From: Stutzerimonas stutzeri
Lineage (GTDB): Bacteria > Pseudomonadota > Gammaproteobacteria > Pseudomonadales > Pseudomonadaceae
Length of the DNA stretch: 60,119 bases
Assembly (NCBI RefSeq): GCF_024448985.1
Contig: NZ_JAMOII010000022.1
Span: 1-60,119 of the forward strand
Direction of reading: 5' to 3'
Shown: positions 1 to 60,119 of the stretch, one piece after another
Layout of the letters: every line of letters begins with the position of its first letter
Numbering within the stretch: position 1 is the first letter of the stretch
Notes under the pieces: generated by a model
Database searches by the model: none
Told to the model about the DNA's origin: nothing
What the model saw: the letters and a program-made list of their open reading frames with translations, nothing else
Translations under genes and position numbers: made by a program

Positions 1-130
1 TTCAGCCCACCAAAGGCGATGTCGTGCTTTGCCACGTTGCTGAATGAATCCGGTGCGCTGAAGCACACCCTACGGACCTCGCTACAGCCTGTAGGCTCGG
101 CCGGGCGGCGTGCCGCTTCAGCCCACCAAT
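1..130. repeat. Dispersed palindromic repeat cluster (left edge)
   Basis: Intergenic DNA before rlmI carries fragments of a repeat seen at four places in the window. TTCAGCCCACC is at 1-11, a decayed GCTGAAGCACACCCTAC at about 58-74, and a longer form from GTAGGCTCGGCCGGGCGG to TTCAGCCCACCAAT at 91-130. The last is nearly the same as the copy at 16280-16319. The core is a short inverted repeat able to form a hairpin in RNA. No coding function is visible here. Confidence 0.7.
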
Positions 131-286
131 GCGGTCTGCATATACCAAAGCGGACAGCCTCTCGCCCCGAGCAAAGCCCCGAGCCGCTTTTGGCAACAGC
201 CGACCCAGACAAGCCTTGGCTTTTAACCTGGAGCTTGCAGCCTGCCGCTCCTATACAATGCCCGCCTTTTTCCGGGAGCCCTGCCG

Positions 287-1483
287 ATGACCCTGCCCAG
301 CCTGCGCCTCAAAGCCAATGCCGATCGCCGTCTGCGTGCCGGCCATCTGTGGGTCTATAGCAATGAGGTGGACACCGCAGCCACGCCGCTCAGCGGTTTT
401 GCTGCGGGTGACCAAGCCATTCTCGAAGCGGCTGGCGGTAAGCCGCTGGGCATTGTTGGGATATCGCCCAACAATCTGATCTGTGCCCGTCTGCTGTCGC
501 GTGACCTCAAGCATAGCCTGGACAAATCGCTGCTGGTGCATCGCATTCAGGTCGCCCTCTCCCTGCGCGAGCGCCTGTTCGACCAGCCTTGCTATCGCCT
601 GATCTACGGTGATTCAGACCTGCTACCCGGCCTGGTGATGGACCGCTTCCATGATCATCTCGTGGTGCAGCTGGCCTCGGCCACCATGGAGCGCAACAAG
701 GATGCCGTGCTCGAAGCGCTGGTGCAGGTACTCAAGCCACGTGGCGTGCTTTGGAAGAACGATTCCAGCGCGCGCGACGCTGAGGGCCTGGAGCGTTACG
801 TCGATACCGCGTTCGGCGTGGTGCCGGAATGGGTTGCTCTGGAAGAGAACGGCGTGAAATTCGAAGCTCCGGTGCTGCAGGGCCAGAAAACCGGCTGGTT
901 CTACGACCATCGCATGAATCGTGCGCGTCTTGCCCCTTACGTCAAAGGCAAGCGTGTGCTCGACCTGTTCAGCTATATCGGTGGTTGGGGTGTGCAGGCT
1001 GCGGCGTTCGGCGCCAGCGAAGTATTCTGCGTCGACGCGTCGGCGTTCGCCCTGGATGGCGTCGAACGCAATGCCGCGCTCAACGGCGTCGCCGAAAAGA
1101 TGACCTGCGTGGAAGGCGATGCCTTCGAAGCGCTGAAAGAACTTAAGAATGCCGAGGAGCGCTTCGACGTGGTCATTACCGACCCGCCAGCCTTCATCAA
1201 GCGCAAGAAGGACGTCAAGAACGGCGAAGCGGCCTACCGTCGTCTCAACGAAACGGCGATGCGCCTGCTCAACAAAGACGGCATCCTGGTCAGTGCCAGC
1301 TGCTCGATGCACCTGGAGGAAGACAACCTGCAGAACATCCTGCTCGGTAGCGCACGGCATCTGGATCGCAATATCCAGCTGCTCGAACGGGGCAGCCAGG
1401 GCCCAGACCATCCGGTGCATCCGGCGATTCCGGAAACGAGATACATCAAGAGCATGACCTGCCGAATCCTGCCGAACAGTTGA
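287..1483 (+). CDS. rlmI: 23S rRNA (cytosine-C5)-methyltransferase RlmI
   Basis: 398 aa, the usual length for the RlmI/YccW family, which methylates C1962 of 23S rRNA with S-adenosylmethionine. An N-terminal PUA-like RNA-binding region (about residues 1-80) includes the typical HLWVYSNEV. A Rossmann methyltransferase domain follows, with SAM-binding DLFSYIGGWGVQAAAFGA (about 225-242), TDPPAFIKRKKD (motif IV, about 297-308) and SASCSMHLEED (motif VI, about 335-345), which holds the likely catalytic cysteine. The ATG at 287 follows GGGAG at normal spacing. It is monocistronic and convergent with the downstream cutinase gene. Confidence 0.95.
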   Translation: MTLPSLRLKANADRRLRAGHLWVYSNEVDTAATPLSGFAAGDQAILEAAGGKPLGIVGISPNNLICARLLSRDLKHSLDKSLLVHRIQVALSLRERLFDQPCYRLIYGDSDLLPGLVMDRFHDHLVVQLASATMERNKDAVLEALVQVLKPRGVLWKNDSSARDAEGLERYVDTAFGVVPEWVALEENGVKFEAPVLQGQKTGWFYDHRMNRARLAPYVKGKRVLDLFSYIGGWGVQAAAFGASEVFCVDASAFALDGVERNAALNGVAEKMTCVEGDAFEALKELKNAEERFDVVITDPPAFIKRKKDVKNGEAAYRRLNETAMRLLNKDGILVSASCSMHLEEDNLQNILLGSARHLDRNIQLLERGSQGPDHPVHPAIPETRYIKSMTCRILPNS

Positions 1484-1498
1484 TGACTCACTGCAGAC

Positions 1499-1532
1499 GA
1501 AACCCCCGCACTGCAACGTGTGCGAGGGTTTC
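1499..1532. terminator. Hairpin between convergent rlmI and cutinase genes
   Basis: GAAACCC (1499-1505) pairs with GGGTTTC (1526-1532), and CGCAC (1507-1511) with GTGCG (1520-1524), with one mismatch between the two helices. It lies in the 59-bp gap between two converging genes, so it probably serves both. Neither strand has a good T run, so intrinsic termination is uncertain. Confidence 0.45.
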
Positions 1533-1542
1533 GGCGCAACGC

Positions 1543-2391
1543 TTACTCGATATCCTTGCGCTGCTCGGTCCACAAGACGCTGGTGCACAACTCGCAGAAG
1601 CGACCATAGAAGGTGGTGCGGGCCGTCTGATCTTCCATCAGCTGATAACGGAACCACGCTGTGGACGGTCCGCGATAGGCCCCACCGTCACCGACCGGCT
1701 CGAAGTGGCTGACGAAACGTCGCTCGCCCCAGAACACCGGTACGTTCGCCCGAGCGTAGACCGGCTGCGCGTTCAGATAGGGAAAGGCGATGGTGTCGCC
1801 GCCGCCTGACATCAGGAACATCGGCCCCTTCTGATTCCGCTGCGAAGCCGGATTATGGCCTAGGCCAATGGTGTACGGCTGAATAGGGGCCGTAGCGCTT
1901 ATGCGATCATCCTGCCCGGCCATGATCGAACCGCCGCCACCCTGGGAATGACCGGATGTACCGACCCGGCCAGTATTGAGCACCCCCACGTAGGTACCGA
2001 AGCTGCGGTTGCTCTCCTGCACCAGATAATCAAGGCAGGCCAACATGTCACGCCCGGTGCCGGCGTTGGAGGTCTCCGCCGCCGCAACAACGAAACCATG
2101 GCTAGCCCAATGCGACAACAGGCCCGAATACGCGGTTGGCCCAGTTCCGGTCCCGTTGCCCCACAGCACGACCGGATGACGCACGCCATTTTGCCCCAGC
2201 GTGGAAGGCCGATAGATTCGGCAGTTTGGACCTTCGCTGCGGCTGGTGGTGGCATAAGGTCCGGAGCGCTCGAAATTCGACACCCCCGGAAATGGTGCCC
2301 CGGGGGTATCCGGCAATGGCGCAGCCAACGCAGACCCGCAGATCGCCAGGCCTAGCACAGCGGCAATACCGCTGAGTTTAATGTCCAGCAT
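1543..2391 (-). CDS. Secreted cutinase / polyester hydrolase (P. mendocina cutinase type)
   Basis: 282 aa. A signal peptide of 23 residues ends SALA, and the mature protein begins APLPDTPGAPFP, the same N-terminus I recall for the secreted Pseudomonas mendocina cutinase (PmC). Counted from that point, the nucleophile in GHSQGG is Ser126, the acid in SGGGDT is Asp176 and the base in VSHFEP is His206, the same numbers as the PmC triad. Cysteines at mature 34, 96, 243 and 246 could form disulfides. The family is a lid-less alpha/beta hydrolase that cleaves cutin and other aliphatic or aromatic polyesters outside the cell. AGAGGA precedes the ATG. It is a single gene with a long 5' region and no linked uptake genes. 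Family assignment is firm; substrate range is inferred. Confidence 0.93.
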   Translation of the reverse strand: MLDIKLSGIAAVLGLAICGSALAAPLPDTPGAPFPGVSNFERSGPYATTSRSEGPNCRIYRPSTLGQNGVRHPVVLWGNGTGTGPTAYSGLLSHWASHGFVVAAAETSNAGTGRDMLACLDYLVQESNRSFGTYVGVLNTGRVGTSGHSQGGGGSIMAGQDDRISATAPIQPYTIGLGHNPASQRNQKGPMFLMSGGGDTIAFPYLNAQPVYARANVPVFWGERRFVSHFEPVGDGGAYRGPSTAWFRYQLMEDQTARTTFYGRFCELCTSVLWTEQRKDIE

Positions 2392-2867
2392 GTGTATTTC
2401 CTCTTGTTGTTCTGATCATGTGTTTGGACGTCGCGCCACTCACCCCATGCGAGTCGAACGCACTGCACCTCCTGAATCTACCGGCTTACCATCAGCGCGG
2501 GCGCCAGTCGGCCGAGTCAACCCTAGCCAGCGAAAACCACCGCGCCACTGGAAACGTCTTAGCGGCGGACGAACGGCTGCGCTTCGCCCCGGCTGAATAA
2601 TTGATCATTACATTCAGTGTTGATGCGCTTAACTCAACATAGGATGAGGACCGGTAATCGTGCCGTTTGGCTCGCTGACAGGAACGCGCGTAGAATCGGC
2701 TCATTCCTCGCCATCATCCCCCGGCGGGCCAATGAGCCCAGGCCGTCCGAGCGATACCCCGCCTCGATCCGGCCCCTCCGCACGCACGGTCACCTACCGT
2801 TGCACGCGGAACAGGTGACGCTCACCATTAGCACTATTCGTATCGCTGATTAGCCGCAGGAACCGTC
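2392..2867. other. Divergent intergenic region, cutinase / ilvD
   Basis: 476 bp between divergent genes; I see no convincing gene. An AT-richer stretch near 2598-2645 holds weak promoter-like hexamers on the minus strand (TTGAGT at 2632-2637 and TGTAAT at 2607-2612, but 19 bp apart). Both genes must be transcribed from here. ilvD has AGGAA before its ATG. Confidence 0.4.
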
Positions 2868-4706
2868 ATGCCCGATTACCGCTCGAAAACCTCCACGCAC
2901 GGCCGCAACATGGCCGGTGCCCGCGCGCTCTGGCGCGCCACCGGCATGAAGGACGAAGACTTCAAGAAGCCGATCATCGCCATCGCCAACTCCTTCACCC
3001 AGTTCGTACCCGGTCACGTGCACCTGAAGGACCTCGGTCAGCTGGTCGCTCGCGAGATCGAAAAGCACGGCGGCGTCGCCAAGGAATTCAACACCATCGC
3101 GGTCGATGACGGCATCGCCATGGGCCACGACGGCATGCTCTATTCGCTGCCTTCGCGAGAGATCATCGCCGACTCGGTGGAATACATGGTCAACGCGCAT
3201 TGCGCTGACGCCATCGTCTGCATCTCCAACTGCGACAAGATCACCCCCGGCATGCTGATGGCCGCGCTGCGCCTGAATATCCCGGTGGTATTCGTCTCCG
3301 GTGGCCCGATGGAAGCCGGCAAGACCAAGCTGGCCAGCCACGGTCTCGACCTGGTCGACGCAATGGTCATCGCCGCCGATGAAAGCGCCTCCGACGAGAA
3401 GGTCGCTGAATACGAGCGCAGTGCCTGCCCGACCTGCGGCAGCTGCTCCGGCATGTTCACAGCCAACTCCATGAACTGCCTGGCCGAGGCCCTCGGGCTC
3501 GCCCTGCCCGGCAATGGCTCGACCCTGGCCACCCACAGCGATCGCGAGCAGCTGTTCCTGCGCGCCGGCCGCACCGTCGTCGAGCTGTGCCAGCGTTATT
3601 ACGGCGAGGGCGACGAATCGGTACTGCCGCGCAACATCGCCAGCCGCCGCGCGTTCGAGAACGCCATGACGCTGGACATCGCCATGGGTGGGTCCACCAA
3701 CACCATCCTGCACCTGCTGGCTGCGGCTCAGGAAGCCGAGGTCGATTTCGACCTGCGCGCCATCGACGCCCTGTCGCGCAAGGTGCCGCAGCTGTGCAAG
3801 GTCGCGCCGAACATCCAGAAGTACCATATGGAAGACGTGCACCGGGCCGGGGGCATTTTCTCCATCCTCGGCGAACTTGCGCGCGGCGGTCTGCTGCATA
3901 CCGATGTGCCCACCGTGCACAGCCGCAGCATGGAAGAAGCCATCGCCCGGTGGGACATCACCCAGACCCAGGACGAAGCGGTACATACCTTCTTCAAGGC
4001 AGGCCCGGCCGGCATCCCGACGCAGACGGCGTTCAGCCAGTCGACCCGCTGGGACAGCCTGGATGACGACCGCGAAAACGGCTGCATCCGCAGCGTGGAA
4101 CACGCCTACTCCCAGGAAGGTGGCCTGGCCGTGCTCTACGGCAACATCGCGCTCGATGGCTGTGTGGTGAAAACCGCGGGCGTGGATGAATCCATCCATG
4201 TCTTCGAAGGTACGGCGAAAATTTTCGAAAGCCAGGACAGCGCCGTGAAGGGCATCCTCAATGACGAGGTGAAGGCCGGCGATATCGTCATCATCCGCTA
4301 CGAAGGCCCGAAAGGCGGCCCGGGCATGCAGGAAATGCTCTACCCGACCTCGTATCTGAAGTCCAAAGGCCTGGGCAAGGATTGCGCCCTGCTCACTGAC
4401 GGTCGCTTCTCCGGCGGCACTTCAGGCCTGTCCATCGGTCACGCCTCGCCAGAAGCGGCTGCGGGCGGTGCCATTGGTCTGGTGCAGGACGGCGATAAGG
4501 TCCTGATAGACATCCCCAACCGCAGCATCCAGCTGCAGGTCAGCGATGAAGAGCTGTCCCATCGCCGCATCGAGCAGGACAAGAAGGGTTGGAAGCCGGC
4601 TCAGCCACGCGCGCGCAAGGTGACCACAGCGCTCAAGGCCTACGCCCTGCTCGCCACCAGCGCCGACAAGGGCGCGGTGCGCAACAAGGCGATGCTGGAA
4701 GACTAA
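2868..4706 (+). CDS. ilvD: Dihydroxy-acid dehydratase
   Basis: 612 aa, standard for the IlvD/Edd family. It dehydrates 2,3-dihydroxy-isovalerate and 2,3-dihydroxy-3-methylvalerate to the 2-oxo acids in cytosolic valine and isoleucine synthesis. Iron-sulfur ligands are visible in [12 protein letters not shown] (about 119-130) and [17 protein letters not shown] (about 193-209). The C-terminal region has the family's [20 protein letters not shown] (about 505-524). The start is ATG after AGGAA. It is a single gene with a hairpin downstream. A long minus-strand ORF opposite it (2850-4199) is only a codon-bias shadow. Confidence 0.97.
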
Positions 4707-4728
4707 CCGGTACGCCGTCATCGTCATC

Positions 4729-4751
4729 GAGCCCGGCCTAGCGCCGGGCTC
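4729..4751 (+). terminator. Hairpin downstream of ilvD
   Basis: Perfect 9-bp stem GAGCCCGGC / GCCGGGCTC (4729-4737 and 4743-4751) with a 5-nt loop, 23 nt after the ilvD stop. It is followed by GTCGTTCTGG, so the T run is poor. Confidence 0.6.
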
Positions 4752-4958
4752 GTCGTTCTGGCGCGGTGTACCGCTACGGTACTTTTCAGCCCGGCACCGG
4801 CTGTAAACGCCCACGCGTATTTTGGCCATTCGTTGCCGCCCGTCCGTCAAACAATGCATGGCCGTTTGCTTTTTTTTCGACTAACCGGCCGTTACGCCTT
4901 GCATAGGTGACGGAAATGACCTGAATATGGCTTTTTGGCATCAGATCGCTGCCATTAC

Positions 4959-4989
4959 TTGACATTTCGGTCAAGAACAAATGTATACA
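4959..4989 (+). promoter_or_regulatory. Putative promoter / operator upstream of NCS2 permease
   Basis: A perfect -35-like TTGACA (4959-4964) is followed by the 8-bp palindrome TGTATACA (4982-4989), where a -10 element would lie. TGTATAC palindromes are typical operators of FadR/GntR-type regulators. The permease ATG is 71 bp further on, after AAAGGAG. That a regulator binds here is inference; no GntR gene is in the window. Confidence 0.35.
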
Positions 4990-5060
4990 AAAACCTAGTA
5001 ATTCCGACAATGAATTGTCTACATTAGGGGCACAAGAACAAACAGCGAGAAAGGAGCATC

Positions 5061-6602
5061 ATGACAGCCTCATCCGCAAGAACATCTGCCGAGAAGCGTC
5101 CAGAGGACGAGAACCTCGGCGTCGGTGCCAACCTGGCCTATGGCCTGCAACATGTACTGACCATGTACGGAGGCATCGTTGCGGTGCCGCTAATCGTCGG
5201 TCAGGCGGCCGGTTTGTCGCCGGCCGAAATCGGTCTGCTCATCGCCGCCTCGCTGTTCGCCGGTGGTGCGGCCACCTTGTTGCAAACGCTTGGCCTGCCG
5301 TTCTTCGGCTGCCAGCTGCCGCTGGTACAGGGCGTATCCTTCGCCGGCGTGGCGACTATGATCGCCATCATCGGCAACGACGGCGCTGGCGGTCTGCCAG
5401 TGGTGTTCGGCGCGGTGATTGCCGCCTCGTTGATCGGCTTGCTGATCACACCGGTGTTCTCTCGTATCACCAAGTTCTTCCCACCTCTGGTCACCGGCAT
5501 CGTCATCACCACCATCGGCCTGACTCTAATGCCCGTCGCGGCACGCTGGGCCATGGGTGGCAACAGCCAGGCACCGGATTTCGGCAGCATGGCCAATATT
5601 GGCCTGGCAGGCTTCACCCTGGCGTGCGTGCTGTTGCTGAGCAAGCTCGGCAGCGCGACCATTTCCCGTCTGTCCATCCTCCTGGCGATGGTGGTCGGTA
5701 CCGTGGCCGCGGTGTTCTTCGGCATGGCCGACTTCTCCGGCGTACTGGACGGCCCTGTGGTCGCCATGCCCTCGCCGCTGCATTTCGGCGCGCCGGTATT
5801 CCAGTTCGCGGCGATCCTGTCGATGCTGATCGTGGTCATCGTCACGCTGGTGGAAACCTCCGCCGATATCCTTGCGGTCGGCGAAATCATCGACACCAAG
5901 GTCGACTCCAAACGTCTGGGCGATGGTCTGCGGGCAGACATGATTTCCAGCAGCCTGGCGCCGATCTTCGGCTCCTTCACCCAGAGTGCCTTCGCCCAAA
6001 ACGTGGGATTGGTAGCCGTCACCGGCATCAAGAGCCGTTACGTGGTGGCCTTTGCCGGCCTGATTCTGGTGACGCTCGGCCTGCTGCCGGTGATGGGTCG
6101 TCTGGTTGCGGCAGTACCCACCGCAGTGCTCGGCGGCGCCGGCATCGTGCTGTTCGGCACCGTGGCCGCTGCCGGTATCCGCACCCTGGCGCAGGTCGAG
6201 TACCGCAACAACATGAACCTGATCATCGTCGCCACCTCGATCGGCTTCGGCATGATCCCGATCGCCGCGCCGAGCTTCTACCACCACTTCCCGGCCTGGT
6301 TCGAAACCATCTTCCACTCGGGCATCAGCTCGGCGGCGATCATGGCGATCCTGCTGAACCTGCTGTTCAACCACCTGACCGCCGGCAACTCGGACCAGCA
6401 GTCGGTATTCGCCGCAGCCAGCGAGCGCACCCTGCGCTACCAGGATGTCGCCGCGCTGCATGACGGCGACCACTTCCGCGATGGCAAGCTGTATGACGTG
6501 GACGGCAACGAGGTTCCGGTAATCGACGCCGAAGACCACGGCGCACCCACGCAGCAGCCACCGCAAGCCAAGATGACGGACGCGGTTCCGACCAGCAGTT
6601 AA
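5061..6602 (+). CDS. NCS2 nucleobase:cation symporter (xanthine/urate type)
   Basis: 513 aa inner-membrane protein with about 12-14 hydrophobic segments between residues 25 and 450. QHVLTMYGG near the N-terminus (about 29-37) and FAQNVGLVAVTG (about 311-322, the NAT signature QNxGxxxxTG) place it in the nucleobase-ascorbate transporter family. The family couples proton or sodium movement to uptake of uracil, xanthine or urate. The MYGG form of the helix-1 motif suggests the xanthine/urate branch rather than uracil, but this is inference. The C-terminal 60 residues are polar and cytosolic. AAAGGAG precedes the ATG and a strong terminator follows. Confidence 0.88.
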   Translation: MTASSARTSAEKRPEDENLGVGANLAYGLQHVLTMYGGIVAVPLIVGQAAGLSPAEIGLLIAASLFAGGAATLLQTLGLPFFGCQLPLVQGVSFAGVATMIAIIGNDGAGGLPVVFGAVIAASLIGLLITPVFSRITKFFPPLVTGIVITTIGLTLMPVAARWAMGGNSQAPDFGSMANIGLAGFTLACVLLLSKLGSATISRLSILLAMVVGTVAAVFFGMADFSGVLDGPVVAMPSPLHFGAPVFQFAAILSMLIVVIVTLVETSADILAVGEIIDTKVDSKRLGDGLRADMISSSLAPIFGSFTQSAFAQNVGLVAVTGIKSRYVVAFAGLILVTLGLLPVMGRLVAAVPTAVLGGAGIVLFGTVAAAGIRTLAQVEYRNNMNLIIVATSIGFGMIPIAAPSFYHHFPAWFETIFHSGISSAAIMAILLNLLFNHLTAGNSDQQSVFAAASERTLRYQDVAALHDGDHFRDGKLYDVDGNEVPVIDAEDHGAPTQQPPQAKMTDAVPTSS

Positions 6603-6629
6603 GGGCGCCGCACGAAAGTCCGATTGAAG

Positions 6630-6666
6630 ACAATGCCCGCCTCATCCAGGCGGGCATTGTTTTGTT
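6630..6666 (+). terminator. Rho-independent terminator after NCS2 permease
   Basis: Perfect 13-bp stem ACAATGCCCGCCT / AGGCGGGCATTGT (6630-6642 and 6648-6660) with loop CATCC, followed by TTTGTT. It can also end the converging DUF1090 transcript. Confidence 0.88.
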
Positions 6667-6675
6667 AGCCAAACC

Positions 6676-7035
6676 CTATTCTTCTAGTATTTCGCGCAAC
6701 TCGTTCCTGGCTTCGGCCAGCTTGCGCTCGCGTGTTTCGATCTTCTCCGGATCGCCACCACGTAACGCTTCTTGCAGATCGGCTTCACGCTCGCTGATCT
6801 CCTCCCGCGCCTCGTCGATATCTTCCTGCCGTTCAGCCTGCAGCTCCGCGTCGGTGCAGTGCGCCCGGACCTTGCTCAGCGCGGTTTCCAGGCCGCCAAT
6901 ACGCCCGGCGTTGCCCTGCTCGCGGGCATGCTCCAGCTGGCGGAGAATGCCCGCTTCCTTGCTGGCACAGCTTTCCTGAGCGTGGGCCAACCCGGTCATG
7001 AGCGACAGCAGTGTCATTGCGACGGCGATTTTCAT
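6676..7035 (-). CDS. DUF1090 (YqjC-like) periplasmic protein
   Basis: 119 aa from the ATG at 7035. A longer in-frame ORF upstream lacks a signal peptide, whereas this start gives one (MKIAVAMTLLSLMTGLAHA) and has GAGGAG about 9 nt ahead. The mature part is highly charged and helical: two cysteines (CASKEAG and HCTDAEL), then a Glu/Arg-rich coiled coil. This matches the DUF1090/YqjC family of about 120 aa, whose function is unknown. It lies between two NCS2 permeases but on the opposite strand, so co-function is not implied. Confidence 0.85.
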   Translation of the reverse strand: MKIAVAMTLLSLMTGLAHAQESCASKEAGILRQLEHAREQGNAGRIGGLETALSKVRAHCTDAELQAERQEDIDEAREEISEREADLQEALRGGDPEKIETRERKLAEARNELREILEE

Positions 7036-7198
7036 TCGGAGCACTCCTCGATTGAGATTCGGTGATTGCAGGAGTCGTATCAGTGCAACTGGTTGCGGGA
7101 AATAACTACAACTGGCCTTCAAGGCCCCCCGAACGCCGCACTGTCCGTACGGCATTCCGGTCAGTAGAATCGCGCTCTTTTCGCCTGGAAGGACGGCC

Positions 7199-8587
7199 AT
7201 GAGCGCTCCCGACAATAAAACCGCCCCCGAAACGCCAGACGAGCTGGTCTATGGGCTCGATGACCGTCCGCGTCCCTGGATCGCTTTTCTCGCCGCACTG
7301 CAGCATCTGCTGGCGATCATCGTGCCCATCGTCACTCCCGGCCTGCTGATCTGCCAGGCCATCGGCGTATCGCCGCGCGATACCAACATCATCGTCTCCA
7401 TGTCGCTGGTGATCTCCGGCATCGCCACCTTCGTGCAATGCAAGCGCTTCGGACCGCTGGGTGCCGGGCTGCTGATCGTGCAGGGCACCAGCTTCAATTT
7501 CGTCGGACCGCTGATCGCTGGCGGCGTGCTGATGGTGGGGCAAGGTACGCCGGTGGAAGGCGTGATGGCGGCAATCTTCGGCGTGGTCATCGCCGGCTCC
7601 TTCATCGAGATGGGCGTGTCGCGCGTCCTGCCCTTTATCAAACGCCTGATCACACCATTGGTGACTGGCATCGTGGTGCTGATGATCGGCCTGACGCTGA
7701 TCAAGGTCGGTCTGATCAGCATGGGCGGCGGTTACGCGGCCATGGGCGACGGCACCTTCGCCAGCCGCGAGAACTTGCTGCTGTCCGGTGTGGTGCTGGC
7801 GGCCATCGTCGTGCTCAACCGGTTACCAGTGGTGTGGCTGCGCAGCTGCGCGATCATTATTGCGCTGGCCATTGGCTATGCACTGGCCGCTTACCTCGGT
7901 CGCCTGGACTTCACCGGCATGCGCGAAGCGGAGCTGTTCGAAGTCCCGATGCCGTTGCATTTCGGCCTGGGCTTCTCCTGGAGCTTGTTCATCCCCATGG
8001 TGGTGATCTATCTGGTCACCTCGCTGGAAGCCATCGGCGACATCACGGCTACCAGCAAGCTTTCGCGCCAGCCGGTCGAAGGCCCGTTGTGGATGCAGCG
8101 CATCAAGGGCGGCGTGCTGGTCAATGGCGCCAACTCGCTGCTGGCGGGCATTTTCAACACCTTCCCCAGCTCTGTGTTCGCGCAGAACAACGGCATCATC
8201 CAGCTGACCGGCATTGCCAGCCGCTACATCGGCATGTGGATCGCCGTGATGCTGGTGGTGCTCGGCCTGTTCCCGGCCGTAGCCGGCGTGCTGCAAGCGG
8301 TGCCTGAGCCCGTGCTGGGCGGGGCCGCACTGGTGATGTTCGGTGCGGTGGCGGCGGCGGGCATCAACATCCTTGCCGGTATTCAGCTGGATCGTCGCGC
8401 GCTGCTGATTATCTCGGTGTCGCTGGCGCTCGGCCTGGGGTTTTCCCAGGTGCCGGAATTTCTGGCGAACCTGCCGACGGCGCTGCGCAACGTACTGGAG
8501 TCGGGCGTCGCCACCGGCGGCATCTGCGCACTGCTGATGAATTGGTTTCTGCCCGAGTCGCCAGAGACGACGCGCGAGCAGGCCTGA
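7199..8587 (+). CDS. NCS2 permease, XanP/XanQ-like (xanthine uptake)
   Basis: 462 aa polytopic inner-membrane protein. The N-terminus (YGLDDRPRPW, then LQHLLAIIVPIVTPGL) and LLIVQGTSFNFVGP resemble E. coli XanP/XanQ proton:xanthine symporters. The NAT signature is FAQNNGIIQLTGIASRYIG (about 325-343), close to the E. coli xanthine permease motif. Xanthine or a related purine is therefore the probable substrate. It is the second NCS2 gene in 3.5 kb but belongs to another subgroup than the 5061-6602 gene. Its TGA abuts the stop of the converging FAD oxidoreductase with no spare base. Confidence 0.88.
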   Translation: MSAPDNKTAPETPDELVYGLDDRPRPWIAFLAALQHLLAIIVPIVTPGLLICQAIGVSPRDTNIIVSMSLVISGIATFVQCKRFGPLGAGLLIVQGTSFNFVGPLIAGGVLMVGQGTPVEGVMAAIFGVVIAGSFIEMGVSRVLPFIKRLITPLVTGIVVLMIGLTLIKVGLISMGGGYAAMGDGTFASRENLLLSGVVLAAIVVLNRLPVVWLRSCAIIIALAIGYALAAYLGRLDFTGMREAELFEVPMPLHFGLGFSWSLFIPMVVIYLVTSLEAIGDITATSKLSRQPVEGPLWMQRIKGGVLVNGANSLLAGIFNTFPSSVFAQNNGIIQLTGIASRYIGMWIAVMLVVLGLFPAVAGVLQAVPEPVLGGAALVMFGAVAAAGINILAGIQLDRRALLIISVSLALGLGFSQVPEFLANLPTALRNVLESGVATGGICALLMNWFLPESPETTREQA

Positions 8588-9688
8588 TCAACTGAGGTGC
8601 TGGCACACCTCGTCGGCAATCGCCAAGGCTGCGGTCAGCCCTGGCGACTCAATACCGAACAGATTCACCAACCCGGCGATGCCATGCTGCGCCGGGCCGT
8701 CGATCCGAAAATCCGCCGCTGGCTCGCCCGGGCCGCTGATTTTCGGTCGGATGCCGGTGTAAGCCGGTTGCAGCACGCCATCCGGTAGCCCGGGCCAATA
8801 ACGGCGGATGGCGGCGTAAAACCCATCGGCACGACGAGTATCCAGATCGTAATCGAGCGACTCGACCCACTGCACGTCCGGGCCGAAGCGGGCCTGACCA
8901 CCCAGATCCAACGTCAGGTGCACACCCAGCCCGCCTGGCTCGGGTAGCGGATAAACCAGATGCCGGAAAGGCGTCGCCGTCGCCAGGCTGAAATAACTGC
9001 CCTTGGCGAAATAGCGCATTGGCACCGCATCGGCAGGCAGGCCTCGGGTCCGGGCGGCGATCACCGGCGCCGCATGCCCGGCGCAGTTGATCACGGCCGA
9101 CGCGATCAGCGTCATCGGCTCATCGCCACCGATATCGACACGCAACCCGGCATCCGTAACCTCCATTGCCTGCACTGGCGCACGCAGCGCCAGCAACGCA
9201 CCCGCGCGCTCGGCGTCGCCCTGCAGCGCCAGCATCAGCGCGTGGCTGTCGACGATGCCGGTGCTCGGTGACAGGAGTCCCGCGACGGCGCTCAGCTGCG
9301 GCTCTAGCGCTTTCACCTCGTCGCCATCGAGCCGCTGCAGATCATCGACGCCGTTGGCGGTGCCGTGCGCCTGTAGCGCTTGAAGCCCGGCCAGTTGCGA
9401 CGCGTCGGTCGCAACGATCAGCTTGCCGCAGCGCCGATAAGGGACGCCGTGGCTGTCGCAGAAGGCATAGAGCGCATCCCGCCCGGCCACGCATAGCCGC
9501 GCCTTCAGCGAGCCTTGCGGATAATAAATGCCGGCATGAATGACTTCGCTGTTGCGCGAACTGGTGCCCGTGCCGATGGCCGCCTCGGCTTCCACAATCA
9601 GCACCTCGCGCCCGGTTCGCGCCAGTACCCGTGCCACAGCAAGCCCCACGACTCCCGCCCCGATGACGATGCAATCGACCCGTTCCAT
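8588..9688 (-). CDS. FAD-dependent oxidoreductase, LhgO / DAO family
   Basis: 366 aa. The N-terminal FAD-binding dinucleotide fold [20 protein letters not shown] (residues 4-23), followed by [20 protein letters not shown], is typical of the L-2-hydroxyglutarate oxidase (LhgO)-like branch of the D-amino-acid oxidase superfamily. [14 protein letters not shown] is the family's characteristic stretch, and C-terminal GIRPKISGP is also conserved. Such enzymes oxidise 2-hydroxy or amino acids and pass electrons to a quinone or oxygen; the substrate cannot be read from the sequence. It is a single gene facing the metallophosphoesterase gene. Confidence 0.82.
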
Positions 9689-9790
9689 TGACTCGCCCTG
9701 TTCGTTCGAACATCAGACTGCCGCAACATCGAACCGCAGCCAAGTCTCGGTTGCCTTAACCTGGAGCACACTCGAACGACTGGAGTCCGC

Positions 9791-10246
9791 ATGCGCATCG
9801 GCATCATTTCCGACACCCACGGCCTGCTTCGGCCCGAAGCGGTGGCCGCATTGAAAGGTTGCGACCGCATCATCCATGCAGGCGACATCGGCAAGGCGGA
9901 AGTTTTTGACGCGCTGCGAGAGCTGGCGCCGCTGGACGCGATTCGCGGCAATGTCGACAGCGGTGAATGGGCCGCCGAAATCCCCGAGCGGCTGGATCTG
10001 CAGCTTGGCGGGCTGCGCATTCACGTGCTGCACGATCTCAAGGAACTGGCGCTGAACCCTGCCGACGCCGGTATCGCCGTGGTGATCGCCGGGCATTCCC
10101 ATCAGCCGAAGATCGAGCAGATCGACAATGTGCTCTACATCAATCCGGGCAGTGCCGGGCGGCGCCGCTTCACGCTGCCGATCAGCCTGGCGTTGCTGGA
10201 CATCGAAGACGGCCAGCCCCGCCCGCAGCTGGTTACGCTGGGCTAG
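9791..10246 (+). CDS. Metallophosphoesterase, YfcE/MJ0936 family
   Basis: 151 aa compact calcineurin-like phosphoesterase. Metal-binding motifs are in order: ISDTHG (residues 6-11), HAGDIGK (about 35-41), GNVD (about 54-57), and GHSHQPK near residue 101, followed by NPGSAG. This layout is that of small YfcE/MJ0936-type phosphodiesterases with two divalent metals. The physiological substrate is unknown. Its last 4 bases overlap the end of the converging YitT gene. Confidence 0.87.
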   Translation: MRIGIISDTHGLLRPEAVAALKGCDRIIHAGDIGKAEVFDALRELAPLDAIRGNVDSGEWAAEIPERLDLQLGGLRIHVLHDLKELALNPADAGIAVVIAGHSHQPKIEQIDNVLYINPGSAGRRRFTLPISLALLDIEDGQPRPQLVTLG

Positions 10247-10884
10247 CTGACTCCCATATACCGGTCGGCACGATGGTTAATCGCCAGCACCAGGTTCAGC
10301 GCCACCGCACCGAGCACGGATAGCACGACCTTTTCCGGCGGCACGACGAACACCGCTGCTAGCACGATCAACGCATCGATGCACATCTGGAAGGTGCCCG
10401 CGCGCAGGCCGATGCGATCCTGCAGATACAACGCCAAGATGTTCACCCCGCCGAGGCTGGCGCGGTGGCGGAACAACATCAGCAGCCCGACGCCCATGGC
10501 GAAGCCGCCGAACAGCGTCGCGTAGTAAATATTCAATTCGGCGAAGCGGATCCAGTGTGGCGTCAACTCGGCCAGCAGCGAGACCAGCCCCACGGCAACG
10601 ACGGTGCGCAGGGTAAAACCCCAGCCCATGCGCCAGATCGCCAAGAGGTAGAAAGGGAGGTTGAGCGTGAAGAACACCAGCCCGAAGGGCCAACCGGCGA
10701 AATACTTGAGGAGGAAGGCCAGGCCCACCGTGCCGCCGGTCAGCAGACCCGCATGGCTATAAAAGGCGATGCCCAGCGCCACCATCGCGGTGCCCAGCAG
10801 CAAGGCCAGCGCATCCTCCCAGAGCGGATGACGTACGAATATCGCCGCGATCGTCTCTCCGGCGTCCGGTCTGTTGTTCTGCAT
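10243..10884 (-). CDS. YitT family membrane protein
   Basis: 213 aa from the ATG at 10884 (MQNNRPDAGE). An in-frame ATG at 10932 would add 16 residues, but Shine-Dalgarno support is weak for both. Five or six hydrophobic segments include GLLTGGTVGLAFLLKY and HRASLGGVNILALYLQDR, the paired glycine-rich motifs of the YitT/DUF161 (YczE-like) family of inner-membrane proteins. Function is unknown. It is co-directional with folA, 85 bp downstream, and may share its transcript. Confidence 0.83.
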   Translation of the reverse strand: MQNNRPDAGETIAAIFVRHPLWEDALALLLGTAMVALGIAFYSHAGLLTGGTVGLAFLLKYFAGWPFGLVFFTLNLPFYLLAIWRMGWGFTLRTVVAVGLVSLLAELTPHWIRFAELNIYYATLFGGFAMGVGLLMLFRHRASLGGVNILALYLQDRIGLRAGTFQMCIDALIVLAAVFVVPPEKVVLSVLGAVALNLVLAINHRADRYMGVS

Positions 10885-10969
10885 AGAAAAGTCTCGTGGC
10901 AAACGAGCGGAAAGCATAGAACCTGACGCCAAGCGAGGACTTGGTGTCGATCAAGGAAAGCTGGGCGAT

Positions 10970-11485
10970 TCAGCCCCGCTGCCAGGTCTCGAAGCGATAG
11001 CCCGGCGCCTCACCCTCGGCCGGATGCGCCTGACAGTCGCTGCGCTGCCATTCGGCTTCGTCAAACGGCGGGAAGAACGCGTCGCCGTCGGGGTTGGCTT
11101 CGATGCGGGTCAGATACAGGCGCTGTGCCTGGCCTAAGGCCTGGGCATAGAGCTGCGCACCGCCGATCAGCATCAGCTCATCGACGCCCTGCTCGCGCGC
11201 CCATTGCTCGGCGCGAACCAGCGCAGCGTCCAGACTGGTGAAGGTTTCGGCGCCTTCGAGTTGTAGATCCGGCTGACGACTGACCACCAGGTTAAGCCGC
11301 CCCGGCAGCGGGCGCCCGAGTGAGTCCCAGGTCTTGCGTCCCATGATGATCGGCTTTCCAAGGGTCTTCGCTTTGAAGTGCTTGAGATCGGCCGGCAGAT
11401 GCCAGGGCATGCGGTTCTCGAGGCCGATGACCCGGTTTTCCGCGAGCGCGGCGATCATGGCAAGGGGAAGGTTGGTCTGATTCAT
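10970..11485 (-). CDS. folA: Dihydrofolate reductase
   Basis: 171 aa, the normal bacterial DHFR size. It reduces dihydrofolate with NADPH, feeding thymidylate and purine synthesis. Visible family motifs: AMIAALAENRVIGLENRMPWHLPADL (N-terminal substrate pocket, including the conserved Trp and the acidic residue equivalent to Asp27), GRKTWDSLGRPLPGR (NADPH site) and LIGGAQLYAQAL. The ATG at 11485 has no obvious Shine-Dalgarno, but the N-terminus fits the family. Confidence 0.95.
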   Translation of the reverse strand: MNQTNLPLAMIAALAENRVIGLENRMPWHLPADLKHFKAKTLGKPIIMGRKTWDSLGRPLPGRLNLVVSRQPDLQLEGAETFTSLDAALVRAEQWAREQGVDELMLIGGAQLYAQALGQAQRLYLTRIEANPDGDAFFPPFDEAEWQRSDCQAHPAEGEAPGYRFETWQRG

Positions 11486-11540
11486 GGCGGCGAGGATAGC
11501 AGAGGGCCCACGGGCAGTCAGCGGCGCCGGGTTAACGTCA

Positions 11541-11591
11541 ATAACATCGAACTGTCATGTTCGTACCACCGAAGCGTCAAGCGGGCGTCAC
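11541..11591 (+). promoter_or_regulatory. Phased PhoB-like heptamers upstream of glpQ
   Basis: Five 7-mers start at exact 11-bp intervals: ATAACAT (11541), CTGTCAT (11552, perfect), GTACCAC (11563), GCGTCAA (11574) and GCGTCAC (11585). PhoB binds direct heptamers of consensus CTGTCAT separated by 4 bp, so the phasing is right though several repeats are weak. A TG-extended TACGCT at 11592-11600 is a possible -10. Pho control of glpQ is plausible from known Pseudomonas biology. Confidence 0.45.
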
Positions 11592-11636
11592 TGATACGCT
11601 TCAGGCTGATCGCTCCCCTCCCACGGAGACGCCCAC

Positions 11637-12755
11637 ATGGCCCCTACCCGTACGCTACGTCACTGGTTCACCGCCTGCGGCTTGTTGCTGCCGATCGCCA
11701 CATTCGCCGCCACTCCCGATTCGGCCAGTGTCGCGAAACTGCAAGGGCATCACAACGAGCCCAACCCGCTGGTGATCGCCCACCGCGGCGCCAGCGGCTA
11801 CGTTCCCGAGCACACGCTCGCTTCGTACGCCCTGGCCGTTCTGCAGGGCGCCGACTACATCGAGCCGGATCTGGTGATGACCCGCGACGGGGAACTGGTT
11901 GCCCGTCACGACAACGAACTCGGGCTGACCACCGATGTGTCCCAGCACCCTGAATTCGCCGATCGCAAACGCACGCAGATGGTCGACGGCGTCAGCCTGA
12001 CCGGTTGGTTCAGCGAAGATTTCACCCTGGCCGAGCTGAAAACGCTGCGCGCCATCGAGCGCATTCCGGAGATCCGTCCCGGCAACGCCCGCCTCGACGG
12101 CGGCCTGGAAATCCCCACGCTGCAAGAAATCATCGACCTGGTGAAAACCCTGCAGCTGAGCGAGCGCCGCCGTATCGGCCTATACCCCGAGACCAAGCAC
12201 CCGACGCATTTCCAGCAGCTGGGCCTGGCCATGGAGCAGCCGCTGGTGCGCATCCTTCACCGCAACGGCTACGCCGGACGCAATGCACCGGTGTACATCC
12301 AGTCGTTCGAAGTGGAAAACCTGAAGACCCTGAGCCGCCTGACGCAGCTGCGGCTGGTTCAACTGTTCAGCGGCGGCCAGCCGTACGACCAGCAGGTGCG
12401 CGGCAGCGAGCTGACCTATGCACAGATGGCGACGGCCGAAGGGCTCAAGGCGATTTCACGTTACGCGGCGGGCGTCGGCCCCGAGAAGAGCTACATCATC
12501 CCGCGCGACGCCAACGGCAATCTGGGCCAAGCCACGGAGTTCGTCCCGAACGCCCACGCTGCGGGACTCAAGGTGCATCCGTATACCTTCCGCGCCGAGA
12601 ACGCGTTCCTGCCGACCAATCTGCGCGCCGGTGACGAACCGTCCGAACGCGGCGACATTGAAGCTGACATCCGGGCCTACCTCGACGCCGGCATCGACGG
12701 CCTGTTCATCGACCAGCCGGACATCGGGGTGAAGGTTCGCGCTCAGGTCGAATGA
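11637..12755 (+). CDS. glpQ: Periplasmic glycerophosphodiester phosphodiesterase
   Basis: 372 aa with a signal peptide (about residues 1-25, ending TFAA). The GDPD domain begins IAHRGASGYVPEHTL (catalytic His, Arg and Glu, about residues 47-61) and continues YIEPDLVMTRDGELVARHDNEL (metal ligands Glu and Asp plus the second His). Length and the long insert match the periplasmic GlpQ type, which releases sn-glycerol-3-phosphate from deacylated phospholipids, a source of phosphate and carbon. The upstream array of PhoB-like boxes and the nearby pst operon fit phosphate starvation control. It is monocistronic. Confidence 0.93.
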   Translation: MAPTRTLRHWFTACGLLLPIATFAATPDSASVAKLQGHHNEPNPLVIAHRGASGYVPEHTLASYALAVLQGADYIEPDLVMTRDGELVARHDNELGLTTDVSQHPEFADRKRTQMVDGVSLTGWFSEDFTLAELKTLRAIERIPEIRPGNARLDGGLEIPTLQEIIDLVKTLQLSERRRIGLYPETKHPTHFQQLGLAMEQPLVRILHRNGYAGRNAPVYIQSFEVENLKTLSRLTQLRLVQLFSGGQPYDQQVRGSELTYAQMATAEGLKAISRYAAGVGPEKSYIIPRDANGNLGQATEFVPNAHAAGLKVHPYTFRAENAFLPTNLRAGDEPSERGDIEADIRAYLDAGIDGLFIDQPDIGVKVRAQVE

Positions 12756-12778
12756 CGGTAGGAGAGAAAAGGTAGAAA

Positions 12779-12798
12779 AGGCGGCAGGGAAGCCGCCT
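12779..12798 (-). terminator. Terminator for the DUF4282 gene
   Basis: AGGCGGC / GCCGCCT stem (12779-12785 and 12792-12798) with a 6-nt loop. On the minus strand it is followed by TTTTCTACCTTTT, a usable T-rich tail. It lies between the converging glpQ and DUF4282 genes. Confidence 0.75.
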
Positions 12799-12805
12799 CG
12801 GCCAA

Positions 12806-13051
12806 TCACTGACGAATGGCAATTTTCTTCAGGTTGTCGTTGATCTTAAACATCACGATCAGCAGCTCACACCAGAGTCGCGTGCCGACCAGTCCGCCAA
12901 CCAGGATCGCCAGGCCGGACCAGAGGCCTCCGCCGAATACGCCGAACATGGCGGCAACACCGCAGATAATGACGGCCAGAAGCCCCGCCCAGTACACCAG
13001 GGTGATGATCTTGGGCGTCAACATGGCGTCGAAGAAGAAAATATCTTTCAT
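12806..13051 (-). CDS. Small DUF4282 membrane protein
   Basis: 81 aa from the ATG at 13051, chosen because AAGGA stands 8 nt upstream and because the in-frame extension to 13129 lacks sense. A charged N-terminus (MKDIFFFDAMLTPKII) leads into two hydrophobic helices (about residues 17-37 and 42-60) and a basic tail NDNLKKIAIRQ. This is the DUF4282 pattern: a short inner-membrane protein of unknown role. It diverges from the DUF2868 gene. Confidence 0.8.
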   Translation of the reverse strand: MKDIFFFDAMLTPKIITLVYWAGLLAVIICGVAAMFGVFGGGLWSGLAILVGGLVGTRLWCELLIVMFKINDNLKKIAIRQ

Positions 13052-13252
13052 GGCAAAGTCCTTTTTAGAGCGGAAGGCGGGCCAGCAAAGCGTGGCGAAC
13101 CGGCCTATCCGTGGCAGGTGATGCGGCAAGCCGCGAAGCGATCATTGATCGGCGGCGGATCGTACAGCACGCTCCGGCCTGACGACTTGACTGAGTTCAC
13201 TCTTCCGGCGAGCAACGTTATTCTCAGAACCAAACCCTTTACGAGAAGCCGC

Positions 13253-14656
13253 GTGCCCGCTCCCTCATCACCCGCTGCTGAATCGCCCCCCCCACTCGAC
13301 CGCCTCTGGCTGACCGAAGCCATCCGCCTGCGCGAAGAGCGCGCCGGGCCGCTCGATGATTCCGAGGCCAATCGCCTGGCCCGCGCGCAGGGCGGCGCGT
13401 TGCCGGAGTTGATCCAACTCCGCGCGCTGTGGCTGGCGCGCCGTGACGGCCTGATCGAGGCGCTGCGGCATTGGCGGCAAGGGGCGAAGCTGGGCGGCAT
13501 CGCGCTCGTTCTGCTGGCGCTGTTCACCGGAGCGGGGCTCGCCCTGGCGGCGCTGGGCGACGGCGTGCGGCCGGTCAATGTGTTCTGGGCGTTGGGCAGT
13601 CTGCTCGGGCTGAATCTGCTGACGCTGCTGGGTTGGTTGCTGGGATTCTTCTTCGCCGGCGATGCCGGCGGTGCGCTGGGCCGCCTGTGGCTCTGGCTCA
13701 GTGAAAAGCTCGCCCGTGACGCCCGAGCGGTTCAGCTGGCGCCGGCCCTGCTGTCAGTGCTGGAACAACACCGCCTCGGCCGTTGGCTGCTGGGGCTTGG
13801 TGTACACGGTATGTGGCTGCTGGCGATGTCCAGCGCGCTGCTGACTCTATTGGCGCTGCTGGCGACGCGACGTTATGGCTTCGCCTGGGAAACCACCATT
13901 CTCGGCGAAAGCACCTTCATCAGCCTGACCCAGGCGCTCGGCGCGCTGCCCGCGCTGCTGGGCTTCAGTGTGCCGGATATCGAGCAGATCCGAGCCAGCG
14001 GTGCCTTGGCCGGCAGCGCCGAAACCGCCCGGCAAAGCTGGGCCGGCTGGCTGGTCGGCGTGGTGTTGGTCTACGGCCTGCTGCCGCGTCTGCTGCTGGC
14101 GCTGCTTTGTCTGTGGTGCTGGCGGCGGGGTCATGCACAGCTGGGCCTGGACCTGCAGCTGCCAGCCTACCGCTTGTTACGCGAACGTCTGCAGCCACCC
14201 AGCGAACGCCTCGGTGTCAACGATGCCGCTCCGGCCCAGCTGCATACGCCACATGCCGGCGAGCACCTGGATGGTAGCGAAGGTGCCGTGCTGGTAGCCA
14301 TCGAGCTGGAGCCGAGCCACCCCTGGCCACCGAAGCTGCCAAGGTCGGTGGCCAACGCCGGCGTGCTGGACGACCGCGAGCAGCGCCGTCGTCTGCTGGA
14401 ACAGTTGACCCGCTTCCCACCACAACGTCTGGCCATCGCCTGCGATCCGCGCCGCTCGCCCGATCGCGGCACCCTGGCACTGATCGGCGAGCTGAGCCGT
14501 TGTGCCGCAGAAAGTCGCATCTGGCTGTTGCAGGCGCCCGCTGGCGAAGCGCTGGACAGTTATCGGCTGCAGGATTGGCACCAGGCGCTGGAGGGCCTTG
14601 GGTTGCCTCATTCGGGCAGCGTCCCCATGACCTGGTTGGAGACTGGCCATGATTGA
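13253..14656 (+). CDS. DUF2868 membrane protein, partner of DUF3482 GTPase
   Basis: 467 aa if started at the GTG at 13253 (VPAPSSPAAE). The frame is open back to an ATG at 13118, but that extension runs through the spacer next to the divergent DUF4282 gene. LTEAIRLREERAG near the N-terminus is the family hallmark. Hydrophobic segments lie at about residues 80-105, 110-140, 185-215 and 280-310, and a large cytosolic C-terminal region follows. DUF2868 genes commonly sit immediately upstream of DUF3482 GTPase genes, as here, which suggests a membrane protein and GTPase acting together. Function is unknown. Confidence 0.82.
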   Translation: MPAPSSPAAESPPPLDRLWLTEAIRLREERAGPLDDSEANRLARAQGGALPELIQLRALWLARRDGLIEALRHWRQGAKLGGIALVLLALFTGAGLALAALGDGVRPVNVFWALGSLLGLNLLTLLGWLLGFFFAGDAGGALGRLWLWLSEKLARDARAVQLAPALLSVLEQHRLGRWLLGLGVHGMWLLAMSSALLTLLALLATRRYGFAWETTILGESTFISLTQALGALPALLGFSVPDIEQIRASGALAGSAETARQSWAGWLVGVVLVYGLLPRLLLALLCLWCWRRGHAQLGLDLQLPAYRLLRERLQPPSERLGVNDAAPAQLHTPHAGEHLDGSEGAVLVAIELEPSHPWPPKLPRSVANAGVLDDREQRRRLLEQLTRFPPQRLAIACDPRRSPDRGTLALIGELSRCAAESRIWLLQAPAGEALDSYRLQDWHQALEGLGLPHSGSVPMTWLETGHD

Positions 14657-14735
14657 TGAGCTCGGCTCGATTCCGGCGGACGCCAGCCAGTGCGTCCATA
14701 GCTTCGTAAACACCAAGACGGAATTTCAGTCATGA
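14649..14735 (+). CDS. Possible 28-aa coupling ORF between DUF2868 and GTPase genes
   Basis: ATG at 14649 lies inside the last codons of the DUF2868 gene (GGCC-ATG-ATTGA), and the ORF ends in TGA at 14733-14735, overlapping the GTPase start as ATGA. The peptide begins MIDELGSIPADA and has no recognised domain. Its value may be translational coupling across the 75-bp gap rather than the product itself. Real translation is unproven. Confidence 0.3.
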   Translation: MIDELGSIPADASQCVHSFVNTKTEFQS

Positions 14736-16105
14736 GCGCGCCCCTGAAGCTCGCGCTGGTCGGCCACACCAATGTCGGCAAGACTTCGCTGCTGCGCACC
14801 CTCACACGTGATGTTGGCTTCGGCGAGGTCTCGCATCGGCCCAGCACCACCCGTCATGTCGAAGGCGCGCGGCTCTCGGTGGACGGCGAACCGCTGCTGG
14901 AGCTCTACGACACGCCGGGCCTCGAGGACGCCATCGCCCTGCTCGACCATCTCGAACGTATCGAACGACCCGGCGAGCGCCTCGATGGTCCGGCGCGCAC
15001 GGCCCGTTTTCTCGACGGCAGCGAGGCGCGCCAGCGTTTCGAACAGGAAGCCAAGGTGCTACGCCAGCTATTGACCAGCGATGCCGGCCTCTACGTCATC
15101 GATGCCCGCGAGCCGGTATTGGCCAAGTACAAGGACGAGCTGGCGGTGCTGGCCGGCTGTGGCAAACCGCTGCTGCCGGTACTCAACTTCGTCGCCCAGC
15201 CCGGTCACCGTGAAGAGCAGTGGCGCGAAGCCCTGGCACGGCTGGGCCTGCATGCATTGGTGCGCTTCGACAGCGTGGCGCCGCCGATCGACGGCGAGCG
15301 TCGCTTGTACGAAAGCCTGGCGCTGCTGCTGGAGCAGTCGCGCCCGAAGTTGCAGCGCCTGATCGACGACCATGAAGCCCAGGCCGCCGCACGACTGAGC
15401 GAGGGCAACCGATTGATCGCCGACTTGCTGGTGGATGTCGCCGCCTGTCGTCGCAGCGTCGCCGCCCAGCCGGAACTGGAGCGCGGCGCCATCAGGGAGC
15501 TGCACGATGCCGTGCGCGCACGCGAGCAACGTTGTGTCGACGCCTTGTTGCGTCTTTACGGCTTCCGTCCACAGGACGCCGCAGCCGCCGAACTGCCGTT
15601 GCTCGACGGCCGCTGGGGCGATGACTTGTTCAATCCCGAAACGCTCAAGCAGCTGGGCGTGAAGATCGGTGGCGGCATGGCCGCAGGCGCGGCAGCCGGG
15701 GCCGGTGTCGACCTGATGGTCGGCGGCATTACCCTTGGCGCCGCCGCGTTGCTCGGCGCAATCGCTGGCGGTGGCGCGCAAACCGCCAGGCATTACGGCA
15801 ACCGCCTGCTTGGCAAGCTCAAAGGCAAACGCGAATTGACCGTCGATGACGCCGTGCTGCGCCTGCTCGCCCTGCGCCAACGCCAATTGTTGGCCACTCT
15901 TGCCGCCCGCGGACATGCCGCTATAGAGGCGATCCGTCTCGATGCGCCGGACGACAAAGCGTGGCGCGAGGGCAAGCTACCCGAGGCACTGCATCGCTGC
16001 CGTGCGCATCCGCAATGGTCATCGCTGAACCCTGGCGCACGGCTGGAGCAGGTCGAGCGGCAACAGCAACTGGCGGAGCTAATCGTCAGCTTGCAGCGCA
16101 GCTAG
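14732..16105 (+). CDS. DUF3482 GTPase
   Basis: 457 aa. N-terminal Era-like G domain: P-loop GHTNVGKTSL (residues 11-20), G2 threonine in RPSTTRHV, G3 DTPG (about 58-61). An NKxD motif is not obvious; NFVAQPGH occupies that area. The C-terminal half is the DUF3482 region, with a glycine-rich hydrophobic stretch (GGGMAAGAAAGAGVDLMVGG, about 313-332, then LGAAALLGAIAGGG) like a membrane-inserting hairpin, and a helical tail. The protein probably acts with the DUF2868 membrane protein upstream. The cellular process is unknown. The start overlaps the stop of a small ORF (ATGA). Confidence 0.85.
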   Translation: MSAPLKLALVGHTNVGKTSLLRTLTRDVGFGEVSHRPSTTRHVEGARLSVDGEPLLELYDTPGLEDAIALLDHLERIERPGERLDGPARTARFLDGSEARQRFEQEAKVLRQLLTSDAGLYVIDAREPVLAKYKDELAVLAGCGKPLLPVLNFVAQPGHREEQWREALARLGLHALVRFDSVAPPIDGERRLYESLALLLEQSRPKLQRLIDDHEAQAAARLSEGNRLIADLLVDVAACRRSVAAQPELERGAIRELHDAVRAREQRCVDALLRLYGFRPQDAAAAELPLLDGRWGDDLFNPETLKQLGVKIGGGMAAGAAAGAGVDLMVGGITLGAAALLGAIAGGGAQTARHYGNRLLGKLKGKRELTVDDAVLRLLALRQRQLLATLAARGHAAIEAIRLDAPDDKAWREGKLPEALHRCRAHPQWSSLNPGARLEQVERQQQLAELIVSLQRS

Positions 16106-16144
16106 CCGCCTGCGGCGGGATTGGTACGGCGGCTGCAGAAATCC

Positions 16145-16319
16145 GTAAGGTGGGCTTTAGCCCACCGAGCGCCGGTTGGCCGGCCGACGCATTCCGAGTG
16201 GCGTCTGGTGGGCTGAAGCCCACCCTACCAAGCTGAAGGCCCATCCTACGAGGCTAACCATCGAGCACAACACTGTCATGTAGGGTGGGCCGGGCGGCGT
16301 TCCGCTTCAGCCCACCAAT
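16145..16319. repeat. Three copies of the dispersed palindromic repeat
   Basis: GGTGGGCTTTAGCCCACC at 16149-16166, GGTGGGCTGAAGCCCACC at 16207-16224 (followed by CTACC), and a long form beginning GTAGGGTGGGCCGGGCGG at 16280 and ending in TTCAGCCCACC near 16317. They fill the gap between converging GTPase and phoU genes and could act as transcription stops. A similar long form is at 91-130. Confidence 0.85.
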
Positions 16320-16334
16320 AGGCCCCGCCGATCT

Positions 16335-17054
16335 TCAGTCGCGCTTGCTGGCGACCTCTTCTGCCATGCGCGTGAGGCCCAGATGGCGGACGTCGGTGCC
16401 GCGTACCAGGTAGATCACCAGTTCGGCGATGTTGCGGGCGTGGTCGCCGATGCGTTCCAGCGAGCGCAGCGCCCAGATTACGCTGAGCACGCGGGAGATC
16501 GAGCGCGGGTCTTCCATCATGAAGGTGACCAGCTCGCGCAGGGCAGTCTTGTATTCGCGGTCTACGGTCTTGTCGTACTGTGCCACCGACAACGCAAGGT
16601 CGGCGTCAAAGCGGGCGAAAGCGTCCAACGCCTCGCGCACCATCTTGCGCACTTGGTCGCCGATATGACGCACCTCGACATAGCCGCGCGGCGACTCGCC
16701 TTCTTCGCATAGCTGGATGGCGCGACGGGCAATTTTGGTGGCTTCGTCGCCGATGCGCTCGAGATCGATCACCGACTTCGAGACGCTGATGATCAGCCGC
16801 AGATCGGACGCCGCTGGCTGGCGACGGGCGAGGATGCGCACGCATTCCTCGTCGATGTTGCGCTCCATCTGGTTGATCTGGTCATCGACGTCGCGGACCT
16901 GCTGTGCCAGCCCGGAATCGGCCTCGATCAGCGCGGTGACTGCGTCGTTGACCTGCTTCTCTACCAGCCCGCCCATGGCCAGAAGATGACTGCGCACCTC
17001 TTCCAGCTCAGCGTTGAATTGCTGGGAGATGTGTTGGGTATGGATGTCTTTCAT
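16335..17054 (-). CDS. phoU: Phosphate signalling regulator PhoU
   Basis: 239 aa, normal PhoU length. Two tandem PhoU helical repeats carry the metal-binding/signature stretches SVIDLERIGDEATKIA (about 95-110) and RSLERIGDHARNIAE (about 196-210). PhoU is a cytosolic protein that links the Pst transporter to PhoR, keeping the Pho regulon off when phosphate is plentiful. It is the last gene of the pstS-C-A-B-phoU run, separated from pstB by a 118-bp gap containing a large inverted repeat. Confidence 0.97.
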   Translation of the reverse strand: MKDIHTQHISQQFNAELEEVRSHLLAMGGLVEKQVNDAVTALIEADSGLAQQVRDVDDQINQMERNIDEECVRILARRQPAASDLRLIISVSKSVIDLERIGDEATKIARRAIQLCEEGESPRGYVEVRHIGDQVRKMVREALDAFARFDADLALSVAQYDKTVDREYKTALRELVTFMMEDPRSISRVLSVIWALRSLERIGDHARNIAELVIYLVRGTDVRHLGLTRMAEEVASKRD

Positions 17055-17070
17055 TTGTTCGCTCCGCGAA

Positions 17071-17163
17071 AGCTGGGAGTTGAAAGCAGGAAGCTGGAAG
17101 CCAAACGTCAGAAGCCGAAGCCGTTGCTGCTTTCTTCCAGCTTCAGGCTTTCAGCTTCAAGCT
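17071..17163. repeat. Long imperfect inverted repeat between pstB and phoU
   Basis: The 30-nt arm at 17071-17100 and the arm at 17134-17163 are complementary at about 25 of 30 positions, and both are built of GAAGCTGGAAG/TGAAAGC units. In the mRNA this gives a strong hairpin. A related palindrome lies on the other side of pstB. Confidence 0.8.
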
Positions 17164-17172
17164 AACGCGCGC

Positions 17173-18000
17173 TTAGCCATAACGCCCCGTGATGTAATCC
17201 TCGGTCTGCTTCTTAGCCGGGTTGGTAAAGAGCGTGTCCGTATCGCCGTATTCGATCAGTTTGCCCATGTACATGAAGGCGGTGTAATCGGAGACGCGCG
17301 CAGCCTGCTGCATGTTGTGGGTAACGATGACGATGGTGTATTTGGATTTCAGTTCGTAGATCAGCTCTTCGACCTTCAGCGAGGAGATCGGATCGAGGGC
17401 GGAGCTGGGTTCGTCGAGCAACAGGACTTCCGGCTGGACGGCGATGGTTCTCGCGATCACCAGGCGCTGCTGTTGGCCGCCGGAGAGGCCCAGCGCCGAT
17501 TCGTGCAAGCGATCCTTGACTTCCTCCCACAGTGCCGCGCCCTTGAGCGCCCACTCGACGGTCTCGTCGAGTACGCGCTTCTGCTTGATGCCCTGAATAC
17601 GCAGCCCATAGACCACGTTCTCGTAGATGCTCTTGGGGAAGGGGTTGGGCTTCTGGAACACCATGCCGACACGGCGACGCAGATCGGCAACATCTTCACC
17701 CTTGCGGTAGATGTTGGTTCCATCAAGGTTGATGGCGCCTTCGATGCGGCAACCGTCGACCAGATCGTTCATCCGATTGAAGCAGCGCAGCAGCGTGGAC
17801 TTGCCGCAGCCGGACGGGCCGATAAAGGCCGTCACGCGCTGGCGCGGGATATTCATGCTGACGTTGAACAGCGCCTGCTTCTGACCGTAGTACAGGCTCA
17901 GGTCCGGCACCTCGATGGCCACCGGCTCGTCGGCCAGGCTGAGGCTGCGCTTGTCGCGGCCAAGGGCTGAAATGTCGATGGAATGGGTATTCGATTGCAT
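17173..18000 (-). CDS. pstB: Phosphate ABC transporter ATP-binding protein
   Basis: 275 aa. Walker [20 protein letters not shown] (about 59-77), signature [15 protein letters not shown] (about 168-182), Walker [14 protein letters not shown], and the switch histidine in [14 protein letters not shown]. These are the PstB forms of the ABC motifs; the ATPase drives high-affinity phosphate import through PstCA. It is unusually spaced from its neighbours by gaps of about 100 bp on each side, both filled by inverted repeats. Confidence 0.97.
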
Positions 18001-18017
18001 GTGCTCACTCCGTGAAG

Positions 18018-18091
18018 AGCTGGAAGCTGAAAGCCTGAAGCTGGAGTTGAAAGCGCTCTTGCTTCCAGCTTCAGGCTTCTAGCTTCCAGCT
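18018..18091. repeat. Near-perfect long inverted repeat between pstA and pstB
   Basis: Arms 18018-18044 (AGCTGGAAGCTGAAAGCCTG...) and 18065-18091 are complementary at 25 of 27 positions around a 20-nt loop. It shares the repeat unit of the palindrome at 17071-17163. It lies inside the pst operon, so it would be transcribed as a very stable hairpin just ahead of the pstB ribosome site. Confidence 0.85.
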
Positions 18092-18097
18092 AAACGA

Positions 18098-19768
18098 TTA
18101 ATGATCCAGCGCCTTGTATTTCTCGCGCAGGTGGTTGCGGATGACGACCGCACTGAGGTTGAGCGTTGCGATCACTAGCACCAGCAGCAACGCCGTCGCG
18201 TAGACCAGCGGCCGCGCCGCTTCGACATTGGGGCTCTGGAAGCCGACGTCGAAGATGTGGAAGCCCAGGTGCATGATTTTCTGGTCCAGGTGCAGGTAAG
18301 GATAGTTGCCGTTGAGCGGCAGCGAAGGCGCCAGCTTGACCACACCCACCAGCATCAGCGGCGCCACTTCACCGGCAGCGCGAGCCACGGCGAGGATCAG
18401 GCCGGTCATCATTGCCGGGCTGGCCATAGGCAATACGACCTTCCAAAGCGTCTCCGACTTGGTCGCACCGAGGGCCAGGGAGCCTTCGCGTATCATCCGC
18501 GGAATACGCGCCAGGCCTTCTTCGGTGGCGACGATCACCACCGGCAAGGTCAGGATCGCCAGGGTCAACGACGCCCACATCAGACCCGGCGTGCCAAATA
18601 CCGGGGCCGGAGCCGCTTCAGGATAGAAGATGCGATCGAGCGAGCCACCCAGTACGTATACGAAGAAGCCCAGGCCGAACACGCCGTAGACGATGGACGG
18701 CACACCAGCGAGGTTATTCACCGCGATGCGGATGATGCGAGTCAGCACGCCCTGCTTCGCATACTCACGTAGATACACCGCGGCGATCACGCCGAACGGG
18801 GTGACGATCGCCGCCATGATGATGGTCATCAGCACGGTGCCAAAGATAGCCGGGAAGATGCCGCCCTCGGTGTTCGCCTCGCGCGGCTCGTCGCTGACGA
18901 ACTCCCATACCTTCGCAAAGTAGAAGCCCAGCTTCTCGAAAGTCGACATCGCATTGGGGCGGTAAGCACGTACGATCTTGCCGAGGCTGATCGCCTGCTC
19001 GCGGCCGTCCATGGTGCGCATGGTGATGCTGTCGCGGTTGAAGCCTTGATACAGGGCGGTCAGCTCGCCTTCGAGCGCCCTGTATTCGCCATCCCACTGC
19101 GCGCGCTCGGCGTCCAGTTCAGCCTGAGCCGCGGCGTCGAGTTGGTCATTAAGCTCCAACTTGCGGGTCTTGAGGCGCAGGCGCTCAAGGCCATGGTTGA
19201 TCCGGCCGATATCGACCTGTTCCAGACGGGCAATCTTGGCGTGAAGCTCGTCGATGCGCTCGATTCGTTGCTGCAACTCAGCCCAGGCCGCATCGCCTTC
19301 GGCGACCAACTCACCGCTCTCCTTAACGCTCAGCAGCTCGCCATAGAAGTTGCCCCACTCACGCCGCTCCAAGACGATCAAATTCGCAGGTTTGCGCGGG
19401 TTGCTCAACCATTCGCCGATGACCCAGGAGAAGTCCGCGCCATAGACCTCACGATTGCCGACCTTGAGCAGCTCACGAGTCATGAACTCGCCGCCCTCGA
19501 CGTCCACCGGCAAACCACTGGCGGCCAGACGGGCACGTGGTACCTCTTCGGCCTGTACCCGCTCGCCGGCCAGCACGCGTGGCTCGGCACCGGGCACCTG
19601 GTAATCGGCGACCATGACGTCGGCCGGCCAGAAGTGTTCCAGCCCGCGCACGGCGATTACTGCCAGCAGGCCGAGGGTCATGATCACGGCGATGGACACC
19701 GCACCGGCGTTCATCCAGACCCAGGGGGTGCCGCTCTTGATCCAGGTTTTCAGCGAATCCTTTTTCAC
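18098..19768 (-). CDS. pstA: Phosphate ABC transporter permease PstA (extended)
   Basis: 556 aa, longer than E. coli PstA (about 296) but like the extended Pseudomonas form. One N-terminal helix (about 20-42) precedes a roughly 250-residue periplasmic insert containing a coiled coil (LHAKIARLEQVD... LKTRKLELNDQLD). The BPD_transp_1 permease domain follows (about 310-550), with the EAA-type loop EEGLARIPRMIREGSLALGA. It pairs with PstC to form the phosphate channel. The pstC stop lies 73 bp upstream. Confidence 0.93.
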   Translation of the reverse strand: MKKDSLKTWIKSGTPWVWMNAGAVSIAVIMTLGLLAVIAVRGLEHFWPADVMVADYQVPGAEPRVLAGERVQAEEVPRARLAASGLPVDVEGGEFMTRELLKVGNREVYGADFSWVIGEWLSNPRKPANLIVLERREWGNFYGELLSVKESGELVAEGDAAWAELQQRIERIDELHAKIARLEQVDIGRINHGLERLRLKTRKLELNDQLDAAAQAELDAERAQWDGEYRALEGELTALYQGFNRDSITMRTMDGREQAISLGKIVRAYRPNAMSTFEKLGFYFAKVWEFVSDEPREANTEGGIFPAIFGTVLMTIIMAAIVTPFGVIAAVYLREYAKQGVLTRIIRIAVNNLAGVPSIVYGVFGLGFFVYVLGGSLDRIFYPEAAPAPVFGTPGLMWASLTLAILTLPVVIVATEEGLARIPRMIREGSLALGATKSETLWKVVLPMASPAMMTGLILAVARAAGEVAPLMLVGVVKLAPSLPLNGNYPYLHLDQKIMHLGFHIFDVGFQSPNVEAARPLVYATALLLVLVIATLNLSAVVIRNHLREKYKALDH

Positions 19769-19841
19769 GGATCGTTACCTTTGTCTTAATCCCGACGCAG
19801 CCGCAATTGGCTGCATGTTGCGCCCGCAGGCGCGGCTCTCA

Positions 19842-22118
19842 TTACAGGCTGGCGTACTTGCGACGCAGGCGCTGGCGAATCAGCTCGGCCAAGGTGTTCA
19901 TCACGAAGGTGAACATCAGCAGCACCATCGCCGCGAGGAACAGCACGCGGTAATGGGTGCTGCCCACTTCCGATTCAGGCATTTCCACCGCGACGTTGGC
20001 CGCCAGGGTGCGCATGCCTTCGAAGATGTTGGCCTCCATGATCGGCGTATTGCCGGTGGCCATCAGCACGATCATGGTTTCGCCCACGGCGCGACCCATG
20101 CCGATCATCAGCGCCGAGAAAATGCCCGGGCTGGCGGTCAGCAACACCACGCGGGTCAGCGTCTGCCAGGGTGTCGCACCGAGCGCCAGCGAGCCCAGGG
20201 TGAGACTCTTCGGCACGCTGAACACGGCGTCTTCGGCGATCGAGTAGATCGTCGGGATCACCGCGAAACCCATCGCCAGGCCGATCACCAACGCGTTGCG
20301 CTGATCGAAGGGAATGTCCATTTCGTTGGTCAGCCACAGGCGCATGTCGCCACCGAAGAACCAGTTCTCCAGATAGCCGCTGACGGCCAGCGAGCCCCAG
20401 CCCACCGCCAGGATCACCGGGATCAGCAGCACCGCTTCCCAGCCCTCCGGCACGTTCAGGCGTACGTTTTCCGGCAGCCGGCTCCAGAGCCAGGCGGCCA
20501 GCAGAATGCCCACCGGCATCAGCAATAGCAGGCTGAATATCCCCGGCAGGTGGTTTTCCAGATAGGGCGCGAGGAACAGGCCGGCAAAAAAGCCAAGAAT
20601 GACCGTTGGCAACGCTTCCATCAGCTCGATCACCGGCTTGACCTTGCGGCGTAGGGCCGGGGCCATGAAGTAAGCGGTGTAGAAGGCCGCGCAGATCGCC
20701 AGCGGTGCCGCCAGCAACATGGCGTAGAACGCCGCTTTGAGGGTACCGAAGGCCAGCGGCGAAAGGCTCAGCTTGGGCTCAAAGTCACCGGTCGCGGAGG
20801 TGGACTGCCAGACGTAATCCGGCTCCGGATAGCTTTCGTACCAGACCTTGCCCCACAGCGCGCTCCAGGAAATTTCCGGGTGCGGGTTATCGATCACGAA
20901 GCGCTGCAGCTGGTCGCCCGATTCCACCAGCAGGCGGGTGGCCCGGGGCGACAGGGCGGCGACAGCCGCACCCTCGGCGACCGGTTCGGTCAGCAGCGTG
21001 CGATGCGCGGTGCTGTGGAAAATCCCCAGGGTGCCGGCGCTGTCGAGGGCGAGGAAGCCCTTGCGGCGCTCTTCGGGAAGGATCTGAGTGATCGGCTGAT
21101 CAGCCAGCTGGAAGTTACGCACGTTCTGAAGCTCGGCCTGGCCATCGTTGCCGCGCACCATGAACCATTGGCCGATCCCGCCTGCCGAATCGCCAACCAT
21201 CAGCGAGATGCCACCAAGCAGCGCGGCGACGCTGGTGATCTCACCTTTGCCCCCGAGCAACTTGTAGCGCCCGTTGAGTTGCTTGCGACGCAGATCGAAG
21301 ACATCGACGCTGGCCCGACCACTCACCGCGAACAGCCACATATGGCGCGGATCGATGCGCAGCGCCTTGATCGGCTCGGAGAGTTGCGGAAGATCCAGGC
21401 GCTCCTGTTCCTGGGTGGTTTCCCCTGTCAGCAGATTCTCGGTGGTGGCAATCCGCAGTGCCTGGAGCGCGCCATTGGCGGCGCCGGCTACCATCAAGGT
21501 CTTGCCGTTTACGCTGACCGCGGCGTGGGCGATGGGCCGGCCTTCTGGGTCGAGCTGCAGCGGTTCCTGGCCGAACGGGTAATCCAGCTGTGGAGTGATG
21601 GTCTTGTTGCCGTTCGGGTAGGTGACCTTGTAGTTGTGTTCGACGACGAGCACCTGGCCATTCTCCAGGCCCAGCACGATACGTCGATTGCCGGGCGTGT
21701 CCTGGCCAACCGAGACGATGCGGCTGCCAGCCGGTAGCGGCAGGTCGATGGTGCGCAAGGATTCGCCGGTCCGCAGGCTGAAGAAGCGAACCAGGCCATC
21801 GTTGCCGAGGCGCATGGCGACCTGATTCTGCTCTTCCATGGCCAGCAACAGCGGCTCGCCAGCGTCTGCCAGCCAAGTCGGCTGTTGCGCATCGCGCGCC
21901 TCCAGCTCGGCGCCCTGAAACATCGGCAGGACGACCTGTGCGAGGTAGAAGAAAATCAAGCAGATGGCGCCAAGCACGGCGAGGCCACCAATGGAGACGT
22001 ACCAACGCGCCAGGTTGTCGTTTAGCGCGCGGATGCGGCGCTTGCGTTGCAGAGCTGGTGTATTGAAGTCCAGCCGTTGCACATCGGAATTCGCGCTCAT
22101 GGTCTCTATATCGTTCAT
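19842..22118 (-). CDS. pstC: Phosphate ABC transporter permease PstC (extended)
   Basis: 758 aa from the ATG at 22118, chosen because AGGA precedes it by 7 nt; a longer in-frame ORF to 22181 would run into the promoter. A TM helix at about 40-65 is followed by a roughly 370-residue periplasmic beta-rich region (repeats like LLLAMEEQNQVAMRLGNDGL and TSVAALLGGISLMVGDSAGG suggest a propeller-like fold). The permease domain occupies about 465-750, with the EAA-type loop IAEDAVFSVPKSLTLGSLALGA. Extended PstC of this kind is known in Pseudomonas. A PhoB-type promoter stands directly upstream. Confidence 0.92.
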   Translation of the reverse strand: MNDIETMSANSDVQRLDFNTPALQRKRRIRALNDNLARWYVSIGGLAVLGAICLIFFYLAQVVLPMFQGAELEARDAQQPTWLADAGEPLLLAMEEQNQVAMRLGNDGLVRFFSLRTGESLRTIDLPLPAGSRIVSVGQDTPGNRRIVLGLENGQVLVVEHNYKVTYPNGNKTITPQLDYPFGQEPLQLDPEGRPIAHAAVSVNGKTLMVAGAANGALQALRIATTENLLTGETTQEQERLDLPQLSEPIKALRIDPRHMWLFAVSGRASVDVFDLRRKQLNGRYKLLGGKGEITSVAALLGGISLMVGDSAGGIGQWFMVRGNDGQAELQNVRNFQLADQPITQILPEERRKGFLALDSAGTLGIFHSTAHRTLLTEPVAEGAAVAALSPRATRLLVESGDQLQRFVIDNPHPEISWSALWGKVWYESYPEPDYVWQSTSATGDFEPKLSLSPLAFGTLKAAFYAMLLAAPLAICAAFYTAYFMAPALRRKVKPVIELMEALPTVILGFFAGLFLAPYLENHLPGIFSLLLLMPVGILLAAWLWSRLPENVRLNVPEGWEAVLLIPVILAVGWGSLAVSGYLENWFFGGDMRLWLTNEMDIPFDQRNALVIGLAMGFAVIPTIYSIAEDAVFSVPKSLTLGSLALGATPWQTLTRVVLLTASPGIFSALMIGMGRAVGETMIVLMATGNTPIMEANIFEGMRTLAANVAVEMPESEVGSTHYRVLFLAAMVLLMFTFVMNTLAELIRQRLRRKYASL

Positions 22119-22208
22119 GCGAAGGTCCTGGCCGCTCAGGCCGTCAAAACTGCTGCGCCATCCGGCACACGTCGTTTCCACTGGATACCGAGGGCCGCTG
22201 GGCGCCTA

Positions 22209-22242
22209 AATCTAATCAAGCTGTGTGACAGAAAGATTACAG
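22209..22242 (-). promoter_or_regulatory. Pho box and -10 upstream of pstC
   Basis: On the minus strand CTGTAAT-CTTT-CTGTCAC (22242 to 22225) matches the two-heptamer PhoB box. Ten bases further is TAGATT (22214-22209), a 4/6 match to the -10 hexamer at the spacing known for PhoB promoters. It lies after the pstS hairpin, so pstCAB-phoU probably has its own phosphate-starvation promoter. Confidence 0.75.
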
Positions 22243-22255
22243 CGAGGTGACGCAA

Positions 22256-22292
22256 CGACGCCCGCCAGCGCAAACATGCGTGGCGGGCGTCG
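22256..22292 (-). terminator. Strong hairpin after pstS
   Basis: 12-bp perfect stem CGACGCCCGCCA / TGGCGGGCGTCG (22256-22267 and 22281-22292) with a 13-nt loop, 41 bp past the pstS stop. The T-run is weak, so it may act as a partial terminator or 3' stabiliser giving more PstS than transporter. The Pho box for pstC follows. Confidence 0.7.
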
Positions 22293-22333
22293 TATTCAGT
22301 CCCGCAGCAGTTGCCGCGAGTCTGGCGTGCGTC

Positions 22334-23299
22334 TTACAGACCCAGGTCCTTCAGGGTCTTTTCGACGACTGTCTTCGGCAGCGGGATGTAGCCGTCCTTG
22401 ACCACGACTTCCTGACCCTGCTTCGACAGTACCAGCTTGAGGAACTCGGCATCGATCGGGCTCAGCGGCTTGTTCGGTGCCTTGTTTACGTAGACGTAGA
22501 AGAAGCGTGCCAGCGGGAACTTGCCAGCCAGGGCGTTCTCTTCACTGGCCTCAAAGGCTTCGCCACCCTTGGACAGGGGCACGGCGCGGACGCTGGATGT
22601 CTTGTAGCCGATGCCCGAGTAACCGATGGCATTCAGGGTGCTGGAGATCGACTGCACCACCGAAGCGGAACCCGGCTGCTCATTGACGTTGGACTTGAAG
22701 TCGCCTTTGCACAGGGCTTCTTCCTTAAAGTAACCGTAGGTGCCGGATACCGAGTTGCGACCGAACAGCTGGATCGGCTTGCTTGCCCATTCGCCGGTCA
22801 GACCCAGCTCGCCCCAGGTCTTGATGTCCTGCTCGCCACCGCACAGACGGGTGCTGGAGAAAATGGCATCGACTTGCTCGATGTCCAGGCTCTCGATCGG
22901 GTTGTCCTTGTGTACGAACACAGCCAGGGCGTCGATGGCGACCGGCACTTCGGTCGGCTTGTAGCCGTACTTCTCTTCGAAGGCCTGGATTTCGTTGTCC
23001 TTCATCGGGCGGCTCATCGGGCCCATGTTGGCGGTGCCTTCGGTCAGCGCCGGCGGCGCGGTGGAGGAACCGGCAGCCTGAATCTGGATGTTGACGTTCG
23101 GGTAGCTGCGCTTGAAGTCTTCGGCCCACAGGGTCATCAAGTTGGCCAGCGAGTCGGAGCCGACGCTGGACAGGTTGCCGGAAACGCCGGAGGTTTTCTC
23201 ATAGGTCGGCAGCGCCGGGTCAACGGCTGCAACTGCGTTGGCAGCGCCTACGCCAGCGGCTACGAAAGTCAGGGCCGCCATCAAACGATTCAGTTTCAT
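22334..23299 (-). CDS. pstS: Periplasmic phosphate-binding protein PstS
   Basis: 321 aa with a signal peptide of about 24 residues ending AVAA. The mature sequence contains [54 protein letters not shown] and GYSGIGYKT, the phosphate-binding segments of the Pseudomonas PstS type. It delivers orthophosphate to PstCA. First gene of the operon, preceded by three phased PhoB heptamers and a -10, and followed by a strong hairpin that separates it from pstC. Confidence 0.96.
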
Positions 23300-23346
23300 A
23301 CCTTGCTCCTAGCAGGGGTGTGCTCGAGTGTGTTGGAACGGGGGCC

Positions 23347-23391
23347 ATTGTCTGCAGGCCGCGTGAACACTCTATGAACGGAATGTGACAA
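23347..23391 (-). promoter_or_regulatory. Triple Pho box and -10 of the pst operon
   Basis: Reading the minus strand from 23391: TTGTCAC-ATTC-CGTTCAT-AGAG-TGTTCAC, three heptamers at 11-bp steps. Ten bases later comes GACAAT (23352-23347), a 4/6 -10 match at the standard PhoB-promoter distance. Transcription starts about 40 bp before the pstS ATG. Confidence 0.82.
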
Positions 23392-23516
23392 TCTGGTTAC
23401 GGTAATGGAGGGGCGACTGTACGGTCGCTGCTGAAACATTCAGCCGCTATACTCGCCCCGCCCGCACTACCGCGGGTTCTTCGCGCCAGAACAACAACCG
23501 CGCCGCGAGTCGACCG

Positions 23517-23918
23517 ATGAAAGAATACGAACAGGAAGATCCGATTCCACAGGGCGATCTGGCCCTGCAACTCACTGCGCTGCCACGCGAGACCAACGGG
23601 TTCGGCGATATCTATGGTGGCTGGCTGGTATCGCAGATGGATCTGGCCGGGACCGCCATGGCCAGCCGCGTGGCAGCCGGCCGCGTCGCCACGGTGTCCA
23701 TCGATCGCATGGCTTTCATGGTGCCGGTGGCGGTGGGCGCACAGCTGTCCTTTTATACCCAGACGCTGGATGTGGGGCGCAGCTCGATTCGCATGCTCGT
23801 GGAAGTCTGGAGTGACGACCCTGTCTCCAGCGAGTGGCGCAAGGTCACCGACGCGGTGTTCGTCTTCGTGGCCATCGACGGCAGCGGCCGCACTCGCCCG
23901 GTATCACCACGCCGCTGA
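23517..23918 (+). CDS. yciA: Acyl-CoA thioesterase YciA family
   Basis: 133 aa hot-dog fold protein. TNGFGDIYGGWLVSQMDLAG (about 25-44) contains the catalytic Asp and the HGG-like turn of YciA thioesterases, here as YGG. RVATVSIDRMAFMVPVAVG follows as in the family. YciA hydrolyses short and medium acyl-CoAs in the cytosol. Its last 15 bases overlap the end of the converging diguanylate cyclase gene. Confidence 0.88.
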   Translation: MKEYEQEDPIPQGDLALQLTALPRETNGFGDIYGGWLVSQMDLAGTAMASRVAAGRVATVSIDRMAFMVPVAVGAQLSFYTQTLDVGRSSIRMLVEVWSDDPVSSEWRKVTDAVFVFVAIDGSGRTRPVSPRR

Positions 23919-25127
23919 GCAGCTTCGGGCCTCGGTTGATTGACCGGCGCTCATTGCGTAGCGGTTCTTGCCAGCCAGCTTGGCTTCGTACAAGGCCTTG
24001 TCGGCGGCGTGATACAGCTGTTCGGGGGTCTGCTCCGGCTGCAGCACCGCCACCCCGATGCTCGACGTGACGTGAGCACCATGCACCGAGGCCGGATGCG
24101 GCAACGCACGCTCCTTCAACTTCTGCAGAATCTGCCCGGCAATCGCCTGTGCCGATTGCGCATCACAATCAAGCAGTAGCAGCGCGAACTCCTCGCCACC
24201 TACCCGCGCCGCCAGATCCAGGGGCCGCCGCGAAAAACCCGCGAGCAGCGCGCCAAATTCCCGAATCAAGGCGTCACCTGCCGGATGACCGAGGCTGTCG
24301 TTGTAGTTCTTGAAGTTGTCCAGATCAAGCAGCAGCAAGGCCAACGGCTTGCGTTCGCGCCGTGCCTGCAACAGTGTCTGCGGCAAGGCGGTGTCGAAAC
24401 TGCGGCGGTTGGCCAGCCCTGTCATCGCATCGTGCTGGACAACCCAGCCGAGCAACTTGCGCGTCAGGAACTGTTCGCGCTGCGAGTATTCATGCACGTA
24501 GCGGCTGATCGCCCCGAGTACCAACAACAGCAGGTAATAGCTGACCGAAATCCAGTGCACCAGCAACTCGCTGGGTGAAAGCACCACCACAGCGATCAAT
24601 ACATCGAACAGGATGATCGCCATCGCACTGGCCAGGGCACGCCAGAAGGTTACGCCGAGAAAAAAGAACGAGCAGACGATCAGCAGACCCGCACCATAGC
24701 GAAGGGCGAGGTCCGGCTGGGTGATCTCGTATTGCATGTCGATCCGCGCCGCGATCACGCCGATTAGCACGAGGAACATCGGAAACATGCGGTTCGCGAT
24801 GATTCGCGCCCGTCGTAGGAACAGCGTCAGCACTAGGATCGCCAGCCCGGGGACGATCTGCAGCAGGCGCAGCACGGTCAACTCGCGCAACCAGTCGGGA
24901 TCGTGATGACCGAACAACCGGTGCTCGAAATAGAGGTAACCGCTTACCACCAGGATCAGCAGACAGGCGCCGAGCTGCTGCGCCAACCGTGCTTGGCGGC
25001 CAAGATAACGGCGAAATTCGCGCTCCAGTTCCGGCACGAACAGCAGGCGTCGAAAACCATCGAGCATCTGCCGCCCGTAAGGCGTGTCCCGATAATCCTC
25101 GGCGGATTTGTTATCTATGGTTGGCAT
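23904..25127 (-). CDS. Membrane diguanylate cyclase (GGDEF)
   Basis: 407 aa. The N-terminal 235 residues hold about six hydrophobic helices (roughly 50-70, 82-103, 110-128, 138-158, 160-185 and 190-215) forming an unassigned sensor. A GGDEF domain follows, opening DAMTGLANRRSFD. The active-site loop is GGEEF, and RPLD, five residues before it, is an intact inhibitory I-site. It should therefore make c-di-GMP under product feedback. No EAL domain is present. The signal sensed is unknown. Confidence 0.9.
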   Translation of the reverse strand: MPTIDNKSAEDYRDTPYGRQMLDGFRRLLFVPELEREFRRYLGRQARLAQQLGACLLILVVSGYLYFEHRLFGHHDPDWLRELTVLRLLQIVPGLAILVLTLFLRRARIIANRMFPMFLVLIGVIAARIDMQYEITQPDLALRYGAGLLIVCSFFFLGVTFWRALASAMAIILFDVLIAVVVLSPSELLVHWISVSYYLLLLVLGAISRYVHEYSQREQFLTRKLLGWVVQHDAMTGLANRRSFDTALPQTLLQARRERKPLALLLLDLDNFKNYNDSLGHPAGDALIREFGALLAGFSRRPLDLAARVGGEEFALLLLDCDAQSAQAIAGQILQKLKERALPHPASVHGAHVTSSIGVAVLQPEQTPEQLYHAADKALYEAKLAGKNRYAMSAGQSTEARSCSAAW

Positions 25128-25270
25128 TGGTGAAGCTCGTGCTTAGGCGCGCATACATGATATCAATTAGGCATCATTGTGCTCGTTTTTCCGATGAGCG
25201 CCATCCTAGGCGCATCGCCATACGTCTGGCTTGCGGATGCAAGCGCGACGCCCCACTATCGCTTTTCTAC

Positions 25271-26200
25271 ATGCACCACTGGATGTATCGCGTGACAGCC
25301 CTTCTGCTTGCCCTCTGGCCTTTATTTGCGTTGATCGTTGCCGGCTATTTTCTACGGCTGAAAGAGTTCCCCAACGAGGCCTTTTGGCCTGGCGCCGAAC
25401 GAATCAACTATTTCGTCCTGTTCCCGGCGCTGCTGTTCAGCAGCCTGGCCACTGCGCCGCTGAACAATCCTGCACTGCCGCGCCTGGCCGGCGCGGTCAT
25501 GCTCGGACTGGGGCTGATATGGGTCGGACTGTTGCTGGTCAAGCGGACGCGCGGCTGGCCGGCCGCTCGCTTCGGCGCGGTTGCCCAGGGCGCACTACGC
25601 TTCAATACCTATCTGGGTCTGGCGGCGGTGGGCAGCCTGTTCGGCAAGGAAGGCCTGGCGCTGGCGGCGCTGATGCTGGCGCTGATGGTGCCGACGGTGA
25701 ACGTCATGTCGGTCTGGGCGCTGACCGCCGAGCGTGGCGTCAATGTGCGCTCGCTGTTGCTGCCGATCATCAAGAACCCGCTGATTCTCGCCTGTCTGGC
25801 CGGTGCGCTGGTGAACCTCGCAGGGCTGGGCTTGCCCGGCGGGACCGATCGACTATTGAGCCTGCTGGCCGCTGCCAGCTTACCGCTAGGGCTACTCTGC
25901 GTCGGCGCGGCACTCAAGCCGCAGGAGCTGAGCGGGGAGATCCCGGCGCTGGGCTGGAACAGCGCGACACGCCTGCTGGCCGTCCCGCTGCTGGCTTATG
26001 GCGTGGCGTTGGTGCTCGGATTACCGGACATGGAGACGACTATTCTGGTGCTGTTCTTCGCCCTCCCCACTGCACCCACCGCTTACGTCCTGACACGCCA
26101 ACTCGGCGGCGACAGTCACCTGATGGCCGGCATCATCACTCTGCAGACGCTGCTCGCTGCGGCCAGCTTGCCGCTGGTGCTGACGTTGTTGAGCGGCTGA
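25271..26200 (+). CDS. AEC family transporter (auxin efflux carrier-like)
   Basis: 309 aa from the ATG at 25271; an ATG at 25283 is equally possible because neither has a clear Shine-Dalgarno. About ten hydrophobic helices. LFALIVAGYFLRL at the N-terminus, FNTYLGLAAVGSLFGKEG, IIKNPLILACLAGALVNLAGLGLP and the C-terminal ALPTAPTAYVLTRQLGGD are hallmarks of the AEC (mem_trans) family. Bacterial members move dicarboxylates or amino acids; the substrate is unknown. It diverges from the diguanylate cyclase gene across about 140 bp. Confidence 0.85.
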   Translation: MHHWMYRVTALLLALWPLFALIVAGYFLRLKEFPNEAFWPGAERINYFVLFPALLFSSLATAPLNNPALPRLAGAVMLGLGLIWVGLLLVKRTRGWPAARFGAVAQGALRFNTYLGLAAVGSLFGKEGLALAALMLALMVPTVNVMSVWALTAERGVNVRSLLLPIIKNPLILACLAGALVNLAGLGLPGGTDRLLSLLAAASLPLGLLCVGAALKPQELSGEIPALGWNSATRLLAVPLLAYGVALVLGLPDMETTILVLFFALPTAPTAYVLTRQLGGDSHLMAGIITLQTLLAAASLPLVLTLLSG

Positions 26201-26493
26201 ACTACCGCGGCAATATGGTAAGAACCGTTAAGCGCACACACCACTTAGCAATTGCCCTCTCCGCACTCCGGCTCCCTTGTACATGGCCAGCCTCGATGGA
26301 AAGAGAAGCTTTCAGAAGCGATATCTTGCTGAACAACTGACAAGATTAGCGCAGCGTTTTTCGATATTGATACAACCTACCTGGTGTGATCCAATTCACG
26401 CCCTTTTTTAGTATGTGAGTATCCGGGACGACGCTCATGCGCTATACGCCCTGCTTGTCGAGCCGGAAAACGCCACCACCAGCAGGAGCTTCG

Positions 26494-27969
26494 GTGAACC
26501 TATCCCCTCCTAAAACACTCGGTCTCATCATTGGCACCATCGCCCTTAGCGGTTGCGCCTCACTCGACAATGCAGGCAAGAATTACGGAACAGCCATCGG
26601 CTGCGTGGGTGGCGCGGTACTGGGAGCCGGGCTGGCGTACGCGTTGACCGGCGATGCCGAGAAAGCCCTGATTGGCGGCGGTGCCGGTGCCGCCATCGGC
26701 TGTACTGCCGGACATAAGTGGCAGAGCCGCTTGCAGCGGCTGGAACAGCTAGCCAAGGAAGAAAACCTCAAGATTCAGCTGGAAACGCTGCAGACGCAGG
26801 ACGTGGCAACCGCTCATCCCGCGCCGGAACAAGCCGGTATCGTCGCTCACGTGCAGGATGAGGGAATGTTCCCGGTCGGAAGCGCCAGACTCAGCGTCGA
26901 AGGTGAACGCCAAGTACGCAAGCTCGCCGCCGCCTTTGCACCCAGCAAGGACGAGAAAACCGAAACCGCTATCCTCGTCGTCGGTCATACCGACGCAACG
27001 GGTAGTGCGTCGCTCAATCAGCGCCTGTCTCAACAGCGTGCCCGCGCGGTGGCTAATATCCTCGCAGAGCAGGGCATCGCGCGGGACCGCATGTATTTCC
27101 AGGGCGCAGGTGCGTCCCGCCCGATCGCTGATAATGCCGATGCCTCGCAACGCGGCAAAAACCGGCGAGTAGAGATCGTCGAAGTGTCCGACCGCAACGT
27201 GCTGGTCCAGCGCATCAACGCCGAGCGCAACAATCCCAAATACCTTGCCCATGGCACCGCGATCCAGGCGCCGCCACGCACCGTCAGCGCCGAGCCAAAG
27301 GCGAAGACCGAAAAGGCTCGCAGCAACAGCACCGGCGCCGCTGCCAGCACGGCGTCGACCAGCGCCAAGCCTGCTCGCCGCCACACCGGTGAGGTGCTCG
27401 ACTTCGGTGGTCAGCCAGTCGCCAACAGCAGCTGGACACTGGGCCAAGCCATCACGCCGAAGAAGGCAAGTGGCCTGGCGATCATCTCCAGCGCCTATGC
27501 CTCGGAAATCCCTATGCGCAGCTGCGAAAGCGACCGTCCGCGGGAATCCGGAGAAGTGCTCAACCTGGCTAGCGGCAAGGCTCTCGAAACGCGTGACACC
27601 ACCGATTATCTGCCTGGCTACAACAACCGTGTCTGGGCGCAACGGGTAAACGGCCATCTGGTGACCCTTTCGCCCGTGTCGATCCTTCGCGACGGTGCCA
27701 GTGTTGATCGACAGCCGTTCGTGCAAATCGTACCGAACTACGACAAGGGCAACCGTCAACCGCTGCAAAAGGCCAATGCGGTAGCCAACACGTACGAAGG
27801 TGAAGACCGCGTGCTGTATCGCGTCTTCCTGAAGAATCCCGAGGCGCCGCTGTCATGCATGGACGTGGTGTTCAGCAAGGGCAGCGCCAAAGCTACCGAG
27901 GGCGCGCTTTTTTATCCTGTTAGCAATGGCGAAAGCTATACCGCCCGGTTCGTGCCGATCCGTACATAA
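26494..27969 (+). CDS. OmpA-domain lipoprotein, first gene of an unassigned operon
   Basis: 491 aa from the GTG at 26494, chosen because AGGAG stands 5 nt ahead and because it places a signal peptide with lipobox LSGC (Cys21) at the very N-terminus; the ORF is open back to an ATG at 26437. After the lipidated Cys comes a glycine zipper (about 36-72), a short coiled coil (about 76-100), and an OmpA C-like peptidoglycan-binding domain (about 115-231) with GHTDATGS, LSQQRARAVANIL and RGKNRRVEI. An Ala/Lys/Ser linker (257-297) leads to a 190-residue C-terminal domain with two cysteines that I do not recognise. It probably tethers the outer membrane to the cell wall. The next gene starts 10 bp after its stop. 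Confidence 0.85.
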   Translation: MNLSPPKTLGLIIGTIALSGCASLDNAGKNYGTAIGCVGGAVLGAGLAYALTGDAEKALIGGGAGAAIGCTAGHKWQSRLQRLEQLAKEENLKIQLETLQTQDVATAHPAPEQAGIVAHVQDEGMFPVGSARLSVEGERQVRKLAAAFAPSKDEKTETAILVVGHTDATGSASLNQRLSQQRARAVANILAEQGIARDRMYFQGAGASRPIADNADASQRGKNRRVEIVEVSDRNVLVQRINAERNNPKYLAHGTAIQAPPRTVSAEPKAKTEKARSNSTGAAASTASTSAKPARRHTGEVLDFGGQPVANSSWTLGQAITPKKASGLAIISSAYASEIPMRSCESDRPRESGEVLNLASGKALETRDTTDYLPGYNNRVWAQRVNGHLVTLSPVSILRDGASVDRQPFVQIVPNYDKGNRQPLQKANAVANTYEGEDRVLYRVFLKNPEAPLSCMDVVFSKGSAKATEGALFYPVSNGESYTARFVPIRT

Positions 27970-27978
27970 AGGGAATTC

Positions 27979-29622
27979 ATGATGGAAGACTTCAGTTTCA
28001 ATGCGCTCATGGCCCTGGCCTGGGCAAACAAGCTGATCACCGGTGCGGTGATATCGACGCTATTGGCAGCCGTTCTGATCAAGTTTTATTGGGACAAGGT
28101 CGGCTACTTCCTGATGCGGACGTGGCATGGCGTACCCTTGGTCGGCACAGTCGCGCGCCTGGCCCGGGAAAGCACCAGCACCGATCACAAGCAGTGGCTG
28201 CTCAGCGAGACCTCACTGTGTAACAACTACTACGACTACTACCAGGACGTTGGCGAGAAGAGCGCGGACTACTACAACAAGTGCGAATCCTATCTGGATA
28301 CCATCGGCGAAGCGGGTCGCCGTGAGCGGCCGGTCTGGGTGATGACCCTGATATTCCTGCTGATTCTGTTCGAGGCCGTTGGTTTCGCCTACGTGCTGGT
28401 TCCCTTCATCAACCAGAACCTGTCATCCAATGACCAGACCTATCTCGGCTGGATGGCGGCTTTCCTGCTCTCGATCATTTCCGCCGGTTTCGCCGAGGCC
28501 GCTGGCCGGGCCATCCACCACAATTCGCTGGTCAACAAGGCCCGCCATTGGTGGGAAGGCGATCGTGACCCGAACAAGGTCACCCCGCTCAAGCAAATCC
28601 AGCCGGGCGTTCGCATCAAGGAGACAGAGAAGGACGAAGGCGGCAAGGACTACAACCGCATCCTCGCCCGTCTGGTGACCAATCAGAGCGTCACGCCGCG
28701 CCATAGTTGGATCATCGGCTGCGCTCTGGTAGTCATCATCATGGCCTGCGCCGCCTTTGGCATACGCGCTTATCAGCTCAAGAGCATGGAAACCGATATG
28801 GTCGGCAATCCCAGCGCATTTGCCGAACAGAGCTACGAAAGCGGCGCCAGTCCATTCGAGCTGCCTGACGAATCGGCTGCCATCAATGACGCAGCGACCG
28901 ACAGCATGCTTACCGACAAGATGGACGCGATCCGCAGCGCTTCGCTGATCACCTTCGTCGTGCTGTCGGTGATCTACGTTGCGATTCAGGCCGTAAGCGT
29001 CTGGCTTGCCTCGATTTTCGGCTTCGCCGGCATCGAGTCGAAAAAGGCCTGGGAATACACGCACCGGTTCAACAGCGCAATCGAACTGGAGCGCTGGATG
29101 GAAACCCAGCGCATAAAAATAGCCGCCCATGCCGACCACAAACTGCGCATGCTGCAGATGAAGCTGGCCAAGCGCGTCACCACTGACAGCAATGTGCAGG
29201 CGGCCCTGCATGGCGCACAAGGGCGCGACTTTAACGCTTTCGTCCTGCGCAAGCAGGAAGAAGCCGGCACTCACCGCACGCAGCCGCAACCGGTGTCTCA
29301 GGCCACCGCTTCTCGTCCCGCCGCACCGCGACTGGCAGCGGCTGAGCCGACTGCGGTCGTTGTCCCCGCACCGATCACCGAACCCATTGTGGTCGCCAAC
29401 CCGCCGGGGCAGATTGCCGAAAGCGCCGTGGTCAGTATCGTCAGCGGCCATTCAGTGGACACCGCCCCTGCCGTCGACCTGAGCGCGCTGCGCAGCAAGG
29501 ATCTGACGGGCTATAGCGATGAGCAACTGGCGACCATCTGCCGGGCAAAGGGTTACCCGTTTGAAGCCGTGCTGGCGCTGCGTGCCGATCAGCAATTGCT
29601 GAAAGATTTCGAAGGCATCTGA
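27979..29622 (+). CDS. Unknown polytopic membrane protein, second gene of the operon
   Basis: 547 aa, not recognised. Hydrophobic helices are at about 16-36, 120-143, 156-178, 243-264 and 320-350. The segment between helices 1 and 2 is Tyr-rich (NNYYDYYQDVGEKSADYYN). Between helices 3 and 4 is a charged loop, and between 4 and 5 an acidic one (YESGASPFELPDESAAINDA). After helix 5 comes a helical basic region, then a Pro/Ala/Val low-complexity linker (about 430-495) and a short acidic C-terminal module. No MotA/TolQ signature is visible. AGGG precedes the ATG. It lies between the OmpA lipoprotein and the VWA-like protein, with gaps of 9 and 0 bp, so the three are almost certainly co-expressed. 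Confidence 0.7.
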   Translation: MMEDFSFNALMALAWANKLITGAVISTLLAAVLIKFYWDKVGYFLMRTWHGVPLVGTVARLARESTSTDHKQWLLSETSLCNNYYDYYQDVGEKSADYYNKCESYLDTIGEAGRRERPVWVMTLIFLLILFEAVGFAYVLVPFINQNLSSNDQTYLGWMAAFLLSIISAGFAEAAGRAIHHNSLVNKARHWWEGDRDPNKVTPLKQIQPGVRIKETEKDEGGKDYNRILARLVTNQSVTPRHSWIIGCALVVIIMACAAFGIRAYQLKSMETDMVGNPSAFAEQSYESGASPFELPDESAAINDAATDSMLTDKMDAIRSASLITFVVLSVIYVAIQAVSVWLASIFGFAGIESKKAWEYTHRFNSAIELERWMETQRIKIAAHADHKLRMLQMKLAKRVTTDSNVQAALHGAQGRDFNAFVLRKQEEAGTHRTQPQPVSQATASRPAAPRLAAAEPTAVVVPAPITEPIVVANPPGQIAESAVVSIVSGHSVDTAPAVDLSALRSKDLTGYSDEQLATICRAKGYPFEAVLALRADQQLLKDFEGI

Positions 29623-30453
29623 ATGAAACTAAAAATGCTATGTGCCGCGCTGCTTTGCCTGCCTGTATTGGCACAAGCGGCGCAACGCAACGACATTCCG
29701 GACTGCTACGACTACGCCAAGATTAACCAGTACCGCCAGCCCGGTTCTGGCCGTGAGCTGACCGTGATCGTCGACCAGACAGTACCGATGCCAGAGAGCA
29801 TTCAGAAAGCCGCTTGGGGCCAGATCACCCGCTTCGTCAACGCTGGTGACCGGGTTCAGCTCTACAGCTTTTCAGCGTTCCTGCCTGATCAGTTCATGCA
29901 ATTGCGCTTTGCCGGCGAGCTGAATCAGCCGGTACCCGGCAAGAGTCGGGACTCAATCGGAATGCAATCGCTGCGCTCGTTTGACAAGTGCCTGAGTGAA
30001 CAGCAGGCATTCTTTCGCAAGAAATTCGGTCGTGAATTCGTCACCGTGCTGCGCGAAGCCTCTGAAGACATCCCGCGCAGCGAGATTTTTCACTCGCTAC
30101 GCGAGATCGGCAGCGATCTGGCGCAACAGCCCGCGGATGATCGAGTGGTCCTGTTGATTTCCGACATGCTGGAAAACAGCGAATTCGGAAGCTTCTATGC
30201 CAACAACCGCATTCGCGATCTGCAACCTTCAGCCGAGCTCAAGCGAGTGAGCGAAAAGCAGCTATTTGCCGACCTGCAGGGTGCGCGGGTGTATGTTGCA
30301 GGTGCCGGCCTGGTCACTCACGACGTCAAGCAGGCTTACCGCTCGGGCAAGACTATGGAACTGCTGGAGCAATTCTGGCGAGGCTACTTCCAAGGCTCGA
30401 ATGCCGAACTCGCCGCGTTTGGATCACCGAGCCTGAATGTTGAGCTTCACTAA
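29623..30453 (+). CDS. Secreted VWA-like protein, third gene of the operon
   Basis: 276 aa. A signal peptide ends AQAA near residue 20. The mature protein resembles a von Willebrand factor A fold: strand ELTVIVDQT (Asp51, at the position of the first MIDAS residue, but DxTxP rather than DxSxS), helix, then VQLYSFSAF, and a later strand VVLLISDMLENS (Asp181). Three cysteines are present in the mature part near residues 28 and 123. Loss of the serines suggests a degenerate metal site. Its ATG directly follows the TGA of the preceding gene. Fold assignment is by eye; function is unknown. Confidence 0.65.
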   Translation: MKLKMLCAALLCLPVLAQAAQRNDIPDCYDYAKINQYRQPGSGRELTVIVDQTVPMPESIQKAAWGQITRFVNAGDRVQLYSFSAFLPDQFMQLRFAGELNQPVPGKSRDSIGMQSLRSFDKCLSEQQAFFRKKFGREFVTVLREASEDIPRSEIFHSLREIGSDLAQQPADDRVVLLISDMLENSEFGSFYANNRIRDLQPSAELKRVSEKQLFADLQGARVYVAGAGLVTHDVKQAYRSGKTMELLEQFWRGYFQGSNAELAAFGSPSLNVELH

Positions 30454-30472
30454 CGATACGCGGACGCGAGAG

Positions 30473-30498
30473 CAGCGAGCTAATCTCGTTGCTCGCTG
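30473..30498 (+). terminator. Hairpin after the three-gene operon
   Basis: Perfect 8-bp stem CAGCGAGC / GCTCGCTG (30473-30480 and 30491-30498) with a 10-nt loop, 19 bp past the last stop. There is little T-run. The remaining gap to recD (to 30682) shows nothing else. Confidence 0.5.
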
Positions 30499-30682
30499 TC
30501 GTTATCAGCCAAAATCGCCACAGGGATGCTTGTAGCAACGATCCTTGTGGCTTGCTCAATGGCAGTTACGATTGTCGAGTTTCGCAAGGGCCTACCGGAA
30601 CAAAGTTCAACAGCGCTTACGCACAGCCGCTTAACGAAACGGGTGCGGCGGTTGCCAACCTTGATCACTATCGCCCCCATGT

Positions 30683-32533
30683 TCAGAACAGACTCAGTTG
30701 GTCGTGTGGTGGCTCGCTGGAGTATTGTGCGATCACCAGCTCAACAGCGGGCTGCTGCGCTCCGTCGAGAGCGAGACAATCCGCCAGTCCCGCCGCCCGC
30801 TCTGCGCGAGTGCCAACTGCCTCGGCGACGCGCGCCGGCGGCGCCCATATCTCCACCTTGCGCTTGGCGCGCGTGATGCCAGTGTAGAAAAGCGAGCGCG
30901 TCAGCAGCGGGCTGGGTTGTTCGGGCAGCGCCAGCAGCACCTCGGCGAATTCCGAGCCCTGACTCTTGTGTACGGTCATGGCGAAGGCGCTGTCATGGCT
31001 AGGCAATCGCGCCGGGGCGAAGCCGCGATAGCCCTCGTCACCCTCGAAGAACACCCGCAAGCCATGCTCGGTTTTCAGGCACAACCCGATATCTCCATTG
31101 AACAGGCCCAGCGCGTAGTCGTTCTGCCGAACCATTACTGCTCGACCGGGATACCAGCGCTCACGAGCCGGCACGCCGAGTCGCCGCTTGAAGCGCATCT
31201 CCAGCGCCTCGTTGATGCCCGTGACACCAAAAGTACCTTCGCGCTGGGCGGTCAGTGCGCGGAACCCATTGAAGGCCTCGAATGCTGCAGCCGGATCGGC
31301 TTGTCGTGCAGCCTGGACGTAAGGCGCGTAGCCCTGTTCGAGGCGCTCGATCAGCGTGCCGGGGCTGGGTGCGGCGTTCCAGGCCAGATCCAGGCGGCCT
31401 TCCTGCAGCAACGCAACGGTGCCTTTGGCATCGCCGCCGTTGATTCGCCGCGCCAGTTCACCGATGCCGCTGTCACCCGCGAAACGATGGCTATGGGTCA
31501 GTAACACCACTGCATCCCCCAGCCGCGAGCTCGGCGTTTCGGCAGGCACGGGCTGGCCGGTGATGCGCTCCAGATCGGCTGCTGCCTGAGCATCGAAGCC
31601 GCGGCCTTCACAGAGCTCGGCGAACACCGCACCGGCTTCCACCGCGGCCAATTGGTCTTTGTCGCCCAGCAGGATCAAGCGTGCTTTGGGTGGCAGCGCG
31701 ACGACCAACTTCGCCATCAGCGCCAGATCGACCATGGACGCTTCGTCCACGACCAGCACGTCCAATGCCAGCGGATTCGAAGCATCGTGGCGCACCTTCG
31801 GGCTATCGCCTCGACTGCCGAGCAGGCGGTGCAGGGTACGCGCCTCGTCCGGCAGGGCATCTTTGACGGCATCGCTTACGGGCAAATCCGCCTTGGCGTT
31901 GCGGATCGCTTCGGCCATACGCGCCGCCGCCTTGCCAGTCGGTGCCGCGAGGCCAATTGCCAATCGCTCGCCGCCGGGCTGCTCCAGCAGCGCCGCCAGT
32001 AACCGCACCACGGTGGTGGTCTTGCCGGTGCCGGGGCCACCGGAGATCACGGCCAGTCGCCGGCGTACCGCCTGAGCTGCAGCGAGGCGCTGCCAGTCGG
32101 GGCTTTGCTGATTGAAGGCAAACAGCCGCGCCAGGCTGTCGCTGAGCTGTCTTTCGTCCACTTCCGCTGTATCCGCCGCACGGGCTAGCAGCTGTTCCGC
32201 CAGTTGCTGTTCATATGCCTGGTAACGGGCCAGGTAAAGCCGATTATCAGCAAGGATTAGCGGCGCGTAATCGCCGGGCGAGCCGATCAAAGGCGATGCC
32301 GCTAGTTGCGCGCGCCAGGCTGCGAGTGGCGGCAAACTGAAATCGACTTCGGGCCAGGGACGCTTGCCGGCAATGCGCTGCAGCGGCAGGCAGACGTCGC
32401 CTTCAGCCAACGCTTCACAGCAGAGCGCGGCGGCGAGCAGCACCGGCTCTGCAGCCATTGGATCGAGGCGCCGCAAACTGTCTATGAAGGCACGCCCCAA
32501 CGGGCCGAGTGGCAGGTCCGAGCAAAGCGTCAT
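30683..32533 (-). CDS. recD: Exodeoxyribonuclease V subunit alpha (RecD)
   Basis: 616 aa from the ATG at 32533, preceded by GGAGGG at 7 nt. A much longer in-frame ORF extends to 32842 but runs through a dispersed repeat and into recB, so it is rejected. Motor motifs: Walker A ISGGPGTGKTTTVVRLLAALL, Walker B VLVVDEASMVDLALM, motif III LILLGDKDQLAAVEAGAVF and C-terminal TVHKSQGSEFAEVLL. RecD is the 5'-3' helicase of RecBCD, for double-strand break repair and degradation of foreign DNA. Last gene of recC-recB-recD. Confidence 0.95.
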   Translation of the reverse strand: MTLCSDLPLGPLGRAFIDSLRRLDPMAAEPVLLAAALCCEALAEGDVCLPLQRIAGKRPWPEVDFSLPPLAAWRAQLAASPLIGSPGDYAPLILADNRLYLARYQAYEQQLAEQLLARAADTAEVDERQLSDSLARLFAFNQQSPDWQRLAAAQAVRRRLAVISGGPGTGKTTTVVRLLAALLEQPGGERLAIGLAAPTGKAAARMAEAIRNAKADLPVSDAVKDALPDEARTLHRLLGSRGDSPKVRHDASNPLALDVLVVDEASMVDLALMAKLVVALPPKARLILLGDKDQLAAVEAGAVFAELCEGRGFDAQAAADLERITGQPVPAETPSSRLGDAVVLLTHSHRFAGDSGIGELARRINGGDAKGTVALLQEGRLDLAWNAAPSPGTLIERLEQGYAPYVQAARQADPAAAFEAFNGFRALTAQREGTFGVTGINEALEMRFKRRLGVPARERWYPGRAVMVRQNDYALGLFNGDIGLCLKTEHGLRVFFEGDEGYRGFAPARLPSHDSAFAMTVHKSQGSEFAEVLLALPEQPSPLLTRSLFYTGITRAKRKVEIWAPPARVAEAVGTRAERAAGLADCLALDGAQQPAVELVIAQYSSEPPHDQLSLF

Positions 32534-32733
32534 TGCGCGTCCCTCCACGGGGTAGGCGTCGCGCCGTTCAAGCGGTGGGCTGAAGCCCACCCTACAGAAA
32601 TAGTGGAGCGCCCCGGCCCCATATTTGCCACCCGTAGGGTGGGCTTTAGCCCACCAAAACGTGCAGCCCCACATAGGCGTTGCGCTGAAGCAGACCTCTC
32701 GCCTCGCTTCACAGAACATGCTTCTCGCATCAT
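32530..32733 (-). CDS. Repeat-derived 67-aa ORF bridging recB and recD
   Basis: Its ATG overlaps the recB stop (ATGA at 32733-32730) and its TGA overlaps the recD ATG (ATGA at 32533-32530). Most of it is translated from the two palindromic repeats (peptides like FGGLKPTLRVAN and VGWASAHRLNG are repeat signatures, not protein domains). It could keep ribosomes moving from recB into recD across the insert. No function of the peptide is suggested. Confidence 0.35.
   Translation of the reverse strand: MMREACSVKRGERSASAQRLCGAARFGGLKPTLRVANMGPGRSTISVGWASAHRLNGATPTPWRDAQ
32574..32655. repeat. Paired inverted copies of the dispersed palindrome between recB and recD
   Basis: GGTGGGCTGAAGCCCACC plus CTAC (32574-32595) and GTAG plus GGTGGGCTTTAGCCCACC (32634-32655) face each other across 38 bp. 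Each is self-complementary and the two also pair with each other. They account for most of the 196-bp gap between two genes that normally abut or overlap. Confidence 0.88.
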
Positions 32734-35700
32734 CTACCCTCCTCGAACAACCGGTCCAGCGCATCGAGTAGCGCATCGTCCGGGCGGGCGAAATACACGC
32801 CTGCCTCGGGCATGCCGCGCAGGAACAGATAGAACGCACCACCCAGCTGCTCGTCGCGGAATTCGGCCAGGCGCTGGCGCAGGAAGCGACGCAGCGCCAC
32901 CAGATAGATCAGGTATTGCAGGTAGTAATGCTCGCCAGCCAGCGCCTGTAGCAGCCGCTCGCCACCGTAATAGGTTGCATCCGGCCCCAGCCAATTGGAC
33001 TTGTAGTCGGCGATGTACCACCGCCCCTCGTGCTCGAAGGTGAGGTCGATGAATCCCTTGAGAAAGCCCTTGAGGTTGTCGAATTCCAATCGCGCCGCCG
33101 CTTCGCGCAGGGGCGCAGCCAGGCCGTTGGCCGGGTCGGTGAGCAGCGTGCGCAGGCGCGCCACGTCCAGATCCCGTACCGGAAAGGTAAAGCCCAATTC
33201 AGGCAGACGCCTGGCCGACTGCAACGTGGCAAGCGTAAGACCTTCGCCGTCCAAGTCGGTCTCCAGTACTTGCTGGAGATGCGCGGTGGCGATGTCTTTC
33301 CATTCCAGCGGCAACCCATAGGCTTGCAACGCCGGCTCGACCAGCTCGGGCAGTTCACCTTTGCCGCGTGCCCAATCTTCGAGAATGGCGTGCAGGCAGG
33401 TACCGGCCCGCGCGCCGCGCGGAAAGGCGTAGAAGCCACTGCCCGGTTCGCCAGCGCTGGGGATCGCCAGTGCGTCACGATCGGGCGCCTCCATGTGCAT
33501 GCCCGACGCCAAACCGGTGAAGCTGCCGATACGCCAGGCACTGTGCAGGCTGCGGTTGAGGTGCGACAAGTGCGCGGGCGGTGCGGCGCGCCCCGGCCCT
33601 TGTGCACTGGCTTCGCGCTGCTCGAATGGCAGGCAGGCCATGCGGCCATCGCTTTGCCCGACCAGGCGTTCGATGGCCAGGCGCAGGCTGCCACCGTTGA
33701 AGTCGGCCAGATGGTTGCCCAGCTCGGTCAGCGGCTCGGCACCCTGAAGCTCGCGCCCGTGCAGCAGCCAGGCCAGGGCGCTGCTGTGCAGACCCTCTTC
33801 GGCCAGGCTGCCATCCTTCTTCGGCTTGCACAGGCACACCGGCCCCCAATGCAACCAGAGCCGGTCGCGGGCCCGGGTCAGCGCGACGTAGGTCAGGCGC
33901 AGCTGTTCGGCGAACACTTCCTCGCGAGCGCGTTCGAGATGGTCGTCCAGCGCATCGCTACCCAGGTCCAGCAACGGCTGACCGTCAGCATCGTGGCAAC
34001 GGGCGCTGTCGCGGTTCTTGCCAAGTAGCTTGCCGTCCCAGAGGAACGGGCAGAACACCAACAGGTATTCCAGGCCCTTGCTGGTGTGGATAGTGACGAT
34101 CTGCACCCGCTCGGCATCGCTTTCAAGGCGCAACAGGGCTTCCTCGACGGCCCCTTCGCTGCTGCGCTGGGCATTGAACCAGGCGAGCAGCGGTTCGAGT
34201 CCCGGCCGCAGCAGGCTTTCGGCTTGCAGCAATTCGCCCAGGTGCAAGAGATTGGTCAGCCGGCGCTCGCCATCGACGCGCGCCAGCAGCCGTTCAGCCA
34301 CTGCCTGCTCATCGAGCCACGCGCGAAAGACGCGCATGAAGCCTTGCTGCTGCCAAAGCTGGTGGTAGCGCTCGGCGGCTTCTCGCTCGGCGTCCCACTG
34401 CTGCTGATCATCTTGGCAGCGTGCAAGATCGGCAGCGCTGCGGCCCAGTAGACGCGTGGCCAGCGCATAGCGCAGCACGCCCTCGCGGCCAGGTTCGGCG
34501 TATGCGGCCAAGACCGCGGCGAGTTCAGCGGCCTCTTCGCTGCGCCAGACGCTGTCGCGCCCCCGGCGCACACTGGGCACGCCACGCGCGGACAGTTCGT
34601 CAGCAATCAACCCTGCCTGACGGTGATTGGCCACCAGCACGGCAATGTCGCCACCCTTGAGTGGGGTGAACGCGCCATCCTTGTCAAAACCGGCGCGGCC
34701 TTCTGCTGCGGCCGCCAATTGCAGGGCGATACGTCGGGCAGTGTCGCTCGCGGCCAACTGCGAGGCCTCGCCTTTGCCCAGCGGATCATCGCCCAGCCAA
34801 ACCAGCGACAACGGCGCGGCTTCGCCCTCTTCCACCAGGCGCAGGCTGGCGCGCGGTTTCTGTGCCGCGCCCACCGATGGGTACTGCAGATCGTCTTGGG
34901 CGAACGGCTGCGGATGGTTGAACAGCTGGTTCAGAGCGGCGATCAGCTCCGGGGTCGAGCGGTAGTTGGTTGGCAGGTTGTAGGGGCGGTCGGCCTGATT
35001 GCGTGCCGTGATGTAAGTCGCCAGGTCCGCGCCGCGAAAGGCGTAGATCGCCTGTTTGGGATCGCCGACGAAGCACAATGATGCAGCGCTGCCTTTGGCA
35101 TAGATGCGGTTGAAGATGGCGTATTGGATCGGGTCGGTGTCCTGAAACTCGTCGATCAGCGCCAACGGATAGGTGGTCCGCAGCGAGGCGGCCAGGTCAT
35201 CCCCGACCGGCCCTTGCAGTGCCAGATCCAGACGATTAAGCAGGTCATCGAAGGCCAGCAACCGCTGTGCCGCCTTGCGTTCCGGCAGCTCGCGGTTCAG
35301 TCGCGCCAACAGAGCGACCTGCAGGGCGATCAGCCGTTGCTTGCCCGCCGGCAGCGCTTCAGCGACCTGATCGGCCAGCTCGTCCAGCGCATGGGCCAGC
35401 TCGCACACCGGCGCGTCGAAGCCCTTCTTGCAGGCCTTGCTCAAAGCGCGCACACCGAACTTCGCGGCACCGTCGGGCAGATCGAACATAACCGCCGGGT
35501 CTGCGAAATAGGCGTCCAGTTCAGTCTGCCACGGTGTGAACTTGATGCTTTTGTGAGTGCTTTGGCTGAGCCCGCCATGCGCCTGGAGCTCGGCGACCCA
35601 GGCGGTGCCCGCCTCGTGCCACAGCGCTGCGGCCCGCTGCCAGGCCGCTTCGACCGGCCGCAGGTCGGCTGCAACCGGCATATCTTGTGGCTCAACCCGC

Positions 35701-36275
35701 AGATAAGGCTTGCCCAGATGGCTGCGTAACCGCTGTCTTAACCAGACCGGCGTGATCCGGCTCTTGGCGAGGAAGCGCGCCCAGGCTGGATCGGCATCGG
35801 CCAGTTCGCTGCGCCAGGCGTCAGCGAGCAGCGCGTCGATGATCTCGCGGTCATCGGCGGTCAGCTCGCTGTCGAAGTCACCGCCGGCCTCGAAGGCAGC
35901 GTCCTGCAGGGCGCGCTGGCAGAAGCCGTGGATGGTGAAGATCGCTGCTTCGTCGAAGCCGTGCACGGCCAGCAGCAGGCGGCGACGCGAGGCTTCGTCC
36001 GGGTAACGTGCATGCAGGCGATTGAGAAAGTCGTCGTCGCTCGGCGTGCCGTCATATACGGCCAGCAGGTCGGCCAGACGCGCGCGGATGCGCTCGCGCA
36101 GCTCGGCGGTCGCCGCGGTGGTGTAGGTCACGACAAGGATCTGGCCGACCGACAATTGCCGCTCCAACAATAAGCGGGCGTAGAGCGCGGTGAGCGTCCA
36201 GGTCTTACCAGTGCCGGCACTGGCCTCGATCAGCGAGCGGCCATCGAAGGGCGAATCAAGCAGGTCGAGCTTCAT
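32730..36275 (-). CDS. recB: Exodeoxyribonuclease V subunit beta (RecB)
   Basis: 1181 aa, full length. UvrD-type helicase with Walker A SLIEASAGTGKTWTLTALYA (residues 15-34), LALIDEFQDTDPIQYAIFN (motif II), FVGDPKQAIYAFRGAD (motif III) and VQIVTIHTSKGLEYLLVFCP (motif V). The C-terminal nuclease domain carries GTCLHAILED and WYIADYKSNW, the metal-binding His, Asp and catalytic Lys. RecB is the 3'-5' helicase and only nuclease of RecBCD. The start overlaps the recC stop (ATGA). Confidence 0.97.
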   Translation of the reverse strand: MKLDLLDSPFDGRSLIEASAGTGKTWTLTALYARLLLERQLSVGQILVVTYTTAATAELRERIRARLADLLAVYDGTPSDDDFLNRLHARYPDEASRRRLLLAVHGFDEAAIFTIHGFCQRALQDAAFEAGGDFDSELTADDREIIDALLADAWRSELADADPAWARFLAKSRITPVWLRQRLRSHLGKPYLRVEPQDMPVAADLRPVEAAWQRAAALWHEAGTAWVAELQAHGGLSQSTHKSIKFTPWQTELDAYFADPAVMFDLPDGAAKFGVRALSKACKKGFDAPVCELAHALDELADQVAEALPAGKQRLIALQVALLARLNRELPERKAAQRLLAFDDLLNRLDLALQGPVGDDLAASLRTTYPLALIDEFQDTDPIQYAIFNRIYAKGSAASLCFVGDPKQAIYAFRGADLATYITARNQADRPYNLPTNYRSTPELIAALNQLFNHPQPFAQDDLQYPSVGAAQKPRASLRLVEEGEAAPLSLVWLGDDPLGKGEASQLAASDTARRIALQLAAAAEGRAGFDKDGAFTPLKGGDIAVLVANHRQAGLIADELSARGVPSVRRGRDSVWRSEEAAELAAVLAAYAEPGREGVLRYALATRLLGRSAADLARCQDDQQQWDAEREAAERYHQLWQQQGFMRVFRAWLDEQAVAERLLARVDGERRLTNLLHLGELLQAESLLRPGLEPLLAWFNAQRSSEGAVEEALLRLESDAERVQIVTIHTSKGLEYLLVFCPFLWDGKLLGKNRDSARCHDADGQPLLDLGSDALDDHLERAREEVFAEQLRLTYVALTRARDRLWLHWGPVCLCKPKKDGSLAEEGLHSSALAWLLHGRELQGAEPLTELGNHLADFNGGSLRLAIERLVGQSDGRMACLPFEQREASAQGPGRAAPPAHLSHLNRSLHSAWRIGSFTGLASGMHMEAPDRDALAIPSAGEPGSGFYAFPRGARAGTCLHAILEDWARGKGELPELVEPALQAYGLPLEWKDIATAHLQQVLETDLDGEGLTLATLQSARRLPELGFTFPVRDLDVARLRTLLTDPANGLAAPLREAAARLEFDNLKGFLKGFIDLTFEHEGRWYIADYKSNWLGPDATYYGGERLLQALAGEHYYLQYLIYLVALRRFLRQRLAEFRDEQLGGAFYLFLRGMPEAGVYFARPDDALLDALDRLFEEGR

Positions 36276-39200
36276 TGGTCTTCCTCCTCGTCGGCCAGGG
36301 CATCCAGCGCCGGGCCAATGAGCTGTTCGGCCAGGGCTTCGAAACGCGCATCCAGTGGATCGCGGTCGCGAAAGGCCAGTGCGTTCCAGGGGTCTTCCGA
36401 CTCGGCAGCGATGGGACTGAATTCGGCACCGAGCCAGGCTTCGCGGGCACGTTTGCGTGCACAGTCGAGCGGCTCACTCCCACGGGCCGGCTTGCGGTAG
36501 CCCTTGGCGAAGGCATGGCTGCTGCGCGGCAGCAGCGGCAGCGGTTCGCGGATGGCGCAGCGATAAGCCGCCAGCCAAGGCTCGAGCAGCTCGGCAGCAT
36601 TGGCCAGCGGGCCCAGTTGCCAGTCGCTGGCCGGTGAGAGCATCAGGCTGTGGCGTTCGATGCCGGGTGTCGCGGACAGGTTGAGCAAGAGGTGACGCAG
36701 CCAGAACGGCGGAAGATCCCACTCGCCAAGCCGGCCGAGCTTCCAGCCGAACAGTCCAGCCGGGGTCACGCCGTCGAGCCAGCCGTGCACGCGCACGCCG
36801 GCCAGGGTGATGTCCACCGGCAGCGGCTCGGGCACCGCATCCGGCCGCAGCTCGAACAGGCGCGGCGCGAAGGCACGCACCGGGCCGCGCAGCTTGCCCC
36901 ACAGCGCCTGGCCCAGTTCGCCGGTAGGCAGCCAGCCGGCGGCGCAGGCCATGCGCCGCTCCTCCTCATCACTCCAGCCATGTTCCATCGCTTGCAGCGA
37001 GAGTCGACGCAGGCCGTTCCAGGCGGGCATTTCCAGATCGAAGGGCTCGTCGCTGGCAAGGGCCTCCTGGTCATCGGCCAGACGCAAACCGAGGCGCTGC
37101 TCGAGCAGAAAGCGCGCCGGATGGCGAAAGCATTGCAGCAGCTGCGACGGCTCGATGGTCAGCCAGGCTTCGTCCGGCTCGGCCAGAAGGCTGGCGAACG
37201 GCTGTGCCTGTGACTGCGGGGGTTCTGCCAGACGCTGGGCGGCACGGAACCAAGGCAGCGAATAACCGGCGCAGGCTGCGTGATCGAAATTGCGCGGTGA
37301 GAACGGCTGCAACGGGTGGGCGACGAGAATCTTCTCGCTGGCCGGCCGCGACCCGTCGGCCAACACCGCGGTCATGTCCACCGCTTCGAGCACTTCGCTG
37401 AGTAGCACCGAGGGCGGCAACACGGCGTTGTCGCGTGGGTCGCGGCCGACATAGGACAGGTACAGCGACTCACGCGCCGAAAGCAGGGTTTCGAGCAGCA
37501 GGTAGCGATCGTCCAAACGTCGAGCCCGGTCGCCACGGCGCGGGTGCCGACCGATCAGGTCGAAGCCCGACGGCGGCGTGCGTCGTGGGAAGGCGCCATC
37601 GTCCAGCCCGAGCAGGCAGACCAGCCGGAACGGCAGGCTGCGCATCGGCACCATGGTGCAGAAGGTCACCGCACCGGTGAGAAAGCCCGAGGCGCCGCCG
37701 CCCTGCTGCAAGGCAGCGCTGAGCTGCTGGTGCACCAGTTCCAGCTCGATGGGCCGCGCCAGGTCGGCGGCCAAGGCTTGCTCACGCAAGGCGGCACAGG
37801 CCTGGGACAGCAGCAACAGGGTCTCACCGGCCTCGCGCTCGTCGAACAGCGTATCGATCAACGCTTGCAGGTCATCCGCCCACTCTGCCAGCGGACGCGG
37901 TCGAGCCAGCTGGTCGGCCAGAGCACCAAGCCGCTCGACGAACTCCACCAGCCTTCCGAGCAACTGCCCGCGCGCGCCTTCGAGGGCGTCCAGCGGCCAA
38001 TGCTCACCGAGCAGCGGTGCGCTGTCGCCGGCCAGCTGAGGCGGCGCGGCGAATCCCAGCAGCAGCCGGTCCAGCCCCTGGCGCCAGGTGAAGGCGGACT
38101 CATCCGGCAGGCCCAGACGTGCGCGCTGGCTGCCGTCGCGGCCCCAGCGCACCCCGGCTTCGCGCAGCCAGTCACGCACCAGCGGCAGGTCCTCGCTTTC
38201 GATGCCGGCGCGGCGGGCGATGGCCGGCTGTTCCAGCCAGGCGAGGATTTCCTCGGCCGCGAAACGGCTCTGCGCCAGCAACAGGAGTTCAAGGAAGGCC
38301 TCGATCAGCGGCACTTCGGCACGCAGGCTACGGTCGGCGAGGCTGTAGGGAATCCGCGGGCTGCCCTCGCGCGGGGCGAACACCGCCTCGATAAAGGGCG
38401 CGTAGCGCTCGATATCCGGAGTCAGCACCACAACCTGATCCGGCGTCAGCGCCGGGTCGGCGGCAAAGCGCGCCAGCAGCTGGTCGTGGAGAATTTCCAC
38501 CTCGCGCAGCGGCGAATGAGCGATGTGCACCTCCAGCGAGCGGTCGTCCTCGGCGAGCTTCAGGCGCTCCTCGGGCAACCGGGTGCGCAGGCGCAGGATG
38601 TCGTTCTGCAAGGCATGCAGCAGGCTGTCGTCATGCAAGTCTTCGTCTTCGGAGTACAGGCCGATCTCCTGGCTGCCCTCGCTGGCCGCCAGGCTAAACA
38701 GCGAATCGAAAAAGTCACGACCCTGTTTACCCAGACTCGCCAGTAATGGATGCCCCACGTCCAGATACCAGTCATCGGCGCCGCTCTCGGGCTGGCGCGC
38801 CAGTTCCCGGATATCACGAATCTCGCCCCAGGACTCTCGGCTCGGGTTGAGCGCACAGACCACCACGTCGATATGCCGGGCCAGACCGTCCAGCACACGC
38901 AGGTGATGCGGCGGCAGGCTGCTGATGCCAAATACCAGAAGGCGCTCGGGCAGGCCGGGCAAGGGCTCGTCGCTGTAGAGGCGTTGCAGCAAGTCGCCGA
39001 GCAGCCGTGCGCGATGCGGGTGGCCGTCCTTGGTCAGCTCACACCAGAGCAGTGCCTGCCAGGCTTCGTCGGGGCCGAGGTCCTGCGTTTCGCCACGTTC
39101 CCAGGCGGCCAGCCAGTCGTCGCGGTAGAGCAGATACTGGTCGAAGACGTCGGCGATCTTTGCCGCCAGCGACAGCCGCCGTCGTTCGTCGCCCCCGTCG

Positions 39201-39541
39201 AGATACTGTGCCAGGCGCGGCGCGAGTTCGAGATTGGCCGGCTCGCACAGCCAGCCGTACAGGCGCCAGGTCAGCGTCGAAGGGGAAAATGCCGATTGCT
39301 CCGGCAGGCTGCCCAGCACCGTGCGGCTCAGGTCCCAGACGAACTTCGCCGGCAGCTGTATTTCCAGCTGCATGGCGATGCCCTGCTTGCGCGCCAGCTC
39401 CAGAGTGAGCCAGCGGCCCATGCCCTGGCTCGGCACCACTACCAGTGCCGGGGCGAACGGATCGCTCAGCGGTTGGGCGAGCAAGGTGGTCGCCAGTTCG
39501 CCGAGGGTTTCCAGGTCGGGAGCGTGGTAGAGACTGAGCAT
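36272..39541 (-). CDS. recC: Exodeoxyribonuclease V subunit gamma (RecC)
   Basis: 1089 aa from the ATG at 39541 (MLSLYHAPDLETL, the usual RecC opening); the frame extends 14 residues further without support. Family stretches include PALVVVPSQGMGRWLTLELA, LPERLLVFGISSLPPHHLRVL, DQVVVLTPDIERYAPFIEAVF and SLPFRLVCLLGLDDGAFPRR. RecC is the inactive helicase/nuclease-fold subunit that scans for Chi. First gene of the cluster, with a 4-bp overlap with recB. No good Shine-Dalgarno is visible. Confidence 0.95.
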   Translation of the reverse strand: MLSLYHAPDLETLGELATTLLAQPLSDPFAPALVVVPSQGMGRWLTLELARKQGIAMQLEIQLPAKFVWDLSRTVLGSLPEQSAFSPSTLTWRLYGWLCEPANLELAPRLAQYLDGGDERRRLSLAAKIADVFDQYLLYRDDWLAAWERGETQDLGPDEAWQALLWCELTKDGHPHRARLLGDLLQRLYSDEPLPGLPERLLVFGISSLPPHHLRVLDGLARHIDVVVCALNPSRESWGEIRDIRELARQPESGADDWYLDVGHPLLASLGKQGRDFFDSLFSLAASEGSQEIGLYSEDEDLHDDSLLHALQNDILRLRTRLPEERLKLAEDDRSLEVHIAHSPLREVEILHDQLLARFAADPALTPDQVVVLTPDIERYAPFIEAVFAPREGSPRIPYSLADRSLRAEVPLIEAFLELLLLAQSRFAAEEILAWLEQPAIARRAGIESEDLPLVRDWLREAGVRWGRDGSQRARLGLPDESAFTWRQGLDRLLLGFAAPPQLAGDSAPLLGEHWPLDALEGARGQLLGRLVEFVERLGALADQLARPRPLAEWADDLQALIDTLFDEREAGETLLLLSQACAALREQALAADLARPIELELVHQQLSAALQQGGGASGFLTGAVTFCTMVPMRSLPFRLVCLLGLDDGAFPRRTPPSGFDLIGRHPRRGDRARRLDDRYLLLETLLSARESLYLSYVGRDPRDNAVLPPSVLLSEVLEAVDMTAVLADGSRPASEKILVAHPLQPFSPRNFDHAACAGYSLPWFRAAQRLAEPPQSQAQPFASLLAEPDEAWLTIEPSQLLQCFRHPARFLLEQRLGLRLADDQEALASDEPFDLEMPAWNGLRRLSLQAMEHGWSDEEERRMACAAGWLPTGELGQALWGKLRGPVRAFAPRLFELRPDAVPEPLPVDITLAGVRVHGWLDGVTPAGLFGWKLGRLGEWDLPPFWLRHLLLNLSATPGIERHSLMLSPASDWQLGPLANAAELLEPWLAAYRCAIREPLPLLPRSSHAFAKGYRKPARGSEPLDCARKRAREAWLGAEFSPIAAESEDPWNALAFRDRDPLDARFEALAEQLIGPALDALADEEEDQ

Positions 39542-39775
39542 GGGCAGACCATTGAAAAGCGAAGTGGGTAGGTTACAGACCACCCGCCCGGCTAGCGAGT
39601 GACCGCGTCATCGTGTGCCGGCCTCGCGACAACCTGCGTCGCGCCTCTCACTATGACAATTACTTGAACGGCGTTACCGCGCGAGGGTCAACCGGATATC
39701 CCGCGAGCTTTCCTGTGCCGGTTCGGCGCAGCCTTCGTCGTTGCCGCTCGCCGGGTTGCTGGAGAACGGTCCGAC

Positions 39776-41467
39776 ATGCTGACGTTGCTGCACCTGCTTT
39801 CCTCCATCGCCTTGCTGGTCTGGGGCACGCATATCGTGCGGACCGGGATCATGCGGGTCTATGGCTCGCATCTGCGGCGCATGCTCGGCCACAGCATGGC
39901 CAACGCGCCGATGGCCTTCACCGCCGGCATCGGCGTCACCGCACTGGTACAGAGCAGCAACGCGACGGCATTGCTGGCGATCTCATTCGTTGCGCAGGGG
40001 CTGATGGCTCTACCCACAGCCCTCGCGATCATGCTTGGCGCTGATGTCGGCACGGCGCTGATGGCGCGGGTGCTGACGCTCGACCTGTCCTGGCTGTCGC
40101 CGTTGTTCACCCTCGTAGGGGTCTGCCTATTCCTGTCGCGCAAGCAGACCCGCGCCGGCCAGCTCGGGCGTGTACTGATCGGTCTGGGCCTGATCATCCT
40201 GGCGCTGCAGTTGATCGTCCAGGCCGCCGCGCCGATCACCGAAGCGCGCGGCATGCGCGTACTGTTCTCATCGCTGGCCGGCGACACTCTATTGGCGGTT
40301 GTCGTGGGTGCTCTATTCGCGGTGCTCTCTTATTCCAGCCTCGCCGCCGTGCTGCTCACCGCGACCCTCGCCAGCGCCGGCTTGATCAGCCTGCCGGTGG
40401 CGCTCGGCGTGGTGATCGGCGCCAACGTCGGCAGTGGCGTGCTGGCCTGGTTCAACGCCACCGTGCAACCGGCATCCGCTCGCCGCGTGGCGCTGGGCAA
40501 TCTGCTGTACAAGCTCGCCGGGCTGGTGGTATTGCCCTTCCTGCCAATGCTGGTCGAGTGGATGGCGACCCTCGGCTACAGCGCGCAAACTCAAGTCATC
40601 GCCTTTCACCTGGCCTACAACACGGCGCGCTGCGTGCTGTTGCTGCCCACGGTGGGCCTGATGGCCAGGCTATGCGAGCGCCTGCTGCCGGAACGTGTGC
40701 TGGATGGCGGCATCGCTCAGCCGCGCCATCTCGATCCCACTGCACTGGATACCCCGACGCTGGCCCTGGCCTATGCCACGCGCGAAACCCTACGCATCGG
40801 CGATCTGGTTGAAACCATGTTGGCGCGCCTGCTGGAAGTGTTGCGGGAGGACCGGCCGGAACCGGGCGAAGAAATTCGCCGGCTGGACGACGACGTCGAT
40901 GCGCTTTACAGCGGGGTGAAACTCTATCTGGCGCGAATGCCCCGCGAAGACCTGGCCGAGCAGGAAAGCCGGCGCTGGGCGGAAATCATCGAACTGGCGA
41001 TCAACCTGGAGCAGGCCGGCGACATCATCGAACACATGCTGGGCAAGGTGCAAAATATCAAGACGTCCAAGCGGCGCTCGTTCTCTGACAGCGGATTGGA
41101 GGAGCTCAGTCAGCTGCATGCCTTACTCAGCGCCAACCTCAGCCTGGGGTTATCGGTATTCCTGTCCGGTGACGCTCACAGTGCACGCCAATTGCTGCAG
41201 CAGAAGCGCCAGTTTCGCAAGCGCGAGCGCGAACTGGCCCATGCCCACGTGCACCGCTTGCATCAGCAAGTGGTGGAAAGCATCGAGACAAGCGCAGCAC
41301 ACCTGGAGCTGATTGCGGACATGAAGCGTCTGAACTCACTGTTCTGCAGCGCGGCTTACGCGGCGCTCGAAGGACCCGGCAGCGGTAAGCCCCGTCCCAC
41401 AGGCGAAGCGCTGGCCACACGTAAAACAGCGGTCTCCAAGCATCAGCTGCCCGGGAAACCAGCCTGA
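39776..41467 (+). CDS. Na/Pi cotransporter family protein with PhoU-like tail
   Basis: 563 aa. The N-terminal half has about eight hydrophobic segments, with the duplicated QSS-type motif of the NptA family: ALVQSSNATALLAISFVAQG (about 55-74) and an LSYSSLAAVLL counterpart near residue 183. LGADVGTALMARV and IGANVGSGVLAWF are the paired glycine motifs. Residues 330-540 are a helical PhoU-like domain. It probably exports or imports phosphate with sodium. Unlinked to, but in the same window as, pst and glpQ; no clear Pho box was found ahead of it. Confidence 0.88.
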   Translation: MLTLLHLLSSIALLVWGTHIVRTGIMRVYGSHLRRMLGHSMANAPMAFTAGIGVTALVQSSNATALLAISFVAQGLMALPTALAIMLGADVGTALMARVLTLDLSWLSPLFTLVGVCLFLSRKQTRAGQLGRVLIGLGLIILALQLIVQAAAPITEARGMRVLFSSLAGDTLLAVVVGALFAVLSYSSLAAVLLTATLASAGLISLPVALGVVIGANVGSGVLAWFNATVQPASARRVALGNLLYKLAGLVVLPFLPMLVEWMATLGYSAQTQVIAFHLAYNTARCVLLLPTVGLMARLCERLLPERVLDGGIAQPRHLDPTALDTPTLALAYATRETLRIGDLVETMLARLLEVLREDRPEPGEEIRRLDDDVDALYSGVKLYLARMPREDLAEQESRRWAEIIELAINLEQAGDIIEHMLGKVQNIKTSKRRSFSDSGLEELSQLHALLSANLSLGLSVFLSGDAHSARQLLQQKRQFRKRERELAHAHVHRLHQQVVESIETSAAHLELIADMKRLNSLFCSAAYAALEGPGSGKPRPTGEALATRKTAVSKHQLPGKPA

Positions 41468-41526
41468 CGGCGCCGACACCCTGAGCGCCCGCTTGCCACG
41501 GACCTCGACAACCGGCACCCGTAAAA

Positions 41527-41557
41527 AACCCCGGCGATGCGTGGCATGGCCGGGGTT
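41527..41557 (-). terminator. Terminator for the TRAP permease gene
   Basis: AACCCCGGC / GCCGGGGTT stem (41527-41535 and 41549-41557). On the minus strand it is followed by TTTTAC after the stem's own T's, giving a run of six T. It also faces the end of the Na/Pi gene. Confidence 0.82.
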
Positions 41558-41576
41558 GGTCAGTAGCGCGGAACGG

Positions 41577-44129
41577 TTAGTCCCGCTTGCGTCGCCGTTG
41601 CATCCACACCACCAGGCCAAACAGCAGTAGAGCGGGCAGCCACATCCACTCCTTGGCCCAGCGATCGGTAGGTGCGCGTACAGCAAGAATTTCCTGATCG
41701 AATTGCAGACCTAATTCGGCGGCCGGGCTGCCGAAGGTCACACTATCGACCAATACCTTGCCGTCCTCCTCGTAGGTCATCAGGCCCAGCTTCTCCAGCT
41801 TTTCCTCGCCGGTTTCACCGTCCGGAATCGCAACTAGCAAGCTGAACTCACGCACGTCGCCTACAGCATCTTCACCCCTAATCCGCAGGCGCAGCTGGCT
41901 GTCTTCTTCAACCATTTCCAGCGCCTGCACCAGCTCGGTCGGCGGAATATCGCGGTACGGATCATGCACGATGTCCATCCAGAAGCCTGGACGGAACAAG
42001 GTGAAGGCGGTCAGCAGCAACAGGATATTTTCATACCAGCGGCTGCGAACCAGGAAATAGCCTTGAGTGCCCGCCGCGAAGATCAGCATCGCCAAAGTTG
42101 CGATGATGAAGATCACGACCCCATGCCAGAAATCCACATCGATCAGCAGCAGATCGGTATTGAAGATGAACAGGAACGGCAGCGCCGCGGTGCGCAAGCT
42201 GTAGTAAAACGCCACAACGCCCGTCTTGATGGGATCGCCCTTGGACACGGCTGCAGCCGCGAACGAGGCTAGCCCCACTGGCGGCGTGACGTCAGCCATG
42301 ATGCCGAAGTAGAAGACGAACAGATGCACGGCGATCAGCGGTACGATCAGGCCGCTCTGCTGCCCAAGTGCCACAACCACAGGCGCCAGCAGGCTGGATA
42401 CAACGATGTAGTTGGCGGTGGTAGGCAGCCCCATACCCAGGATCAGGCTGAGGAACGCCGTCAGCAGCAGCATCAGCATCAGGTTGCCCATGGACAGCAG
42501 CTCGACCAGATCGGCGAGCACCAGCCCGACACCGGTCTGCGACACCGCGCCCACGATGATACCGGCCGCCGCTGTGGCAATGCCGATACCGATCATGTTG
42601 CGAGCACCGGCTATCAAGCCTTCGCGCAGGTCGACCACGCCGTCCATGAAGGTACCGTGCTGGTGACTGCCATCCTTGCGCAGCATCGACAACAGCGGGC
42701 GCTGAGTCAGCAGAATGATCACCAGCATCACCGAGCCCCAGAATGCAGACAGCCCGGGCGACAGCCGCTCGACCATCAAACACCAGACCAGCACAACCAC
42801 CGGCAGCAAAAAGTGCAGGCCCGAGAGCAGCACCGGACGGGTTTGAGGAAGTTTCTCCAGCGGGGCGTTTGGATCTTCGGCGGGCAGCGGTGGGTTGCTT
42901 GCGGCAACCTTCAGCAATGCCACATAGACCACTGCCAGCAATGCGCCGATCACCCAGATCGCGGCATCGCCCAGTGCAGGCTTGAGCCAGCCCAACCCGT
43001 AGTAGACCGCGAGCGACAAGCCGGATATCAGCGCAGCCCCAAAGGCGAAGCCGATCAGACGCTGCATCCATGGCTTGGCAACGCTCGCCCGCGGCAACGC
43101 CGTGAGGCCTAGCTTGAGCGACTCCAGATGGACGATGTAAACCAATGCGATATAGGAAATCAGCGCAGGCAGAAACGCGTGCTTGATCACCTCGACGTAG
43201 GGGATGCCGACGTACTCGACCATGAGGAAGGCCGCAGCTCCCATGACCGGCGGCATGATCTGGCCGTTCACCGACGAGGCGACTTCCACCGCACCGGCTT
43301 TCTCAGCAGAGAACCCGGTGCGTTTCATCATCGGAATGGTAAAGGTGCCGGTGGTCACGACGTTGGCGATGGACGAGCCTGAGATCAGACCGGTCATGCC
43401 TGACGCCACCACCGCAGCCTTGGCCGGACCACCACGGAAATGGCCGAGCATGCTGAAGGCCAACTGGATGAAATAGTGGCCGGCGCCGGCGCGCTCGAGC
43501 AGCGCACCGAACAAGACGAACAGGAACACGAAACTGGTGGAGACCCCCAAGGCGATACCGAACACGCCCTCAGTAGTGATCCACTGATGGTTGGCCAGCG
43601 CAGTGAAACTCACGCCTCGATGCGCCAACAGACCCGGCATGTAAGGACCAGCGAGGCTGTAGGCAAGAAATATCAGGGCAATCACGGCGAGGGCTGGGCC
43701 AAGCGCGCGACGAGTGGCTTCCAGCAACAATGGAATGCCGATGCATGCCGTAACCAGATCCATGGTGGTCAGGTTGCCGGGGCGTTGGGCAAGCTGCTCA
43801 TAGGCGATGAATAGATATCCAGCGCTAGCGGCCGCAATCAACCCTAACGCGATATCGATCAGCGGAACCCGATCACGCGGCGATCGTTTGAATGCCGGGT
43901 AAGCGAGAAACGCGAGGAGCAAGGCAAACGCAAGGTGAATCGAGCGTGCCTCGGTGTTATTGAACACGCCGATGCGCAGCATGAAGGGCAAGGGCGAAGC
44001 GATCCACAGCTGAAACAGCGACCAGAGCAGGGCCAGGCCCGCTATCAGCTTCGCCATCGCGCCGGCCGGCAGGCGCGCCCCGACGTCCTTGGCGACCAGC
44101 TCTTCAGTGGAAAGATGGTTGTCTTGCAT
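41577..44129 (-). CDS. TRAP transporter fused permease (DctQM type) with DUF3394 tail
   Basis: 850 aa, many hydrophobic helices. The DctQ-like four-helix part is at about 25-175 and the DctM-like part at about 185-700, with SGMTGLISGSSIANVVTTGTF, VNGQIMPPVMGAAAFLMVEY and LGMGLPTTANYIV, the repeated family motifs. The C-terminal 130 residues match the DUF3394 extension of TAXI-linked permeases, with a final helix before MQRRRKRD. It imports organic acids driven by the sodium gradient together with the TAXI protein encoded upstream. Substrate is unknown. Confidence 0.92.
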   Translation of the reverse strand: MQDNHLSTEELVAKDVGARLPAGAMAKLIAGLALLWSLFQLWIASPLPFMLRIGVFNNTEARSIHLAFALLLAFLAYPAFKRSPRDRVPLIDIALGLIAAASAGYLFIAYEQLAQRPGNLTTMDLVTACIGIPLLLEATRRALGPALAVIALIFLAYSLAGPYMPGLLAHRGVSFTALANHQWITTEGVFGIALGVSTSFVFLFVLFGALLERAGAGHYFIQLAFSMLGHFRGGPAKAAVVASGMTGLISGSSIANVVTTGTFTIPMMKRTGFSAEKAGAVEVASSVNGQIMPPVMGAAAFLMVEYVGIPYVEVIKHAFLPALISYIALVYIVHLESLKLGLTALPRASVAKPWMQRLIGFAFGAALISGLSLAVYYGLGWLKPALGDAAIWVIGALLAVVYVALLKVAASNPPLPAEDPNAPLEKLPQTRPVLLSGLHFLLPVVVLVWCLMVERLSPGLSAFWGSVMLVIILLTQRPLLSMLRKDGSHQHGTFMDGVVDLREGLIAGARNMIGIGIATAAAGIIVGAVSQTGVGLVLADLVELLSMGNLMLMLLLTAFLSLILGMGLPTTANYIVVSSLLAPVVVALGQQSGLIVPLIAVHLFVFYFGIMADVTPPVGLASFAAAAVSKGDPIKTGVVAFYYSLRTAALPFLFIFNTDLLLIDVDFWHGVVIFIIATLAMLIFAAGTQGYFLVRSRWYENILLLLTAFTLFRPGFWMDIVHDPYRDIPPTELVQALEMVEEDSQLRLRIRGEDAVGDVREFSLLVAIPDGETGEEKLEKLGLMTYEEDGKVLVDSVTFGSPAAELGLQFDQEILAVRAPTDRWAKEWMWLPALLLFGLVVWMQRRRKRD

Positions 44130-44166
44130 GAAATGAGGCCTGTTTTTTCAGGGAACGGAAACTGCG

Positions 44167-44196
44167 AAAACCCGTGGCATTAAGCACACGGGTTTT
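44167..44196 (-). terminator. Attenuating hairpin between TAXI protein and permease
   Basis: AAAACCCGTG / CACGGGTTTT (44167-44176 and 44187-44196), 10-bp perfect stem. On the minus strand it lies after the binding-protein stop and before the permease. Its position suits partial termination, giving excess binding protein. Confidence 0.7.
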
Positions 44197-44253
44197 CAGG
44201 CGAAAGCCGCAGACGGGTGGCCGTCCACGGCGATGCAGCAAGCCCGAAAGCCG

Positions 44254-45219
44254 TTACATCCAGCCTCGTTCCTTGTAGTAGCGCGCAGCGCCATCATGCA
44301 AGGGCGCAGACAGACCAACCTTGATCATGTCTTCCGGCTTCAGATCCTTGAAAGCTGGGTGCAGACGCTGGAAACGCTCGATGTTCTCGAACACCGACTT
44401 GACCAGCTTGTAGACCACTTCGTCATCGACCTTGGAGGTGGTGGAGAGCACCGCCTTGCCGCCGATGGACTGTGTGGCACTGTCGTTGCCCTTGTACATG
44501 CCGCCTGGGATTTCTGCCTTGGTGTAATACGTCTTGTCCGCCAGCAGCTTGTCGATTTCCGGTCCGGTGATCGGTACCAGAACCGCGTCGACGGTCGTGG
44601 TGGCTTCCTGGATCGCGCCATTGGGGTGACCGACGAAGTAGGTCATGGCATCGATGTTGTTGTCACCCAGTGCGCTGGCCTGCTCGGCCGGCTTGAGCTC
44701 GGCGGCAAGGGCGAAGGCCGACTTGTCCCAGCCTTTTTCCTTCATGATTTCTTCAAGGGTGTCACGCTGACCGGAACCTGGGTTGCCGATGTTGACGCGC
44801 TTGCCTTTCAGATCATCCAGGCTCTTGATGTTGGCGTCGCGGCGCGCCAGCACGGTGAACACTTCACTTTGCAGCGAGAAGACGGCACGGATGTCGTCCA
44901 TCTTGCCTTCGCTCTTGAACGGCTCCACGCCTTCCATCGCTTTGTATTGATGGTCGGATTGCATGATTCCAAAGTTGAACTCACCGCTGCGCAGACCGTT
45001 GACGTTTGCCACGCCGCCGCCGCTGGCTGGAGCGTTGCACTTGAGATCCTCAGCGTTGCGGTTCACGAAACGGCAGATCGACTGGCCTGCAACGTAGTAA
45101 ACGCCCGTCTGGCCACCGGTGCCGATGGTGACGAATTGCTCTTGCGCCTGAGCCACACCGCTCAGACCGGTCCCCGCCAATGCGGCGGAAAATATCCATG
45201 CCAAGGATTTGCCTTTCAT
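44254..45219 (-). CDS. TAXI family TRAP solute-binding protein
   Basis: 321 aa from the ATG at 45219, which has AAGGAG 7 nt ahead; the frame continues to 45270 without support. Signal peptide ends GVAQA at about residue 24. FVTIGTGGQTGVYYVAGQSICRF, LRSGEFNFGIMQSDHQYKA and VNIGNPGSGQRDTLEEIM are the conserved segments of the TAXI (TRAP-associated extracytoplasmic immunogenic) family. It captures a small organic anion, perhaps a dicarboxylate or glutamate-like acid, for the fused permease downstream. A two-component system lies directly upstream on the same strand. Confidence 0.93.
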   Translation of the reverse strand: MKGKSLAWIFSAALAGTGLSGVAQAQEQFVTIGTGGQTGVYYVAGQSICRFVNRNAEDLKCNAPASGGGVANVNGLRSGEFNFGIMQSDHQYKAMEGVEPFKSEGKMDDIRAVFSLQSEVFTVLARRDANIKSLDDLKGKRVNIGNPGSGQRDTLEEIMKEKGWDKSAFALAAELKPAEQASALGDNNIDAMTYFVGHPNGAIQEATTTVDAVLVPITGPEIDKLLADKTYYTKAEIPGGMYKGNDSATQSIGGKAVLSTTSKVDDEVVYKLVKSVFENIERFQRLHPAFKDLKPEDMIKVGLSAPLHDGAARYYKERGWM

Positions 45220-45423
45220 GGATTCACTCCTTATTGGTTGTTGGATTGCCTCGCCGCACCTCGTGAGCATTTGGCGAGAAGTTTGGAGTCTAGCAGGCCA
45301 TCGGTTTCACACGTAACGATGTAAGGGTCGCAGGTGAAAGCGCCGAAGGCGGCCAGCACATCGAGACCGGAGATTTCGACTCAGTTGCCCGGCGTGCGTT
45401 CCAGCGTGTGCGTCGCTGACGGC

Positions 45424-46830
45424 TCAGCCTTCCTCCGGGTCCTGATCTTTCTCACCCAGGCGCCGATACAGGGTGCGACGACCGATCCCGAGCAAGGCGG
45501 CAGCGCGACGCTTGTTGCCCTCGACCCGCTCCAGCACGTGGCGGATGTAACGCATCTCCAGCTCGTCCAGAGTCGGCAGCAGCGGGCCGTCGATCATCAG
45601 CCCGAGCAGTTCGTCGGCGCGGGTTGCGGGCGTGCTTTCCTGATAGCTGGCAATGCGCATCGGCAAATGCTCCAACTCGATGTCACGCCCATGGCAGAAG
45701 GTTACCGCGCGCTCCATGGCGTTCTGCAGTTCGCGCACGTTGCCCGGAAAGGGATAGCGCCTGAGCTGCTCCAGCGCCGTGCGCGACAGGCCACGCACGG
45801 GTCGCCCGTCGCGTGCGGCAAAGTGCGCGACGAAGCCAGCGGCAAGCAGCTCGCGATCTTCCTCGCGGTCACGCAGCGGAGGCACCTGCAGGATGAAGGT
45901 CTCCAGACGGAAGAACAGATCTTCGCGAAACGACTCGCGGCCGGCGGCCGTCTCCAGCGGACGGTTGCTGGCGGCGATGATGCGCACGTCCACGCTCAGT
46001 TCGCGTTCGCCACCTACCGGGCGAATGGTGCCCTCCTGCAGCACGCGCAGCAGTTTGGCCTGCAGCGGCAACGGCATCTCGCCGATTTCATCGAGAAACA
46101 GCGTGCCGCCGTCGGCCTGCTGGAACAGCCCCTTGTGCGTGCGACTGGCCCCGGTGAAAGCGCCGGCGGCGTGGCCGAAGAATTCGCTTTCCAGCAGTTC
46201 GGCCGGCAGGCCCGCACAGTTGATCGCCAGGAATGGCCGCTGCGCCCGCTCACTTTCTGCATGCACGGCGCGAGCAACCAGCTCCTTGCCGGTGCCGCTT
46301 TCGCCGATCACCAGCACGGGACCTGCCGCGCGGGCCAGCTGGCGGATCTGGTCGAACAACTCGCGCATCGCTCGACTGCGACCGAGCATGCCGTGGAAGC
46401 GGTCGTCGCTGAGCAGCTGCTGAAAGCGCCGCACCTCGCCGCGCAACCGACGGGTCTCCAACGCACGTGAAACGGCGAGACCAAGATGATCCAGATCCAG
46501 CGGCTTGGTCAGAAACTCATCGGCGCCTTCCTTCAAGGCCGCCACCGCCTGCTGAATGCTGCCGAACGCGGTGATGACCAGAAACGCCGGCGCCGCCTGC
46601 ATCGCCTTGACCCGCCGCAGCAGCGCCATGCCATCGGCGCCCGGCAGGCGCAGGTCGCTGATTACCAGATCCGGCTCCCAGCTCTCCAGCAGCGGCACGG
46701 CATCTTCGGCGCTGGCCACGGCTTGCACAATTAGCGCGCGGTCTTCCAGCTCCTCGACCAATAACTGGCGCAGGCTGTCGTCGTCTTCCACTACCAGCAC
46801 CCGCTGCGGCGCGCTGTCATCCTGCTGCAT
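45424..46830 (-). CDS. Sigma-54 dependent response regulator (NtrC family)
   Basis: 468 aa from the ATG at 46830, which has AGGAGG 6 nt ahead. Receiver domain (about 10-120) with phospho-acceptor Asp in PDLVISDLRLPGADG. AAA+ domain (about 150-380) with Walker A GESGTGKELVARAVH, the sigma-54 contact loop GAFTGA, and TLFLDEIGEMP. The C-terminal Fis-type helix-turn-helix is NKRRAAALLGIGRRTLYRRL. The start overlaps the kinase gene by 14 bp. It likely activates -24/-12 promoters nearby; a good one is at 48401. Confidence 0.95.
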   Translation of the reverse strand: MQQDDSAPQRVLVVEDDDSLRQLLVEELEDRALIVQAVASAEDAVPLLESWEPDLVISDLRLPGADGMALLRRVKAMQAAPAFLVITAFGSIQQAVAALKEGADEFLTKPLDLDHLGLAVSRALETRRLRGEVRRFQQLLSDDRFHGMLGRSRAMRELFDQIRQLARAAGPVLVIGESGTGKELVARAVHAESERAQRPFLAINCAGLPAELLESEFFGHAAGAFTGASRTHKGLFQQADGGTLFLDEIGEMPLPLQAKLLRVLQEGTIRPVGGERELSVDVRIIAASNRPLETAAGRESFREDLFFRLETFILQVPPLRDREEDRELLAAGFVAHFAARDGRPVRGLSRTALEQLRRYPFPGNVRELQNAMERAVTFCHGRDIELEHLPMRIASYQESTPATRADELLGLMIDGPLLPTLDELEMRYIRHVLERVEGNKRRAAALLGIGRRTLYRRLGEKDQDPEEG

Positions 46831-48304
46831 CCTTATCCTCCTCATCAGCCAGCGCCAGGGAAATACGAAACGCCGCGCCACCCAGCGAGCTTTCGACCAA
46901 TTCGATCCGGCCGCCACATTCGGCCACCACGCCATGGGCCACGGCGAGCCCGAGCCCACTGCCCTTGCCCACCGGTTTGGTGGTGAAGAACGGCTCGAAC
47001 AGCGCCGCGCGGTGCTGCTCGGCCACACCGGGGCCATCGTCCTCGACCTGGAACAGCAGACAGTCGTCCTCCTGCCACCAACGCAGCAGCACGCGGCCGC
47101 CCGGACTGGCCTGGGCGGCGTTGCGCAGTAGATTGGTCAGGGCCTGTTCGAAGCGCGGCGGATCGACCTCGCAATGCAGTGCCGTGGCCGGCGCCTCAAG
47201 CGTAAGTGCGACCTTCTGCGCGTCCAGCTCGTCGGTTACCGCGGCGGCTGCCGAATGCGCCAGTACATCGGCGGGCATTCGTCGTGCCGGGAGGCCAGCG
47301 GCGCGGCCAAAGTCCAGCAATTGCCGGACGATTTGGCTCAGCCGCTGCACCTGGCTGCGGATCTGCAGCAGGCCCTTACGTTGCGTATCCTCCAGGCTGT
47401 CGCTGCGCAAAACGCGCTGCGCCTTGCCATCGATGACGCTGAGCGGGCTGCCCAGTTCATGAGCGACACCCGCTGCCAGGCGCCCCACCGCGGCCAGTTG
47501 CTGGGTGCGCCGCAATCGGGTTTCGAGCTCCGCCTCGCGCGCCTTTTGCTCGGCCATGCGCTGTTCGGCATCGGCAATGCTGTCGAGCATCTGATTCAAT
47601 GCGCGACCCAGCACCGCGATCTCTTGCGGGCCACTGCGCGGCGCACGGTGGTGACGGTCACCAGCAGCGACCCGAGCCATGCTCTGCGTGAGGTGTTGCA
47701 AATGCCTGCCGATCGCCGACCAGTGACCGAGCAGGACGATGCAGACTGCTGCCAACGCCAGGACCGCAGCGGAAATGCCGGCGATCACGCGAAGCCGGCG
47801 TGTGTCACGCTCGAAATCCGTCCCGCGGCGAGTGACCTGCAGCAGGCCGTTGATGCGCCCGCCGCTCTGTTCGAGCGGCACGAAATAGGAATACACCTCG
47901 CGCCCGCGGATGCGCTGATAGCCGCCACGACGTTTTCCATCGGCGGTCAGTTCCTGGATCGAAGTTTGATCCTGATCCGGCTCGATGGCTCCGGCAAAGG
48001 CCACCAACTCGCCCTGATGATCATAGAGATATGCGCCGTATACACGGCCGACGCCGAGTACCGACTCCAGCACCTGTTGCGAAGTGCGGTCATGCTGCTT
48101 TTCCAGACTGTCGCTGAGCGGCAGCCGAACCGCCCGCGCCACCAGCTCGACCTCCTCCTGCAAACGCCGCTCGCTGTTGCGCTCGACCGTCCACAGCAGC
48201 AGATAACTGAAGCCGAGCATGATCGCCACCAGCGGGATCACGACCTTCAACAGCAGCGCGCCGCGTAGGGTCGATGTTCTTTGCCAAACTGCTACATGTG
48301 CCAT
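46817..48304 (-). CDS. Sensor histidine kinase, partner of the sigma-54 regulator
   Basis: 495 aa from the ATG at 48304; the frame runs on to a TTG at 48361 that has less support. N-terminal helix (about 18-40), a periplasmic sensor of about 135 residues, second helix (about 178-200), then HAMP. HisKA box AVGRLAAGVAHELGSPLSVI with the phosphorylated His. ATPase domain: FEQALTNLLRNAAQA (N box), VEDDGPGVAE (G1) and GKGSGLGLAVAHGV (G2). The final codons overlap the response regulator start. The signal is unknown; the adjacent TAXI transporter suggests an organic acid. Confidence 0.93.
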   Translation of the reverse strand: MAHVAVWQRTSTLRGALLLKVVIPLVAIMLGFSYLLLWTVERNSERRLQEEVELVARAVRLPLSDSLEKQHDRTSQQVLESVLGVGRVYGAYLYDHQGELVAFAGAIEPDQDQTSIQELTADGKRRGGYQRIRGREVYSYFVPLEQSGGRINGLLQVTRRGTDFERDTRRLRVIAGISAAVLALAAVCIVLLGHWSAIGRHLQHLTQSMARVAAGDRHHRAPRSGPQEIAVLGRALNQMLDSIADAEQRMAEQKAREAELETRLRRTQQLAAVGRLAAGVAHELGSPLSVIDGKAQRVLRSDSLEDTQRKGLLQIRSQVQRLSQIVRQLLDFGRAAGLPARRMPADVLAHSAAAAVTDELDAQKVALTLEAPATALHCEVDPPRFEQALTNLLRNAAQASPGGRVLLRWWQEDDCLLFQVEDDGPGVAEQHRAALFEPFFTTKPVGKGSGLGLAVAHGVVAECGGRIELVESSLGGAAFRISLALADEEDKDAAG

Positions 48305-48400
48305 TTCGGCACGATACAGAGCCGTCTCCGATGCGTCGATGCGAACAAGACGGCCGGCCAAAAAGCTTATAAATCAACTAGTTAACAATTGCGCTAAAGC

Positions 48401-48416
48401 TGGCACGGGTGATGCA
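48401..48416 (+). promoter_or_regulatory. Sigma-54 (-24/-12) promoter of the DUF4168 gene
   Basis: TGGCACGGGTGATGCA matches the consensus TGGCACG-N4-TTGCA with a single mismatch, and the GG and GC doublets are exactly 10 bp apart. It is 39 bp ahead of the DUF4168 ATG, giving a start site near 48426. The region just upstream (48362-48395) is AT-rich and could hold activator sites. An NtrC-type activator gene lies 1.6 kb away. Confidence 0.85.
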
Positions 48417-48454
48417 CCTTTCCTTGCGTCTTTCAGAAGCCAGGAATATCGAAC

Positions 48455-48841
48455 ATGACCAAGCTGAAAACCCGCCTTGTTTCCGCCAGCCTCGCCGCCC
48501 TGTTCATGGTCGCCGGTGCTTCCCAGGTGTCGGCGCAACAGGCCACCCAGGCCACACAGCCCGCCCCGGCCATACAGGCGTCGGACATCAGCGACCAGAA
48601 GCTGGAGAAGTTCGCCGATTCGCTGGCTGAAATCATGGAGATTCGCGAGGACTTCACCGCCAAGCTCGAGAAGACCGGTGACCCAGCCGAGGCCCAGCAG
48701 CTACAGCAAGAGGCCAACGAGAAGATGATGAGCAGCGTCGAGGATAACAACCTCAGCATCGAGGAATACAACGCCATCAACCAGGCCGTGCAGAGCGACC
48801 CGCAGTTGCGTGATCGTGTCATTGCGATGGTGCAGAACTAA
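48455..48841 (+). CDS. DUF4168 secreted protein
   Basis: 128 aa. A signal peptide ends VSA near residue 27. A Gln/Ala/Thr/Pro-rich stretch (QQATQATQPAPA) follows, then the DUF4168 helical core: KLEKFADSLAEIMEIREDFTAKL ... NNLSIEEYNAINQAVQSDPQLRDRV. Function of the family is unknown. It has its own sigma-54 promoter and a strong terminator, and diverges from the two-component genes, so it may be a direct target of that regulator. Confidence 0.9.
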   Translation: MTKLKTRLVSASLAALFMVAGASQVSAQQATQATQPAPAIQASDISDQKLEKFADSLAEIMEIREDFTAKLEKTGDPAEAQQLQQEANEKMMSSVEDNNLSIEEYNAINQAVQSDPQLRDRVIAMVQN

Positions 48842-48860
48842 GGGCTCATAGAGTCAACGG

Positions 48861-48890
48861 GCCCCGCCTACTACGGCGGGGCTTTTTTTT
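48861..48890 (+). terminator. Rho-independent terminator after DUF4168 gene
   Basis: GCCCCGCC / GGCGGGGC stem (48861-48868 and 48875-48882) followed by eight T's. Textbook form. Confidence 0.95.
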
Positions 48891-48927
48891 CGGCCCCGCA
48901 AAAGTCGTGGCGTGCAAGCCGTTCGGT

Positions 48928-48969
48928 CACTTCCCGCACAGCGCCAAGCCCTTGAAGAAGTTGCGCAGT
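48928..48969 (-). pseudogene. Remnant of a second yehS 3' end
   Basis: These 42 bp match the last 42 bp of the intact yehS gene (49085-49126) at 36 positions and are in the same orientation. Read on the minus strand they encode LRNFFKGLALCGK and a stop, against LRNFLKGLALRGK in the live gene. Four of the six differences are synonymous. The match stops exactly where the palindromic repeat begins. Confidence 0.75.
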
Positions 48970-48973
48970 GACG

Positions 48974-49071
48974 CAGGGTGAGCTTCAGCCCACCGTTAAG
49001 CAGATTGGTGGGCTAAAGCCCACCCTACAAAGCTATTGCCAGTGAGTTAGGGTGGGCCGAGCCGTTACGGC
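48974..49071. repeat. Dispersed palindromic repeats between yehS and its remnant
   Basis: GCAGGGTGAGCTTCAGCCCACC at 48974-48995 (slightly decayed), GGTGGGCTAAAGCCCACC plus CTAC at 49008-49029, and TTAGGGTGGGCCGAGCCG at 49048-49065, a variant of the long form. They separate the live yehS end from the duplicate tail. Confidence 0.85.
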
Positions 49072-49084
49072 TTTGCTCGTTCTA

Positions 49085-49543
49085 TCACTTACCGCGCAAC
49101 GCCAGGCCCTTGAGGAAGTTACGCAGCAACTGGTCGCCGCAGACCCGGTAGTTGCTGTGCCCGGCCTTACGGAACAGCGCGCTGAGTTCCGGTTTGGAGA
49201 CGGGAAAATCGGCCGCCTTGAGGATCGCGTGTATGTCGTCCTCCTTCAACTCGAAGGCCACACGCAGCTTCTTCAGCACCATGTTGTTGGTCACTGGCAA
49301 CTCGATCGGCGGGGTTGGACGGCTCTCGTCCCTGCCGCGCTTGTGGATCACCAGGCCGTCGAGAAAATACGCCATGATCCGATCGCCGCAGGGCTTGTAG
49401 CCTGCCTCGTCTTCCTTCTTCAGATAAGCCACCGCCTCGGCATCGGGAAGCTCGCAGCCCGTGAGACGGGTGATCTCGGCGATCTTCGCGTCATCGACGT
49501 TGAGGATGTAGCGCAGGCTGCGCAACACATCGTTATTGACCAT
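49085..49543 (-). CDS. yehS: DUF1456 family protein YehS
   Basis: 152 aa, the usual length. Two tandem DUF1456 repeats: NNDVLRSLRYILNVDDAKIAEI ... CGDRIMAYFLDGLVIHKRG and NNMVLKKLRVAFELKEDDIHAIL ... CGDQLLRNFLKGLALRGK. Each repeat ends in the CGDxxxxxFLxGL signature. Small cytosolic protein of unknown function. Its 3' end has a diverged second copy 157 bp downstream, beyond palindromic repeats. Confidence 0.92.
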   Translation of the reverse strand: MVNNDVLRSLRYILNVDDAKIAEITRLTGCELPDAEAVAYLKKEDEAGYKPCGDRIMAYFLDGLVIHKRGRDESRPTPPIELPVTNNMVLKKLRVAFELKEDDIHAILKAADFPVSKPELSALFRKAGHSNYRVCGDQLLRNFLKGLALRGK

Positions 49544-49868
49544 GGACGATCCTTACTTCGTTTGTATGAGCGAGCGCGGCGATGCGTGATTGCGCTGAAT
49601 CCTGTGATCCAGGCAATGACAGTGGCGGCTCGGATGGGCGCGGAGTATAGGGGATAGCGCAAATGTTCAGGAAAGCGCCGCTCGAACGGCACTCGGTAAG
49701 GCGGCAAGCTGACGGCTGCAGCGCTCGTCCGTTTCCAGTGCGACGCCGTCAGATCGGTAACTCAACTTCGCATGCCAGCCGAGCAACCTTGGTTTGGCCT
49801 TGTCAGAGACCGAGCGCGCCCACGACCGTTCGGGGCTCGCATGCCCATAGATAAATTGGAGACCTGTC
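49544..49868. other. Divergent intergenic region, yehS / carbonic anhydrase
   Basis: 325 bp, no gene supported. It must contain the promoters of both genes, but I see no consensus pair. GGAGACCTGTC just before 49869 is the ribosome site of the carbonic anhydrase gene. Confidence 0.4.
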
Positions 49869-50600
49869 ATGAAAAGAGCTGCATTGAGCCTTGGCGTACT
49901 GCTTGCGTGCGCCCACGCAGGCGCCGTTACGCCGGGTACTCATTGGGATTATTCCGGTGAGGCGGGGCCGGAGAACTGGGCCACGCTGACTCCGGAATTC
50001 GGCGCCTGTTCGGGCAAGAACCAGGCACCGGTCGATATCGACGGCCTCGTCGAGGCGGACCTCGCACCGCTGCGGCTGAACTACAAGGCCGGCACGAGCG
50101 AGGTGGTCAATACTGGGCATACCGTGCAGGTGGTCTACGCGCCCGGAAGCCAGCTGACACTCGACGGCAACGAATACGAACTGCTGCAGTTCCACTTCCA
50201 CATGCCCAGCGAGAACCATATCAAGGGTCAGTCCTATCCACTCGAGGGCCATCTGGTGCACACCGACGACGAAGGCAATCTCGCTGTGATCGCCTTGATG
50301 TTCAAGGAAGGTGAGCAGAACGCCGCGCTGGCTCGTCTGTGGGATACACCGCCTAAAGCGGGCGAGACCCAGCCGATCGCCGCAATGATGAACGTCACCG
50401 AGCTGCTACCGACCGACCTGGATTACTACAGATTCAGCGGCTCGCTCACCACGCCACCTTGCACCGAGGGCGTGCGTTGGCTGGTATTGAAACAACCTGT
50501 CGTCGCATCCAAACAGCAGATCGAAGCGCTGAAAAACGCGGTAGGCCACGCTAATAACCGCCCGCTGCAACGACTCAATTCCCGGGTCGTGCTGCAATAA
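49869..50600 (+). CDS. Periplasmic alpha-carbonic anhydrase
   Basis: 243 aa. Signal peptide of about 19 residues (ends AHAGA). Alpha-class features: zinc histidines His109 and His111 in LQFHFHMPSEN and His128 in LEGHLVH, and TGHTVQVVY ahead of them. SGSLTTPPCTEGVRW holds the active-site Thr loop and a cysteine likely to bond Cys47. It hydrates CO2 to bicarbonate in the periplasm. GGAG precedes the ATG. Single gene. Confidence 0.95.
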   Translation: MKRAALSLGVLLACAHAGAVTPGTHWDYSGEAGPENWATLTPEFGACSGKNQAPVDIDGLVEADLAPLRLNYKAGTSEVVNTGHTVQVVYAPGSQLTLDGNEYELLQFHFHMPSENHIKGQSYPLEGHLVHTDDEGNLAVIALMFKEGEQNAALARLWDTPPKAGETQPIAAMMNVTELLPTDLDYYRFSGSLTTPPCTEGVRWLVLKQPVVASKQQIEALKNAVGHANNRPLQRLNSRVVLQ

Positions 50601-50801
50601 CCCCCCGCAACGTCAAGCAGGTCGGGAACGGCGGGCGCGCTGCGGCATTGGTACGGCGTTCGGTTGCGCATGAATGACAGGCACAACCGGCGCGGCTAAA
50701 CTGCGCGCCTTCCCTCGACCACGCCGATTCGCCTGCCTTGTATAGCCAGGGAATCGATCTGCCGTCGCCACCTCTGCCGGGGCCACCGGCCAGGACTCAC
50801 C

Positions 50802-52421
50802 ATGATTCGCATCAACGAACTGCAACTGCCGCTCGATCACCCCGCCGACGCCCTGCGCCACGCCATCGTGGCGCGACTGAAGATCAGCGATACCGATCTG
50901 CTCGACTTCGCCGTGTTCAAACGCAGCTACGACGCGCGCAAGAAGAACAGCGAAATCACCTTCGTCTACATCATCGATGCCAGCGTCGCGGACGAAGACA
51001 AGGTGCTCGGCCGCCTGGCTGACGACCGCAATATCCGAGTCTCGCCGGATACTGGCTATTACCCGGTCGGCCAGGCACCCGAGGGGCTGAACGAGCGGCC
51101 GCTGGTGATCGGCTTCGGCCCGTGCGGCCTGTTCGCCGCGCTGACGCTGGCGCAAATGGGCTTCAAACCGGTCGTACTGGAGCGCGGGCGCGACGTGCGC
51201 AGCCGCACCAAGGACACCTGGGCGCTGTGGCGCAAAAAGGTCCTGAGCCCGGAATCCAACGTGCAATTCGGCGAGGGCGGTGCGGGCCTGTTCTCCGATG
51301 GCAAGCTCTACAGCCAGATCAAGGATCCGAAATTCTACGGCCGCAAGGTCATGCACGAGTTCGTCCGCGCCGGCGCGCCGGAAGAAATCATGTTCGTCAG
51401 CAAGCCGCACATCGGCACCTTCCGCCTGACCGGCGTGGTTTCAACCATGCGTGAGGAAATCAAGACGTTGGGCGGTGAGGTGCGTTTCGACAGCCGTGTG
51501 GTCGACTTCATCATCGAGGACGGACGCATCCAGGGCGTGCGCATGGCTGGCGGCGAAGAGCTGCGCAGCCGCTACGTCGTGCTCGCCCTGGGGCATAGCT
51601 CGCGCGACACCTTTCGTGTGCTTCACGAGCGCGGCGTGTACCTGGAGGCCAAGCCCTTCGCCGTGGGCTTTCGTATCGAGCACCCACAATCGCTGATCGA
51701 TAATGCGCGCCTGGGCAAGTACGCCGGGCATCCGGAATTGGGCGCCGCCGACTACAAGCTGGTCTACCACGCCAAGAATGGCCGGGCGGTCTACAGCTTC
51801 TGCATGTGCCCGGGCGGCACCGTGGTGGCGGCCACCTCCGAGCCCAACCGCGTGGTCACCAATGGCATGAGCCAATATTCGCGCAACGAGCGCAACGCCA
51901 ACGCCGGTATCGTCGTCGGCATCAATCCGGACGAGGATTTTCCCGGCGGCCCGCTGGCTGGCGTCGAGTTGCAGGAGCAATTGGAATCCCGCGCCTTCGA
52001 GATGGGCGGCAATGACTACTGCGCACCGGGGCAACTGGTAGGCGACTTCATCCGCGGCAAGGCTTCGAGCGCGTTCGGCGAGGTCGAGCCGTCCTACAAG
52101 CCCGGCGTGCGCCTGGGCGACTTGGCACCGTCGCTGCCTGATTATGTGATCGAAGCCATTCGCGAAGCCCTGCCCGCTTTCGGCAAGCAGATCCGCGGCT
52201 TCGACCGCGCCGATGCCATCCTCACCGGCATCGAAACCCGCACCTCATCGCCCGTGCGGATCAAACGCGACAACGAATCCCTGCAAAGCATCAACACCCG
52301 CGGCCTGTACCCGGCCGGTGAAGGCGCCGGCTACGCCGGCGGCATCCTTTCCGCTGGCGTCGATGGCATCAAGGTTGCCGAAGCGGTGGCGACGGCGATG
52401 CTGGCCGATTTGCAGAGCTGA
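50802..52421 (+). CDS. FAD-dependent dehydrogenase, COG2509 type
   Basis: 539 aa. The N-terminal 95 residues form a small alpha/beta cap (RLKISDTDLLDFAVFKRSYDARKK is typical). The FAD-binding motif is VIGFGPCGLFAALTLAQMGF (about 106-125), then LERGRDV. GEGGAGLFSDGKL, GFRIEHPQ and C-terminal GLYPAGEGAGYAGGILSAGVDG complete the uncharacterised flavoprotein family. The reaction is unknown; in other bacteria the family is large and conserved. Single gene, not linked to a pathway here. Confidence 0.9.
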   Translation: MIRINELQLPLDHPADALRHAIVARLKISDTDLLDFAVFKRSYDARKKNSEITFVYIIDASVADEDKVLGRLADDRNIRVSPDTGYYPVGQAPEGLNERPLVIGFGPCGLFAALTLAQMGFKPVVLERGRDVRSRTKDTWALWRKKVLSPESNVQFGEGGAGLFSDGKLYSQIKDPKFYGRKVMHEFVRAGAPEEIMFVSKPHIGTFRLTGVVSTMREEIKTLGGEVRFDSRVVDFIIEDGRIQGVRMAGGEELRSRYVVLALGHSSRDTFRVLHERGVYLEAKPFAVGFRIEHPQSLIDNARLGKYAGHPELGAADYKLVYHAKNGRAVYSFCMCPGGTVVAATSEPNRVVTNGMSQYSRNERNANAGIVVGINPDEDFPGGPLAGVELQEQLESRAFEMGGNDYCAPGQLVGDFIRGKASSAFGEVEPSYKPGVRLGDLAPSLPDYVIEAIREALPAFGKQIRGFDRADAILTGIETRTSSPVRIKRDNESLQSINTRGLYPAGEGAGYAGGILSAGVDGIKVAEAVATAMLADLQS

Positions 52422-52454
52422 GAGAGCCTACGTGCAACCCGGGTTGGCATCGGC

Positions 52455-53180
52455 TCAGTGCGGGCCCGCCATGATGCGCGCGACCGCCCCTTCTGCCCGT
52501 AGGTGCTCGAAGGCCGCGTGGGTGCGCAACACAGTTTCATCATCTGTACGCCGGCTGTAGGCCATATAGAGTCGCGTTGACGCGTTGGGAGTAAAGACCT
52601 TTTCGACCATTCCTGGATCTACGCCGGCCTCGTTACATAGGGCGATTATGTCCTGCTCCGGCATGGGCACCAGGTCGACCTGGCCGTTGAGCAATCGCTT
52701 GAAGTTATCGCTGTTGTGGGCTGACACCACGATCTTGGTAAAGCCGTTGGCCTGCAGGTAATGGTGGCGTACATCCTCGCGCAGCACGCCGATCCGATAC
52801 GCTTTCGCCACTTCCAGATCGGGTACCTGAATATCGTCCCTCGCCCTCATTTTGTAGAAGTGATATTCGATGCGCATGATCTCGCCGACCCAGCGAAACA
52901 GCGCCTCACGCTCCGATGTCCGTGCAATGAGATAAATCAGCACGCCCGGCTCCTGCAGCGCCATGTCATAGGCGCGCGCCCATGGATACAGGCCGATCTG
53001 ATAGTCATGCAATCCCGCGCGCTGTAGCGTCGCCTCGACCACTTCGGACGCGGGGCCGGCTACCTTGCCATCCTGTAGATAGGTGTAAGCGGTGTCCTCG
53101 GTCACCACACGAAGGGTATCGGCATCCACCACCGGGCCGAGCAGTCCCAGCGAAAGGGCAATCCAGGCTGTCGTGCGCAT
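52455..53180 (-). CDS. Periplasmic solute-binding-like protein (SBP_bac_3), downstream copy
   Basis: 241 aa from the ATG at 53180 (GAGGA 9 nt ahead; an in-frame extension to 53318 is rejected). A signal peptide of about 20 residues precedes a type-II binding-protein fold: TLRVVTEDTAYTYLQDGKVAG, then GLYPWARAYDMALQEPGVLIYLIARTSEREALFRWVG. That segment is also nearly the same in the 54548-55315 protein. No permease or ATPase is linked. It follows a diguanylate cyclase gene by 22 bp, so a sensing role is likely. Confidence 0.85.
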   Translation of the reverse strand: MRTTAWIALSLGLLGPVVDADTLRVVTEDTAYTYLQDGKVAGPASEVVEATLQRAGLHDYQIGLYPWARAYDMALQEPGVLIYLIARTSEREALFRWVGEIMRIEYHFYKMRARDDIQVPDLEVAKAYRIGVLREDVRHHYLQANGFTKIVVSAHNSDNFKRLLNGQVDLVPMPEQDIIALCNEAGVDPGMVEKVFTPNASTRLYMAYSRRTDDETVLRTHAAFEHLRAEGAVARIMAGPH

Positions 53181-53202
53181 CGTGTTTCGTCCTCGTCGGG
53201 GC

Positions 53203-54585
53203 TTAGTCGGATATCCGGTCGCGCCCCAGCGTCTTGGCCCGATAGAGGGCCTCATCCGCACGGCGCAGCAATTGATCGAAGTGGTCCATGGCGTCGGCAT
53301 CGAAGCTGGCCAGTCCAATGCTCATGGTCACGTACGGCGACACGGGCGAGGCTTCATGCAACAGATTGCGCTCGGCCAATCGCTGCTGCAGACGCTGAGC
53401 GGCACGGCAGGCTGCATCGGCATCGACGCCCGGCAAAAGCACGACGAATTCCTCGCCGCCAAACCGCGCCACCACTTCACCGGCGCGAGCGAACACGGAT
53501 TTGAGGGTATCGGCGACAGCTCGCAGGCAATGGTCACCCTGCGCATGGCCATAGTGGTCGTTGTAGCGCTTGAAAAAATCTACATCGCACATCATTACGG
53601 TCAACGGCTGGCCGAGGCGCAGGGCACGGCGAAACTCAACGTCCTTGATTTCATCGAAATGACGGCGATTAGCCAGGCCGGTGAGCGGATCACTCCGCGA
53701 CAGCTCTTCCAGCAACACGTTGGCGGCACGCAACTCGACGGTCCGTTCCTCGACCAGTTCGGCCAGACGGTCGCGATGCGCAGCCAGGGCCAGCTCATCC
53801 TGATGCTGGCGTTCGAGGTAAGCGGAGAGTTTCGCCTGCAAGCCATTGACGCCAGCTTCGAGCAGGCTCAGTTCGTCCCGACGCTTGGCTGAGCGATCGA
53901 GCCGCAACGTCTGTTCCAGATTCGCGGGCGTCAACCTGGTCAGGTGGCGGGCAATCCTGCGCACGTGCAGCGTGACTGTTCTGTTGAACATCCACATGAT
54001 CAGCCCGGCCAACAACAAGGACTGAATGACCTGGGTGACGACGATGCTGATGACCTCATCCAGCAGGCGCTTCCAGAGCACCCGCTCGTTACCTTCGAGC
54101 GTCAATTCGCCCACCGTTTCGCTAGCACCGGCGTAGGGTTCGTAGGTCAGGCTACGCTGCAGTTTGGGAATGCGGGGCGAGGCGGGGCCGTCCACCCTCT
54201 CGCGCCGCATGATCTCAGGCGCGCGGCCGGCGCGGATGATCTGCAATTCGACTCGTCCGACTAGAGCGACTTTGGCTACGCTGTCGAGCTGGGTTTCGAG
54301 CGCGTCACTGTCCATCTCCCAGATCGCCTTGGCCAGATTGCTTTGGAAGACTTGGTCGATGAGGATTAGCTCGGCGTTCATCGCGGCCAGGCTGGTTTGC
54401 CAAGCAGACCAAGTGCGCACACCGACGGTGGCAAAGGTAAACAGCAGGCAAAACCCTAGCGTTGCCAGCACCAGCCGGCGGCCGAGCGAGCCCACGGCGG
54501 CCGGAGGAGGAGCGGAATTGGCCGGGCTTGTTGGCGTAGCGCTCACGTCAGAGCCATTTTTTTGCAATCGCGTCATAACGCCCAT
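53203..54585 (-). CDS. Diguanylate cyclase with periplasmic sensor and HAMP
   Basis: 460 aa from the ATG at 54585 (AAGGTG 7 nt ahead; ATG 54576 and GTG 54546 are alternatives). Helices at about 35-57 and 183-203 enclose a 125-residue periplasmic domain (LILIDQVFQSNLAKAIWEMDSDALETQLDSV). A HAMP linker, a coiled coil and a GGDEF domain follow: DPLTGLANRRHFDEI, then GGEEF. The usual I-site RxxD is RAGE here, so feedback inhibition may be lost. It overlaps the upstream binding-protein gene by 38 bp and precedes a second one. Confidence 0.92.
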   Translation of the reverse strand: MGVMTRLQKNGSDVSATPTSPANSAPPPAAVGSLGRRLVLATLGFCLLFTFATVGVRTWSAWQTSLAAMNAELILIDQVFQSNLAKAIWEMDSDALETQLDSVAKVALVGRVELQIIRAGRAPEIMRRERVDGPASPRIPKLQRSLTYEPYAGASETVGELTLEGNERVLWKRLLDEVISIVVTQVIQSLLLAGLIMWMFNRTVTLHVRRIARHLTRLTPANLEQTLRLDRSAKRRDELSLLEAGVNGLQAKLSAYLERQHQDELALAAHRDRLAELVEERTVELRAANVLLEELSRSDPLTGLANRRHFDEIKDVEFRRALRLGQPLTVMMCDVDFFKRYNDHYGHAQGDHCLRAVADTLKSVFARAGEVVARFGGEEFVVLLPGVDADAACRAAQRLQQRLAERNLLHEASPVSPYVTMSIGLASFDADAMDHFDQLLRRADEALYRAKTLGRDRISD

Positions 54586-55315
54586 CGGCGCGCACCTTGG
54601 CCAAGGCTTCGCGGAAGCGCTCGACTACCTCGTCCGACGTGCTTTGGCTGAAGGCCATGCACAGGCCATCGGCCCCGCCCAGATCGTCCAGTTCCAACTG
54701 AGCCACAGCCGTCTCGTCGGGATTGCCGCTGGCCTGGCGCACCAGATAATGCGCATTGAGATCGTTGGATATCCAAAGATCCACTCGCCCGGCCTTGAGC
54801 TTTTTGTAGTTGTGTTCGTATTTGTTGCTCGACTGCAGATTCTGGCCGATGACGAAGCCTCTATCGAGCAGATACTCCTCGCCAACGTCCTGCTTCACCG
54901 TTGCGATCTGATATCGACGCGCGTCGTCGAGATTTTTTAAGTGGAACTGTTTGCCCGGAAGCGAAAACAGGTGCCAGCGTGTCGGCGCAATCACACCGAC
55001 CCACTTGAACAGCGCTTCACGTTGCGGAGTCCGGGCGATCGAATAGATCAGCACGTTTTCCGAGTTGAGCGCGATGTCGTACGCGCGCGCCCATGGCATC
55101 GACTGAATGTGTGCTTGTTCTCCGACCTCGTCCAGCACAGCCTGCACGACTTCGGTAGCCATGCCGGTCAATTTGCCGTCGACGGTCATGTTGTAGGGCG
55201 GTAGCTCTTCGGTGACGACAATAATGTCGGCGCCAGCGGAAGCTGGCTGGCTGCCGAGCAGCAATGCGAGCAACGACAAGGCAATACTCAGATGGCGAAA
55301 CGATGGTCCACTCAT
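54548..55315 (-). CDS. Periplasmic solute-binding-like protein (SBP_bac_3), upstream copy
   Basis: 255 aa from the ATG at 55315, with GGAGG 7 nt ahead. Signal peptide ends PASAG near residue 28. DIIVVTEELPPYNMTVDGKLTGMATEVVQAVL is the classic start of SBP_bac_3 lobes, and SMPWARAYDIALNSENVLIYSIARTPQREALFKWVG parallels the 52455-53180 paralogue. No transport genes accompany it. First gene of a three-gene run (binding protein, cyclase, binding protein), suggesting that ligand or redox state outside the membrane tunes c-di-GMP synthesis. Confidence 0.86.
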   Translation of the reverse strand: MSGPSFRHLSIALSLLALLLGSQPASAGADIIVVTEELPPYNMTVDGKLTGMATEVVQAVLDEVGEQAHIQSMPWARAYDIALNSENVLIYSIARTPQREALFKWVGVIAPTRWHLFSLPGKQFHLKNLDDARRYQIATVKQDVGEEYLLDRGFVIGQNLQSSNKYEHNYKKLKAGRVDLWISNDLNAHYLVRQASGNPDETAVAQLELDDLGGADGLCMAFSQSTSDEVVERFREALAKVRADGRYDAIAKKWL

Positions 55316-55659
55316 CGAGTGACCTCCGGGACGAGGGCCGTCAGGCATCTATCACGCAAAGTAGCCATCATATTGGCATTATTCATAAAGCATTCAAGCT
55401 CTCCTTTTTTCGGCGTCGTGAGAACAGACTTGAACGCCCGCCTACATTTGGCGCATTCCGCCGACGGACGGCGGCGCAACGCTCGTCGGGCCATTAACGC
55501 AGTCGGTCATGGCCCCCTTGTGCTCATCTAGCGCTGGCTAATTTCAGGAACCGACGGTCTGGACAGTTCGAACAGAACCAAGCGAGGCAAGTTCGAAAAG
55601 CGCCGCGATTAAGGGGCCATGGTAGAGTCGCCGCCTTCGATCACGCCGCAGGAGAACCC
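55316..55659. other. Divergent intergenic region, SBP / DUF2147
   Basis: 344 bp without a supported gene. An AT-rich stretch near 55360-55400 has TATGAT on the minus strand (55372-55367), a 5/6 match to the -10 hexamer, with a TTGAAT 19 bp ahead, about 50 bp from the binding-protein ATG. It is a fair promoter candidate for that operon. Confidence 0.4.
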
Positions 55660-56106
55660 ATGCGCTCGCTGTTCACCGCACTATTGCTGGCATTGCCGCT
55701 AACCGCCACATCAATGTCCTTCGCCGCCGAATCGCCAGCCGGACGCTGGCAAACCATAGATGACGAAACCGGCAAGCCCAGGTCCATCGTCGAGATCCAG
55801 GAAGCCGCCGACGGCACGTTGAGCGGCAAGGTGGCGGAGATTCTGCAATCGGACCAAGGCCCCAACCCGCTGTGCAGCGCCTGCGAGGGCGAGCGCAAAG
55901 ACCAGCCGATCACCGGCATGACCATTCTCTGGGGACTTAAGCCCGACGGCGAACGCGTCTGGAGCGACGGCAACATCCTCGATCCCGCCAAGGGCAAGAC
56001 CTACCGTGCCAAGGTCACCGTGCTCGAAGGCGGCGAAAAGCTGGAAATGCGCGGCTACATTGGCATCGAAGCGCTGGGCCGCACCCAGACCTGGATTCGT
56101 CAGTAA
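55660..56106 (+). CDS. DUF2147 periplasmic protein
   Basis: 148 aa. A signal peptide ends SMSFA near residue 22. The mature core PAGRWQTIDDETGKPRSIVEIQEA and CSACEGERKDQPITGMTILWGLKPDG ... DPAKGKTYRAKVTVLEGGEKLEMRGYIG is the lipocalin-like DUF2147 family, with a CxxC pair at about residues 72-75. Function unknown. AGGAG precedes the ATG. Single gene. Confidence 0.92.
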   Translation: MRSLFTALLLALPLTATSMSFAAESPAGRWQTIDDETGKPRSIVEIQEAADGTLSGKVAEILQSDQGPNPLCSACEGERKDQPITGMTILWGLKPDGERVWSDGNILDPAKGKTYRAKVTVLEGGEKLEMRGYIGIEALGRTQTWIRQ

Positions 56107-56447
56107 GGCGGAAGCCCTCAAACCCAGCGGATCGCACGACGTTGGCCTGGTCGGCGCTGCACATCGAGGGACTGTTGCAGGAGTAACGCAACCGCGTTGA
56201 TGTTGCTCCGAAGATTTAAAAGGGCTGGCGTTATCCGGCAAACACATCGGTCAACCGACCGCGAGGGCGCCGCCGCTGATGGCCGGTTGCTGTGTTGACG
56301 GGCCGGTTGCCCGTCACTATCGTTACCCGGCTGGTATGGGTTGATGCCTCGCGTCGCCGCGCAACGTCAATGACCCACTCACCACTCAATTTGGGATAAC
56401 CGAAGGCACACAGCGCCCGAAACCCCTCACCGGGAATCGGAGCCGTC
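56107..56447. other. Long leader of the MFS gene with hairpin
   Basis: 341 bp, no gene supported. It holds a perfect 8-bp hairpin TGACGGGC / GCCCGTCA (56296-56303 and 56309-56316) and a direct repeat GGCCGGTTGC (56281-56290 and 56301-56310). I do not recognise a riboswitch. GGAG precedes the MFS ATG. Confidence 0.4.
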
Positions 56448-57650
56448 ATGGATCTTCGCTTGTTTCTGCTATCGCTCACCACCTTCGCCGCTGGCGTGGC
56501 GGAGAGCGTTCTTATAGGTATTCTGCCGCCATTGGCCAGCGACCTCCGGGTATCGGTCAGCCTGGCCGGTCAGCTGACGACCCTCTTCTCCATCGCCTTT
56601 GCCATAGCCGTCCCGCTGGTCACCTGGCTGACCAGACGCTGGGAACGTCGCCGCCTGCTGGTAGCGGCACTGCTGATCTTCGCACTATTCAACGCTTTCG
56701 CCGCAATCAGTCCGAACTACTCCAGCTTGCTCCTGGCACGCATCGGCATGGCCGCCTGTTGCGGGCTGCTGATCGTGATGTCGACGCTGCTGGCATCGGA
56801 ACTGGCGCCACCGGGGCAACAGGGGCGGGCCATCGGCATCATCTTCATGGGCATCAGCGCCTCGCTGGTATTCGGCGTGCCGTTAGGCGTACAGGTTACG
56901 AGCTGGTTCGGCTGGCGCTGGGTCTTCTTCGCCATTGCAATCTACTCGTTGCCTCTGAGCCTGCTCCTGTGGCGATACTTGCCCGACAGCCGCTCCAGCA
57001 CCCTGCCAGGTCGCGCCGGCTACTTGAGACAGCTGAGCCACCGGCCGCTCTGGCTGGCGCAGGCCGTCTCGATTCTCCTGCTCGGCGGACACTTCACCTT
57101 ATTCACCTATTTCACGCCGTACCTGGCAGCGATGCTTGGGATGACCGACGCCGCGGCGGTAAGCGGGCTGCTGTTGCTGATCGGCCTGGCAGCGCTGGGT
57201 GGCGGCTATCTGGGCGGCTGGCTGGCCGATCGCGTAGGCCCGCGCCTGACCCTCGTGCTTATTCCCGCAGCCTTCTGCCTGGCGCTGGCGGCCATTCCGC
57301 TGAGTTTGAATAGCGCCCTCTTCATCCCGAGCGTAATGCTCTGGAGCACCATCAGCTGGATGATTTCTCCGGCCGTGCAGAGCTTCCTGCTCCACAGCGA
57401 CCCAGCCAGCGGCAGCGCCGGGGTCGCTGTGAACACCTCGGCGATGCATCTGGGTGTAGGCCTGGGTGCAGCAGTAGGCGGGCTGGTCGTAGCGCTTGCG
57501 GGCGTGGGCTGGACGCCTTGGGTCGGTCTTTGCCTGACGGTACTGGCAGTACTCTGCGCAATTGGCGCGGTTACTTACAGGAGGAATGCTGAATTGGACT
57601 CGTCCAATGTGCTGGCGCCGGCCTCACATTCGCAAACAGGCCCACACTGA
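56448..57650 (+). CDS. MFS transporter (DHA1-like efflux family)
   Basis: 400 aa, 12 hydrophobic helices. FAAGVAESVLIGILPPLASDLRVSVSLAGQL and the loop 2-3 motif TWLTRRWERRRLL are typical of the DHA1 drug/arabinose-like exporters. FGVPLGVQVTSWFGWRWVFF is motif C, the antiporter signature of helix 5, so outward transport is likely. The substrate is not predictable. The C-terminal 20 residues are polar. The following autotransporter remnant begins just after the stop. Confidence 0.85.
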   Translation: MDLRLFLLSLTTFAAGVAESVLIGILPPLASDLRVSVSLAGQLTTLFSIAFAIAVPLVTWLTRRWERRRLLVAALLIFALFNAFAAISPNYSSLLLARIGMAACCGLLIVMSTLLASELAPPGQQGRAIGIIFMGISASLVFGVPLGVQVTSWFGWRWVFFAIAIYSLPLSLLLWRYLPDSRSSTLPGRAGYLRQLSHRPLWLAQAVSILLLGGHFTLFTYFTPYLAAMLGMTDAAAVSGLLLLIGLAALGGGYLGGWLADRVGPRLTLVLIPAAFCLALAAIPLSLNSALFIPSVMLWSTISWMISPAVQSFLLHSDPASGSAGVAVNTSAMHLGVGLGAAVGGLVVALAGVGWTPWVGLCLTVLAVLCAIGAVTYRRNAELDSSNVLAPASHSQTGPH

Positions 57651-57708
57651 TCATGGTCTCGCCCATCAGGTGTCTATATTTCCTGCATACGGAACTGAAG
57701 GCGGAGCT

Positions 57709-58119
57709 ATGTTGCAGGCAACAAAAAGCACCAGTGTTGGTCACGTGGCAGCCAAATTCGATGGCTACACCGAAACAGGCGGCGGTTTCCCGGTTCGTTG
57801 GGACAACCGCACCGAGCGGACCACTACCGGTCGCGTCGGCATGGACGCTGTACATACCCACAGCCCAACTGTCATCTTGCTAGCAAGACTCCAAGGCGTG
57901 CATCGGTTTGACGGTGGAAGCGACAGCGCACACGGCGAGCTTCCTGGCCTGTCGACCTTTGAACTTCCAGGCCAGGCGTATCGGCAGAACTGGTTACGGG
58001 CAGCGGTTGATGCGGAGGCCGCACTGGGTGGCGGCGTAGGCTCGGTCATGCTCAACCGAACCAGCGAGGGTGGAGATGCTGACTACTGGCTGGTACTGAA
58101 CTACAAATGGTTGTTGTAA
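57709..58119 (+). pseudogene. 3' remnant of an autotransporter beta-barrel
   Basis: 136 aa from the ATG at 57709 (GGAG ahead; the frame is open to 57562 but overlaps the MFS gene). The last 75 residues match the C-terminal strands of the autotransporter barrel: LLARLQGVHRFDGG, LPGLSTFELPGQAYRQNWLR and GSVMLNRTSEGGDADYWLVL. It ends KWLL instead of the usual aromatic residue needed for outer-membrane insertion. There is no passenger or signal peptide, so it is probably a decayed end of a larger gene. Confidence 0.75.
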
Positions 58120-58131
58120 GCCTTTAGTGAT

Positions 58132-58166
58132 AAAAACGCCCGGTCTTCGATCGGGCGTTTTTGTTT
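58132..58166 (+). terminator. Rho-independent terminator after the autotransporter remnant
   Basis: AAAAACGCCCG / CGGGCGTTTTT (58132-58142 and 58152-58162), then TGTTT region. Perfect 11-bp stem. That a good terminator survives supports descent from a functional gene end. Confidence 0.88.
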
Positions 58167-58250
58167 GCATCTTGGAGAAGGGCAGCCGGGGTACCGTCCG
58201 CCGGACTGCGGGCCGCTTGAGTCAGCTCAAGACGGACCGTCCGTTTGTAG

Positions 58251-59147
58251 TTAGTCGCGCTCGCTCACGAGCGCATCGATGAAGGGCAGAGCGCTGTTGG
58301 GTAGCACGGTGCTGGGAAGCTTGCCATCCCAACGCTCTGCTTTGGTCAGTTCGACGAGTGCCTGGTTTGCCTTGAGGGCATCAGCACGCGCCTTGATGGC
58401 ATCGGCTTCAGCCTCACCGCGAAGGCGGGTGGCCTCGGCTTCGGCGCGCGCCCGGGCAAGCGACGAGTCAGCGGCAGCCTGCGCCTGGGTCACAGCGATT
58501 TCGGCGTTTACCCGCTCGCGTGCGAGATCCTGCTCGCGCGTTTTCACTGCCACCTCGGCTTTCATACGCTCCTCGATAGAGCGCTCGTACGCGTCGGAAA
58601 AGTCTATGTTCTCCAACTGAACGCTATCGATTACCACCGGCCCTGAGATGGCGTCAGTAAACGCCTTGGCGTAGTCGAGGCCAAGCTGTCCACGCTCTTG
58701 AACTGCACGTACTGCGGTGTACCCACCAAAAACCCGCTCGGCCTGAGTACCGATCTGTCGGCTGATGAGCCGCTCTACCAGCACCTGTTCGCTGCCGAAT
58801 TGCTTATAAACGCGCTCGACGTCATCGGGCGAGACATGCCACGAAACCGAAATCGACATGGAGGCCGTTTGCTGGTCGCGACTATAGGCTTGGACGTTTT
58901 TGTAGGTAGTCGTCTGGTTCTGCACCGAGATGATCTTGACGCTATCGATCCAAGGAATCTTGAAGCCAAGACCCGGCTCGGCGACTGAAACAAACGCACC
59001 GTTACGCAGCACCACGCCGCGCTCTTTTTCGTCGATGGTATACCAACTGCTCATGACGCTGACGATGGCCAGCAGGCCGATGGCGACCACTACTACCAGT
59101 CCGGATAGCAGGGGGATACGCGTACTCATAGTGTTGAGGTCTTTCAC
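58251..59147 (-). CDS. SPFH/prohibitin-family membrane protein
   Basis: 298 aa from the GTG at 59147, chosen because AAGGA stands 9 nt ahead; an ATG at 59129 lies six codons in. One N-terminal membrane anchor (about residues 12-34), then an SPFH (band 7) domain: IDEKERGVVLRNGAF, PGLGFKIPWIDSVKIISVQ and SWHVSPDDVERVYKQFG. A long Ala/Glu/Arg coiled coil follows (about 195-270). Like HflC/prohibitin it probably forms membrane microdomain scaffolds. No NfeD or FtsH gene adjoins it. Confidence 0.88.
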   Translation of the reverse strand: MKDLNTMSTRIPLLSGLVVVVAIGLLAIVSVMSSWYTIDEKERGVVLRNGAFVSVAEPGLGFKIPWIDSVKIISVQNQTTTYKNVQAYSRDQQTASMSISVSWHVSPDDVERVYKQFGSEQVLVERLISRQIGTQAERVFGGYTAVRAVQERGQLGLDYAKAFTDAISGPVVIDSVQLENIDFSDAYERSIEERMKAEVAVKTREQDLARERVNAEIAVTQAQAAADSSLARARAEAEATRLRGEAEADAIKARADALKANQALVELTKAERWDGKLPSTVLPNSALPFIDALVSERD

Positions 59148-59273
59148 GGGCAAATCCTTTTGGCTCCTAGGGGGCGCAGGATTATAGGAACTTGCGACGG
59201 AGGAGAACGCGAGCGGGTTCGCGGTCTAGCGCGCAGGATTTGGATATGCCATGAGGTCCTGGTTAGGCGCCCA

Positions 59274-59822
59274 TCACGAAGAAAGCGCCCTAACGCGCGA
59301 AAATAAATCTGTCCCCTTTTCTTTCCATAACCCTTGGAAGCAAGGACCGGTATCCAACCATCCTGCCGCTTCGTCAGCTTCTATGCGATTGAGATAGCTA
59401 GACCAGCGGTAGTCGCTCGGGTCGGCCACCATCCGTGCCCGGACTGGGTTCAGTTCGATATAGCGAGCGCATGCAAGCAGGTAGGCGTCGGTCTGCACGA
59501 CGCTTGATTTATAACGACTTTCCCAAAGTGTGCCTGAGCGGCCTTCCAACCGATTGCGATACCTTGTGGCTCGTGCGGCGAGCGCCTTCATCAACTGACC
59601 AAGCCCCGCTACCGACTCACCCGGAGCCAACAGCAAGTGAACATGGTTCGTCATCAAACAGTAGGCGTAAACCTTGACACCAAAGGCGTCTTTCAACTCG
59701 CGTAGATCCGCCAAGTACCGCTGGTAGTCTTCATCAGCCGCGAATACAACCTGCCGGTTGTGGCCTCGCTGGACGACATGGTGCGGATAATTTGGCAGAA
59801 CAAGACGACCCATCCTGGGCAT
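59274..59822 (-). CDS. REP-associated (Y1) transposase
   Basis: 182 aa from the ATG at 59822 (GGAGAG 7 nt ahead). MPRMGRLVLPNYPHHVVQRGHNRQ, YAYCLMTNHVHLLL (the metal-binding HUH motif HVH) and the tyrosine region YLLACARYIELNPVRARM define the RAYT/TnpA-REP branch of the IS200-like family. It acts as a single-strand nuclease thought to move REP palindromes. Its C-terminal codons lie within one copy of a flanking direct repeat. Confidence 0.92.
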   Translation of the reverse strand: MPRMGRLVLPNYPHHVVQRGHNRQVVFAADEDYQRYLADLRELKDAFGVKVYAYCLMTNHVHLLLAPGESVAGLGQLMKALAARATRYRNRLEGRSGTLWESRYKSSVVQTDAYLLACARYIELNPVRARMVADPSDYRWSSYLNRIEADEAAGWLDTGPCFQGLWKEKGTDLFSRVRALSS

Positions 59823-59929
59823 AGTACTCTCTCCATTCTTTGGAAAAGACGTCAGGTTAGCGAAGACACATGAGGCGATCTGAAGCATCTCTCACAAACA
59901 GGCCGGAAAATAAATCTGTCCCCTTTTCT
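59299..59929. mobile_element. RAYT element bounded by 24-bp direct repeats
   Basis: Identical 24-bp sequences containing AAATAAATCTGTCCCC flank the transposase: 59299-59322 (inside its 3' end) and 59906-59929 (before its start). AAATAAATCTGTCCCC is a motif I know from RAYT neighbourhoods in several gammaproteobacteria. The direct orientation suggests element ends or recombination sites. The unit is about 630 bp. Confidence 0.7.
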
Positions 59930-59951
59930 GTTCTTTACTCCTTTTTCCCAA

Positions 59952-60119
59952 CTAAGAAATCACATCAAGACGACCACAGGAACACCGAATCAAATCTCCT
60001 ACACTAATATCTCCAGGCAAAACATCATCTAATTCAATGACAACTGAACCAACCACTACCAACCGCTTTTTGAGGTCAATCACTTCAGCCAAAAACTCAT
60101 GAGCAAAACTCTCACCTAA
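59952..60119 (-). CDS. Partial AT-rich hypothetical gene (3' end, truncated by window)
   Basis: 55 codons plus TAG, open to the right edge. The peptide ends ... VVVGSVVIELDDVLPGDISV and then GDLIRCSCGRLDVIS. Not recognised. It is much AT-richer than the rest of the window and uses codons such as TTA and GAT freely, suggesting recent transfer. It lies directly upstream of the RAYT element on the same strand. Product and length cannot be judged. Confidence 0.55.
   Translation of the reverse strand, partial: LGESFAHEFLAEVIDLKKRLVVVGSVVIELDDVLPGDISVGDLIRCSCGRLDVIS

Follow-up and report, generated by a model that had tools for sequence, protein, structure and literature searches.

Tol-Pal systems share a general plan in which a wall-binding lipoprotein is combined with an inner-membrane partner. 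For Zorya, a long cytosolic part of ZorA and a transmembrane helix with an ion-path Asp in ZorB have been reported (PMC11890865). The window analyzed in this study, a stretch of 60,119 nucleotides of DNA from Stutzerimonas stutzeri, contains a module of three genes that encode a lipoprotein with an OmpA-type domain (protein 1), a five-helix membrane protein (protein 2), and a secreted VWA-like protein (protein 3). No literature on this operon was found in open-access PubMed Central.

The module is located at positions 26494-30453 on the forward strand, to which all features below belong unless otherwise stated. The first-pass annotation described three tightly packed genes at this site, and the open reading frame (ORF) list confirmed them, with intergenic gaps of 9 and 0 bp. 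Gene 1 (26494..27969) has a GTG start and encodes 491 residues, gene 2 (27979..29622) encodes 547 residues, and gene 3 (29623..30453) encodes 276 residues. A longer ATG start of gene 1 at 26437 is also open; the lipobox would then sit unusually far in. Searching through the VWA-like gene yielded 130 genome loci, and the best 80 of them were examined for gene order. All three genes stand in module order in 69 of these 80; therefore, the arrangement is not due to chance. Among the other 11 loci, the OmpA gene is found downstream in three, a contig end cuts five, and three are other exceptions. The module thereby withstands the refutation test that had been set beforehand, a lack of co-occurrence of the homologues elsewhere. 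The median gaps in module loci are 17 and −4 bp. The divergence of the three proteins is correlated (r 0.79-0.92, 40 sets), against at most 0.18 for label permutations, which do not represent a housekeeping baseline. Judging from these sequence comparisons, the three genes are one conserved unit. Seven promoter patterns were not enriched in 63 upstream regions, for which the start codons were guessed by a script.

One locus (L096) contains genes 2 and 3 without the OmpA gene, and the VWA-like gene occurs without the other two in five or six fetched loci, one of which (L160) begins at a contig end. The module partners are therefore not always needed. In four of the six solo loci (L156, L157, L159, and L162), FlgT-like and LPP20-type genes are adjacent, two of the FlgT genes having been assigned by eye; Pfam detected FlgT in both proteins scanned and LPP20 above the cut-off in two of three. 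The FlgT and LPP20 families are known from flagellar outer-membrane rings. Because solo VWA-like relatives adjoin genes of these families, the module could be a motility-related accessory, which we consider very improbable. Such neighbors are missing at L158, the L160 locus is cut, and the solo VWA-like proteins form a separate clade. Flagellin was found in 16 of 17 tested carriers, but this says no more than its general frequency does, 330 of 396 in a phylum sample; the one carrier without flagellin (G216) possesses the membrane and VWA-like genes. Moreover, no flagellar family is present among the 25 commonest of 101 module-neighbor families, and we did not retain a motility link.

The proposed architecture of protein 1 comprised a lipobox, a glycine zipper, an OmpA-type wall-binding domain, and a novel domain at the C-terminus. 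Each of these was recovered, although the match of the glycine zipper (26596..26724) to PF05433 (E 8e-4, 19.7 bits) is below the curated cut-off. A lipoprotein signal peptide and the lipobox LSGC are located at 26494..26556, and Cys21 of the lipobox is kept in 45 of 46 relatives. The residue at +2 is Ala in the window copy; among the 46 family members it is Ala in 34, Gln in six, Ser in three, and Val in two, and Asp is absent from this position in all 45 relatives having the lipobox Cys. The OmpA peptidoglycan-binding domain (26866..27165) matches PF00691 with 75-78 bits. The C-terminal domain (27400..27966) was delineated from alignments of relatives and contains invariant Cys344, Arg443, Cys455, and Asp457. 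Scans of 46 members against Pfam gave no convincing family for this domain (the best value, E 0.006, came from a single member), and the PDB likewise yielded no convincing relative (best E 0.14).

Protein 2 has five hydrophobic segments, a Tyr-rich stretch (residues 84-105), and a long cytosolic tail, in agreement with its initial description as a polytopic protein. The loop charges fit an N-out/C-in topology, which is likely and would place a large loop (residues 264-318) in the periplasm. The tail (29017..29619) combines a linker rich in Ala and Pro with a small tip, which varies by lineage; among 54 members, it matched HTH_17 in one, a zinc-ribbon in one, and Rho_N in three. Glu132 in TM2, Arg263, and Gln337 are kept in all 54 members, and position 173, close to where TM3 meets the cytosol, is His in 47, Glu in six, and Asp in one. 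A PycTM match in one of the 54 members (E 0.0027) was taken as chance.

These residues permit a reading in which the module works like Zorya without kinship: the five-helix protein would conduct ions, the wall-bound lipoprotein would gate it via the VWA-like protein, and the tail would signal. The wall-binding OmpA domain of protein 1 is consistent with this reading, as is the long cytosolic part, which resembles that reported for ZorA (PMC11890865). However, a single charged residue per helix may be structural, and the facing of positions 132 and 173 is conjectural. Sequence kinship to MotA/ExbB is lacking as well, since the alignment of protein 2 (54 rows) against 18 MotA/ExbB relatives gave Prob 0.5 and E 0.12 in hhalign. 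ZorA models did not match the window protein 2, and at most two of the 54 members were matched, one each by the ZorA2 and ZorA3 models (E 0.0012 and 0.017). We consider this Zorya-like reading improbable.

Protein 3 has a signal peptide, assigned by eye, and two invariant Cys residues (28 and 123). As a single sequence, it gave zero matches in Pfam, NCBIfam, PADLOC, and the PDB. VWA models match weakly, in at most three of 52 members with Pfam and one of 52 with NCBIfam, and the protein 3 profile retrieved an integrin I domain alone from the PDB (E 0.28). Profile-profile alignment with VWA_2 (20 relatives) in hhalign gave Prob 85.7 and E 5.5e-6, compared with 0.2 for two reversed profiles and 0.8 for the best of 50 column shuffles. 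This alignment supports a VWA fold for the core at residues 38-229 (29734..30309). The MIDAS motif of VWA domains is DxSxS, T, D. Four of its five positions are kept in protein 3: D51 and T53 (29773-29781; 52 of 52), the latter replacing Ser, S153 (30079-30081; Ser in 47 and Thr in five of 52), and D181 (30163-30165; 52 of 52). The position of the second Ser is not conserved. Of the degenerate DxTxP motif read from the window copy, the Asp and Thr are thus kept throughout, while the Pro at 55 is found in only 20 of 52 members.

The module is patchily distributed. Within the genus, one of 56 genomes carries it; the family yields 17 of 248 and a phylum sample 11 of 398, two of the last being weak tail-only matches. 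The range covers Campylobacterota and alpha-, beta-, and gammaproteobacteria, and both unnamed genes (2 and 3) occur in the same 20 plasmid records. One of these records, of 4.9 Mb, is probably a mislabeled chromosome. In the window, the upstream flank is a gene (25271..26200, start approximate) that we take to encode an AEC-type transporter, and the downstream flank is presumably recD (30683..32842, reverse strand), as also named in the first-pass annotation; both lie outside the module. In blastn comparison with the module-free relative L147, homology is lost near 26200 and picked up again near 30565, delimiting an acquired segment at 26201..30564 (no strand assigned); in five other relatives it resumes at about 30618-30782. 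Because these flanking genes are found without the module in all nine relatives fetched (of 40 with recD), the site is an insertion site. No integrase gene was seen in the segment by the ORF list, and nothing convincing was found as flanking repeats. Judged by protein 2, the closest copy (76%, G824) is at a different location, with homology detectable only inside the genes. An Enterobacter copy found no match in E. coli DNA (20,395 records). A phage or viral origin was rejected; phage records and viral contigs contain no relatives of the VWA-like protein, and PHROGs matches are confined to protein 1. The best reading of these patterns is that the module is a self-contained, horizontally mobile unit.

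Its position next to recBCD, which had been noted as possibly due to chance, is not conserved. Among 94 related loci, with flanks of up to 10 kb and some shorter, recBCD is near the module at one other locus (L048), and a functional tie to it is unsupported. The neighbor counts are rough, since gene calling in the fetched loci followed a greedy longest-ORF rule that sometimes chooses a false ORF. At L048, antisense ORFs took the place of the module genes, and a 15-locus cluster in the neighbor families likewise consists of antisense ORFs within the module. No defence island was seen in 118 sampled neighbor ORFs: each Pfam family appears at most five times (E up to 1e-8) and each PADLOC model matches two at most (E up to 1e-10), these being raw counts without a base-rate control. 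Single neighbors at other loci match DpdE, ZorD, RtcR-CARF, MzaA, and MkoC models. Many neighbors, including those in annotated plasmid regions, are metabolic, regulatory, or transport genes, and a LemA-family gene is directly downstream in five loci (checked with Pfam in two). Together with the numerous plant- and soil-associated carriers, these neighbors suit an accessory envelope system outside conflict that is useful in some habitats, whether for transport, for the export of polymers, or for maintaining the outer membrane. Against this, any fourth gene family is limited to 12 or fewer of 88 loci (the commonest is LysR-type), and therefore no enzyme, pump, or export ATPase is a regular companion. 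We regard such a system as less likely than not.

An accessory conflict or stress function fits the pattern of gain and loss better than housekeeping does, and the role is perhaps defence or envelope stress. We tentatively propose, at less than even confidence, that the three genes are a mobile unit building a whole-envelope assembly that relays disturbance to the cytosolic tail. The lipoprotein would reside in the outer membrane and grip peptidoglycan. The VWA-like protein may form a metal-dependent contact between the C-terminal domain of the lipoprotein and the loop at residues 264-318 of protein 2. Disturbance of the wall or outer membrane by phage, a rival's weapon, or stress would then travel along the helices into the tail, and the tip of the tail, which is specific to each lineage, may recruit a host factor. 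A more elaborate version is decidedly doubtful, namely a novel and widespread family of mobile systems for envelope defence or conflict, arisen independently of the MotA-like Zorya machines, in which a peptidoglycan-bound lipoprotein is joined by a metal-dependent periplasmic VWA link to an ion-responsive five-helix protein whose interchangeable cytosolic tips pass on the signal.

The novelty of the module lies in its composition and failed membership tests, not in a known function; the OmpA and VWA domains are familiar. Protein 3 shares a VWA-like core and the D-x-T/S, S/T, and D metal-site columns with VWA_2-type proteins, which we take to be BatA/BatB-like, but it is secreted, has the invariant Cys pair, and does not conserve the second MIDAS Ser. 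Protein 1 shares the lipobox, glycine zipper, and OmpA domain with YiaD/Pal-type lipoproteins, and scores 135.9 bits against the YiaD equivalog NF053611 (cut-off 175). It differs in its extra C-terminal domain and in its operon with two unnamed families. The wall-binding lipoprotein and inner-membrane partner follow the general plan of Tol-Pal, but by profile a TolQ/ExbB-like protein is absent. In line with the earlier annotation, no named system of such a composition was found, and the two core proteins, 2 and 3, are unnamed by any library searched; neither is matched convincingly in Pfam, NCBIfam, or PHROGs. Because the genes travel jointly between distant bacteria and match no named system found, the module looks, from sequence, like an unstudied envelope machine, maybe sensing or resisting attack.

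Zorya likewise pairs an OmpA-type domain that binds the wall in the periplasm with an inner-membrane protein possessing a long cytosolic portion, and ZorB models match protein 1 over about residues 96-241. However, the OmpA protein of the module is a lipoprotein, whereas ZorB is reported to have a transmembrane helix (PMC11890865). The module also adds a VWA-like third protein. ZorC, ZorD, and ZorE do not directly flank it in the window, and ZorD models match one member each among the 118 neighbors at other loci. Protein 2 is not MotA- or ZorA-like; therefore, the module is not Zorya, as had been argued from the window, and membership was rejected. Should the module sense or resist attack on the envelope, it would stand beside Zorya as a second and unrelated way of coupling signalling to the wall.

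The three genes are located on the forward strand at 26494–27969, 27979–29622, and 29623–30453, and encode an OmpA-type lipoprotein (protein 1), a five-helix membrane protein (protein 2), and a secreted VWA-like protein (protein 3). Re-derivation of the ORFs from the window reproduced these positions and the gaps of 9 and 0 bp reported in the first-pass annotation. The three genes form one unit, and the unit is conserved elsewhere. Genome contigs were scanned with the VWA-like profile, which confirmed 130 loci, and the order OmpA, membrane, VWA-like was found with all three genes present in 69 of the best 80. The median gaps in these 69 loci are 17 and −4 bp; ORFs in fetched loci were called by simple rules, and gaps, starts, and neighbor counts there are therefore approximate. 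In the rest of the 80, the OmpA gene is downstream in three (Vibrionaceae), and five loci are truncated by a contig end that falls at the membrane gene or just short of it. In the last three, no OmpA gene was found (L096), the OmpA and membrane genes are fragments (L097), or the membrane gene is reduced to its 3′ part (L115). All six annotated plasmid regions (two from Pantoea, two from Paraburkholderia, and one each from Acidiphilium and Aliarcobacter) contain an "OmpA family protein" followed by the two further module genes, which are named hypothetical except for the Aliarcobacter membrane gene, named for a zinc ribbon. In two more plasmid regions without annotation, the module genes were recovered by ORF search. 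L161 and L164 carry divergent full modules. Pairwise distances of the three proteins correlate (r 0.79–0.92, 40 sets), as is also expected from common descent alone.

The lipobox Cys of protein 1 is kept in 45 of 46 aligned relatives, and none of those 45 has Asp at position +2. A lipoprotein without Asp at this position is usually destined for the outer membrane. The alignment points to a lipoprotein whose likely site would be the outer membrane, because Asp is absent at +2. In Pfam the OmpA domain of protein 1 is strong and its glycine zipper weak; the C-terminal domain, with two invariant Cys residues, has no convincing relative in Pfam or PDB. A short stretch like GTGATCCAAT, spotted by eye only, is located upstream of the first gene (26380–26405) and recurs at this place in a few copies, including those at L039 and L044.

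Protein 2 has five hydrophobic helices, with loop charges consistent with an N-out/C-in topology. It matched nothing in Pfam (E up to 1) or PHROGs, and gave just two hits in NCBIfam, far below threshold (best E 0.016). All 54 members have Glu132 in TM2 and an ionizable residue at position 173, close to the end of TM3; the two residues are compatible with a putative ion path. At its end the tail has an Ala/Pro-rich linker and a lineage-dependent tip: tips of several kinds look helical, two in Campylobacterota (L031 and L113) are zinc ribbons, and one (L088) is helix-turn-helix-like and was linked by eye to an HTH_17 hit. The cytosolic tips look as if they have been exchanged.

Protein 3 has a signal peptide, recognized by eye. 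As a single sequence it had no match in Pfam, PADLOC, NCBIfam, or PDB, and its 52-member profile found the integrin I domain alone in PDB (E 0.28), over the metal-site region. Comparison with a VWA_2 profile gave Prob 85.7 and E 5.5e-6; reversed profiles scored 0.2, and none of 50 shuffles exceeded 0.8. Of the aligned metal-site columns, Asp51, Thr53, Ser/Thr153, and Asp181 are kept in 52/52 members, and the fifth position is not kept.

The module moves between genomes. The VWA-like protein was found in 1 of 56 genus genomes and in 9 of 274 genomes of the class sample, six of the nine being solo forms. Protein 2 was found in 17 of 248 family genomes, spread over 6 of 19 genera, and in 11 of 398 of the phylum sample, two of these being weak tail-only hits. 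All nine relatives fetched have the AEC-type transporter gene and recD without the module, and the extra segment relative to L147 runs from about 26201 to 30564. The nearest protein 2 copy (76%) belongs to another genus and a different genomic place, with homology to the window detectable only within the module genes. In a tree, the window protein groups with those of Pseudomonas huaxiensis and Pseudomonas sp. Irchel 3E13 (98/90); a copy from Tatumella, on a long branch, is nested inside a Pseudomonas group. The GC content is 59.6% in the module and 62.6% in the window. No integrase was found among the ORFs of the extra segment, nor any convincing repeat flanking it. The recD/AEC neighborhood may be an insertion hotspot, judging from the window (26200–30683), L048, and L054. 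The module adjoins recBCD in P. ullengensis (VWA-like protein 54% identical) and lies near an AEC-type gene in P. seleniipraecipitans. A copy filed under Emticicia (Bacteroidota; L091) is placed among betaproteobacterial copies in the tree, and its assignment is probably a binning error.

The 118 sampled neighbor ORFs gave no firm functional clue; the commonest Pfam family was LysR (five times). PADLOC matches among the neighbors, counted without a control sample as background, are scattered single proteins, some of them strong (DpdE, RtcR-CARF, MzaA, and ZorD-like). One gene family follows the VWA-like gene in five loci (L082, L089, L097, L100, and L101; positions seen in four); those scanned in L082 and L101 belong to the LemA family in Pfam, and the end of the L082 product gives a weak match to a zinc ribbon. 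In two carrier groups, a TerC-type or DUF475-type gene is found no more than 10 kb from the module (L048, L052, L054, L099, L106, and L109); these loci were chosen by motif and by eye, and the families were counted by Pfam. The six solo VWA-like relatives (L156–L160 and L162) fall together on one side of a branch in the tree; the L160 locus begins at a contig end. Four of the six adjoin a gene of lipoprotein size and one that resembles FlgT, confirmed by Pfam as LPP20 and FlgT in L156 and L162.

The predicted plan of the module fits an assembly through both membranes. Our preferred reading is that of a transducer anchored to the wall and serving in conflict or envelope stress, although we consider this somewhat less probable than its alternatives taken together; every functional step is one that we infer. 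Searches of open-access literature found no publication on the three-gene operon. Of the known systems, Zorya comes nearest in plan. According to PMC11890865, ZorA-ZorB resembles MotAB and has a wall-binding domain as well as an Asp in ZorB that is essential. In contrast, the module has neither a MotA-like partner nor a helix-anchored OmpA protein, and the distinction from Zorya drawn from the sequence at first reading is upheld.
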